A program made the translations under genes and the position numbers. A stretch of 64,000 bases of DNA, taken from Acidobacteriota bacterium. GTDB taxonomy: Bacteria; Acidobacteriota; Terriglobia; Terriglobales; Acidobacteriaceae. Below, in pieces: positions 1-64,000 of this stretch; the stretch's first letter is position 1; every line of letters begins with the position of its first letter. The notes below the pieces were generated by a model. The model did no database searches, was not told the origin of the DNA, and saw only the letters and a list, made by a program, of their open reading frames with translations. Location: positions 60,894 through 124,893 of the forward strand of contig QIAM01000001.1 of assembly GCA_003225555.1 (NCBI GenBank), in the 5' to 3' direction.

Positions 1-99
1 GCACAAGCGAGCCGCGAACAAGACCCCGCCAAACTTAAGGATCTCGTTTCGGAACTCTGCGATCTTTTGGAGAAACAAATACAGCGTCACAAGTCTTAG
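1..99 (+). CDS. C-terminal fragment of a small helical protein (truncated at window edge)
   Basis: Frame 1 reads AQASREQDPAKLKDLVSELCDLLEKQIQRHKS then TAG; not in ORF track because the start lies outside the window. Confidence 0.5.
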   Translation, partial: AQASREQDPAKLKDLVSELCDLLEKQIQRHKS

Positions 100-162
100 G
101 GCTTGCCGTACAAGATGGACCGTATGGACATCCTACCGGGAAGGGAACAACCTTACGCTACT

Positions 163-336
163 ATGTCTTTCCGACGCTTGGAAGATCGCATTCGCGAACT
201 CTGCGCCGTCGCCGCAGTAGCGAAAGACGGCGAACTGGAAGCAATCCAGCTGGAATTAAGATCTGCTCTGTCCGACCATACTGAGCGACTCCGGAACTTG
301 GCATTCTTGCAACCTCTCGAGAGACGCGCCGCCTAG
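163..336 (+). CDS. Small hypothetical protein
   Basis: ORF; probable ATG at 163 (MSFRRLEDRIRELCAV...), Leu/Glu-rich helical. Confidence 0.45.
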   Translation: MSFRRLEDRIRELCAVAAVAKDGELEAIQLELRSALSDHTERLRNLAFLQPLERRAA

Positions 337-392
337 CAACGCGCCAGTAATGACGCACTGAAATCGTTCATTGCGGGGCGGACCCTCGGAAA

Positions 393-1142
393 TCATGCAA
401 CGTTCTTTGGCTGATCGTTATGGCTATCGACATTGATGCTCTGAGAGGAATGCTGAAAACGCCACCGAATGGAGCGGAAGTTTACCGCGAGCGGGAACCG
501 GAGCACTCTGGCCGTGCCTCGCAGTTTGTCGGGACCTGACACAGAACTGAACAGGTTGGCGAGAGGCCCCTCTCCGAAGAGTTCCGTCCGTCTCTTCCAC
601 CACTTGACCACCTCGCCGCAGGCCATCGCTGTGCCCGCCAGAAACATGATCAAGAGAACCAGAGCTACGTAGCGTTCGCGTGGGGCGACGGGCAGGACTG
701 CGCTTTTGGGGATAGGAGCGCTGGAGTCGATCGGGTCTGCTTTCCACGCGGAGGGTAACTCGACCAACAGAATGCGCGGCTGCTCCGGTTGGCCTGAAGC
801 CCGCACCCCGAGCCAGTGCCTGCCACTCGATATAAAAATATCGGCTGGCAGCCCTCCTAGCGTAGTCTCACCAAGCAGCACGGTGTAGCGTCCCTGGGCA
901 TCCGGATGCACGTCCTGTGTCTCCTGCCAGTAGGCCTCGTCCCCGCCATCGGGCTCCTTATATATCGTAAAGCGGACGCTGACTGCGCCAATGTTGAATC
1001 CCGCACGGTGGGAAGGAGTCAGCGTACCGGAGAACTTGAATAGACGCTGTATATCGACCCTGTCGCCCGCCCAGGGAGATGACCCCTGTGCGGATAAGGG
1101 GGAAACACACGCGAGGAAGAGGCAGACGAAAGTGAGCTTCAC
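393..1142 (-). CDS. Hypothetical secreted/membrane protein
   Basis: N-terminal signal-like MKLTFVCLFLACVSPLSAQG and an internal TM segment YVALVLLIMFLAGTAMACG. Confidence 0.65.
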   Translation of the reverse strand: MKLTFVCLFLACVSPLSAQGSSPWAGDRVDIQRLFKFSGTLTPSHRAGFNIGAVSVRFTIYKEPDGGDEAYWQETQDVHPDAQGRYTVLLGETTLGGLPADIFISSGRHWLGVRASGQPEQPRILLVELPSAWKADPIDSSAPIPKSAVLPVAPRERYVALVLLIMFLAGTAMACGEVVKWWKRRTELFGEGPLANLFSSVSGPDKLRGTARVLRFPLAVNFRSIRWRFQHSSQSINVDSHNDQPKNVA

Positions 1143-1335
1143 AAACAGTTACCGGCGGATTCTGACGCAGATGGCAGCGTGAGTATGAACGTGGTGCTGC
1201 CACTATTTGCATACGGTATTTCGAGTAGACGCACGTGGAATTTCCTTTAACAATTCTCATTCTTATCCTTATCGAGGTTCATTCTGTTCTGTTGCGCCTT
1301 GTTTCGCTTCGGCGGGACAGGCGAGGCGGCTGTCG

Positions 1336-2013
1336 CTACGTGAGCATTGGGTCATGCAGGTCGGCTAGAGTGAGTGTGAGGCTGCCTTCGGAACTGATTC
1401 GACGGATATCGGCGCAATTGTGCAGGATCCAGTCGGCACCGGCTTGGCGCAGAGCGGAGGCCGGGGATGTGGTTGTGAAAGCGACCACGCGAGTGCCGGC
1501 GGCCTTGCCGGATTGGATGCCGGCGGGAGCGTCTTCCACGACGATGCAATCCGTGGCGGGAAAATCGAGAAGCTGCGCGGCTTTCAAATAGGGCTCGGGG
1601 TGGGGCTTGCCGTGAGTTACGTCGGACGATGTGATCAGGCGATTGGGGATGGGCAGCCCGGCGGCGCGGAGACGGACTTCAGCGAGCCGGCGGCTGGACG
1701 AAGTCACGATGGTCCAGCGATTTTCCGGGAGGCTCGCGAGCAGGTCGAGCGTGCCGGGGAGGGGGACTACGCCTTCGAGGTCTTCGATCTCACGGCGTTC
1801 GACTTCGCGGTTTTCTTTTTCGTGGTCGGCATTGGGCAGGTACTCGCGAACCGTGGTCAGACTGGGACGGCCATGGGCGCGAGCGACGACCTCCTCGGGA
1901 TTGAAGCCGTGCCCGATCGCCCAGCGGTGCCACACGCGGGCGACGGCGGGAGTGGAGTCGATGAGGACGCCGTCCATGTCGAACAGGAGGGCGCTGCAAT
2001 GGACTTGGGTCAT
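1336..2013 (-). CDS. HAD-superfamily phosphatase (beta-phosphoglucomutase/sugar phosphatase-like)
   Basis: MTQVHCSALLFDMDGVLIDSTPAVARVW (DxDG motif I), TSSSRRL motif II, GKPHPEPYL and VVEDAPAGIQSGKAAG motif IV. Confidence 0.9.
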   Translation of the reverse strand: MTQVHCSALLFDMDGVLIDSTPAVARVWHRWAIGHGFNPEEVVARAHGRPSLTTVREYLPNADHEKENREVERREIEDLEGVVPLPGTLDLLASLPENRWTIVTSSSRRLAEVRLRAAGLPIPNRLITSSDVTHGKPHPEPYLKAAQLLDFPATDCIVVEDAPAGIQSGKAAGTRVVAFTTTSPASALRQAGADWILHNCADIRRISSEGSLTLTLADLHDPMLT

Positions 2014-2292
2014 TCTTTGGATTCTTTCAGGTTCTACTCGCGGAATTGACATTTTAGAGCATTCTGAAGAGGGATGTTGAGGGTACAAGAAAGAGACAAT
2101 CGCAGAGTTCGCGGAGAACGGCCGCAGAGAACGCGGAGGGCGCTTGCTGCCGAGAGGCCTTTTTTCCACCCAACAAGGAGTTTCCCGGAATGGGTCTAAA
2201 TCGTGATGAGCATCGCTTTTGTTCGTCAGTAGGGTCACGCCATGGGGTGAGGAGTGATGCTAGCATTCTCTTGCGCACGGGAGGAATGCGCG

Positions 2293-2646
2293 ATGCTGTC
2301 CAAGTGTGCGAATCCCGAATGTTCGGCGATGTTCCGGTACCTGCGGCAGGGGAAACTCTTCCGCCTGACGCCCACTCCCGCCGTGCAGACCGCTGCCGCG
2401 GCACTGGGATACCAGTTGACTGAGCGCTTCTGGCTCTGCGATCTTTGCTCCCAAGAGATGACGATGATCTGGGACGGGAATCGGGCCGCGATTGTGCCAC
2501 TCCCCAAGAGAGCCGAGGTGGAAATCCCCCCGCTGCAAATTCCTCATAAGAGTCCACAGAGGTCGAACGTGCAGGTTGCCCGGCAGCGGGCGCCACATCG
2601 GCCGGCTACGAAGACTGTTAATGGCAGGACGATCCGCGATTGCTGA
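2293..2646 (+). CDS. Small putative zinc-binding hypothetical protein
   Basis: CANPEC and CDLC cysteine pairs in a 117-aa ORF from the internal ATG. Confidence 0.55.
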   Translation: MLSKCANPECSAMFRYLRQGKLFRLTPTPAVQTAAAALGYQLTERFWLCDLCSQEMTMIWDGNRAAIVPLPKRAEVEIPPLQIPHKSPQRSNVQVARQRAPHRPATKTVNGRTIRDC

Positions 2647-2684
2647 TCAGGACTCGCAAGCTTAATTCCTCCCGATCACCTCGC

Positions 2685-3983
2685 TTACCTCGTCAGGTTG
2701 ACAGACAATCTGTTTACTTCCAATCCCGCCAGCAGAAACGCTCCCACACCGAACGTGTAGCTGGATGAGGGCTTGTATTGATCGGGCGCCGCGCCCACCG
2801 GTTGAATGCAGCCCAATCTGCCGTCGGAATAAATGTGGCTGATCAGGCCTTTCCACGCGCGGGTGATCACTGGGGTGTAAGCGGACGAATCCAGTATGCG
2901 GTGATTCACTCCCCAGGCCAGGGCGTAGGTGGAGAAGGCCGATCCGGATAGTTCGGGAAGAGGATAGGCACTCGCGTTCAGCAACCCGGGACGCCACAGC
3001 CCATCGTCTCCTTGCAAACTCGCGACGGCCGCTGCCATCTCCTTGTACTGGGTAACAAATCTTGGGCGGTCGGGATAATCCTCGGGCATGTACTCGAGCA
3101 CACGGACCAGTCCGGCCAGGACCCAGCCGTTGCCACGCGACCAGAACAGCTTTCTACCGTTCGGCTCAGTCTTGGTCAGGTAACTCGCATCGCGGGAGTA
3201 CAGATGTTCGCGGGAATCGTAGAGCCGCGCGGAAGTCGTCCACCATGCGCGATTCATGTAGTCAAGATAGGCGCGATTTCCCGTCCCTTTGTACAATCGC
3301 GCCCACGCCGGGGGAGCCATGAAGAGCGCATCGCACCACCACCACAGAATGTCCTTGTCATTCGGCGGAATTTTGAGGGCGCGATCAAACTGGTCACGAA
3401 CCGCTGCGATCATGGCCGGGGCGTGATGGCTCATGTAGAGCTCAAGATAGGTTTGTGCAACGACGTTGTCGTCGGCGTTGTTGAAGCGCGGGCCAAGTTG
3501 CCAGTGCAGAGACTTTCCCATCGCCTTCATGGCGTTGCGGTACTTTGATTTTCCAGTCGCAGCGGAAGCGGCCATGAATCCGGTGTAGAGAGCGCCCATG
3601 GTCCAGTCGGTGTTGTAGTGGCCCTGCACGCGCGCCAGTTGCCAATCGGCAACTTTCCGCATAGCTTTCTGGACGGCGCGTGGTCGCAGTTCAGGCGATA
3701 GATTGGTGGCTAGCGGAGGCACGATTTCGGGCTGGTCTCCGACCATGGGCAATCGATCCAGGCCGGGATTTCCCGGCGCACGAACCTGGGCGGTAGCTGA
3801 CGGCGTGGAGGCCAGCAATAATGCACAGAACAGCCGAACGGTTGGCCGGAGGAAGATGTGCATTCTGGAAATCGTAATCGTTTTGTGCTTGTTCTTGCAG
3901 GGTCGACCCTGAGGCGCTGCTGCCGGGCTGCGCCCGGATGGACAGCCGAGGGCGGCTGTCCCCACATAAATCGTATAGGTCAC
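2685..3983 (-). CDS. Glycoside hydrolase family 88/105-like protein (unsaturated rhamnogalacturonyl hydrolase type)
   Basis: Signal-like N-terminus; DWTMGALYTGFMAA, DDNVVAQTYLELY, WWWCDALFMAPPAWARLY, WSRGNGWVLAGLVRVLEYMP motifs of GH88/105. Confidence 0.85.
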   Translation of the reverse strand: MTYTIYVGTAALGCPSGRSPAAAPQGRPCKNKHKTITISRMHIFLRPTVRLFCALLLASTPSATAQVRAPGNPGLDRLPMVGDQPEIVPPLATNLSPELRPRAVQKAMRKVADWQLARVQGHYNTDWTMGALYTGFMAASAATGKSKYRNAMKAMGKSLHWQLGPRFNNADDNVVAQTYLELYMSHHAPAMIAAVRDQFDRALKIPPNDKDILWWWCDALFMAPPAWARLYKGTGNRAYLDYMNRAWWTTSARLYDSREHLYSRDASYLTKTEPNGRKLFWSRGNGWVLAGLVRVLEYMPEDYPDRPRFVTQYKEMAAAVASLQGDDGLWRPGLLNASAYPLPELSGSAFSTYALAWGVNHRILDSSAYTPVITRAWKGLISHIYSDGRLGCIQPVGAAPDQYKPSSSYTFGVGAFLLAGLEVNRLSVNLTR

Positions 3984-3988
3984 ATGGA

Positions 3989-4981
3989 TCAGGGTGTGAT
4001 CACGGCGGCGCCGTCGATCAAGTCGTTCTTGACCGCTATCAAGGCTTCATTCACCTGATCGAGAGAAAATACAGTCCCCTTGGGCTTGAGACCGATCTGC
4101 GCGGCGAGCTGGAGGAAATCGCGAGCGTCGGCGCGGGTCATGTTGGTTACGCTGCGGAGCTGGCGCTCGGCCCAGAGGAGCCGGTCATAATCGAATTCAG
4201 GGACGCGGTCAAGATGAATCGCGTTGATCGCTACCACGCCTCCCTTGCGCAGGCTGGCGAGCGCGGCGACGACGACATCTCCGCTGGGCGCGAAGGTGAT
4301 GGCGCGGTCAAGTTGCACCGGCAGCTTCTCCTTCTCGGTACCTACCCAGGTCGCTCCAAGAGACGTCGCCAGCTGACGATGGGACTCCCCGCGTGTGGAG
4401 ACATACACCTCGCATTTCCAGGCACGCAGAACCGCGATCGCGAGGTGAGCCGACGCTCCGAATCCGAACAGGCCGATCCGCTCGCCGGGCTCTACTCCGG
4501 CCACACGCAGGCTGCGGAAGCCGATGATCCCGGCGCACAGCAGCGGAGCGGCTTGTAGGTCGTCGAGTTGGGCGGGAAGCGGAAAGACAAAATCAGCGCG
4601 TGCGACCGAGTATTCCGCATATCCGCCAGCGACCGTGTAACCGGTAAACGTCGGCGAATCGCACAGATTCTCCATCCCTCGGCGACAGTAGCAGCAGCTT
4701 CCGTCGGTGCCGCCGAGCCAGGAGACACCGACGCGCGTGCCCAGCGGAAGGTCTGCGGTAGCTCCGTCAACGATCTCGCCGACGATTTGATGACCGGGCG
4801 TGATGTGATTCTGCACGGGTGGCAACTCTCCTTCCACGATGTGAAGGTCGGTGCGGCAAACTCCGCAGGTCCGCACGCGCAGTAGAACTTGTCCCGGGCG
4901 AGGCTGCGGAGCGGGCACGTCAGCGATTCGTAGCGGCCGATGTTGAACATTCTGCGGAGATGTAAGAAGCGCGGCCTTCAT
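3989..4981 (-). CDS. Zinc-dependent alcohol dehydrogenase family protein
   Basis: [10 protein letters not shown]..., [25 protein letters not shown], structural-zinc cysteines [15 protein letters not shown]. Confidence 0.88.
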
Positions 4982-5197
4982 GATTTCAGCTCTGACTACT
5001 CTGATTATGAGCGTAGAGCGGCCAGTTTGCGCTGGCACATTCAAGGAAAAAAGCTGACGATCGCGAAAGGGGCGCGGTCTTCTCGTGCGTACCCTAAATT
5101 AGCGACTATCGACGCCCCTACATCGGAGCTACAATCCGCCTCGCCATACGAGCGTTCGAGTTCCAGGATCCAAACGTTTATCTCGCAAGGTGAGGCT

Positions 5198-6589
5198 ATG
5201 TCGGTCCACTCCAAGGAAGAAGTCTTCTCGAATCTCGACGACGAGGTATTCGGGACCAGTTTCCTTCCACGTCCGCTGCCCAAGTACAGGTTTCCCGGGC
5301 AAGAGTCGGATCCTACCGCGGCATATCAACTGGTGCACGATGAGCTGCTGCTCGACGGAAACTCGCGGCAGAACCTTGCCACATTCTGTCAGACCTGGGT
5401 CGAGCCCGAAGTGCGGAAGTTGATGGATGAATGCATCGACAAGAACATGATCGACAAGGACGAGTATCCGCAGACGGCGGAAATCGAGTCGCGCTGCGTT
5501 CACATGCTTGCCGATTTGTGGAACTCTCCCGACGCTGCAAATACGCAGGGTTGCTCCACCACTGGTTCGAGCGAGGCGGCGATGCTGGGCGGACTGGCGA
5601 TGAAGGCAAGATGGCGCACGAAGCGCCAGGATGCGGGTAAGCCGTCGAGCAAGCCCAACCTGATTTGCGGCCCAGTACAAATCTGCTGGCACAAGTTTGC
5701 CCGGTATTTTGATGTGGAACTCCGCCAGATTCCTTGCCAGGGGCAGCGCCTGCATATGTCGCCGGAAGAAGTTCTCAAACGCTGCGATGAGAACACCATC
5801 GGAGTCGTGGCCACGCTCGGGGTTACGCATACACTTCAGTACGAGCCCGTGCAGGCGGTCTGCCTCGCGCTCGATGATTTTGAAGAAGAGCGTGGGCTTA
5901 ATATTCCAGTTCATGTCGACGCCGCGAGCGGCGGATTCATCGCACCTTTCATTCATCGTTCTGTGGTCTGGGACTTTCGCTTGCCGCGGGTCAAGTCGAT
6001 CAATGCTTCCGGGCATAAGTTTGGTCTTGCCCCGCTGGGATGTGGTTGGGCTATCTGGCGTGAAACTGGAGATCTGCCGGAAGAATTGATCTTCCGCGTA
6101 AAGTATCTGGGCGGAAACATGCCGACATTCGCGCTGAACTTTTCGCGTCCGGGAGGACAGGTCGTAGCCCAGTACTACAATTTCGTCCGGCTTGGTCGCG
6201 AGGGCTACACCAAGATCACTCAGGGCTGCGCCGATGTCGGGGCGTGGTTCGCGGACGAGGTCAAGAAGTTGGGGATGTTCGAACTGATCTACGATGGACG
6301 TGGCGGGATTCCGGGATGCACGTGGACTCTGAAGAAGAGCCAGGACCACTTTTTTACCCTTTACGACTTGGCGGATCGCTTGCGGGTGAAGGGATGGCAG
6401 GTGCCCGCGTATCCGATGCCGGCCAAGAGAAGCGATCTGATCGTGCAGCGCGTGCTGGCGCGGCTGGGGTTCAGTCGGGACCTGGCTGGGCTACTGATGG
6501 AAGACCTGCAGCGTGCCATCAAACATTTCCAGACAAATCCCTCTCCGAAGTCTCTCTCTCGCCAGAGTGCGGGTGGATACCACCACTGA
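5198..6589 (+). CDS. gadB: Glutamate decarboxylase (PLP-dependent)
   Basis: [74 protein letters not shown] (PLP-lysine). Confidence 0.92.
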
Positions 6590-6639
6590 TTTTCCTGGCG
6601 AACTGCAGTCGCAGCTTACTGTTGAAGGTGCGTGCGGAA

Positions 6640-6735
6640 ATAGTGCCGTCCCTCCGGGACTCAATCTGCGGTCCCGCCTATCCCAGGGCTTACGCCTTGG
6701 GCTAATGAATCCCGCCCCTTCGGGGCTAGGTTTTG
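6640..6735. repeat. Intergenic multi-hairpin element
   Basis: Successive inverted repeats GTCCCtccGGGAC, CCCAGGGCttaCGCCTTGGG (imperfect), GCCCCttCGGGGC between gadB and the acidic-protein cluster. Confidence 0.5.
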
Positions 6736-6937
6736 CCAACTTCAATCCATCCCGTCTGTCCCGAATTCAGATTCACGCGTTACTGCCGTCAATTCAGTTT
6801 CACGCAAACCGCCGTCGCATGTTTCAGCGACCCACTTCCGGTGACCTCAAAGCTGCTCGCCACAAGATGTGACTAGACTCGTCGCGTGCTCCAGTCTAAG
6901 TTGCTCACGTCGTCATCAACCGTGAGGAGGTCAGACC

Positions 6938-7969
6938 ATGGCGGACATGCATGAGGGCGAACTGGAAATGGAACTGGAAGACGAGTTCCACGAGGGCGAA
7001 AGCGAAGACGAATCAAGTCTGGAAGGCGAGGGCTGGCTCGGCGCCATCGGCAACGTGGTCGGCAGCCTGCTGGGTGAGGGCGAAGAGGAGGACGAAAGCT
7101 CCTTTGAAGCCGAAGACGAGAGTGCCTTCGAAGCCGAAGACGAACTTGAGGATGAATCGAGCCTCGAGGGTGAGGGCTGGCTGGGCACTATAGGCAACGT
7201 CGTGGGTAGCCTGCTCGGCGAAGGTGAAGACGAGTTCGAGGACGAGAGTGCCTTCGAAGGCGAGGATGAAGGCGAGGAGTTCTTCGGCAAGATTGGAAAA
7301 TTCCTCAAGAAGGCCGCTCCCATGCTAAAGAGAGTCGCCAAGATTGCCGCTCCCATCGTGGGTACGGCGGTCGGCGGCCCGTTCGGAGCTGCGCTCGGCG
7401 GCCTGGCCAGCAAGGCCTTAGGCGAGGGCGAGTATGAGGATGAGCTCGAAGGTGAAACCGAGGCAGAGGGCGAAGCAGAAATGACGCACGAGATTGCCGC
7501 CCACGAACTGACTCACAATGAGGCTGTAGCCGAGATGATGGCGGAGGCTGCCTCTCTGGAAGCACATGAGGGCGAAGCCGAAGCCATGGCTGGGGCTGCC
7601 GCCGCTACCGTCATTTCGCCGCGCGACCGCAGAGCCTTGCGGCGAATCCTCCCCCACATGGTTCGGGGCACGGCAATTCTTACGCGAATCTTGCGCCGTC
7701 GGCGTCTTACCCGGCCTGCGGTGCGCGTCGTCCCCACGATTGTTCGCCGCGCCGTGAAAGATCTGAAACGGCAAGCGGCCAAGGGGATTCCTATCACTCG
7801 CAAAACCGCGGCCCGCGCTGCAGCCAAACAGGTGCGTAAGGTGCTGAGCAGTCCAAGGGCCTGCGCCGCCGCCATCACTCGCAACGTGAAGGTGAGCCGT
7901 TCCTATAAGCGGCCGCGCCGGCGTATGCGTGGGCGGCTGCAACGTCGCCGTCGCTCCGCACTCCGCTAA
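6938..7969 (+). CDS. Charge-segregated protein A: acidic N-terminal half, embedded cationic amphipathic segment, strongly basic C-terminal domain
   Basis: RBS gaggagg upstream of ATG; two copies of DESSLEGEGWLG[AT]IGNVVGSLLGEGE; FFGKIGKFLKKAAPMLKRVAKIAAPIVG; basic tail RRALRRILPHMVRG...RRRRSALR. Confidence 0.85.
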   Translation: MADMHEGELEMELEDEFHEGESEDESSLEGEGWLGAIGNVVGSLLGEGEEEDESSFEAEDESAFEAEDELEDESSLEGEGWLGTIGNVVGSLLGEGEDEFEDESAFEGEDEGEEFFGKIGKFLKKAAPMLKRVAKIAAPIVGTAVGGPFGAALGGLASKALGEGEYEDELEGETEAEGEAEMTHEIAAHELTHNEAVAEMMAEAASLEAHEGEAEAMAGAAAATVISPRDRRALRRILPHMVRGTAILTRILRRRRLTRPAVRVVPTIVRRAVKDLKRQAAKGIPITRKTAARAAAKQVRKVLSSPRACAAAITRNVKVSRSYKRPRRRMRGRLQRRRRSALR

Positions 7970-8030
7970 TCGGACCTGAGTTTGAGTCACAGGCCCGCAA
8001 CGTCCGACCACTATTGCAGGAGGAAGCGTC

Positions 8031-9074
8031 ATGGCATATGAGTCCGAGAGTGAACTGATCCAGGCCGAACTCGAGGATGAATACTCGGGGGAAGGTGAAG
8101 ACGAGATGGAAGACGAGTACGAGGACGAATCCAGCCTGGAGGGCGAAGGCTGGCTCGGCGCCATCGGCAATGTGGTCGGAAGTCTTCTTGGCGAAGGAGA
8201 AGACGAGTACGAGGACGAGAGCGCGTTCGAGTCCGAGGACGAAGCCGAGGATGAGATCAGCCCCATCCGCAAGATCTATCCTGACGCCATGATGGAGCAT
8301 CTGGGTGAACTGGCGTTTGAGGCGGAGAGCGAAGATGAGGCCGCCGAGCATTTTCTGCCGCTCATCGGCATGGCCGCCAGCAAACTGCTGCCGGTTGTGG
8401 CCAAGGCAATCGCGCCCATGGCGAAGAAGGCGCTGCCCAAGATCGCGCGGGCAGTGACGAGAGCTACTCCACGGCTGACCAAAGGCATTGGACAGGTCGC
8501 GAGGACGCTCCATCGTAATCCGCAGACTCGTCATCTGCTGAAGACGGTGCCGGCGATTGCCCGACGCACGGTGGGGAGCATCGCCCGCCAGGCTGCGCAT
8601 GGCCGGAACATCAATCCACGCACCGCCGTGCGGACGCTGGCCAAACAGGCACGGCGAGTGCTTGCTCATCCGCAGCAGCGCCGGCACGCGCTGCGCCATC
8701 ACAATCAGCTCGAGCGTAAATTCCACGGACGTTACGCACGTGGGATGGCACGGCCGCACTGGCGTTATGGCCGCTATCCTTACCGGTCCGGTCGTGGTCG
8801 GGTTCGCGGCGGCGCGGCTCCGGGATACGCTGCATCGCGTCCGGGCACGCCTGGCTACGCAGTTTCCGGCACGCCCGGATACGCAGCTGCGGGCGCGGTA
8901 CCGAGGATCGGCGTGCCTGGCGCGGGTGGACGCCCGGGCCGGTACGGACAGGTTGTCGGGGGACAATGCACGTGTGCGGCCTGTCCGGCCAGTGGCGGAA
9001 GCCCGGCCCAATCAACTTCAACTCCAACGCCAACTCCTGCCTACTGCCGTTGCTGCGGGCAAGTGTTGAGATAA
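8031..9074 (+). CDS. Charge-segregated protein B, paralogue of protein A, with PGYA-rich linker and Cys-cluster tail
   Basis: RBS aggagg; one copy of DESSLEGEGWLGAIGNVVGSLLGEGE; basic segment TVPAIARRTVGSIARQAAHGRNINPRTAVRTLAKQARRVLAHPQ alignable with protein A; CTCAAC and CRCC at C-terminus. Confidence 0.85.
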   Translation: MAYESESELIQAELEDEYSGEGEDEMEDEYEDESSLEGEGWLGAIGNVVGSLLGEGEDEYEDESAFESEDEAEDEISPIRKIYPDAMMEHLGELAFEAESEDEAAEHFLPLIGMAASKLLPVVAKAIAPMAKKALPKIARAVTRATPRLTKGIGQVARTLHRNPQTRHLLKTVPAIARRTVGSIARQAAHGRNINPRTAVRTLAKQARRVLAHPQQRRHALRHHNQLERKFHGRYARGMARPHWRYGRYPYRSGRGRVRGGAAPGYAASRPGTPGYAVSGTPGYAAAGAVPRIGVPGAGGRPGRYGQVVGGQCTCAACPASGGSPAQSTSTPTPTPAYCRCCGQVLR

Positions 9075-9098
9075 GAAACGACTCGTTGAGGCAAGACT

Positions 9099-10439
9099 AT
9101 GGCAACGCTGATCGAAACCATGCCGACGACAACCACCGGGGAAACGCCGGTTTCCCGGCAGCGCCCGAAAGCTGCTGGCGGTCCGGCTCCGGTGATGTTG
9201 CCATGGCTGCGGGCGCAATCGATCAACGTGACCCGGCACGCGGCGGCGCTCCGTCCCTTCAAGGCCGACGAGTTCGGAACTGGCGCGGAGGCTCCCACCG
9301 CTGGACACATTCAGGCGGTCAACAAGCTGATCACAGGCCTGAGAAGTAGCCTTCTGAAAATGTCCGGTAGGGTAAGCAAGTCCGTCTCGGTGGCCGCCGA
9401 GGAGCCGAGCACTTCTCGTCTGCAGGATGTGATGAGGAAGAAGGAGCACGCCCACAAGTGGGTCCGCGGAATCGAGAAGATTTGGGACTTCTACTTTGAG
9501 CTCTTCGGACAACGGCAGACTCGCTACGCGAAGTGGTTGCTGAGTTGCGACCGCATTGGCCTGGATTGTTACCGGGCCTATTATCTGGGGATCGGAGTAG
9601 CTCGGCCGATTCCCTCTCCGCCACCGTTTTCCTATATGGCAACGGGATTCGCTCCGGCCACGTTTCGCCGAGGGATCCCGCTCAAGAAATTGGGAAAGCA
9701 ACTGAATCCTTTCCCGCTTGTGCAGTTGCCCTACCACCGGCTGGTCAATCCCTGGACGCTGGGGGCGGTGATGCACGAGATCAGTCACAACCTGCAGAAC
9801 GATCTGGGACTCAACAAAGACATTCCGCGAAAAGTTGGCGTGAGTCTGCTCAAAGCCGGCGCGAGCCGTCAGGTCGCACGGACTTGGGTGCGATGGAACC
9901 GCGAGATGTTTGCCGACATGAGCGGCCTGATGCTCGGCGGTCCCGGCTTCGCCGGCTCGCTGATGGATATTTTGGCACGAGGGCCGGAGACGGTGGTGTA
10001 TTACAGCTCGCGAGGGCCGCACCCCACGCCGTATTTGAGGATGCTGATCAACACCGAACTGCTGCGGCGCATGGGATTCGAGTCGGAGAGCAGACAGTAT
10101 CGCAAGGCCTGGATGCGTATTTATCCCAACCCTTCCTCTGGAAGCATACCGCCGGCGGTGTTGAAATCGTTCAGTGAAGCTTGTCCGATTGCGGTGGATG
10201 CGATGTGTTACCAACCCTATCGCACGCTTGGCAATCGCAGCCTGGCCAAGGTGTTGAACTTTGGCAACAAGGAACAGCAGATGATCGAAGAAGCATCGCG
10301 GCGTTTGGCCGCGGGCGTGGATCCCGGAATTATCCCCGAGCGTTTCCTGATTGGGGCCGTGCGCTTGGCTTTGGACCGCCGCCATGCACGGCCGGAAATA
10401 CTAACCAAGAACTTCTATCGCGCTTTGGCGAGCGGATAA
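9099..10439 (+). CDS. Putative zinc metalloprotease of unassigned family
   Basis: LGAVMHEISHNLQNDLG (HExxH) followed by NREMFADMSGLMLGG, a plausible glutamate third-ligand motif. Confidence 0.7.
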   Translation: MATLIETMPTTTTGETPVSRQRPKAAGGPAPVMLPWLRAQSINVTRHAAALRPFKADEFGTGAEAPTAGHIQAVNKLITGLRSSLLKMSGRVSKSVSVAAEEPSTSRLQDVMRKKEHAHKWVRGIEKIWDFYFELFGQRQTRYAKWLLSCDRIGLDCYRAYYLGIGVARPIPSPPPFSYMATGFAPATFRRGIPLKKLGKQLNPFPLVQLPYHRLVNPWTLGAVMHEISHNLQNDLGLNKDIPRKVGVSLLKAGASRQVARTWVRWNREMFADMSGLMLGGPGFAGSLMDILARGPETVVYYSSRGPHPTPYLRMLINTELLRRMGFESESRQYRKAWMRIYPNPSSGSIPPAVLKSFSEACPIAVDAMCYQPYRTLGNRSLAKVLNFGNKEQQMIEEASRRLAAGVDPGIIPERFLIGAVRLALDRRHARPEILTKNFYRALASG

Positions 10440-10443
10440 ACAG

Positions 10444-11004
10444 ATGGCACTGGAAGCAACATTTCGACAGCTGTCGGTAAGTCTTCACAAGCTGCATGAC
10501 GCGCTCAATGCGCTTCACGTGACGATTGGAGACAAGCCCACGCACGATGAGGCAGCACTGGCGGATGGATTGGAGAATGCTCTTTTGGACATCATGGGAA
10601 CGCTGCACGAGGCACGCCGATCTGCATTGCAGGCGCGCCAGGCAGTCGGGCATCCGCCAGATCACGATCGTGCTCGGCGTGCGCTCACCCTTTGCCAGGA
10701 GCGTTTTCACCGCATCGAGCAGCAGTTCGCGTCGGATCTGGTTTCCTACGAAAAGATCAAGGAACTCGCCCGACTGGGCAATGAGCGGCGGGCGTGGCTG
10801 CCCTGGGCCGGCACCGTAAAGCTTGGGATCGAGCAATGCCGTCTGCCCCTGGAACAAACCAGCACGGTCTTGGCATCGTGCTGGCAGGAACTGGCGGAGC
10901 GAGCAGGAACCACCTCGATTTCGGTGCGCAACGCGATTGTGGGACAAAAGATCGTCGCGCGGGATGTGCGCGCCAGGGATGATATCGCTGAACGAGTCAC
11001 TTGA
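10444..11004 (+). CDS. Hypothetical helical protein in the acidic-protein cluster
   Basis: ATG 4 nt after the upstream stop; 186-aa helix-rich ORF; no recognised family. Confidence 0.75.
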   Translation: MALEATFRQLSVSLHKLHDALNALHVTIGDKPTHDEAALADGLENALLDIMGTLHEARRSALQARQAVGHPPDHDRARRALTLCQERFHRIEQQFASDLVSYEKIKELARLGNERRAWLPWAGTVKLGIEQCRLPLEQTSTVLASCWQELAERAGTTSISVRNAIVGQKIVARDVRARDDIAERVT

Positions 11005-11049
11005 CTGGCAGCAGAAGTGGGTCTGTCGATACCGTATCCGGAGGTCTTT

Positions 11050-12225
11050 ATGGCGGAAGTCAAAGTATGCGTCAATTTCTTCGATGACTCGAATCAAAGC
11101 CCTATCTACGTGGCACAGGACACCGAACTGCAAGTCCGTCATTCGGGAGGCGGCAAGTGGATCACGGTGAAACTCGGAGCCAAGAGCGAGAAGGGATTCC
11201 AACATTTTGAGGTACCCAAAGAAATAGTGGAAGCAAGAAAGGGGACGGAGCCGCTCTTTGCGGAACTCAGGCTGTCCGCCGGCCCCGAGGTTGGGTGCAC
11301 ACGCTACGCGACCTCTACCGTGACGTTCCTGGTGAAAGAGGAATCGGATGCAGATTGCTGCTGCATTCCTTGTCCTCTCCATAGGCTGGCGGAGGCCTGC
11401 AGCATAAAGTTTCGTGCCTTTGATGCCAGTGAGGAGGACTTCATCAAGAACGCGAAGGTGTTCCAAAGCAGCGTGGACTGGGTTGTGACCGCCGTCCGCG
11501 CGCCCGTGATCACACATGAATCTACTGCCAAATCGCATGCGGCGACCCTCCCATCTGCCCCTAGGTTTCAACCGTTTACTTCCTCCGCCAGAAGCGTGGA
11601 TGGCATTGCCGAAATCTTCGACGTGCCGCTCCATGGTCTGTACCAAATCGAGGCCCGGGCACCGGAAGGATATATCAGCGAGGGAGGGGCCCTGCAGTAT
11701 CGCTACATCTGCTGTGAGCGAAGCGTGGACATAAAGCACTATTTCCGGCCTTGTGGTAAGCGTCCCACTCGCTCCGCGGTTTTTGTTCAGCAGAAATGCC
11801 AGGGCATCCGATGGGGAAAGGGAACCACGGTGCTGGTGGGCAACAGGGAGGTAACCATCGGGGAAGACGGGATCATGAAGATACCGAACGACTTGAACGG
11901 AGTGCTTCCCGTAAGCTCCGCGGGAAAAGCATTCACCCCGTCGTCCCTCGACTTGCGCGAGGGTGCGCCCCCGGTCACCACGGTTGCCGTCTCCGATCAG
12001 CCGGTGACGGCAAGCGGACGCAACGCCGAGGGCTTACTGCTCGACCACACGAACAAGCCATTCGTGGGCCGGCGCGTGGCGGTACTGCTGCCCAACGGGG
12101 ATGAAACTGAAGTATTGACCGACCAGCAGGGACGTTTTCAAGCTCCCTCTGGAAGCACGGTTTACGCCAGAGAAGATGAGTGGGGATTGGCAACCGAACG
12201 GGTTTATCTGACCGAAAAGATTTGA
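11050..12225 (+). CDS. Hypothetical protein with carboxypeptidase-regulatory/Ig-like segments
   Basis: MAEVKVCVNFFDDS start; GLLLDHTNKPFVGRRVAVLLPNGDETEVLTDQQGRFQAPSGSTVYA resembles a CarboxypepD_reg-like repeat; Cys-rich DCCCIPCP. Confidence 0.7.
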   Translation: MAEVKVCVNFFDDSNQSPIYVAQDTELQVRHSGGGKWITVKLGAKSEKGFQHFEVPKEIVEARKGTEPLFAELRLSAGPEVGCTRYATSTVTFLVKEESDADCCCIPCPLHRLAEACSIKFRAFDASEEDFIKNAKVFQSSVDWVVTAVRAPVITHESTAKSHAATLPSAPRFQPFTSSARSVDGIAEIFDVPLHGLYQIEARAPEGYISEGGALQYRYICCERSVDIKHYFRPCGKRPTRSAVFVQQKCQGIRWGKGTTVLVGNREVTIGEDGIMKIPNDLNGVLPVSSAGKAFTPSSLDLREGAPPVTTVAVSDQPVTASGRNAEGLLLDHTNKPFVGRRVAVLLPNGDETEVLTDQQGRFQAPSGSTVYAREDEWGLATERVYLTEKI

Positions 12226-12240
12226 GCCAGGAGGAATGTT

Positions 12241-13842
12241 ATGGCAGGGATCATTTTGAAGGGTGTACGAGCGGCTGCGAAGGTCGCTAAGAATCCGATT
12301 GCGGATCTTGCCGCGTATCCAATCCTCACTGAGGAAGTGGGCTATCCACCCTCGCCGCTGGCAACTCCAGGAACGAGCGGAAGTGGTGGCGGCGGAAGCA
12401 CCGGCGGGCTCGGTCAGATCGTCAACAAGGCCGTGGGCGAAGTCCTAGGCTGGAAGCTCAAGGCCGGCGACACGAAAGGCTTCCTCGGTGCTCTCAACCA
12501 GTCTTTCACCCTTACCGAGGTGGAAGGCCACGTTGAATCCAAATGGGCGCCTCGCACTTATGCAATTCAAACCGACCTGGCGGGAGGCATCACTGGCGCA
12601 CAGGCCAGCGTTTATGCCCGCGGCAAAGAGGCCCTCGACCAATCGATGCCTCTGTTGGACGGTCTCTACACTCTGGATCCCGAAGCTGATACCGAGGACG
12701 TGGTCGCCCTGAAGGCGGTAGTCAAGAGCCAGTTCACCGAACTCGTCAATGAACTCGCCTTCCTCAGCGGACCCAGGATCGCACGGGTGAACCAGTACTT
12801 TTCCCTGTTGCTGATCGATGCAAATTCTACGGCCAAGTTTCCTCCGGCTCTCGGCGCGCCTCCGCTTGTGGTCGATCCCGACCAACTCGGAGGCACACTG
12901 GGAAATCTTCGCGACGTTCTCGGCCTGAACTTCACCGACCAGGATTTTGTGAACTCCGTGGGAGACGAGCAGAATCTTTCGAACTTCCGCATACTGGCGG
13001 ACTACGTAACTTCGCTGGCCCAGAGCTGGATCAACAACGTCCCGTTCTTTGGGCTGGATGCTCCGAAACCCTTCTTCGGAACGCAACTGGTGCTGTTGTC
13101 ACGGCAGTTGTCGGTGGTGGCTGAGTCGGTTGATGAGGTTCGCTTCACTCTTGACTCGGTGTTCATTGGTCCTGCAGAGCGGCAATCCACCAAGCTGACA
13201 TATCCCTTCGTGCCCGAGCTGAAAGCGATCTTTCTCGAAGATCTGCTCTCGTGGATTCACAATTTCGCGGCGGAAGAAGGCCCCAGGCTCATCACGGACG
13301 GCGGAAAGTTTGGTGTGCAGAATACTTTCACGCCTGTGGTTCGCCAGCTCCTCAGCTTTATCGTGAATTTACCCAGTAGCCCCAGCGTGGCGAATCCTTT
13401 GCCCGCCGGCTTCTTCGCACCACGCGTAAGACTTTCGCTGGACGACCTGGTCGATCAGCTGCAATCACTGATCACTCTGGCCGCTCCAATCAAGCACGAG
13501 ATCACTTCGGAACCCGACTTCGGGTTGCCGTTCGGAGTGGAGGCCGTGGTGCCGATCTTTCTGAGCGACTTGCCCCAGGGATCGACTTCATCGTCGATTC
13601 CTGTGCATGTCAGAGGTGATGGCTTCCAGGCTCCGACAACTCCTGCGACGGTAGCATTCGTGGGGCCAGGCGCACCAACAGTCGCCGGAGTGTTCTTCCG
13701 CTCCGACACGCTGCTGATCGTGAGGCTGAAGACCCAGACCTTCCCGTTACCCCTGTTGAACTTCGGGACCTGGGACGTCGTGGTCACGAATGCTGATGGA
13801 CAACAAGTGACGCTGAAAGCGGGCTTCACCGTCGGCCCGTGA
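12241..13842 (+). CDS. Hypothetical protein with C-terminal IPT/TIG-like domain
   Basis: RBS aggagg; C-terminus SSIPVHVRGDGFQ...VAFVGPGAPTVAGVFFRSDTLLIVRL...GTWDVVVTNADGQQVTLKAGFTV. Confidence 0.75.
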   Translation: MAGIILKGVRAAAKVAKNPIADLAAYPILTEEVGYPPSPLATPGTSGSGGGGSTGGLGQIVNKAVGEVLGWKLKAGDTKGFLGALNQSFTLTEVEGHVESKWAPRTYAIQTDLAGGITGAQASVYARGKEALDQSMPLLDGLYTLDPEADTEDVVALKAVVKSQFTELVNELAFLSGPRIARVNQYFSLLLIDANSTAKFPPALGAPPLVVDPDQLGGTLGNLRDVLGLNFTDQDFVNSVGDEQNLSNFRILADYVTSLAQSWINNVPFFGLDAPKPFFGTQLVLLSRQLSVVAESVDEVRFTLDSVFIGPAERQSTKLTYPFVPELKAIFLEDLLSWIHNFAAEEGPRLITDGGKFGVQNTFTPVVRQLLSFIVNLPSSPSVANPLPAGFFAPRVRLSLDDLVDQLQSLITLAAPIKHEITSEPDFGLPFGVEAVVPIFLSDLPQGSTSSSIPVHVRGDGFQAPTTPATVAFVGPGAPTVAGVFFRSDTLLIVRLKTQTFPLPLLNFGTWDVVVTNADGQQVTLKAGFTVGP

Positions 13843-13923
13843 GAACGTTGAACAGCAGACGCTACCATGGCTTTGCCATGGGCCACGAACTTAGATGGCG
13901 CACAGTAATGAGGAGGGTCATCA

Positions 13924-15096
13924 ATGGCGACCGAAAAAGAGTATCAAGGCTTATATGACCGTATAGCGGCACTACGGGAGCAGGTGACGAGCAAGTTGTC
14001 GGCCGACTTGATCTCGAACCCGCAACTCGCCGATGCGCTCACCAAGCAGATTGATGACATGTTGGCCTCCGTGGTGGACGCCGATGCAAAGACGACACCG
14101 CCCCCGGATAAGGGCCTTGCACAGTTAGCTGGTATCGGGCCTGAGGCTGCGAAGGAATTCGGCACGACGCGGGTTCCGGCTGGTGTCGAGCCATACGACG
14201 AGACCATCACCTCCGAACGCATCATGGCAGTCGGAGATATGTACTACCTCTGGCAGCATGAGAAGATCGGTGTCTTCCGCGTGGTCCAGAAGCTGCAAGA
14301 GTTGTTCAAGGCCGGCACGGTGCGGCTGTCCGCTGGTCCGGGCGCATTTGCCCTCTACCAGTTTGATCGCCGCGACGTGCTGCGCTATACGAAGAGCGAT
14401 CGGCTCTCGGCTTACAAGCGCATCTTCGGATACGGCGCAGCACCAGTCCCGACCGGCTCGCGTGCCAACAGCGATTTCCACAAGTTGTTTGCTCACTTCG
14501 TTCACCAGGTCACTCTGTTCTGGCGTGACAAGCGCATTTCTGACGTGATCCGTGAACGGGCCTACGATCCGAGCTTCGGGTCCATCGCGATCGTACGGCG
14601 CGCAGGTCTGGATTTGCGCAACAACCTCAAGTGGTTGTCCTTCGGCCACTTGAATGTGCTCCGCGTGGAGGTGATGCAACTGCTCGACGAGGCGTTCAAG
14701 ATCCTCGACTCCGACGACGTCAAGCGCCTCTTCGGTGCTGACAACGCATGGGATGTGGTGGAAGAAGTGCTGATCCGCTACCACAACGAGCGCCTGGTGA
14801 CCTCGCCCCGTCAACGCATGGGCGTTACCGGACGCGAAGTGCTGCGCTGGCTGGCACAGCCGCATATTCTGCAGACCACGCGCGCACAGTTTGAAACCCT
14901 GCTGCTTGAGATCGCGGAACAGTCCGAAGAATGGCTCACGAGTGCGCAAGCGATGGGCCTGGGTAAGCGCACCGGATCGCACCGCGTCCTCCCCTGGGAC
15001 CAGACTCAACCGACGCCCATCAAGGCAAACGGCCGGCAGAAAGCGGGGGTTTCTCCGCAGCGGGCGCCGGCTCGCGAGTTCGAGTATGAAGTCTGA
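13924..15096 (+). CDS. Conserved-looking hypothetical protein of the cluster
   Basis: RBS ggaggg; 390-aa ORF; no family recognised; ends REFEYEV. Confidence 0.75.
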   Translation: MATEKEYQGLYDRIAALREQVTSKLSADLISNPQLADALTKQIDDMLASVVDADAKTTPPPDKGLAQLAGIGPEAAKEFGTTRVPAGVEPYDETITSERIMAVGDMYYLWQHEKIGVFRVVQKLQELFKAGTVRLSAGPGAFALYQFDRRDVLRYTKSDRLSAYKRIFGYGAAPVPTGSRANSDFHKLFAHFVHQVTLFWRDKRISDVIRERAYDPSFGSIAIVRRAGLDLRNNLKWLSFGHLNVLRVEVMQLLDEAFKILDSDDVKRLFGADNAWDVVEEVLIRYHNERLVTSPRQRMGVTGREVLRWLAQPHILQTTRAQFETLLLEIAEQSEEWLTSAQAMGLGKRTGSHRVLPWDQTQPTPIKANGRQKAGVSPQRAPAREFEYEV

Positions 15097-15108
15097 CCCG
15101 GGACGCTC

Positions 15109-15148
15109 CGTCCAGGCACGGACTACCTCTTTGGTCCGTGCCGGGACG
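15109..15148 (+). terminator. Strong hairpin in the gap between two halves of the cluster
   Basis: CGTCC-a-GGCACGGAC (10-nt loop) GTCCGTGCC-g-GGACG; no clear T-run, so terminator versus processing site is uncertain. Confidence 0.4.
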
Positions 15149-15398
15149 TTCTGCTGGTTGCCCGGCGGGCTACGCACGCGCTCCTCCGCTGCCACAAGGA
15201 CCTAATTACCGTCCGCTCAGGAATCGAGCGCCGCTAAGTTCGTACGGCGAAATGAAGGTGTGTGGCCGACACTGGTTGAACTATGGGCATGAACAGGCAA
15301 CCTAAACGCCAACGGATTTGACGCTTCGAGCACCACTCGATGGGAAGGTGCCTAATCCTGTCGAGACAAGCGGTCCGGTACTCGCTGGAGGCGAGCCT

Positions 15399-16268
15399 AT
15401 GCGCGACGCCGATTTTGAGCTGGAAGCCGAACTGGAAGAATTGATGAGCGTTCTCTTAGAGAGCGATCTGGAGTCAGAGGCCGAAAGCGAAGCCCCAGCA
15501 TGCGACAACAAAGGTTTGCCCACGCCGAGCCGCGCGATCAGCAGGTTGTCAAGCGGGAGAATCCAATGCCCTGCTGCCGGTCGCTGGGGAATTTTGGACG
15601 TGGTCATCAACAATGCCGTACAGATGCTCGATAACACAATTGCCGAACTTACCAGAGCTCGCCAAGCGGCTTGCGAGGGCAGACCTTTGGGTTGGCCTAA
15701 CCTCAGCGATGTGACGGCGTGCTGGTTGAAGTACAAGCTTGGGGTGTGCATTGATGATCCCTCCACATGGACGGCTGGGACCTTCCAATCAAGTACTGTG
15801 GCGGAAGTTATCCGCAGGCTGGTAAAGCCCAGAGAGCTTCTTGCAAGCGGCGAGATCCTCTACGTGTGCGAGGAGACATGCAATCCTGAAACCTTGTTCG
15901 CTTTTACTTTCCCTATGCTTAGCGGCCGATGCAATGCCGGAACCCCCGATCGAACTATCCACTTGTGCCCACGGTTCTGGTCCGCCGAACACGCTCCCTT
16001 CAAAGAGCAAACAATCATCCATGAAGCAGTTCATCTGACACACTGCGGTGAACACCGGCCCGACACCATTGGAATTGGAGTCAGTATCGGATCGCCGGAA
16101 TGCTTGGCCCAGTTCGTGGCGGCAAACAACGGAAAGAAATTAGATCCTACTACCGTCGGGCAGTGCGGATTCACGAACCGATGTGGCACGGTCCCACGGG
16201 ACGCAATACGCCGGAACTGTGGCGGAATCGTTGGCAGGCCCGGTGGGTTGCCGGATTGGCGGCCCTGA
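15399..16268 (+). CDS. Acidic-leader protein with HExxH metallopeptidase-like domain
   Basis: RBS ggagg; MRDADFELEAELEELMSVLLESDLESEAESE leader; IIHEAVHLTHCGEH. Confidence 0.75.
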   Translation: MRDADFELEAELEELMSVLLESDLESEAESEAPACDNKGLPTPSRAISRLSSGRIQCPAAGRWGILDVVINNAVQMLDNTIAELTRARQAACEGRPLGWPNLSDVTACWLKYKLGVCIDDPSTWTAGTFQSSTVAEVIRRLVKPRELLASGEILYVCEETCNPETLFAFTFPMLSGRCNAGTPDRTIHLCPRFWSAEHAPFKEQTIIHEAVHLTHCGEHRPDTIGIGVSIGSPECLAQFVAANNGKKLDPTTVGQCGFTNRCGTVPRDAIRRNCGGIVGRPGGLPDWRP

Positions 16269-16285
16269 TTCCGAGGACATAATGC

Positions 16286-17449
16286 ATGCGCGACACCGAA
16301 CTCGAACTCGAACTCGAAGACCTGATGAATGTTCTTGCAGAGAGCGACCTCGAGTCGGAGGCGGCGTGGGAAGCAGAGCACGACCAAAAGATCCCCGCTT
16401 TGCGTTGCACAACCGTAGGAAAACGGGTTGGCAGCTTCGTTTGCTCCCCTTGGGACCTGGCTAGAATCATCGGCTTTCTGGGCGTTCCTGTCTCCCCCAA
16501 TGTCTTGCAGGCGGCGGTGGAAGCGGCGGCGGGTGCGGCTGTTACGTTGGCCACCACCGCGGCGGCCTCATTGGACCTGCTCAATCGGACAAATGCATCA
16601 AGAGTGGAATTCTGCGCGGCTTTTGGAGTCGCTCCAGATTTCGTCCCTGCCTGGAGAGCCACTCAACCGGGCATTGTCAACTGGAAAGATCTGGGAGAGC
16701 TGGTAGCCCTGAGGCTGCGAGACGCTGCGAAAATTCTCGATGGCGGGTGCATCCGATATTTTTCTTTGGGAAGTCCGGCTTATTGTGCGGAATGCACAGA
16801 GGATCCATCGGCTTACTTCGCCTGCAGCAGTTGGAAGGGCGGCTACACAATCTGCCTTGGTTCCGGATTCTGGCAAAAGTGGCAAGCAGGGGGTCTAGTC
16901 GACACCGACTTGACACTTCTACACGAGGCCCTTCACATCTATTTCGGCAAAACTGTCGCGCACAAGGGCCGAACAGGCAACGCAAATTGCTACACGAACT
17001 TCGTTGCGCGCGCCAACGGACTAACCATCCCTCAGAGAATTACGAGAAAGTGTCCGCCCGGATCGTGCGCTCCACTTCCGGCGACAATTCTTGACGACTT
17101 CCGGATCGACCACGTCGAGCTGCTGCCGCATCACACGCCACTAGTCGACAATATCGCTACCACAGTCGTGGCAAGCTGGAAGACCCGCAGCCCCATTCGA
17201 ATCGTTGCGTTGCTGGGTTTCGCAGACTCCACAGGCGCCCCAAAGAATAACTTCGACTTGGGGGAAGGGCGTGCGATTGCGGCTCGAGACGGGATTGCCG
17301 CTGCCATACGCAGGCTGGATCCGGCAGTGGCCGGGAAAGTGGCCTTCATACCCCTGACCCGGGGCGCGGACGGAGCAATCGCACCGAATGCCACTGCCGC
17401 CGGGCGAGCAAAAAATCGTCGTGTGGAAGTGACGCTATTGCCGAGCTAG
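16286..17449 (+). CDS. Acidic-leader protein with HExxH metallopeptidase-like domain and C-terminal OmpA-like domain
   Basis: MRDTELELELEDLMNVLAESDLESEAAWEAE leader; LLHEALHIYFG...NANCYTNFVARANG; IRIVALLGFADSTGAPKNNFDLGEGRAIAARDGI...AKNRRVEVTLL (OmpA-like). Confidence 0.8.
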   Translation: MRDTELELELEDLMNVLAESDLESEAAWEAEHDQKIPALRCTTVGKRVGSFVCSPWDLARIIGFLGVPVSPNVLQAAVEAAAGAAVTLATTAAASLDLLNRTNASRVEFCAAFGVAPDFVPAWRATQPGIVNWKDLGELVALRLRDAAKILDGGCIRYFSLGSPAYCAECTEDPSAYFACSSWKGGYTICLGSGFWQKWQAGGLVDTDLTLLHEALHIYFGKTVAHKGRTGNANCYTNFVARANGLTIPQRITRKCPPGSCAPLPATILDDFRIDHVELLPHHTPLVDNIATTVVASWKTRSPIRIVALLGFADSTGAPKNNFDLGEGRAIAARDGIAAAIRRLDPAVAGKVAFIPLTRGADGAIAPNATAAGRAKNRRVEVTLLPS

Positions 17450-17500
17450 TTGGCCGAGTGCTTTCCAACGTTCGACCCGGGCACAATTGCGAGATGAGCC

Positions 17501-18931
17501 GTGGAGCCTAGCCGCGCTCTTCAATACGCCAGAACCAACCGTTCGAAGTTCCTCTCCGAGCTCAAGGAATTTCTCCGCTTTCCTAGTGTGAGTTCGCAGC
17601 CTGAGCGGGCCGCTGACGTTCGAAGATGCGCCCGTTGGCTGGCCCGCCATTTGCAGCATATCGGGCTGGAGCGCGTGCGGATAATTCCTACTCGTGGCAA
17701 TCCCATTGTCTACGCCTCGCGGCAACGAGCGAGAAACCGGCCCACAGTTTTGATTTATGGACACTACGATGTTCTGCCCGGAGAGCCTCTTTCTCAATGG
17801 CATACTCCGCCCTTCACTCCGACTATCCGCGGACCCGACCTCCACGCCCGGGGCGCCGCGGATGACAAGGGACAACTCTTCTGCCATGTCAAGGCTCTGG
17901 AGTCTTATCTACATACCTCACGCGCTCTGCCAATCAACGTGAAGTGCATCTTTGAAGGCGAAGAAGAAATTGGCAGCACTCACCTGCTGCCCTTGATCGC
18001 ACGAAACAAGGACGCTCTTCGCGCCGATGCTGCTCTGATCTCTGATACGAAAATGTTGGCACCTGGCCGGCCTGCGATCAGTTACGCGCAGCGCGGCGGG
18101 CTGCGAGCAGAAGTCGAAGTGCGCGGGCCCGGGCAGGAACTGCACTCGGGCACCTTTGGAGGCGCAGTTTTGAATCCTGTCCAGGCGCTCTGTGAAATCA
18201 TTGCCAGCCTGCATGACGAGCAAGGTCGCGTGACGCTTCCCGGCTTCTACGACGACGTCCGAGAGTGGAGCGAAAAGGAACGCGCTTACATGGCGCGCAC
18301 CGGCCCCAGCGATGAAAAAATTGTGCGAGACGCAACAGTCGGGCAAGGATGGGGCGAACCCGGCTACACCTTGTACGAGCGCACCACCATTCGCCCGGCC
18401 CTGACTCTGAACGGCATCGCGGGGGGACACTACGGTCCGGGTGTAAAGGGAGTGATCCCGACGCGTGCCGTGGCCAAGTTGAGCTTTCGTCTGGTACCAG
18501 ACCAGGATCCTGAACGAATCGGCAAACTTTTTCGCGAGCACGTCGCCCGGATCACGCCGTCGGCTGTTGAATCCCAGGTGAGAACTTTGTCCCCTATCCA
18601 ACCCGCTCTCGTCGATCGCGACCATCCGGCTGTGCGTACCGCCGGCTTTGCCTACAAAAAAGGATTCGGAGCTTTCCCTGTGTTCTTGCGTTCTGGCGGT
18701 TCGATCCCTGTCGTGAACGCATTCCAGGAGGCGCTGGGCATCCCGACAGTGCTCATGGGCTTTGGGCTGCCCGATGACCGCATCCACGCGCCCAACGAGA
18801 AATTCCACCTGCCCAATTTCTACCGCGCAATTGATACCTCGATCTGGTACCTGGCCGCAGCGGCCCGCACCCTGCGTGGTTCGAGCCGAGTTGGACGTGC
18901 GGACCGACTTGAGAGGGAGTGGAGCGCATGA
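17501..18931 (+). CDS. M20-family metallopeptidase (dipeptidase-like)
   Basis: GTG start; LIYGHYDVLPGEPLSQWHTPPF, GAADDKGQL, CIFEGEEEIGSTHL metal-site motifs. Confidence 0.9.
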   Translation: MEPSRALQYARTNRSKFLSELKEFLRFPSVSSQPERAADVRRCARWLARHLQHIGLERVRIIPTRGNPIVYASRQRARNRPTVLIYGHYDVLPGEPLSQWHTPPFTPTIRGPDLHARGAADDKGQLFCHVKALESYLHTSRALPINVKCIFEGEEEIGSTHLLPLIARNKDALRADAALISDTKMLAPGRPAISYAQRGGLRAEVEVRGPGQELHSGTFGGAVLNPVQALCEIIASLHDEQGRVTLPGFYDDVREWSEKERAYMARTGPSDEKIVRDATVGQGWGEPGYTLYERTTIRPALTLNGIAGGHYGPGVKGVIPTRAVAKLSFRLVPDQDPERIGKLFREHVARITPSAVESQVRTLSPIQPALVDRDHPAVRTAGFAYKKGFGAFPVFLRSGGSIPVVNAFQEALGIPTVLMGFGLPDDRIHAPNEKFHLPNFYRAIDTSIWYLAAAARTLRGSSRVGRADRLEREWSA

Positions 18932-27935: not shown

Positions 27936-29338
27936 AGAAAATGTGGTCAGGACGCTTCCGTCAGCCGCTCGATCCTGAGTTCGAGCACTGGCAGCGTTCG
28001 TTCAGCTTCGACAAGCGTCTGCTGAAATATGAAATCGCAGCCAGCAGTGCGCACGCCCGTGCCCTGAAGAACGCTCGGATTCTATCTGCGGATGAATTGA
28101 TCAGTATCCTGGAAGGCCTGCAGCAGATCGGCGAGAAGGCCGCAACGTCTCCCGCATTTCTCGAGGACGACGAAGCCGAGGATGTCCACCACTTTGTCGA
28201 AAAGCAATTGGCCGCATTGATTGGCGATGTTGGCTATAAGCTACACAGCGGCCGCAGCCGCAATGAACAAATCGCGACCGACCTCCGCCTGTTCGTGCGG
28301 GCATCCATCGATGAATTGCGCGAAGAACTCGCAGTGTTCTGCGGGGTGCTCACCGATCGTGCCGAGCAGGCCGCCGACGCTGCTATGCCTGCCTACACTC
28401 ACCTGCAGCGGGCTGAACCCGTACTCGTGGCGCACTGGCTGTTGGCTTACGTTGAAGTGTGTCTTCGCGACGCCGACCGTCTCGCGGACTGCCGCAAGCG
28501 CCTGAACCTTTGTCCTCTAGGATCAGGCGCCGTAGCGGGCGCTACCCTACCGCTCGATCGCGAATTCATGTCCGAAACTCTCGGTTGCGACGGTCCTACC
28601 GCCAACAGCATCGATGCCACCAGCGACCGCGATTTTGCGCTCGAATTCGTGCAGGCACTTTCGCTCCTCGCCCTGCACCTGAGCCGATGGGCCGAAGAGA
28701 TGATCCTGTTTTCCAATCAGGAGTACGGATTCATCGGCTTGCCCGAGAGCTACTCCACCGGCAGCAGCGCAATGCCGCAGAAGAAGAATCCAGACCTGCT
28801 CGAACTGGTTCGCGGCAAAGCGGGCCGCGTTATTGGAAACGCTACCGCGCTCCTGATTACTCTGAAAGGCCTGCCGCTCGCTTACAACAAGGATCTGCAG
28901 GAAACGCAGGAACCGCTCTTCGACTCCTCCGACACAGTTTTGCAGCTATTGCCGCTGGTCACTGGCTGGATGAAAGCCGCAGAATTCCGTCACGAGCGAA
29001 TGCAGCAGGCCGCGCAGTCGGGATTCATGAACGCGTGGGCGGCTGCCACCTACCTCGTCAGACGCGGCGTTCCCTCGCGGCAGTCCCACGAGCAAGTCGG
29101 CAAGGCAGTGCAGATTGCTCTCGAAAAAAGCTGTGAGCTCCAGGGCCTTTCGCTCGAAGACTTGCGCTCCATCAATCCTGACTTCGGTCCGGATTTCTAC
29201 GAATCCCTGACTCTCGCCTCCGTGCTCGCGATTCACGACGTTCCCGGCGGGACAGCTCCCACCCGCGTCCAACCGGCGCTCAGCGCCGCCAGACAGAAAA
29301 TCGACTCCCTGCGAGAGGAGATCCATGCGCACGCGTAA
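27932..29338 (+). CDS. argH: Argininosuccinate lyase
   Basis: ATGA overlap; MWSGRF, LHSGRSRNEQIATDLRLF, GSSAMPQKKNPDLLEL signature. Confidence 0.96.
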   Translation: MKKMWSGRFRQPLDPEFEHWQRSFSFDKRLLKYEIAASSAHARALKNARILSADELISILEGLQQIGEKAATSPAFLEDDEAEDVHHFVEKQLAALIGDVGYKLHSGRSRNEQIATDLRLFVRASIDELREELAVFCGVLTDRAEQAADAAMPAYTHLQRAEPVLVAHWLLAYVEVCLRDADRLADCRKRLNLCPLGSGAVAGATLPLDREFMSETLGCDGPTANSIDATSDRDFALEFVQALSLLALHLSRWAEEMILFSNQEYGFIGLPESYSTGSSAMPQKKNPDLLELVRGKAGRVIGNATALLITLKGLPLAYNKDLQETQEPLFDSSDTVLQLLPLVTGWMKAAEFRHERMQQAAQSGFMNAWAAATYLVRRGVPSRQSHEQVGKAVQIALEKSCELQGLSLEDLRSINPDFGPDFYESLTLASVLAIHDVPGGTAPTRVQPALSAARQKIDSLREEIHAHA

Positions 29339-29843
29339 AGCCATCTTGCCCGACGCCAACCAGATTCATGATTTGATCGCAGGATATTCCGGCGACGGCA
29401 CGCTCTTGCCGCGCAACTTGGCGGAGATCTGCGAGAACGTACGCGACTTCGTGGTCCTCGAAGATGGTGGGCGCATCATCGGCTGCGGCGCGCTCCATCT
29501 ATACGGCACTCACCTCGCGGAGGTCCGTTCCATCACGGTCGCGCCCTGGGCCCAAGGCCGAGGTGGTGGAGGCCTGCTGGTAAAAAAGCTGCTGGCCGAA
29601 GCGAAGAAGCATCGCGTCACCTGCATCTGCCTGTTTACCCGCAGTCCGCAGTTCTTCGCGCGCCTGGGCTTTCAGGTCGCACACCGAGCCGACCTCCCCG
29701 ACAAGATCTACAAGGACTGTCACGTGTGCCCGCGCTTTCACTGCTGCGATGAGGTCGCAATGGTACGCGGTGAGCTTCCGAAATTCGCGATCCTGCCCGA
29801 GCCGGCGACCTTGCTGGTCAAGCTCCAAGGCATGAATGTGTAG
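29325..29843 (+). CDS. GNAT N-acetyltransferase, probable N-acetylglutamate synthase (short ArgA-type)
   Basis: Overlaps the 3' end of argH; HLAEVRSITVAPWAQGRGGGGLLVKKLL; conserved C-terminal CHVCPRFHCCDEVAM. Confidence 0.8.
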   Translation: MRTRKAILPDANQIHDLIAGYSGDGTLLPRNLAEICENVRDFVVLEDGGRIIGCGALHLYGTHLAEVRSITVAPWAQGRGGGGLLVKKLLAEAKKHRVTCICLFTRSPQFFARLGFQVAHRADLPDKIYKDCHVCPRFHCCDEVAMVRGELPKFAILPEPATLLVKLQGMNV

Positions 29844-29861
29844 ATTCAGGGCGCGACAACC

Positions 29862-31043
29862 CTAGTTGAGGGCTTGGGCCCCATCTTCCGCTGAACAGAT
29901 ATAGACGTTGGGCTGGATTCCGATCGCATCTTGATAGCGCCTGGCAATCCGCTCGGCAAAATGATCGGCATTTGCTGAATGCACCAGATTCACAGTGCAG
30001 CCGCCAAATCCGCCCCCCGTCATGCGCCCGCCGCAGTAGCCAGGCAAACCTTCCGCGGCCTCGACCATGACGTCCAATTCGCGGCAGCTGACTTCATACA
30101 AATCGCGCAGGCTGCGATGCGAATCGCGCATCAACTCACCCACCCGCGTCAGGTTCCCCTCGGTCAGAGACGCAACCGCATCCAACACGCGCTGGTTCTC
30201 CCGGACAATATGCGAGCATCGTTTGTAGACGTTTACAGGAAGGTCGTTTTCATGCCGCTCCAACAACTCGCCCGTCACGTCCCTGAGAGCGCGAATCTTA
30301 GGATCCCAACGCGCAAGGATTCTCGCCCCTTCTTCGCACTCCGCGCGGCGGGTGTTGTAGCTACCGCTGGCGAGAGCATGTTTTACCATCGTGTTGCAAA
30401 CGACGAGGCGGATGTCCGGCGGCAACGGCACCAATTTGAACGCCAACGAACGGCAGTCCAGAAAAAATGCATGTCCCGCCTTTCCCATGCAGGAGACAAA
30501 CTGGTCCATGATCCCTACTCTTGCGCCGACAAAAGTGTTCTCCGCCCGCTGACAAAGTTTGGCGACTTCAGCCAGGGCCAGTCGATCGCCATTCAAGTCC
30601 AAAAACGCGAGGGCGCTTGCGACTTCAACGGCTGCTGAGGAACTTAGTCCTGCGCCAATTGGCACGTCCCCGCGCACAAGCACGTTTGCGCCTCGGAGCG
30701 GATGTCCGTCCTGCTGAAGCAGAGAAGTCACACCCAAGACGTAGTCGCACCACGCGCCGACGCGGCTCGTGGGCAGGTGATCGAGATCAAATTCAAAGTC
30801 TCCGTCGAATTCTTCCGAGCGGACAACCAGCTTTCTGTCAGACCGGGGCGCGATCGCCACTTGCGTGAAGAACCCGATGGCTGCCGGCATCACGTAGCCG
30901 TCGTTGTAGTCCGTGTGTTCTCCAATTAAATTGACGCGGCCAGGAGCACGAAAAATCCTCGGTTGGCTGCCAAAGATCTTCTCGAAGTCACCCGCCAATT
31001 CAGAGGCTTTCATTTGAGAGGGAGCGACCGACGCAGGGTCCAT
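29862..31043 (-). CDS. galK: Galactokinase
   Basis: RAPGRVNLIGEHTDYNDGYVMP; GDVPIGAGLSSSAAVEVA; GGRMTGGGFGGCTVNLV. Confidence 0.94.
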   Translation of the reverse strand: MDPASVAPSQMKASELAGDFEKIFGSQPRIFRAPGRVNLIGEHTDYNDGYVMPAAIGFFTQVAIAPRSDRKLVVRSEEFDGDFEFDLDHLPTSRVGAWCDYVLGVTSLLQQDGHPLRGANVLVRGDVPIGAGLSSSAAVEVASALAFLDLNGDRLALAEVAKLCQRAENTFVGARVGIMDQFVSCMGKAGHAFFLDCRSLAFKLVPLPPDIRLVVCNTMVKHALASGSYNTRRAECEEGARILARWDPKIRALRDVTGELLERHENDLPVNVYKRCSHIVRENQRVLDAVASLTEGNLTRVGELMRDSHRSLRDLYEVSCRELDVMVEAAEGLPGYCGGRMTGGGFGGCTVNLVHSANADHFAERIARRYQDAIGIQPNVYICSAEDGAQALN

Positions 31044-31223
31044 GCTTGTTGAGTATAAAACGAAGATTGGTGGGAGCTTGAAAAAGCTGATAGAAAGGCG
31101 GAAGCGTACCCACGAATCAGCGCGGCTCTGTGTGCCTGGCCGCACACGGCCTGGGTTCGGGGCGAGCACCGACAGCGTCCGATCCTGCTCTAGCGGACGG
31201 GCACTCTCTCAAGGAATTCGAGC

Positions 31224-31577
31224 CTATGGCTGTTGCCGTGCCTCAGCCGTCAGATCACGCTCGATGCTTGTCGGACGCCGCAAGGGCCACTGCTCCGAAC
31301 TAATCACCGGCCGCCGTTCGACGGTGCCGATCACCGGTGCCTCGTCCATGCCGTCTGAATAGGCCCTGGACACAAAGCGTTGCTCGCCGCACAGGCGGTC
31401 GATCAACCGCTGTTGCCGGCGGGTCAGCACGGCATGAGGGAGAATCGGGAAGTTGCGGAACATCCAGATCAGATATACACGCTGACGGAATGAAGGCATT
31501 ACATAACGAGGACCAATGGGTGTCTGCACTCGCACCACTCCATCGGCCAGTTTTTCGATCCACATACCTGGGCCCAC
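31224..31577 (-). CDS. Hypothetical protein
   Basis: 117-aa ORF, GPRYVMPSFRQRVYLIWMFRNFPILPHAVLT. Confidence 0.55.
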   Translation of the reverse strand: MGPGMWIEKLADGVVRVQTPIGPRYVMPSFRQRVYLIWMFRNFPILPHAVLTRRQQRLIDRLCGEQRFVSRAYSDGMDEAPVIGTVERRPVISSEQWPLRRPTSIERDLTAEARQQP

Positions 31578-31786
31578 CTGTACCTGAAATTGGCCAGAGC
31601 AATTCTAGGGCCGCCATTATTGCACTACTGGCGAGGCAATGGGAAGCCCTTTTTCAAAGATTTCTTAGGCTCCTAACGGAGGGATGGGCTTTGCCCCGTC
31701 GAAATGGGGCATTTTCGGGAATCCGTACCGCCCCGGCAGTCCAAAATAGGACGCGGCACCCTTCTCAACGCGACAGATTAGAGGAT

Positions 31787-32170
31787 TCAAATCGACACTT
31801 CCGGCAACAAGTCCATGCGCCGGATCTGCGCCGCCACCCCGAACTCCTGCCCAGACTCCTCGACTCGAACAACCGTCGCCTGGCAGCACACCCAGCACTT
31901 CTCTCCCGAGGTAAGCTCCGGCGGAAGGATCAGCACCAACTCGACGTCGGTACCGGCCTCGATGCGCGACTCGGTGTAGAGGAAAATTCCGTTGCTGCTG
32001 ACGTCGCGGGTCTGAGCTGAGTGCTCGGCTCCGAGGGCGGTACGCATGCGCGTCGGCACCCGGGTTGCGATTCTTCTTCCCGAGCGTCGCTCGCCACTGG
32101 CCTTCATGAGAGTGGGAACAACTCTACACCAAGGGCCGCCGATTACACGAGCAATCGATGAACGGGTCAC
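31787..32170 (-). CDS. PilZ-domain protein
   Basis: RRSGRRIATRVPTRM..., TRDVSSNGIFLYTESRIEAGTDVELVLILP (RxxxR and DxSxxG motifs). Confidence 0.75.
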   Translation of the reverse strand: MTRSSIARVIGGPWCRVVPTLMKASGERRSGRRIATRVPTRMRTALGAEHSAQTRDVSSNGIFLYTESRIEAGTDVELVLILPPELTSGEKCWVCCQATVVRVEESGQEFGVAAQIRRMDLLPEVSI

Positions 32171-32177
32171 GAACCAA

Positions 32178-33653
32178 CTAGACGATCGGCCTCTTCAAGC
32201 GCACTGCCGGCACAACCAGGGCCTGCTCCAGGGTCGGTACATTCGTGCTGCGCAGCTTGGCTTCTATCTCGTGCAGCTTGTCAACCTGGCTGGTCTGGTA
32301 GTAAGCCTGTACCAGCAACTCCATGGTGAACGGATTGTCGCGATCTTCTTCCAGGTGCGCGATGGCGTCTTCGTACTTCTTCTGGTCCATCAACAGCGTG
32401 CCGGCTGCCCCATGATACGAGCTCTGAATCACCCGGTTGCGGCTGGCCGTCGCCATCGCTTCGAGCTCCTTCAGAGACTTATCGGCTAGCGGATGATTTC
32501 CCCCTCGATCCGCACGCACTGCGACGTTGCGCAGGATGCGCGACAATTCCTCATCGTGGTCCGACTTCGAGATCGTGCTGTTGTGGCCGAGCGCATCTTC
32601 CGCAGACTTCAGATATTTCAGCGCCACGTTATCGTCCGCCTGATACTCGCCCATATGACGGAACGCCTGCGCTTCCTGCAAATCCTGCCCCTTCGCATGT
32701 CCGGTTGCGGCAAGCTCGGCAAAATCCTTGTCGGCGTCCGCATACTTCCCGTCGCGGACCCAGGTCATCGCCCGTTGCATGCCATAAGTCAGCCGGTCCG
32801 CCTCATTGTGCGAGAAGCGGATTGCCTTGTCGTACTCGGTCCGCGCCTGTGCTTCATCTCCCATCAGCGCGTAGGTATCTCCCAGCCCGAGTTGTGAAGT
32901 CACGAAATCCGGATCAATCTTCAGCGCGAGGTGATAGTGCTTCAGGGATCCCTGGTAGTCTCCCGCCATTCTCAGCAACTCGCCATAGGAATCCTGCGGA
33001 TTCGGCTCCTTCGGCAGCAGGGCCACATACCGTTCCATTGCGGCCAGGGCCTTGGCAAATTGCTGGTGGCGAGCGTCCACATAGGCCAGATCGTTCAGCG
33101 CCGCCGGAAAATTCTTGTCGATTCGCAGAGCCTTCTCGAGCAACCTCTGCGCCTGATCGTCGCCGTTTTCTGCCATGAGCCAGTTGGCAGCCAGATAGAG
33201 CAAGTGCTTGTCCCTGGGATACATCTCCAGCAGATCGTTCATTGCCGAGATGCCGCCGATAAAGTCGCCTTCCTGCACCTTGGCGATCCAAGCCACCATC
33301 AGTTGCTCCCCGGGAGTCAACTTGGGTGCCAGTTCTTTGGCCTTGGCGCGTGCCGCGCTAACTTCCTGGGGATTCCCACTGTTGAAAGCAATCCAGGCCC
33401 AAGCGACCGCCAGGTTTGGATCCTCCTGAACCGCGGCCCGCCATTCCTCATTGCAACGCTCCAGATACAGGTTCTCGTAATCCGCCATGCCCTTTTCGTA
33501 GAGTTCGCGAGCCTTGGCCGAAGAAGTCGTGACCGGCATGATCGTGGACTTTGATTTCTCCACATGATGCGCAGATACCGGCGCAACACCACACAGACCA
33601 AGTATTAGGACGGCGCAAATCGTCGTAGCCAGGGCACAATTCGAGCGACGCAT
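32178..33653 (-). CDS. Secreted tetratricopeptide-repeat protein
   Basis: Signal-like N-terminus; repeated TPR helices (ALNDLAYVDARHQQFAKALAAMERYVAL, LGLGDTYALMGDEAQARTEYDKAI). Confidence 0.85.
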   Translation of the reverse strand: MRRSNCALATTICAVLILGLCGVAPVSAHHVEKSKSTIMPVTTSSAKARELYEKGMADYENLYLERCNEEWRAAVQEDPNLAVAWAWIAFNSGNPQEVSAARAKAKELAPKLTPGEQLMVAWIAKVQEGDFIGGISAMNDLLEMYPRDKHLLYLAANWLMAENGDDQAQRLLEKALRIDKNFPAALNDLAYVDARHQQFAKALAAMERYVALLPKEPNPQDSYGELLRMAGDYQGSLKHYHLALKIDPDFVTSQLGLGDTYALMGDEAQARTEYDKAIRFSHNEADRLTYGMQRAMTWVRDGKYADADKDFAELAATGHAKGQDLQEAQAFRHMGEYQADDNVALKYLKSAEDALGHNSTISKSDHDEELSRILRNVAVRADRGGNHPLADKSLKELEAMATASRNRVIQSSYHGAAGTLLMDQKKYEDAIAHLEEDRDNPFTMELLVQAYYQTSQVDKLHEIEAKLRSTNVPTLEQALVVPAVRLKRPIV

Positions 33654-33852
33654 CGGAGTCTCCGGAACAGAGCTTTAGATATTCTGGGGAGGATACAGAA
33701 TGAAGGTTAGCACCCGTCGAATCAGCCTCGTAGTGACCAAAGACGTAAGACGGGCGGGAACAAGTTCCGGGTGGTGGCGCGCTGGTGTGGCGCGGGCGCC
33801 TCGCCCGCGTTTGGACGAGGCCACGAATGCAAGCCCTTGCCCGTCACCCACC

Positions 33853-33881
33853 AAAAAAGCCCCTGCCAGGAAGGCAGGGGC
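33853..33881 (-). terminator. Rho-independent terminator for the Oar-like receptor gene
   Basis: Minus strand GCCCCTGCC-ttcct-GGCAGGGGC-TTTTTT. Confidence 0.88.
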
Positions 33882-33907
33882 CCAAACGAGACGGTTGTCA
33901 CTCGTTG

Positions 33908-36900
33908 CTAGAAAAGAATCTTCAATCCCAACTGCATGTTGAACGCCTCGCCGGGGCCGATGCCAGGGGCACCGTTGAAGTCGCCGATCGTATCGGCGAT
34001 GACGCCGCCGCCGGGACTCGTAGCACCCACGCCGGAAGCCAGGTTGACCCGGTTGAACGTGTTGAACATCTCAACGCGGAACTGCGCCCTAACGCGTTCC
34101 GTGATCGGGATGTTCTTGAACACAGACAGATCCACGGCGGAGAAGCCGGGCCCGTAAATCTGGTTGCGGCGCAGCGTGCCCAAGCCGGATGACGGGACAA
34201 AGGCGGCCGGATTGATCCAAGTAACACCACTCTTGTTGAAGGCATGTGAAACGCCGGCGAACGGGTTACCGACCAGGTCGTAGCCGGGACGAATTCCGTC
34301 AAGGGGCTGCCCTCCGTGGAAGGTCATCAGGCTGTTTACTGCCCAGCCATGGGTGAGCAACTTGGGGCCGTGGCTGGAACCCGGAATATCCCAGGTGAGG
34401 GTGGCCGAGAAGTTGTGGCGGGTGTCGAAGTCTCCATTGCCATACTCAGCCTTGAGGTTCGTGCTGTCCCGAGGGATCGCACCACGGTACGCAGTGATCT
34501 CGTCCAAAGCATGGGCCCAGGTGTAAACAAACTGCGAGCTCAGTCCGTGCCATGCCCTGAGGCGCAACGTGCTCTGCAGCGCGTTGTAGTTCGAGGTACC
34601 GATGCTGTTGAGCTGGTTCATGCCGCCGTAATTCGGATACTGCGCGGCATATTGGCCGAACTGGTTGATGTCCAGCATGATCGAGAGTTTGCGGCCCTCG
34701 CTGCCTACGTAGCCCACCTGCCAAACAGCCATGCCATTGCCAAAGCTCTTCTGGACGTTCAGGTTGTAGTTGAAGAAATAGGGCGCGCGGAAGTTCTGGC
34801 TGACGGAGAAGACGTCGAAGACAGAGGTACCGCAGTTCGGATCGGTGGCGGCATCGCCGGTCACGCAAGTGGAGACACCGGGGAAAATATACGTGTTCGG
34901 CTGCCATTGAAGTGCACCAGTGGAATAGGTGGAAACGGCCGAAGGACCAGCCGGGTTGTCTTCCAGACCATCGGCAGCGTTCGGCGGACGGAAGTCCAGG
35001 AACGGGTTCATGTTGATTTGGTCGTAATACACACCTATGCCACCGCGGATGACCAAGTCTTCCCTGCTCGTGGGCTGATAGGCGAAGCCCAGCCGAGGAG
35101 AAAAATTGTTCTTGTCGCCGGGGAAGATGTCGCTGATGCCATTGCCCTGAATCTTGATTCCGCCCGCGGACGGAATAAAGACTGCCAGGTCCTTGCTTCC
35201 GTTGTGCAGGGGTCCAAAGTAATCCCAGCGCAGTCCCCAGTTAAAGTTGAGTCTGCGCGTGACCTGCCAGGAATCCGAGCCGAAGAAATCAAAGCTGTTG
35301 ACTACTACTTTGCGCTCCGCGTTGCCCACGGCGATCGTGGATGACGCGACGTCGCCGGCCAGGAAATCGGCCAAGGCGATGGTACTGAAGCAGCGCTGAT
35401 CGGTGGGATCGACACAGCTGCCTGCCCAGGGTCCCTGGGTTCCGTCAAACGTGAACTGTCCCCGCGAATGGCGGAAGTAGAACTCATCCACGTGCGCCTG
35501 GCGCATTTCCCCGCCGAAGCGGAACTGGTGCTTGCCCACGTTGTAAGAAAGTACGTCGCTCAGCATGCCAGTGATGTCGTTGCGGCCTGAGGGATGCGTG
35601 ATTCCCACCTGTTCAAACCCAGAAATAGAAATGCCGGGCGCGCCCAGGATGGGCTGCCCGTGAATGAGCGCATCAGGGCTTGTGAAGAGGCCCATGGCGT
35701 GGGTATCGAAGCTGTGATTGGCGTCGTTGAAGACTTGATTGAAATAATTGACCCCAAACAGGAGCTGGTTTGTCGTCCTTGGGCTCAGGGCGGAATTCAA
35801 GACCGCCGAATAATTCTGCAGGTGAATCGGCGCCTTTTCGAAATAATACGAGAGGTTCGAACTGGCCGTGGCCAGCGCGAGACTGGCGCCAAGCGGGGCA
35901 ATCTGGTCGCCCTGTCCATTAAACGCACGAAGCATGAGGTGATGCTTATCGCTGAAGTTATGGTCCAGTTTTAGATTGCCGTTGTAGCTGTATCCGATGG
36001 AAGGAACGTTACCGAAAAAGTTGCCTACCTTGTAGTCGAGGTTCGACTGTGTGATGCTGCTCGGCCACAGCGAGTTAATCAGGTTGGTTGAAATTGAGCT
36101 TTCAGGGACGCCATCGTTACTCAGCAGAGCGCGGGCATTAGCGATGTATTCCGCGGAAGGCTCAGTAGCAAGTCCGGAAACGCTAATCACATACCGCTGC
36201 TTTTCGAACGTCAGGAAGTAAAAAGTCTTATCTTTGATAATCGGTCCGCCAACGGAAAACCCGAAATTATAGTTTCGCAGTTCCGGCTTCTTCACGCCGG
36301 AAGGAGTAAACGGCGAGGCTGCCCCAAAGGCTTCGTTGCGGTTGAAGTAGTAAGCGGAACCGTGGAGCTGGTTCGTGCCCGACCTGAGGACGACGTTGAC
36401 AATCCCACCGGCGTTGCGACCGCCCTCGGCCCCGGATTGGGTCTGGGCGGCGAATTCGTCGATCGCATCCAAGGGCATAATCGTTCCGGCGATCCCGGAG
36501 ACGCCGCCCTGGTTGACTGCGGGAATGTTATGCCAGAGGTCATTGTTGTCCACGCCGTCAATCTGCCAGTTCATCTGGTTGGCGCGGGTTCCGTTCATCG
36601 AGCCGAAGCCGCCCACGGAGTACCCGCCGTAGCCCGGCTGGACAGCAGCGAACTGGGTGAAGTCGCGACCGTTCATCGGCACGTCCTGGACCGCCTCGGT
36701 GGTCAGGATATTGTCTTGGGTGGCGGTGGTCGTATCGAGAGTCAGCGCAGCCGCGGAAACTTCCACCACGGTCGTGCCCGCCGATCCGGCGGACAGCTTC
36801 ACAGGAACGGTATACGCACCTCCCGCCGTGACCGCGACATTATCGATGGCCGTCGGTCGAAACCCGGAGGCAGAAACTTCAATCTTGTACGTCCCCAGCG

Positions 36901-37111
36901 GCAGGTCCTGGAAGGCGAACTGACCATCGCTGGTGCTCACGGTACTCAGCGTGACCCCGGTGCCGCTATTCGTGGCCTTGACATTGGCTCCGGCGACCAC
37001 AGCTCCCGACGGATCGGTTACGGTACCGTTGATGGCGCCGCGAAATGTCTGCGCGTATCCGAACACCCCAAGCAGCACTACTACGACAATAAGACCTAAT
37101 GTACGTCTCAT
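33908..37111 (-). CDS. TonB-dependent receptor-like protein with N-terminal carboxypeptidase-regulatory domain (Oar-like)
   Basis: Signal; GAINGTVTDPSGAVVAGANVKATNSGTG..., VPMNGRDFTQFAAVQPGY plug; C-terminal beta-barrel ending in FNMQLGLKILF. Confidence 0.9.
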   Translation of the reverse strand: MRRTLGLIVVVVLLGVFGYAQTFRGAINGTVTDPSGAVVAGANVKATNSGTGVTLSTVSTSDGQFAFQDLPLGTYKIEVSASGFRPTAIDNVAVTAGGAYTVPVKLSAGSAGTTVVEVSAAALTLDTTTATQDNILTTEAVQDVPMNGRDFTQFAAVQPGYGGYSVGGFGSMNGTRANQMNWQIDGVDNNDLWHNIPAVNQGGVSGIAGTIMPLDAIDEFAAQTQSGAEGGRNAGGIVNVVLRSGTNQLHGSAYYFNRNEAFGAASPFTPSGVKKPELRNYNFGFSVGGPIIKDKTFYFLTFEKQRYVISVSGLATEPSAEYIANARALLSNDGVPESSISTNLINSLWPSSITQSNLDYKVGNFFGNVPSIGYSYNGNLKLDHNFSDKHHLMLRAFNGQGDQIAPLGASLALATASSNLSYYFEKAPIHLQNYSAVLNSALSPRTTNQLLFGVNYFNQVFNDANHSFDTHAMGLFTSPDALIHGQPILGAPGISISGFEQVGITHPSGRNDITGMLSDVLSYNVGKHQFRFGGEMRQAHVDEFYFRHSRGQFTFDGTQGPWAGSCVDPTDQRCFSTIALADFLAGDVASSTIAVGNAERKVVVNSFDFFGSDSWQVTRRLNFNWGLRWDYFGPLHNGSKDLAVFIPSAGGIKIQGNGISDIFPGDKNNFSPRLGFAYQPTSREDLVIRGGIGVYYDQINMNPFLDFRPPNAADGLEDNPAGPSAVSTYSTGALQWQPNTYIFPGVSTCVTGDAATDPNCGTSVFDVFSVSQNFRAPYFFNYNLNVQKSFGNGMAVWQVGYVGSEGRKLSIMLDINQFGQYAAQYPNYGGMNQLNSIGTSNYNALQSTLRLRAWHGLSSQFVYTWAHALDEITAYRGAIPRDSTNLKAEYGNGDFDTRHNFSATLTWDIPGSSHGPKLLTHGWAVNSLMTFHGGQPLDGIRPGYDLVGNPFAGVSHAFNKSGVTWINPAAFVPSSGLGTLRRNQIYGPGFSAVDLSVFKNIPITERVRAQFRVEMFNTFNRVNLASGVGATSPGGGVIADTIGDFNGAPGIGPGEAFNMQLGLKILF

Positions 37112-37564
37112 ATACCCTCCACCCTCATCTCTCTTTTCGGCAGTATTCCCCCAGCGCGGCTGGCTTTCTTGCACCTGAGGGGGATCGGTTTTCTCTTTCG
37201 TTGCAGGTTACGAACCAAATCGCAATCGGCTTGCAAGTACCTCTATTTAAATTACTTAGCGAGCGGAAAAGGCAGATAGAATTCCATTAGCTGTACATTG
37301 CGATCCGCTGTTATATGGAAATCTGAAGAATGTAACTGCCGGAGGGGGAATTCCGGGTTCGATCCGCAGCGATGCACTTAATGGCTCCTGACTCTATCCA
37401 AAGCAAGGGGAGGACGTCAACTTGGAAATTTCGGAGGGATGCAAAGACTCAAGATAGGCCGCAGAAATCCCCTCAAGGGACGAGCAGCCACACAAAATCA
37501 CTTGTTTGCTCGAATCCGCGTCCGCAAAGTAATTCGCAGGCATGGCTCCGGCAATCGCCAGTAA

Positions 37565-39244
37565 CTAGAAGGTAAACGAAACCCCGCCCCGCACTGAACG
37601 CGCAGCCTGCACCAGGTACACAGTCTGACCGTCCTTTCCCAGTACCGGCACATACCCTTGCGCGAGCAGGTTCCGCACATCGACGATCGCCTCCATGTGT
37701 CCCGGCAGGAAGCCCATGCTCGGAATGGGCTGGCGGATGAACAGACTGAGGAAAGGATCGCTCTGCCCCGCTGACGCGTTAAACATATCCACCGGCGTAA
37801 GCGCGGAGCCGCTCACCCAGCGGTAGGAGGTAATCCAGCGGGTGTGGCTGTGAGGCACTATCCCGCTGAACTTGGCGGCAACTGCCTGCCGGCGTTGCGT
37901 CCGAATCCACTGCTGCGCATCCTGGAGCGGCACGTCAGGCTTTGAGAGATCGAGAACGCCGCCGAACCCGTAGTCCAGCGTGGCCGTCAAATCGGACGAG
38001 AACTTACGCTGCAACACGATTCTCAGGCCATTTGAATCCAGCGTCTTTCCCGCGTAGCTGAACGTGCCTGAGTAAACATCCGGCAGCAGGAATCCCCCCG
38101 CGGCCGTCACTTGTCCCGTGCCCGTGAGCACGGTGTTTCCCACGCGGTCCGAGAACACGGCAACCTGGACAGAGTTCTTGCCGATGCGGCGGGAAAGGTT
38201 CAACTCCTGATGGTGAGCGCGCTCAATCTTGGGCGCGAACCCAACCATGCTGACGCGCGGATTCGCTTCACTCAAATCCGCCGGCGCCGTGTCGAATCCC
38301 TTTTCGCGGCGACTGTCCGGAACCGAAGTCGCGTAGTCGTACTCCAGGACCGTATTCGGCGAGAGGTGCAAATCCGCCGTCCCGTAGGGCCGGAATGCCG
38401 TCACATGCCCGAGGAACTGAATGGTTTGCAGTTCGCTGCCGAACTTCAGTTCGAGCACATCGCCCACTGAGAAATCGTCTCCCACAGAAAGCGCGAATGC
38501 CTGCAGCGCGGCGTTATGCAAGTTCGGATCCGATGGCGCAAAGCGGCGCACAGTTAACGCCAGCGACGGCTCAGAGCCGTTCGGCAGCTTGTGCGAATAC
38601 GCGGTCCGCAGCACTGCCGCTGGCAGGCCCAATCCGTATCCGACATTGCCGCTGAACCCCACGCGTCCGGCGGAGAAGATCGAGCGCTCCAGCGTGAAAC
38701 CTGTGCTCATGTCCGATCCGCTGCCATAGCCTCCGGCCGCCGATCCGGCGAGAAACGACAGGCTTCCGCGCATTTCGTGATCCTGCTTTTCCGCCGTCAA
38801 AGTCGGATCGTTCACCACCCGCAGAATCGGACGGTTCGCCACCGAGCGCAGCGTCCATTTCCAATCGTCATCGTCGGGCGTGGTGCGAATCGGCCCTAAC
38901 TGGATTGCACCCAGCAGCGTATTCAGCGTGATATTAACGTTAATTTTGGCACCGGGCCGCAAACCTACGCGCTCGCGCAAACCAGGAAGGAAAGACGGGG
39001 CAGAAACTTTGACGCTATACAGTCCCGGCAACAGCCCCGCCGCCGAGTAAAATCCAGCGCCATTGGTAAAAACGGTAAAGCTGTGCACTGACGATCCCAG
39101 GATCTCGACTACGGCGCCCATCTGCGGGACGCCCGAGGCACTCCGCACGTATCCTGAGATCACGCCGGGTTGTTCCGCCGCCCACACAGGGAGCGCCAGC
39201 CCGAGGACGACCGCCCAGGTTCCGAGCTTATGCAGCAGCATCAC
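37565..39244 (-). CDS. Outer-membrane protein with carboxypeptidase-regulatory-like N-terminal domain
   Basis: GVISGYVRSASGVPQMGAVVEILGSS...GLYSVKVSAPSF; C-terminal aromatic residue (GGVSFTF). Confidence 0.78.
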   Translation of the reverse strand: MMLLHKLGTWAVVLGLALPVWAAEQPGVISGYVRSASGVPQMGAVVEILGSSVHSFTVFTNGAGFYSAAGLLPGLYSVKVSAPSFLPGLRERVGLRPGAKINVNITLNTLLGAIQLGPIRTTPDDDDWKWTLRSVANRPILRVVNDPTLTAEKQDHEMRGSLSFLAGSAAGGYGSGSDMSTGFTLERSIFSAGRVGFSGNVGYGLGLPAAVLRTAYSHKLPNGSEPSLALTVRRFAPSDPNLHNAALQAFALSVGDDFSVGDVLELKFGSELQTIQFLGHVTAFRPYGTADLHLSPNTVLEYDYATSVPDSRREKGFDTAPADLSEANPRVSMVGFAPKIERAHHQELNLSRRIGKNSVQVAVFSDRVGNTVLTGTGQVTAAGGFLLPDVYSGTFSYAGKTLDSNGLRIVLQRKFSSDLTATLDYGFGGVLDLSKPDVPLQDAQQWIRTQRRQAVAAKFSGIVPHSHTRWITSYRWVSGSALTPVDMFNASAGQSDPFLSLFIRQPIPSMGFLPGHMEAIVDVRNLLAQGYVPVLGKDGQTVYLVQAARSVRGGVSFTF

Positions 39245-39275
39245 TCCACCTACCCCCGGAGGAACAAGCAGACAA

Positions 39276-41072
39276 TTACTCGACGGAAAACACCGCCGAG
39301 GGACCGATGGTCTGCTTGGAGATGTTGTCGTTCACCTTGATTTCAATCCGATAGAGTCCAGGTTGCAGGCTGGACGAAGCAATCGTCTTTTGCAGCGTCA
39401 CCTGCTCGCCTACGTTGCCCATCTGATCCGTGGATTCCACTTTCTGGACCACCGGCTTGTTTGTAGCCATATTTACAATATCGTACTCGAACGTGGCGGA
39501 AGGCTTGTGCGTCTTCTCATCCACGCCCAGATTATAGACCTGCATCCAGAAATTCAGCTTCTGGTCGCGGTCCTTCTTAAACACCGCCGGCTTGCCGCTG
39601 GCTGAGGCCACGCGCGGCCGGACCTTCATCGCGCCAATCACAAAGCTGCCCGTGCCAATCGACTTGGTCGGGACCGGCTCCATCTGGTCGGCAACAATCA
39701 GCGTCGAAGTCGCCAGCTTGTCGTCGGAGAAATCCGGAACGATAACCCCGCGGCTCCAGCGCCCCTTGCGGTCCCCGTTCACATCTTTGACCGCGATATC
39801 GAGCTTGTAACGTCCCGGGCGCAACGGAAGCGCCTTCCAGTATACGGATGAATTTTCCGCCGTCCGCGGCAGTAATTCTGCCGGAACATCCACCTGCACC
39901 GTGTCTTCGAAAGTCTGCACCACCTTGCCGGTTAGCGTTGTGAGCCGGGCGAAAATATTGACGGTACCGCGCTGCACGCCATCCTTGTTGACGAACGTGA
40001 TGTCCCGGTTCTTCATCTGAATCGTCACCGGCACCAGCACGGTATCGCCCGTCACTTTCACGAAGTCTGACCGCACATCGAACGGCATGGGATTCAGAAT
40101 CACCTTCGAGGTGACGATTTCCTCTTCCAGGTCCTTGAACTTCACGGGCGGAGGTGCCTGCAACTTCGCAAACTGCTCCAGTCGGTCAAACTGCTTGGTC
40201 TGCAGGTTAGCGGTCATCGGACCCGTTCCCAACCGCTCAAGGCCGCCACCGTTGAATCGCGAAGCCTTGCTCGCCATTCCCATCTGCTCATACATCGTCA
40301 GTCCGGCGTTGGGCGTATATAGAAGAGCATCTTTCTCCGATCGGTCCATGGTCATGTGATAGTCGCCGCACATGCAGGTGTCGACGAATTCAATGATGAC
40401 TTCCTGTCCGATTCCTTCGAGATAACGATAGCGCCAGGTTTCAAACGGGAACGTGGACGTCGAGCCCCCGCCTTCTTCCATGGGTCGCTCGTAAGTTCCG
40501 CCCGAGGGATGGGACTCAACCTCGTCCGCCTTGCCGAACATGATGTAAATCCGTCCGCGATCCGTCTTCCATCCCGGAATGCCGGCCGGAAAATGCTCGT
40601 TCGCGTAAGCAATACGCGCGTAGTGATCTTCCTTGTATTCGTTCTCTTCGGTGTCGGGAGTGGGGTCGCGCCGCTGCCAGAAGGCCTCGATAAACTGGTC
40701 GCGTTCCTCATCGTTGCTCAGTTGCTTGAACGCCGCCCTCTCTTCGTCCGTGATAATCCAGGCCACATCCTCATCGAGCCACTTCTTGTAAGGGCCCTTG
40801 ATTTCTTTGGTGTAGTCCTTCATCTGCTGCTTTTTCTTCTTGCCCTCGAGCGGTCGCTTGAGAGGATCCACATCCTGCCCCGATGGATCTTGGGAAGCGC
40901 TGGCTGGTTTATCCGTGGACTTGTCGGCAGACTTCGAATCCTGGGCAACCGCAGAGGATCCGGCCAATCCAGCAACCAGCAGCAAAACGAAGAAAAGATA
41001 AAGATAAAGATATTGATGCGAATGAACCCGGGACATGAGAGGGACTCCTGCCAGACTACAGTGTCTGTTCAT
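39276..41072 (-). CDS. GWxTD domain-containing protein
   Basis: DERDQFIEAFWQRRDPTPDTEENEYKEDHYARIAYANEHF...GIPGWKTDRGRIYIMFGKADEVESHP. Confidence 0.88.
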   Translation of the reverse strand: MNRHCSLAGVPLMSRVHSHQYLYLYLFFVLLLVAGLAGSSAVAQDSKSADKSTDKPASASQDPSGQDVDPLKRPLEGKKKKQQMKDYTKEIKGPYKKWLDEDVAWIITDEERAAFKQLSNDEERDQFIEAFWQRRDPTPDTEENEYKEDHYARIAYANEHFPAGIPGWKTDRGRIYIMFGKADEVESHPSGGTYERPMEEGGGSTSTFPFETWRYRYLEGIGQEVIIEFVDTCMCGDYHMTMDRSEKDALLYTPNAGLTMYEQMGMASKASRFNGGGLERLGTGPMTANLQTKQFDRLEQFAKLQAPPPVKFKDLEEEIVTSKVILNPMPFDVRSDFVKVTGDTVLVPVTIQMKNRDITFVNKDGVQRGTVNIFARLTTLTGKVVQTFEDTVQVDVPAELLPRTAENSSVYWKALPLRPGRYKLDIAVKDVNGDRKGRWSRGVIVPDFSDDKLATSTLIVADQMEPVPTKSIGTGSFVIGAMKVRPRVASASGKPAVFKKDRDQKLNFWMQVYNLGVDEKTHKPSATFEYDIVNMATNKPVVQKVESTDQMGNVGEQVTLQKTIASSSLQPGLYRIEIKVNDNISKQTIGPSAVFSVE

Positions 41073-41245
41073 TTTAGGCCCTAAAGTCGGGTGAAATCAA
41101 GGATAAGTCACATCGGGGGAACCAATTCCTACTCGCCAAACTGGTTGATTAGAAGAGCCGGATGGTGGCCGAGTTGCCCGCCGCAACCCCGGGAATCAAA
41201 TACTCAATTACATCGCACCCGTTTGGGACAACGCCCTGCACTACT

Positions 41246-41416
41246 TTAGCAATCCTGGCCAGAGCGAGGGGTCTCTTCGCGCTTCTCGAGGCGAGCTTTC
41301 TTAGCGTCCAGCAGGTCATTGATCTCGCGTACGAGCACCAGCAATTTCTGCGAGTCCTGCTCGTTCACAGCCTGCTCGCACAGCCGCAGTAAACGTTCGC
41401 GTTCCTCTCCGGTCAA
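41246..41416 (-). CDS. Small hypothetical protein (below ORF-track cutoff)
   Basis: TTG-initiated frame LTGEERERLLRLCEQAVNEQDSQKLLVLVREINDLLDAKKARLEKREETPRSGQDC, similar in style to the 1-99 fragment. Confidence 0.5.
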   Translation of the reverse strand: MTGEERERLLRLCEQAVNEQDSQKLLVLVREINDLLDAKKARLEKREETPRSGQDC

Positions 41417-41604
41417 GACACGCCCTCAGGCTTTTTATTGAGAATTTAGACATTCTAAACGCGAACGGATTGATTAACATGTTCGCTATACCGCTTTCAA
41501 GGCACGATCAATCAAAGGTGCCCCAGCAATGCTGCTGGATCCCCCCCGGCACCCCTCGACCGCCACTCGACTCTTCTCCCCGCCGAGACGATAATTGTCC
41601 TGAT

Positions 41605-42669
41605 ATGGTTTGCAGACGTCGTCATGCCCGCCGTTCGTCCCGTCCTCTTCTCTTTCTCTGCCTGACGCTCTTGGCGCTCTGCATCGGAACCCTGTCGCTT
41701 GCGTCTCCGTTCTCGAGCGCCGCCCAGGATCTGGCAAGGCGCCTGATCCTCAAAGACGGCTCCTATCAACTGGTCAAGAGTTATGAGATCCAGGGCCAGC
41801 GGGTTCACTACCTGAGTGCCGAGCGCAACGAGTGGGAGGACTTGCCCAAGTCACTAGTCGACTGGCCCGCCACCGAGAAATACGAGAAAGATCGCACCGC
41901 TGGCGCACCGCCCGAGGCCGTCCAGCTCGACCGCGATCTCGACGCGGAACGCGAACTCGAAGAAGCCTCGCTCCCCCAAGTCGCCCCCGGGTTGCGGCTG
42001 CCCGAGGACTCTGGCATGTTCCTGCTGGATAACTACAAAGGCGAGCCCCAGCTGGTCGAGGTACAGCAGACTGCAGGCGATCTGAACCGGAACATGAAGG
42101 GCAACATCCTTCGCGGCGCCATCAATCCCGTAGCCAGCACGAAACAGACGATCGAACTCGAGGGACAACACGCCGCAGTGCAGTCGCACGTCGGCGTGCC
42201 CTCGATCTACCTCAAAGACGATGAAGGCACACCGGATGACCACGCCACGAAACCAAAAGAATCAAACCAACAGTCCGCCAGTGATTCCGCTCATGAAGCG
42301 ACCCCTCGCCCGCAACCGCCTCAACAACCTCAGCAGCCCATTGTGCCCTCCGATCGTTTCCGCATCGTGCGCGCCGACGTAAAGGGAGGCAAACGCATCC
42401 TCGGCGATGTCAAACGTGCGGTCACCGGCAAGGTTAGCCAGGAGCAGCACTTCGCCAAGAGCACCATCAACCGCGTCCACGGAGGCTGGCTGAAGATCAC
42501 GCCCACCGAGAGTCTAGCCCCAGGAGAATATGCAGTCGTAGAGATGCTCGGCAAGGAAGGTATGAATCTTTATGTCTGGGACTTCGGCGTCAACCCCAAC
42601 GCCCCGCCCAACGCTAACCCCTGGAAGCCCGACACGAAGGCTGCGAAACCGCTTGGTTCTGGCCCATAG
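41605..42669 (+). CDS. Hypothetical secreted protein
   Basis: ATG at 41605 with signal-like RSSRPLLFLCLTLLALCIGTLSLASP; Pro/Gln-rich linker. Confidence 0.7.
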   Translation: MVCRRRHARRSSRPLLFLCLTLLALCIGTLSLASPFSSAAQDLARRLILKDGSYQLVKSYEIQGQRVHYLSAERNEWEDLPKSLVDWPATEKYEKDRTAGAPPEAVQLDRDLDAERELEEASLPQVAPGLRLPEDSGMFLLDNYKGEPQLVEVQQTAGDLNRNMKGNILRGAINPVASTKQTIELEGQHAAVQSHVGVPSIYLKDDEGTPDDHATKPKESNQQSASDSAHEATPRPQPPQQPQQPIVPSDRFRIVRADVKGGKRILGDVKRAVTGKVSQEQHFAKSTINRVHGGWLKITPTESLAPGEYAVVEMLGKEGMNLYVWDFGVNPNAPPNANPWKPDTKAAKPLGSGP

Positions 42670-42672
42670 GTC

Positions 42673-43086
42673 TTAGCGGAATGGGTTGACGATGAGCAAT
42701 CCATCGACTTCCCGAGTGTCCTGCAAATCTTCCGTCAAGACTACGCTGCAACCGGACTGTCTTGCCGACCGCAGCACCAGCGCATCCCAGAAAGAAAACC
42801 CGTGCAGACGATGGAGATCGATGGCAGCGAGGATGTCCGAGACCTCGGGAGCAGCCACATCGAACTCGGCTAGCAGTTCGACCTTTCTGCGGGCAGTACG
42901 GGCATCCACCTGCAGCTTCCGCGTGATCGCAACGAAATACTCTTGCAGAACCTGCAGCGAGACCACGCCAGTACCCGCGTGGCGATGTTCTGCGACCAAC
43001 TCCAGGGCGCGCCGTTGCTTCGACGGTGCATCCTTATCGTCCGTGTAGACAAGGATGTTGGTGTCGAAGAAGCTACGAGCGCTCAT
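42673..43086 (-). CDS. PIN-domain toxin (VapC-like)
   Basis: MSARSFFDTNILVYTDDKD (first PIN Asp), later acidic residues LHRLHGFSFWDALVLRSA and LTEDLQD. Confidence 0.88.
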   Translation of the reverse strand: MSARSFFDTNILVYTDDKDAPSKQRRALELVAEHRHAGTGVVSLQVLQEYFVAITRKLQVDARTARRKVELLAEFDVAAPEVSDILAAIDLHRLHGFSFWDALVLRSARQSGCSVVLTEDLQDTREVDGLLIVNPFR

Positions 43087-43294
43087 GGATCTCGTTGCGA
43101 TTAAAACGCCAGCCACGAGAGTTGCCCCTGCCCGAGAGGCTCCGGAACTCCTCAACGCTGCGCTCAGGGTCGTCTCCGCCAGCCAGGGTTTGCAAATAAT
43201 CCCGGATCAGCTGGTTCAGGCTCTTCCCAAGCGCATCCGCCTTCTTGCGGGCGCGAGCCACGACTTGTTTATCGATGGAGAGGGTAACATTCAT
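43073..43294 (-). CDS. Ribbon-helix-helix-type antitoxin (VapB-like)
   Basis: MNVTLSIDKQVVARARKKADALGKSLNQLIRDYL; 14-nt overlap with the PIN toxin. Confidence 0.85.
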   Translation of the reverse strand: MNVTLSIDKQVVARARKKADALGKSLNQLIRDYLQTLAGGDDPERSVEEFRSLSGRGNSRGWRFNRNEIHERS

Positions 43295-43296
43295 TC

Positions 43297-43326
43297 ACAC
43301 AGTATATGTGCACAAATATACCGTGT
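43297..43326 (-). promoter_or_regulatory. Near-palindromic candidate operator of the toxin-antitoxin pair
   Basis: ACACAGTATATGTGCACAAATATACCGTGT: halves ACAC-a-GTATAT/GTGC versus ACAC-g-GTATAT-tt-GTGC, immediately upstream of the antitoxin ATG. Confidence 0.6.
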
Positions 43327-43366
43327 CAATCGGATTAGGGATTGATTGTGGTTCTGATGCTTTGTA

Positions 43367-43418
43367 GGGCGTCATGCTGAACGCAGCCGTCCTTCAGGCG
43401 GAGTGAAGGATCTGGCGC
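43367..43418. repeat. Dispersed intergenic repeat (second copy of the 23081 family)
   Basis: GCGTCATGCTGAACGCAGCCGTCCTTCAGGCGGAGTGAAGGATCTGG. Confidence 0.55.
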
Positions 43419-43525
43419 AGCATTACCACGGTATTCCCGGGCGACTGTTCCATACAAAATAAGTGGGCGACAGATTGATCTAAGTCCTGAGGCGAAAATT
43501 CAAAGCGCATGCAAGGGCACGTCGC

Positions 43526-43702
43526 TCAGGCGCTCTTTCCGTGGCACAGTCGCTGGAGTTCTTCAATCTTCTGATCCAAAACTACTTGCAGCTCCGCCCA
43601 TCCATCGTCTCCGCCCATCACTTGCAGATTGTCAAGATGTGTGCGGCTGTTCATGAGCGCATGCAACAGGTCTTGCATGGCTGCCTTTCTTACCGTCTCC
43701 AT
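43526..43702 (-). CDS. Small hypothetical protein (below ORF-track cutoff)
   Basis: METVRKAAMQDLLHALMNSRTHLDNLQVMGGDDGWAELQVVLDQKIEELQRLCHGKSA. Confidence 0.45.
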   Translation of the reverse strand: METVRKAAMQDLLHALMNSRTHLDNLQVMGGDDGWAELQVVLDQKIEELQRLCHGKSA

Positions 43703-43810
43703 GAACGCATGATGGCAGGCGGTTACCGTTCTTGATACAAAAATCCCGGCATGGCCCTTATTGGCGCACTTTTCACTTCCTGAATTCGATTTTTCACGGT
43801 GGAGAGGCGG

Positions 43811-44863
43811 TTATTTCATGACTCCGCGCTGCGCAATCCCGATATTGTCGCGCGTGGAGTTCTTGACCATATACATCATGGCATCGGCCTGGCGGATGAT
43901 GTCATGCGCCTCGCGCGCATCGTGCGGATAAGTCGCCAGCCCGATCGACGCCCGCACGTTGAGATTCAATCCTTCTTCGCGGCAGAAATTGCTGGCCCGG
44001 AAGCCGTCCTGCAACCGCTTGGCAACCACCAGCGCCTGATCCTTCCCGGTTTGCGGAAGCAATACCACGAACTCATCCCCGCCATAGCGGAACGCAAAAT
44101 CGATCAGTCGCAGCTGAGCTTTAATGAGGTATCCAATCTCGGCTAGCAGCTTGCTTCCGATCAAATGACCGTGCGTGTCGTTCACCGACTTGAAGTGATC
44201 CAGATCGATGAACAGCACACTGAACTCGTATCCGAATCGCGACGAGCGGTAGACCTCAGTCTCCAGTGTCTTATAAAGATGGCGCGCGTTGTAGAGCCCG
44301 GTGCAGTCGTCCGTGATGGTGAGTTCCTGAATTCGCTCCACCCAGCGTGCATTCTCGATGGCGATGGCAGCGTAGTCGCAAAGCGATTGCAGGAAAAAGA
44401 CCTCCTGCTCTCCAAACCGCGACATGTCGACATTGACCAACTGAATCACGCCCAACACCCGCAGCTTTGACCGCAGCGGCACGCAGATAATCGAGCGCGT
44501 CTCCCATTTGGTGGCATCGTCGACACGGCTGGAAAAAAACGGATCGTTGCGCACATTGGGCACAATCCGCGCCTCGCCGTGCTTCGCCACCCAGCCCGCA
44601 ATGCCCTCGCCCACTTTCAGCCGGACATCCTTTAGCACGTCGGCTTTGTCTCCCACCGCAATGGCGAAATACAACTCATCCTGCTGTTCATCAACCATTA
44701 GCAGCGACCACGTATCCGGACGGAAATATTCCGCCATCTTTTCCATGATCGTTTGCAAAATGGAGTCGAGGTCCAGCGACGACGTCAGCGCCTTGGCGAC
44801 GTCGTGGAAGATGGTGAGCTCCTGGCTATGGCGCGTCAATTGAGTGCCGGTGGCCTCGGGCAT
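43811..44863 (-). CDS. GAF-GGDEF diguanylate cyclase
   Basis: GAF domain GEGIAGWVAKHGEARIVPNV...SIICVPLRSK; LFIDLDHFKSVNDTHGHLIGSKLLAEI; FRYGGDEFVVLLP. Confidence 0.92.
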   Translation of the reverse strand: MPEATGTQLTRHSQELTIFHDVAKALTSSLDLDSILQTIMEKMAEYFRPDTWSLLMVDEQQDELYFAIAVGDKADVLKDVRLKVGEGIAGWVAKHGEARIVPNVRNDPFFSSRVDDATKWETRSIICVPLRSKLRVLGVIQLVNVDMSRFGEQEVFFLQSLCDYAAIAIENARWVERIQELTITDDCTGLYNARHLYKTLETEVYRSSRFGYEFSVLFIDLDHFKSVNDTHGHLIGSKLLAEIGYLIKAQLRLIDFAFRYGGDEFVVLLPQTGKDQALVVAKRLQDGFRASNFCREEGLNLNVRASIGLATYPHDAREAHDIIRQADAMMYMVKNSTRDNIGIAQRGVMK

Positions 44864-45200
44864 GCCGGAAATTCTTCCTATCCTCTGATTAGACGGGTGG
44901 TGTTCAAAAATTATATTCGTGACTTTCGAGGAGGGGCAATGAACGTTGGTAACCGGAACCCCTAAAGCCAACGGGATGAGGCAATTTCCCGGCACTGTTC
45001 AACCAACATCCGGTAGGACTCAGGTCGCCACCGGCTTCCCAAAAGGAGATTGACCGCAAGTGACTTTTGCCCTCGACTTCACTTCCCGTCTGCGCGCATC
45101 CCCTGTGCAGAAACCTTCACATTGACGAGACGACTGGGAGCGGTGAAAAATCCTCCAGCCTGCCTACTGGTGAAATTCTTCCTTGTGAGGAGCAAATCAG

Positions 45201-46502
45201 GTGAGAGCTACGTGTCTTCGCGGCGATCAAAAACTCTTGCAGACTCTGAATCTCCTCGCGGTCGTGGCAGTGACATTCGGCCTGATGGACGCAGCGCAAG
45301 CCCAAACCGTAAAAGAGATTGCAACTTTCCCCGGATACACCTTTGCCTTTGGTGGCCTGGCCTTCGACTCTGCCGGCAATCTCTACGGAACCACAAATAT
45401 CGGTGGCAGTGGGACGGTTTGCGGTCAAAACGGTTGCGGAACCGTCTTCGCATTGTCGCCAAACTCCAGCGGCGGCTGGACCGAAACCGTGCTCTACACC
45501 TTCACTGGCGTAAGCGACGGTGCGAATCCCCTCACCGGAGTCGTCCTCGACGCTGCCGGCAATCTTTACGGCACGACTCGGCACGGCGGATCGGCGAGCT
45601 GCGTATGCGGAAACGTCTATCGCTTGTCTCCAGCTGCCGGAGGTGGCTGGACGGAAACTGTGCTCTACAGCTTCACCGGCGGATCCGACGGAAGCTCGCC
45701 GGAAGGTACCGTGGTTCTCGACTCCAAGGGGAACATCTATGGCACCACCTACTCCGGAGGCAACTCCGGTTGCTTCGGTTCCGGTTGTGGCGTAGTTTTC
45801 AAGCTTTCCCCGACCTCCAATGGAGGCTGGAGTGAAACCGTCCTGCACACTTTCACAGGCGGAATCGACGGCTCCCATCCCCTCGGCTCCTTAGCCCTGC
45901 AAGGCACTACTCTCTACGGGGCGGCAGCCGCCGGTGGCATTCTGAACGCCTGCAACTACTATGGCTGCGGGGTGGTTTTCAAGATCGCCCGCTCTTCGAC
46001 CGGCTGGAAGGAAACCGTGCTCTACGCGTTTACTGGGGGACAGGACGGCTCGGATCCGGTCAGTGGAATTACTCTCGATTCTTCTGGCAACCTGGTGGGA
46101 GCGGCCAACCAAGGCGGCGTCAAGACTTCTCAATGCCCCTACGGCTGCGGCTTGACCTTCAAGCTGACGCCTTCCACGGGCTGGAGAGAGGTTGTTCTTT
46201 ACCGCTTCACTCATGGGAATGACGGCGCCTTTCCCGTGGGGCCGGTAACCCTGGATGCGGCCGGCAATGTCTTTGGCGAGACTATCAGCCCAAGCTGGTG
46301 CAACAGCTTCATCAGCCTTTGCGGCGTCGTCTACAAGTTGTCCTTGTCGAGCGCTGGCTGGCAGCCGAGCGCTCTCTACCAAATCCCCAGCGATTGGAAT
46401 TCATCCGGCAGTGTCGTACTCGATGCTGCGGGCAACATCTTCGGCATGGGAAACGGACCCTCCGAAACCGGAATCTCCGGAGTGTTCGAGATCACACCAT
46501 AA
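45201..46502 (+). CDS. Choice-of-anchor tandem repeat (GloVer-repeat) protein
   Basis: Repeated VLYTFTG.SDG..P..GVVLDAAGNLYGTT..GG......GVVFKLSP units. Confidence 0.85.
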   Translation: MRATCLRGDQKLLQTLNLLAVVAVTFGLMDAAQAQTVKEIATFPGYTFAFGGLAFDSAGNLYGTTNIGGSGTVCGQNGCGTVFALSPNSSGGWTETVLYTFTGVSDGANPLTGVVLDAAGNLYGTTRHGGSASCVCGNVYRLSPAAGGGWTETVLYSFTGGSDGSSPEGTVVLDSKGNIYGTTYSGGNSGCFGSGCGVVFKLSPTSNGGWSETVLHTFTGGIDGSHPLGSLALQGTTLYGAAAAGGILNACNYYGCGVVFKIARSSTGWKETVLYAFTGGQDGSDPVSGITLDSSGNLVGAANQGGVKTSQCPYGCGLTFKLTPSTGWREVVLYRFTHGNDGAFPVGPVTLDAAGNVFGETISPSWCNSFISLCGVVYKLSLSSAGWQPSALYQIPSDWNSSGSVVLDAAGNIFGMGNGPSETGISGVFEITP

Positions 46503-46528
46503 GCGTCAGAGTTCGTCCAGTGTACGGA

Positions 46529-46555
46529 GGGACAGCCGCTCTCCGGCTGTCCCTT
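46529..46555. repeat. GGGACAGCCG hairpin repeat (possible terminator)
   Basis: AGGGACAGCCG-ctctc-CGGCTGTCCCT; related hairpins at 3940 and about 1314. Confidence 0.6.
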
Positions 46556-46588
46556 CCGGTTCACCGTCGCTCATGGTCGTGCCATGCA

Positions 46589-47743
46589 CTACCAGTATTT
46601 CTTCAGCACATCAAGCACCGGACTGGTACTTCCATCCGGGCGAATGATCCAGAGCCCGCGGCATTGTGCATTCGCCGGGCGTGTGGGACTTCCCTCCGCG
46701 CTGGCAATCGGCGCGTATTGTCCGTTCTCTTTGCACTCGTTGTCATACAGGTTCCAGAAAAAGGCTCCATAGATGCCGGCAGCTTTGGCGGTGCTGAGAA
46801 TCGCTTCCGTGCGCCATGTTGCCTGGCCGGAAAGCTCATTCTCGAACAGTCCGTATTCGGAGATCAGGACCCGGCGTGTGCCCAGCCCTTGCGGATCGGG
46901 CGCGAACTTTTCGATCGTCTGCAGAGCCTGATTGAGGTTCTGCTGCACCGATTGCGCGTCGGAACCGTCCAACGTCGCATCGTACGACGAATATGTGAGC
47001 ATATCCGCATTGACCTGTGGCACCACCGCGTTGATGACGCGCCTCAATCCCTGCTGGGCGTAATCGAGCACGCGGTTGACCTCCACCCCATTGAGGACGC
47101 GGACACTCGAATCATTGGCCTCGTTTCGGGCACGAGTTACACCTCGCTGGCGAGCGGACAGCCAGGCAATGAGATCGTCCAGCACATTCTGAGGAATGTC
47201 TCCGGTTGTGTTTCCCAGGTACTCCGCGAACCCGTCGGTTTCCCAGTTCTTCAAGATGAAAGTCTTCCCTGACCCGGAAAAATGCGAATACAGATACTTC
47301 GTGAGTTCGTAGAACTCGTTCTCTTCCGCCCCGAGCCGGTCCGGCGACTGAGCAATCCCTTGCACCCGGTCGGCATTGGCGAACGTGAAGGTAGTCATGA
47401 CGATAGTCTTGAATGGCATGTGAAAGACCTGGTCGTAAGGTCCGGTCTGGGCCACTCCGGCAATCCCGGCAGGATCGGACGCCGGCCAGCTCTTCGTCGA
47501 TTGGTCCGGGTAGTCGTTGCGAAACCACGGAGTCAGATAAATAAAGATGGAGTCAGCGCCGAGATCCTGGATCTTCTGCGCCCCCTCCAGTAAGTAGTTA
47601 TTCTGCGTGAATCGGTATCTCCCATCGACATGAGCGACTCCGGCCGTGAATCGGTTTGAAACCGGTCCTCCTCCGCTGCCTACGCCGCACCCCATGGCGA
47701 CCACGATCAGGGCTATGCTACTGATCAGCAATGACTTCTTCAT
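46589..47743 (-). CDS. Putative lipoprotein, glycoside-hydrolase-like TIM barrel
   Basis: Lipobox-like IALIVVAMGCG; LGADSIFIYLTPWF, VLISEYGLFEN, GIYGAFFWNLYDNECKENGQYAPI. Confidence 0.65.
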   Translation of the reverse strand: MKKSLLISSIALIVVAMGCGVGSGGGPVSNRFTAGVAHVDGRYRFTQNNYLLEGAQKIQDLGADSIFIYLTPWFRNDYPDQSTKSWPASDPAGIAGVAQTGPYDQVFHMPFKTIVMTTFTFANADRVQGIAQSPDRLGAEENEFYELTKYLYSHFSGSGKTFILKNWETDGFAEYLGNTTGDIPQNVLDDLIAWLSARQRGVTRARNEANDSSVRVLNGVEVNRVLDYAQQGLRRVINAVVPQVNADMLTYSSYDATLDGSDAQSVQQNLNQALQTIEKFAPDPQGLGTRRVLISEYGLFENELSGQATWRTEAILSTAKAAGIYGAFFWNLYDNECKENGQYAPIASAEGSPTRPANAQCRGLWIIRPDGSTSPVLDVLKKYW

Positions 47744-48077
47744 GTGAGCTCTCCCCTTGAGTACTCAGGCCGAATCTGGACACACCACCGCCCAAGCGGA
47801 AATCCCGGGATAGCATCCTTAGGGGAAACCAGGTAGAAGGTGATCAGGAAAGACCTGAGATTGTGAGTTGGTGGGCTGTATGCTACTCACAGACTCTCAA
47901 TCGACAAAGTCTGAGTAGTACGGGAACCTTCCGGGGAGGGACACAAGGGCAGGTACTAAGACCTTCCAGTACGCTTGTCGCAGTGAATGGAGGAAGAAAA
48001 CACCCGGTGGCGTCAACCTAGTTGTTTTGGGGGATGCCCGCAATCACGAGGCTTTGTCATTGCCATGAGCCGGGTGC

Positions 48078-48108
48078 CCCACATCTCGCCGCCTTTGCGA
48101 GATGTGGG
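48078..48108. repeat. Intergenic hairpin element
   Basis: CCCACATCTCGC-cgccttt-GCGAGATGTGGG, perfect 12-bp stem. Confidence 0.75.
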
Positions 48109-48131
48109 CTTCGCATTTGACTGCTCGCATT

Positions 48132-48581
48132 ATGCTGTTACCCATGGACCACCGCCGAATTCGCCTTCTTGCATTTTTCCTGAGCATCTCTCTGGGGGCA
48201 CTATTGCTCCTCGCATCTCCCCAAACCAAAACCGCGTCCCCCGACCCCGGGACCATTCCCGTGATCGACGGCGCCCTCGGCTCTTGCTCCGCCGACTTCA
48301 CCGTCACCGACACAGCCGGAGCCCCTGTCTACAACGCCAAGATTCGCGTTCATATCGCCTACGGCTTCATGAACGCACGCAAGTTAGATCTGGAAGTAGG
48401 GACCAACGCCGACGGCAAGGCCCGCTTCGAAGGCCTGCCCAACAAACTCAAGCACGGCGGCCTCACCTTTTACGCCAGCCACGACGACCAGGAGGGATCC
48501 GCCTTCGTCGACCCAGCGACCACCTGCAAGGCTCAGCTCAAAATGACTCTCCAAACGGCGGCGACCAAGAAACCGGAATAG
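48132..48581 (+). CDS. Hypothetical secreted protein
   Basis: Signal-like RIRLLAFFLSISLGALLLLASP; Ig-like VTDTAGAPVYNAKIRVHIAYG. Confidence 0.65.
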   Translation: MLLPMDHRRIRLLAFFLSISLGALLLLASPQTKTASPDPGTIPVIDGALGSCSADFTVTDTAGAPVYNAKIRVHIAYGFMNARKLDLEVGTNADGKARFEGLPNKLKHGGLTFYASHDDQEGSAFVDPATTCKAQLKMTLQTAATKKPE

Positions 48582-48742
48582 GGATGCTTGATCCCGCTTC
48601 CGTCGTCACAGGGCTTAAACTCGCCGTCGCTATCAGAATGCGCCGGGGTGCTAGAACGGTTGCGAGTAGCGCGTGCGTCAAGCTTGGCCTATGATTATTT
48701 CGTGCACATGCGGGCTGAAATCATTCCGCCCGCGGAGTCGGC

Positions 48743-49873
48743 GTGGGAACCTTCGGAGAAAAGTTTCGCAAAGAGCGCGAGCGGCGTGGCTTCTCGCTCG
48801 ATGACGTTTCCAACGTCACCAAGATCGGCTCGCGCATGCTCAAAGCCATCGAAGACGAACACTTCGATCAGCTTCCCGGCGGCGTCTTTAATAAAGGATT
48901 CATTCGCGCCTATGCCCGGCATCTCGGACTCAACGACGAAGAGGCCATAACCGAATATCTCGCCGCCTTGCGCGAGGCGCAAGTCGAGGCGCAAAACTCT
49001 TCCACACCCGCCCCGCTACCACCTGCGCGCAGAACTGCCGATGCCAGTCAAACAAAGTCCAATGCAGCCCAGGTTTCTCGCTCGGCAGTGAAGCCGCCTG
49101 CCGCCCAGCCCAAAACCGAAGTCGCCGGGGATGGGCGGGAGGAACTCCCCGAATTGCAACTACCCAACGCCGAACACATTCGACGGCGGCGGCCGGCGTT
49201 TGGGAGCAATGGCGCGGCGGTTCCGTGGACAGTGCCGGCGCTAGTAGTGCTGCTAGTACTGATTGGAATCCTTCTATGGAACCGTCACTCGCGCAGCGAT
49301 CGTGCGGCGCCAGAGAACGCAACTCACGCCACTCCTTCCAATTCGATATCGTCGGCTCCGGCCACGACCGGAAGCGCTTCTTCCAGGCCGCGACCAACTG
49401 AAACAGTTAGCGCGGCCACCCCTGCTGCGCCAGCCCAGCAGCCCGCGCCCGCACCAACTGCGGCACCGGTTTCGCGCGCGTCTACGAGGGAATCTGCTCC
49501 TGCGGGCGCCAATGACGTCACGATTCGAAATTCCAAGCCGCGCCAATCAGCCGCCACAACGCCGGAACCTGCGCCCGGGCTCAAACTGGTCATCCGCGCC
49601 GCCGAAAATTCCTGGGTCTCCGTCGTCGCCGATGGACAACACGTCACCCAGGAGACCCTGATTGCTCCCGCCCACACTTCCACCCGCGCCAGCCGCGAGA
49701 TCATCGTCAAGGTCGGTAACGCGGCAGGAGTAAGTTTCCTGCTGAACGGCAAGGAATTCTCCGCCCAGGGCAACGAAGCTGAGGTCAAGACTTTTGTCTT
49801 CGACAACACCGGCATGAGGACGGTTGCATCCGGACCAGGCCCGGTACCCACCGCCGACACCACCAACCAGTGA
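48743..49873 (+). CDS. RodZ-like protein (N-terminal HTH, TM segment, C-terminal DUF4115-like domain)
   Basis: FGEKFRKERERRGFSLDDVSNVTKIGSRMLKAIEDEHFDQLPGGVFNKGFIRAYARHLGLN; TM WTVPALVVLLVLIGILLW; LVIRAAENSWVSVVADGQ. Confidence 0.85.
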   Translation: MGTFGEKFRKERERRGFSLDDVSNVTKIGSRMLKAIEDEHFDQLPGGVFNKGFIRAYARHLGLNDEEAITEYLAALREAQVEAQNSSTPAPLPPARRTADASQTKSNAAQVSRSAVKPPAAQPKTEVAGDGREELPELQLPNAEHIRRRRPAFGSNGAAVPWTVPALVVLLVLIGILLWNRHSRSDRAAPENATHATPSNSISSAPATTGSASSRPRPTETVSAATPAAPAQQPAPAPTAAPVSRASTRESAPAGANDVTIRNSKPRQSAATTPEPAPGLKLVIRAAENSWVSVVADGQHVTQETLIAPAHTSTRASREIIVKVGNAAGVSFLLNGKEFSAQGNEAEVKTFVFDNTGMRTVASGPGPVPTADTTNQ

Positions 49874-50134
49874 CAAAAGCGATCTGCATCTTGCCTGGCG
49901 ATTAACACCGTCCACCCCTGCAATTCCGCTTTTGAACTCATCCTTCGACACTCAGGCCTAAAATCATTGCGCCCCCACGGGGTGTCTGTTAGCCTTTTTG
50001 GGATCGCTTTTCGATGCGATCGCTTGTGTTTGATCGGTCTGCGGCCGCGCGGATTGCCGCCTGTCACGCCAGCATTACGGCCCAAGTTTGTCCGACATCG
50101 ACATGGAATGACATGAATTAAGGAGACACATCAC

Positions 50135-51319
50135 TTGCCCTCAAAGAACCGCATTTTATTTACTTCCGAATCTGTGACCGAAGGCCATCCCGATAAGATC
50201 GCCGACCAGATTTCCGACGCTATTCTCGACGCCTGCCTCACCGAAGATTCCACCAGTCGCGTCGCCTGCGAAACCCTCACCGCCACCGGCCTGGTCGTCA
50301 TCGCCGGAGAAATCACCACCAAAGCCTACGTCGATTTTCAAAACGTGGTGCGCGGCACCGTGCAGGCCATCGGCTACGACAATGCCCTCCACGGATTCGA
50401 CTGCAACACGTGCGCCGTCATCTCCAGCATCAACAAGCAGTCCGGCGACATCGCCATGGGCGTAGACACCGGCGGCGCCGGCGACCAGGGAATGATGTTC
50501 GGATACGCGTGCAATGAGACCGCGGAGTTGATGCCGGCTCCGATCTCGCTGGCGCACAAGCTAACCATGCGGCTCTCGCAGGCCCGCAAGAATGGAACCC
50601 TTCCCTTCCTTCGTCCCGATGGCAAATCCCAGGTCACAGTCGAATATGACGCGAATGGCAAAGTCGCTCGCGTGGATGCGGTCGTTATTTCTACGCAGCA
50701 CGCCGAGACCGTGGGCAACGACGAACTGCGGGCGGGCATTTTGAAGCATGTAATCCAGGCCGTGATTCCGCCGCATCTGCTCGATGAGTACACGCACTAC
50801 CACATCAATCCCACGGGAAGGTTCGTGATTGGCGGACCCATGGGAGATACGGGACTGACCGGCCGCAAGATCATCGTCGACACCTACGGCGGAATGGGCC
50901 GTCACGGCGGCGGCGCCTTCAGCGGCAAAGATCCGACCAAGGTCGACCGTTCGGCTGCCTACATGGCGCGCCACATCGCGAAGAACATCGTGGCCGGCGG
51001 TCTGGCCGATCGCTGCGAAGTGCAACTTGCCTACGCCATCGGCGTGGCCAAACCGGTTAGCGTGCGCGTTGACACATTCGGATCAGCGAAAGTCGACGAG
51101 TCGACCATTCCCGATCTGATTCGAGCGCACTTCAAGCTGACTCCCCGTGGCATCATCGAATCGCTCGACCTGCGCCGGCCGATCTATAAGAAGACAGCCG
51201 CCTACGGCCACTTCGGCCGCAACGATCCTGACTTCACCTGGGAGGCGACCGACAAAGCGGCCAATCTGGCCAGCGATGCCGGCTTGCGGGAACCCGTAGC
51301 GCAAACGCTTCGCAAGTAG
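50135..51319 (+). CDS. metK: S-adenosylmethionine synthase
   Basis: TTG start; [55 protein letters not shown]. Confidence 0.96.
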
Positions 51320-51390
51320 ATTTTCTCCGAACGCAGAGTTCGCCGAGAAATTCCGCAGAGGACGCTGAGAGTTCGCGAACCAAAGTGCCA

Positions 51391-51423
51391 TTCCGGGCCT
51401 GGGCCGAAAGCTCATGCCCGGAA
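51391..51423 (+). promoter_or_regulatory. Structured RNA leader hairpin upstream of ahcY
   Basis: TTCCGGGC-c-TGGGC-cgaaa-GCTCA-t-GCCCGGAA two-tier stem. Confidence 0.4.
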
Positions 51424-51551
51424 GAGCAATTCGGCATACTGACCCAATTGCACGGTTCGTGTATCCTGCGAAGATGATGCACGCCAGCAAATCATTTCTG
51501 GCAATTAACTGATTTTTTTCTGCGCATAACTCGCGCCACTGAGGAGAAGTA

Positions 51552-52823
51552 ATGTCGACCGCAGCAATCAATTGCGATATCAAGAACGTCGAACTGGCGG
51601 ATCTGGGGAAAAAGCGCATCGAGTGGGCCAACCAGTCCATGAAGGTGCTGCAGATCATCCGCAAGGAATTCATCAAGAACCAGCCGCTGAAAGGGGTTCG
51701 TATCTCGGCCTGCCTGCACATCACGGCTGAGACCGCGAACCTGGGCATCTGCCTGCGCGACGGCGGAGCGGAGGTCGTCCTCTGCGCCTCAAATCCGCTC
51801 TCGACGCAGGACGACGTCGCTGCCAGCCTGGTGCGCGATCACAGCATCCCCGTCTTCGCCATCAAAGGCGAAGACAACGATACTTACTACAACCACATCC
51901 TCGCTGCCATCGATCACAAGCCGCATATCACGATGGACGACGGCGCCGACCTGGTCACGATCCTGCACACCAAGCGCACCGACGCCCTCGAAGGCGTAAT
52001 CGGCGGAACCGAAGAGACCACCACCGGCGTGATCCGCCTGCGTGCGATGGCCAAGGAAGGCGTGCTCAAGTTCCCCATCGTCGCCGTCAACGACGCCGAC
52101 ACCAAGCATCTGTTCGACAACCGCTACGGCACCGGACAATCCACCATCGACGGCATCATTCGCGCCACGAACTTCCTGCTGGCCGGATCGAAGTTCGTAG
52201 TCGCCGGTTACGGATGGTGCGGCCGCGGACTCGCCAGCCGCGCGCGCGGCGCCGGAGCCGAAGTCATCATCACCGAAGTCGATCCCACCAAGGCGCTCGA
52301 AGCCGTGATGGACGGCTTCCGCGTTATGTCGATGACTGAAGCGGCCAAACTCGGCGACGTCTTTTGCACCGTCACCGGGAACAAGAGCGTGCTGACTAAA
52401 GAACATTTTGCGTTGATGAAGGACGGAGCCATCATCTCCAACTCCGGCCACTTCAATGTTGAAATCGATATTCCCGCGCTCGAAAATATGTCGTCATCGA
52501 AGCGGACAACTCGGAATTTTGTGGACGAGTACTCACTGAAAGATGGCCGCAAGATCAACCTGCTCGGCGAAGGCCGTCTCATCAATCTCGCCGCCGCCGA
52601 AGGCCACCCCGCCTCGGTGATGGACATGAGCTTTGCCGACCAGGCGCTCTCCGTCGAGTACATGGTCCGCAATGCCAAGAACCTCGAGAAGACCGTCTAC
52701 AAAGTCCCCGACGATCTCGACAAGCGGGTCGCGCGCTTGAAGCTCGAGTCAATGGGCATCAAGATCGACCGCCTCACCCCTGACCAGGAAGAATATCTGG
52801 CCGGCTGGTCCGAAGGAACATAG
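51552..52823 (+). CDS. ahcY: Adenosylhomocysteinase
   Basis: [65 protein letters not shown]. Confidence 0.96.
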
Positions 52824-52827
52824 CAAA

Positions 52828-52880
52828 TGTGGCGCGGGCGCTCGCTCGCGGGCTTTTGAGGGGCGGCGCAAGCCGCCCCT
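52828..52880. repeat. Dispersed double-hairpin repeat
   Basis: TGTGGCGCGGGCGCTCGCTCGCGGGCTTTTGAGGGGCGGCGCAAGCCGCCCCT; related copies at 54729-54784 and (first half) 33785-33811. Confidence 0.65.
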
Positions 52881-52926
52881 TCTGTTCTTTCAGCGAGACC
52901 CTATCCCAATTTGAGCGCCAGTTTAC

Positions 52927-53295
52927 TCACTTTGACTTGGTTTGCCACAGGCCCAGAACGGAGCCCGTCGGATCCCGGATGAAGCTAAACCACCCCATGC
53001 CGGTCACTTCCGTGACATCCTTCATGACCTCGGCACCTAGCGATTTCGCTTTCTTCGTCGCGGCGTGAATATCGTCCACCGCAACGTAGGCGAGCCAACC
53101 TGAGGGTCCGGCCGGAACCTGTTTCATAATGCCGCCACCCGTGCCCTCTCCTACCTTAATGATGGTGTAGGTACCCTGGGGCACGGCGGGGTTTGGCATC
53201 TCTTCCAATTGCCACTGAAATAGCTTCGAATAGAACATCTTTGCCTTCTCTGGGTCCGGTGTGTTCAGTTCCACATGGACGAATGAGTTTGCCAT
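52927..53295 (-). CDS. VOC-family (glyoxalase/bleomycin-resistance-like) protein
   Basis: MANSFVHVELNTPDPEKAKMFYSKLFQWQLE; YVAVDDIHAATKKAKSLGAEV; FIRDPTGSVLGLWQ. Confidence 0.9.
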   Translation of the reverse strand: MANSFVHVELNTPDPEKAKMFYSKLFQWQLEEMPNPAVPQGTYTIIKVGEGTGGGIMKQVPAGPSGWLAYVAVDDIHAATKKAKSLGAEVMKDVTEVTGMGWFSFIRDPTGSVLGLWQTKSK

Positions 53296-53436
53296 GATTT
53301 CTCCTTCCTAAGTCGTGGCAGATAGTTGTGCTTCGTTGATGAAGTTGGGAACAATGTGACTGTCAGTTCTATGGGATGACATTGTTGCGCACCAAGTTGG
53401 CGGGAGGAAGGTGGAATCCACTGTTTACTGGCTCAA

Positions 53437-53733
53437 TCACCGCCGGCGTGTCGCTTTTACGCCTCGTGAGATTTTCGCAAGCGCACGAGTGTATGCGGTG
53501 ATGGTTTTAGGAATAGCCTCGCTGTAGACGAACTGCCCTTCGCGGCGGCAGATGATGAGATTGGCCTCGCTGAGCACCTTGAGATGATGCGAGACAGTCG
53601 CGGCCGTGAGGCCACTCCTAGAGACGATCTCGCCACAGTTGATGGGGGTCGCTGCTGAGATATCCTCAAAGATCCCAAGGCGGGTCTCATCCGCCAGAGC
53701 TTTCGATATTTTCTCAACTTCAGAACGGTCCAT
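53437..53733 (-). CDS. ArsR-family transcriptional regulator
   Basis: ISKALADETRLGIFEDIS...SRSGLTAATVSHHLKVLSEANLIICRREGQFVYSE. Confidence 0.88.
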   Translation of the reverse strand: MDRSEVEKISKALADETRLGIFEDISAATPINCGEIVSRSGLTAATVSHHLKVLSEANLIICRREGQFVYSEAIPKTITAYTRALAKISRGVKATRRR

Positions 53734-53928
53734 AGGCAATCTAGAGTGTAGCGAAGTCATTGTGTTGTTGCCATAGAGCAAAACGGTTATTTGGCAAGGA
53801 CTTTCATAAAACTGCATCCGAATACTTCGATATTCATCTAAGTGTCTAAATTTGATTGGAGCCCGGAGGCCACGAAGCGGTGTTCCGAGAGTCCAGTCAG
53901 ACAATTCCGCAGAAAGCAGGAGACTGAC

Positions 53929-54678
53929 ATGAAAAGGCTCGAAGGAAAAGTGGCGGTAGTAACCGGCGGGAATAGCGGCATCGGCCTCGCGACGGCCATC
54001 CGCTTCCAGGAAGAAGGCGCGAAAGTGGCCATCCTGGGACGAAGCCGAAAAACGCTGGATGAAGCAGTGAAGACCATCGGAAACGGCGTGGTGGCAGTCC
54101 AGGGCGACGTTTCCAATTTCGCGGACGTGGACAAGCTGTACGCAGAGGTTTCGCAAAAGCTGGGCAAAATCGACGTCCTGTTCGTGAATGCAGGCGTGGC
54201 GAAGTTTGTCCCGTTTGCCGAGACTTCGGAAAGCACCTACGACGAACAATTCGATATCAATATCAAAGGAGCATACTTCACCATCCAGAAAGCCCTGCCG
54301 CTGCTGAATGACGGCGCGTCGATCATCCTGAATACCAGCGTTGTAGACCAAAAAGGTACGGCGGGGGCCAGCGCCTATGCGGCAACCAAAGCGGCGTTGC
54401 GCTCCTTGGCGCGAACGACAGCCGCGGAGCTGGCGGGGCGCGGCATCCGCGTCAACACGGTTGCGCCAGGGCCGATCGTTACGCCGATCCTTGGGAGGAG
54501 CGGGCTGCCAAAGGAGGCCGTCGATGAATTTGCAAAGGGGATTACCGCACAGATTCCGATGAAGCGCTTTGGACAGCCTGAAGAAGTGGCAGGCGCCGTA
54601 GCATTCTTGGCCTCGCAAGATGCGTCGTATATCACAGGCGTGGAAATCAACGTCGACGGCGGGCTGGGACAAATCTAA
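53929..54678 (+). CDS. Short-chain dehydrogenase/reductase
   Basis: MKRLEGKVAVVTGGNSGIGLATA; NAGVAKF; SAYAATKAALRSLARTTAAEL. Confidence 0.93.
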   Translation: MKRLEGKVAVVTGGNSGIGLATAIRFQEEGAKVAILGRSRKTLDEAVKTIGNGVVAVQGDVSNFADVDKLYAEVSQKLGKIDVLFVNAGVAKFVPFAETSESTYDEQFDINIKGAYFTIQKALPLLNDGASIILNTSVVDQKGTAGASAYAATKAALRSLARTTAAELAGRGIRVNTVAPGPIVTPILGRSGLPKEAVDEFAKGITAQIPMKRFGQPEEVAGAVAFLASQDASYITGVEINVDGGLGQI

Positions 54679-54728
54679 GAGCCGGGGACGGTTGCCGGTT
54701 GGGAGTTGGAGTGAAGGAACGTAGCTCG

Positions 54729-54784
54729 TGCGGCGCGGGCGCCCTCGTCCGCGGCTTTATCGGGGCGGCGCAAGCCGCCCCGAT
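54729..54784. repeat. Dispersed double-hairpin repeat (second copy)
   Basis: GCGGCGCGGGCGCCCTCGTCCGCGGCTTTATCGGGGCGGCGCAAGCCGCCCCGA. Confidence 0.65.
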
Positions 54785-54825
54785 TTGTTTTCAGGACCGA
54801 GGTACGGAGGGAAAGGGCACCTGCC

Positions 54826-55260
54826 TTACTTCGTGTCTGATTTCGTTTCCGATTTCGTCTCTGATTTCATTTTCGACTTCGCGGTCTTGGCCGCGTGGCC
54901 ATTCAGTTCGACCAAAATCAGGTCCATTCCATTATCGCCCGTGTTCTCCGGCAAGTGAGTGACGGCAGCTTCGTACTGTGCTTCGCCTGCCTTGGCGGTG
55001 AAGTCCTGCTTCTTCCCGTCCGGAAAAGTGAACGTCCCCTTGCTGTCGTTGAGGAAAACCACTGCCAGGTTGGGATGGCTGTGCATGACCGACTTCTCGT
55101 GCGCACCGTAGTGCACCTTCAGAATTCGTACATGGTCGTTTTCGCTGACGACTGTGTAATGTTTGGGATCCACCTTAACCGCGTCCTGAGCCATAACCAT
55201 CGAGCCCAGGCCGAGGCACACCGCCACACTACAAAGCGCTATTTGCACTCGCATGTTCAT
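54826..55260 (-). CDS. Secreted cupin-like protein with KSET-repeat tail
   Basis: Signal MRVQIALCSVAVCLGLGSMVMAQ; KVHYGAHEKSVMHSHPNLAVVFLNDSKGTF; tail KSKMKSETKSETKSDTK. Confidence 0.75.
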   Translation of the reverse strand: MNMRVQIALCSVAVCLGLGSMVMAQDAVKVDPKHYTVVSENDHVRILKVHYGAHEKSVMHSHPNLAVVFLNDSKGTFTFPDGKKQDFTAKAGEAQYEAAVTHLPENTGDNGMDLILVELNGHAAKTAKSKMKSETKSETKSDTK

Positions 55261-55377
55261 CTCTCCTTGAATTTTCTTGGGATTGAAACCGCGCCAACCG
55301 TACTCCGCGCTTAGGGCAATGTCAAATTAAGAACGTCTCAGCAAGGACGACAGACTTGGGCTTCCCGTTATTGCGGA

Positions 55378-55962
55378 CTACGATGCCGCTCGCGAATTCT
55401 CCCACGCTCGCACTCGCGGCCACCATCGGCTCACGTTCCGGCAATACTCGTCGTAGTCCGCACCAAATTTTCTGCGCAGCGTCGGCTCTTCATAAAACAT
55501 CACGAACAGATGTATGCCCAGCGCAACGGCCACCACCGCAGCAATCGCCACCGGATTGGCATGTCCAAAAATCACCCACAGCCCGATCCACCCGGCAGCG
55601 AAGCCCACGTACATCGGGTTCCGCACATACCGGTAGAAGCCCACCACCACCAATCGCTGTGGCGGAGCAACCGGCACCGGAGTGCCACGGCCCGTCCACC
55701 CGAAGTCCCAGATGCAGCGCAGCGCCACCGCAAATCCCAGCACCGACGGAATTGCCGCCAGCCATCGCCAACGCGCCGCTCCCGCCGTTTCCACCCGGAA
55801 TCCCAGCCACCGCGGCAGCAGCCAGAACCACAACGAGAAGAACGCTGCACCCACCGCCAGCGACGCCACCGCCGTTAGCCATCGATTCCCGTGTTCGACC
55901 GCCGCAACGCTCCTAATCTGTCCCTGCGACATAAGGTCTCCGTGTTGCCCAAACGATTTCAA
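55378..55962 (-). CDS. Isoprenylcysteine carboxyl methyltransferase-family membrane protein
   Basis: LVVVGFYRYVRNPMYVGFAAGWIGLWVIFG; EEPTLRRKFGADYDEYCRNVSRWWPR. Confidence 0.85.
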   Translation of the reverse strand: MKSFGQHGDLMSQGQIRSVAAVEHGNRWLTAVASLAVGAAFFSLWFWLLPRWLGFRVETAGAARWRWLAAIPSVLGFAVALRCIWDFGWTGRGTPVPVAPPQRLVVVGFYRYVRNPMYVGFAAGWIGLWVIFGHANPVAIAAVVAVALGIHLFVMFYEEPTLRRKFGADYDEYCRNVSRWWPRVRAWENSRAAS

Positions 55963-56408
55963 TCCACAATCCCCGCGACACGATTGAAGAATCCGATCAG
56001 ATACTTCCAGATCAGGTAATACACGATCAGCGCGACGGGAAACACCCCCGCCAGATGAACGTACTGAACCTCCACCGCCCGGAAATAGAGCAAGCCGCGC
56101 TGCGTGACCTCGAGGAAGCCGAGCAATCGCCCTAAGAGGAATCCCGCCGGCGCGAGGATAAAAGGAAGAATCGCACCATGAACCCCCAGCGGTAAGTGTG
56201 TGCGCTCGCGCGAAGCCAGGTACAGCATGTTCCAGACACCGAACAGGTTTGGAAGAATCGCCATCGGAAAAATAATGACCCGCTCCACCGGGATCGGCAC
56301 GTCATATACAAACCGCGCAACATTGAACAGCGTCAGAGCTACCAGCAACAACGGCGTCGGCACCGAGATTCCCGCCATGTAGGCCCGCAAGTACGGATGA
56401 CTATTCAT
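55959..56408 (-). CDS. Hypothetical integral membrane protein
   Basis: MNSHPYLRAYMAGISVPTPLLLVALTLFN..., multiple TM segments; 4-nt overlap with the next gene. Confidence 0.75.
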   Translation of the reverse strand: MNSHPYLRAYMAGISVPTPLLLVALTLFNVARFVYDVPIPVERVIIFPMAILPNLFGVWNMLYLASRERTHLPLGVHGAILPFILAPAGFLLGRLLGFLEVTQRGLLYFRAVEVQYVHLAGVFPVALIVYYLIWKYLIGFFNRVAGIVD

Positions 56409-56419
56409 AACGCTCCTTA

Positions 56420-56638
56420 CTACAAGTGGTACGCAAACACCAGGATCAGTTGCGGAAAGAACAGCAACACCCCCGCGCTCACTCCAATCAACGCCCAGTC
56501 GTACCAGGGCACGCGGGTTGGACGGGCCGCGAGTTTGCGCAACACCGCAGGCCACAGATCCCGTCCCAGTTCCCGATTGATGGGTGGGAACGCTTGCTTC
56601 AAAGCCTCGCGAATCTCTCGCTCATCGTGTTCGCTCAT
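56420..56638 (-). CDS. Small single-TM protein next to a sigma factor (possible anti-sigma partner)
   Basis: MSEHDEREIREALKQAFPPINRELGRDLWPAVLRKLAARPTRVPWYDWALIGVSAGVLLFFPQLILV. Confidence 0.65.
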   Translation of the reverse strand: MSEHDEREIREALKQAFPPINRELGRDLWPAVLRKLAARPTRVPWYDWALIGVSAGVLLFFPQLILVFAYHL

Positions 56639-56648
56639 TTCCTTACCC

Positions 56649-64000: not shown

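What the first reader, a model, noticed from the sequence alone, without database searches (positions are those of the whole stretch)
6938..9074. Paralogous proteins with extreme charge segregation (acidic N-half, basic C-half)
Protein A begins GELEMELEDEFHEGESEDESS and ends RRMRGRLQRRRRSALR. Protein B begins SESELIQAELEDEYSGEGEDEMEDEYEDESS and then carries a long K/R-rich segment. The basic parts align (VPTIVRRAVKDLKRQAAKGIPITRKTAARAAAKQVRKVLSSP versus VPAIARRTVGSIARQAAHGRNINPRTAVRTLAKQARRVLAHP). Hypotheses: masked membrane-active precursor, nucleic-acid-binding or coacervating diblock polymer, or surface matrix protein.
Basis: partly seen in the sequence, partly recalled or inferred. Interest (0 to 1): 0.75.

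Follow-up and report, generated by a model that had tools for sequence, protein, structure and literature searches.

The report
Acid-base diblock pair in mobile cassette
Two neighbouring sister genes make proteins with a strongly negative front and a strongly positive back; they form the constant head of an undescribed, horizontally moving soil-bacterial gene cassette whose cell-wall-directed enzymes carry similar acidic front ends, which suggests a charge-based way of gathering those enzymes.

Summary
Two real, paralogous genes (A 6938-7969, B 8031-9074) encode proteins with an acidic, largely unstructured N-terminal part and a basic helical C-terminal domain. Charge segregation is far beyond shuffles, and both halves are under purifying selection. 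They match no Pfam, NCBIfam, PHROG, PADLOC or PDB family, and the model of B matches no solved fold. They are not isolated: A-B is the invariant head of a syntenic cassette, A-B-C(HExxH zincin)-D-(E)-F-G-[accessory genes]-J-K plus a LuxR-type regulator. It occurs sporadically in Acidobacteriota, on a Paraburkholderia megaplasmid and in a Chloroflexota-labelled contig, and the tree of C indicates horizontal transfer. Accessory proteins with unrelated domains (M35 and trypsin-like peptidases, an OmpA-like protein) have no signal peptide and carry acidic alternating-Glu leaders like the starts of A and B. Acidic and basic half-charges co-vary across homologues. Best-supported mechanism, inferred and not shown: A/B are self-associating charge-coded scaffolds that gather acid-tagged hydrolases. 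Main rival: masked membrane-active precursors cleaved by a co-encoded protease. Contractile injection and encapsulin systems are absent from the window genome and from a complete carrier.

The parts
6938..7969 (+). Gene A: diblock protein, 343 aa (acidic residues 1-212, basic 213-343)
7034..7075 (+). A: hydrophobic motif copy 1, WLGAIGNVVGSLLG, embedded in acidic sequence
7178..7219 (+). A: hydrophobic motif copy 2, WLGTIGNVVGSLLG
7283..7417 (+). A: cationic amphipathic segment and glycine-rich stretch FFGKIGKFLKKAAPMLKRVAKIAAPIVGTAVGGPFGAALGGLASKALG
7574..7966 (+). A: basic helical domain shared with B, ending in an Arg-rich tail
8031..9074 (+). Gene B: diblock protein, 347 aa
8151..8192 (+). 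B: hydrophobic motif, WLGAIGNVVGSLLG
8262..8747 (+). B: helical domain, residues 78-239 (block pLDDT mostly 64-94); acidic residues 17-80 below 50
   Evidence: AlphaFold2 model
8976..9071 (+). B: Cys-rich tail CTCAAC...CRCCG (absent from the Chloroflexota-labelled copy)
9099..10439 (+). Gene C: zincin-like protein without Sec signal; HEISH, H226/E227/H230 and E269 invariant also in remote homologues
10444..11004 (+). Gene D: conserved cassette protein, unknown
11017..12225 (+). Gene E: weak Ig-like matches below Pfam cut-off; present in only some cassettes
12241..13842 (+). Gene F: conserved cassette protein, unknown
13924..15096 (+). Gene G: most conserved cassette protein (80-92% identity across cassettes); C-terminus AREFEYEV
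15399..16268 (+). Gene H: accessory M35 zincin with acidic leader MRDADFELEAELEELMSVLLESDLESE (Pfam hit made with the upstream-extended ORF)
16286..17449 (+). Gene I: accessory protein with OmpA-like C-terminus and acidic leader MRDTELELELEDLMNVLAESDLESE
17501..18931 (+). Gene J: M20 peptidase, conserved cassette member
18919..19797 (+). Gene K: amidohydrolase_2, conserved cassette member
19813..20277 (-). Gene R: LuxR/GerE-type regulator at the cassette edge, found in 10 loci besides the window

Best explanation
A and B are paired, self-associating charge-coded scaffold proteins of a horizontally transferred cassette. Their acidic tails, studded with short hydrophobic motifs, pair electrostatically with the basic helical domains within and between molecules to form a condensed assembly. 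That assembly also binds the acidic alternating-Glu leaders of co-encoded hydrolases and wall-binding proteins, collecting and perhaps silencing them until release (proteolysis by C, or lysis). Shown: the genes, conserved charge architecture, shared cassette, acidic leaders on unrelated accessory proteins, no recognisable Sec signals, purifying selection, horizontal transfer. Inferred: assembly, leader recognition by the basic domain, the wall as target, release.
For: Half-charges co-vary: A r=-0.82 (P=3.6e-4), B r=-0.83 (P=4.7e-4), not corrected for phylogeny. Similar leaders: in L045 the A start MAYSQETEWEMELEEELEGLGEFE matches an unrelated upstream neighbour MQYSHETEWEMDLLKEFEEITEFE, score 81 against 26 +/- 5.5 for shuffles; B_G015 versus its M35 neighbour 55 against 32 +/- 6; A_win versus I_win 51 against 26 +/- 5. 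Leaders sit on an M35 zincin, an OmpA-like protein, a Trypsin_2 protein and unknown proteins. The leader profile hits 4 of 8 carrier genomes strongly and no non-carrier above noise; all hits whose position was checked lie in cassettes. No hydrophobic Sec-like segment in A-K. Hydrophobic motifs are matched between A and B of a locus yet differ at synonymous sites, e.g. SRVP_8 with identical peptide, so this is not recent gene conversion. G and A/B co-occur exactly in the 61 genomes searched for both.
Against: No interaction or assembly data. Four of 8 carriers show no leader-profile hit, and several cassettes have no accessory gene between G and J, so A/B must do something without such cargo. 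PG-binding accessory proteins in L033 and L039 have only a weak EEEME-type leader. Cargo leaders lack the WLGAIGNVVGSLLG motif. Leader matches are partly composition-driven: the A_win/H_win pair is not significant (P=0.17). A carries a net negative charge. Charge co-variation rests on 13-14 related sequences. The RX15 copy of B has weak charges (-5/+15).
Confidence: 0.38

Rival explanations
1. Masked membrane-active precursors: the acidic tails neutralise cationic amphipathic and glycine-rich helices in A and B; protease C cleaves them, and the freed basic parts permeabilise membranes, possibly letting the co-encoded hydrolases out or in.
For: High hydrophobic-moment cationic segments (A 118-135, moment 0.74, charge +7; B 136-153, 0.75, +5); glycine-rich stretch in A; a HExxH zincin directly after B in every cassette; acidic and basic charges co-vary.
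Against: The basic domain of B is modelled as a structured helical region rather than a free peptide. No conserved cleavage motif between the halves was identified. C has no signal peptide, its catalysis is untested, and no immunity gene was recognised. The leaders on H and I have no cationic partner in the same protein to mask.
Confidence: 0.25
2. The acidic leaders are an export signal for an undescribed Sec-independent route, and A/B are its carriers or first substrates.
For: Acidic leaders on unrelated wall-directed proteins without Sec signals.
Against: No pore, ATPase or membrane protein was recognised among A-K. Contractile systems are absent from the window genome and complete carrier G014, and published eCIS leaders are described as slightly positive (PMC11297309).
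Confidence: 0.15
3. Nucleic-acid-binding or nucleoid-like proteins: the basic helical domain and Arg-rich tail bind DNA or RNA, and the acidic tail regulates binding.
For: About 30% Lys/Arg in the C part of A; Arg-rich C-terminus; Cys-rich tail in B.
Against: No DNA-binding fold or family match. The Arg-rich tail of A and Cys tail of B are lost in divergent homologues. The cassette is rich in hydrolases and holds only a LuxR regulator as DNA-linked gene.
Confidence: 0.1
4. Extracellular matrix or surface-coat proteins, with wall-binding proteins as anchors.
For: PG_binding_1 and OmpA-like accessory proteins.
Against: A and B have no Sec signal, membrane span or sorting motif.
Confidence: 0.07

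Closest known systems
Synthetic diblock polyampholytes and complex coacervates (general knowledge)
   Same: Oppositely charged blocks in one chain with half-charges that track each other
   Different: The basic block is predicted to be a structured helical domain; the acidic block carries conserved hydrophobic motifs; assembly untested
Acidic-propiece antimicrobial precursors (frog-skin and defensin type; general knowledge)
   Same: Anionic pro-part balancing a cationic amphipathic part
   Different: About 340 aa, no signal peptide, cationic domain larger and predicted structured, acidic leaders also on enzymes
eCIS cargo loading (Danov et al. 2024, PMC11297309)
   Same: N-terminal leaders without Sec signal on diverse enzymes
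   Different: Leaders here are acidic; described eCIS leaders are slightly positive at residues 6-21; no sheath or gp25 in the window genome
Encapsulin cargo targeting
   Same: Short hydrophobic peptide motifs in disordered segments
   Different: No Linocin_M18 gene in the window genome, complete carrier G014 or G015
Paraburkholderia phymatum pBPHY01 locus L059:10641-16296
   Same: A protein with an EY-rich acidic repeat front plus FLGGL-like segment sits directly before a C-like zincin and near a K homologue (52% identity)
   Different: No alignable A/B basic domain; relationship by neighbourhood and layout only

Membership tests
Extracellular contractile injection system or T6SS | Tail sheath (PF04984) and gp25 baseplate (PF04965) | tested here: not met
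   Absent from window genome G000 (86% complete) and carriers G014 (100% complete), G015, G005, G024; present in carrier G036 and some non-carriers
Encapsulin nanocompartment | Linocin_M18 shell protein in all carriers | tested here: not met
   3 of 6 carriers; absent from G000, G014, G015
Phage or prophage structural proteins | Match to PHROGs or presence in viral contigs | tested here: not met
   Only weak PHROG matches for A (E=0.0027) and E; the solid one is OmpA-like I, function unknown; no relatives in phages or viral contigs (the A and B patterns were low-complexity)
Known anti-phage defence system | PADLOC family match of core proteins | tested here: not met
   None for A, B, C, E, F, G, H; weak Cas6-like hit for D (E=0.0019); the ZorB/MotB hit for I reflects its OmpA domain
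Curated protein family for A/B | Pfam or NCBIfam match above cut-off | tested here: not met
Solved structural fold for B | Foldseek match with E <= 0.001 | tested here: not met
   None (best E 0.5), on a model of mean pLDDT 63.6
Acidic-propiece membrane-active precursor | Proteolytic separation of the halves and membrane lysis | not testable with these tools
   Only amphipathicity and the adjacent zincin gene could be computed
Coacervating diblock or scaffold | Salt-sensitive self-assembly and leader binding | not testable with these tools
   Only charge pattern and co-variation computed
Zincin peptidase (gene C) | HExxH and a downstream glutamate conserved | tested here: met
   H226, E227, H230, E269 invariant in 16 sequences including remote homologues; catalysis not tested

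The most novel reading that the evidence does not exclude
A mobile cassette with a charge-coded, Sec-independent sorting system: acidic alternating-Glu leaders on structurally unrelated hydrolases and wall-binding proteins are read by dedicated polycationic helical scaffold proteins that carry the same kind of acidic front themselves and condense with it.
Probability: 0.28. Interest if true: 0.85.

Novelty: categorically new. Interest (0 to 1): 0.62.

Why it matters
A conserved, horizontally transferred set of 9-10 core genes found under three phylum labels and absent from the curated libraries searched would be a new bacterial functional module. If the acidic leaders are read by the basic scaffolds, it would be a charge-based addressing system for enzymes without signal peptides, testable with purified pieces and in the isolate Silvibacterium bohemicum.

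Tried and rejected
Contractile injection and encapsulin: tested by family search and rejected as requirements. Phage origin: no hits. Known defence: PADLOC gave only incidental hits. Housekeeping fold: no fold match. Gene conversion as the only reason that motifs match between A and B: synonymous differences argue against it. The AlphaFold2 model of G failed (mean pLDDT 34.9) and was not used. Literature searches found no description of the cassette, but only open-licence papers are held. My recollection of other unannotated Glu-rich front-end proteins near peptidases in soil bacteria was used only as a lead.

Full report
OBSERVATION. ORFs A (6938-7969) and B (8031-9074) exist as described. 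Charge segregation is extreme against composition-preserving shuffles: variance 44.2 versus 6.4 +/- 1.7 for A, 30.0 versus 4.7 +/- 1.3 for B. A and B are paralogues through their basic domain: hhalign 99 columns, 35% identity, probability 99.9. Both reading frames are conserved as an adjacent pair in 8 of 101 relatives, and dN/dS is 0.06-0.28 in acidic and basic parts where dS is not saturated. So both halves are selected proteins, not a translated repeat.

ANATOMY. Acidic parts: A net -33 to -67, B net -27 to -47 (RX15 -5). Basic parts: A +24 to +44, B +18 to +41 (RX15 +15). Magnitudes co-vary (A r=-0.82, B r=-0.83; not phylogeny-corrected). The acidic parts hold short hydrophobic motifs: WLGAIGNVVGSLLG in the window, FLGGILGE repeats in G005/G036, FLGSIVRGIGGMLG in L047. 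The version is usually matched between A and B of a locus while codons differ. A also holds a cationic amphipathic segment and a glycine-rich stretch. AlphaFold2 on B gives low confidence for residues 17-80 and a better-supported helical region at 78-239 (mean pLDDT 63.6, pTM 0.50); no PDB fold matches. Most B proteins end in a Cys-rich tail.

CASSETTE. tblastn of window genes against loci shows the order A-B-C-D-(E)-F-G-[accessory]-J-K in Acidobacteriota MAGs, in the isolate Silvibacterium bohemicum S15 (L042) and on the Paraburkholderia sp. PGU19 megaplasmid (L031), and A-B-C-D up to the contig end in a contig labelled Chloroflexota (L047). A LuxR-type gene flanks it in ten loci besides the window. 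G is 80% identical between the window and Paraburkholderia. Among 61 relatives G occurs exactly where A/B occur. It is sporadic: 2 of 396 phylum-wide genomes, a thin sample. In the tree of C, cassettes of the window's own genus fall into two groups mixed with Silvibacterium and with Terriglobia SRVP_8, which indicates horizontal transfer. A glutamate decarboxylase precedes A in the genus-level loci but was not found in L041-L045, L047 or L031, so I treat it as a neighbour.

TAGGED ACCESSORY GENES. Between G and J lie variable genes. In the window H is an M35 zincin and I has an OmpA-like end; in others there are Trypsin_2, PG_binding_1, M35-like and unknown proteins. Most start with an acidic alternating-Glu leader, consensus MRDAxLELEAELExLMxVLxESDLESE; two PG_binding_1 proteins have only a weak one. 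The leader profile hits four carrier genomes strongly (G000, G014, G015, G040) and no non-carrier above noise. In L045, where A has a different start, the upstream neighbour has the matching start (16 of 29 residues identical; score 81 against 26 +/- 5.5). No cassette protein shows a Sec-like hydrophobic segment (hydropathy only, no trained predictor). G ends in AREFEYEV or AREFEFEV, a similar alternating pattern.

MECHANISM. I favour a charge-coded scaffold: acidic tails and basic helical domains of A and B pair within and between molecules, and acidic leaders of accessory enzymes join the same assembly. This explains the half-charge co-variation, the leader similarity, the locus-matched hydrophobic motifs and the lack of export signals. 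It is inference; assembly, binding, target and release are not shown. A masked membrane-active precursor cleaved by zincin C is the main rival and shares much of the evidence. An unknown export route, nucleic-acid binding and a surface matrix are less supported.

KNOWN SYSTEMS. No Pfam or NCBIfam match, no convincing PHROG or PADLOC match, no viral relatives. Contractile injection genes are missing from the window genome and from a complete carrier, and published eCIS leaders are slightly positive rather than acidic (PMC11297309). Encapsulin is present in only half of the six carriers tested. Remote homologues of C and G occur in other peptidase-rich clusters (S8, CHAT, C25, patatin, PLD), so the cassette may belong to a wider undescribed class.

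LIMITS. The large genome scan was truncated; the Chloroflexota and most Acidobacteriota records are MAGs; charge co-variation and leader similarity rest on few, related sequences; the novelty rating concerns family and cassette, not a demonstrated function.

Noticed in passing
window 4940-6589 (+): Glutamate decarboxylase (Pyridoxal_deC) directly upstream of A in the genus-level loci but not found in L031 or L041-L045/L047: probably a neighbour, possibly recruited.
   Followed up: partly
L037:9731-11020 (+), G014 contig C23: A solo A homologue among housekeeping genes has net charge near 0 in its N part, with KLGGL/GKLG-type repeats in place of the acidic tail.
   Followed up: partly
L059:10641-14704 (P. 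phymatum pBPHY01): A GEYQ-repeat front plus FLGGLMRNIG protein lies directly before a C-like zincin, with a K homologue at 15568: possibly a divergent cassette.
   Followed up: partly
L056:7521-19426 (Burkholderia pyrrocinia plasmid): Several paralogous unknown proteins share a FPxFVxxLIxGVF...SSxxQM core next to a G homologue, an S8 peptidase and an amidase; Tolypothrix plasmid L055 has a related set.
   Followed up: no
L039:10369-12280 (G024): A and B are both interrupted by frame breaks near ambiguous bases (X), so probably assembly error rather than decay.
   Followed up: no
L032:17648-17797 (-): A short antisense fragment of J (60% identity, 50 aa) between G and the I homologue marks past rearrangement at the accessory site.
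   Followed up: no
L031:4653-4754: A GIM-2 beta-lactamase annotation predicted by RGI rests on about 102 bases and is likely spurious.
   Followed up: no
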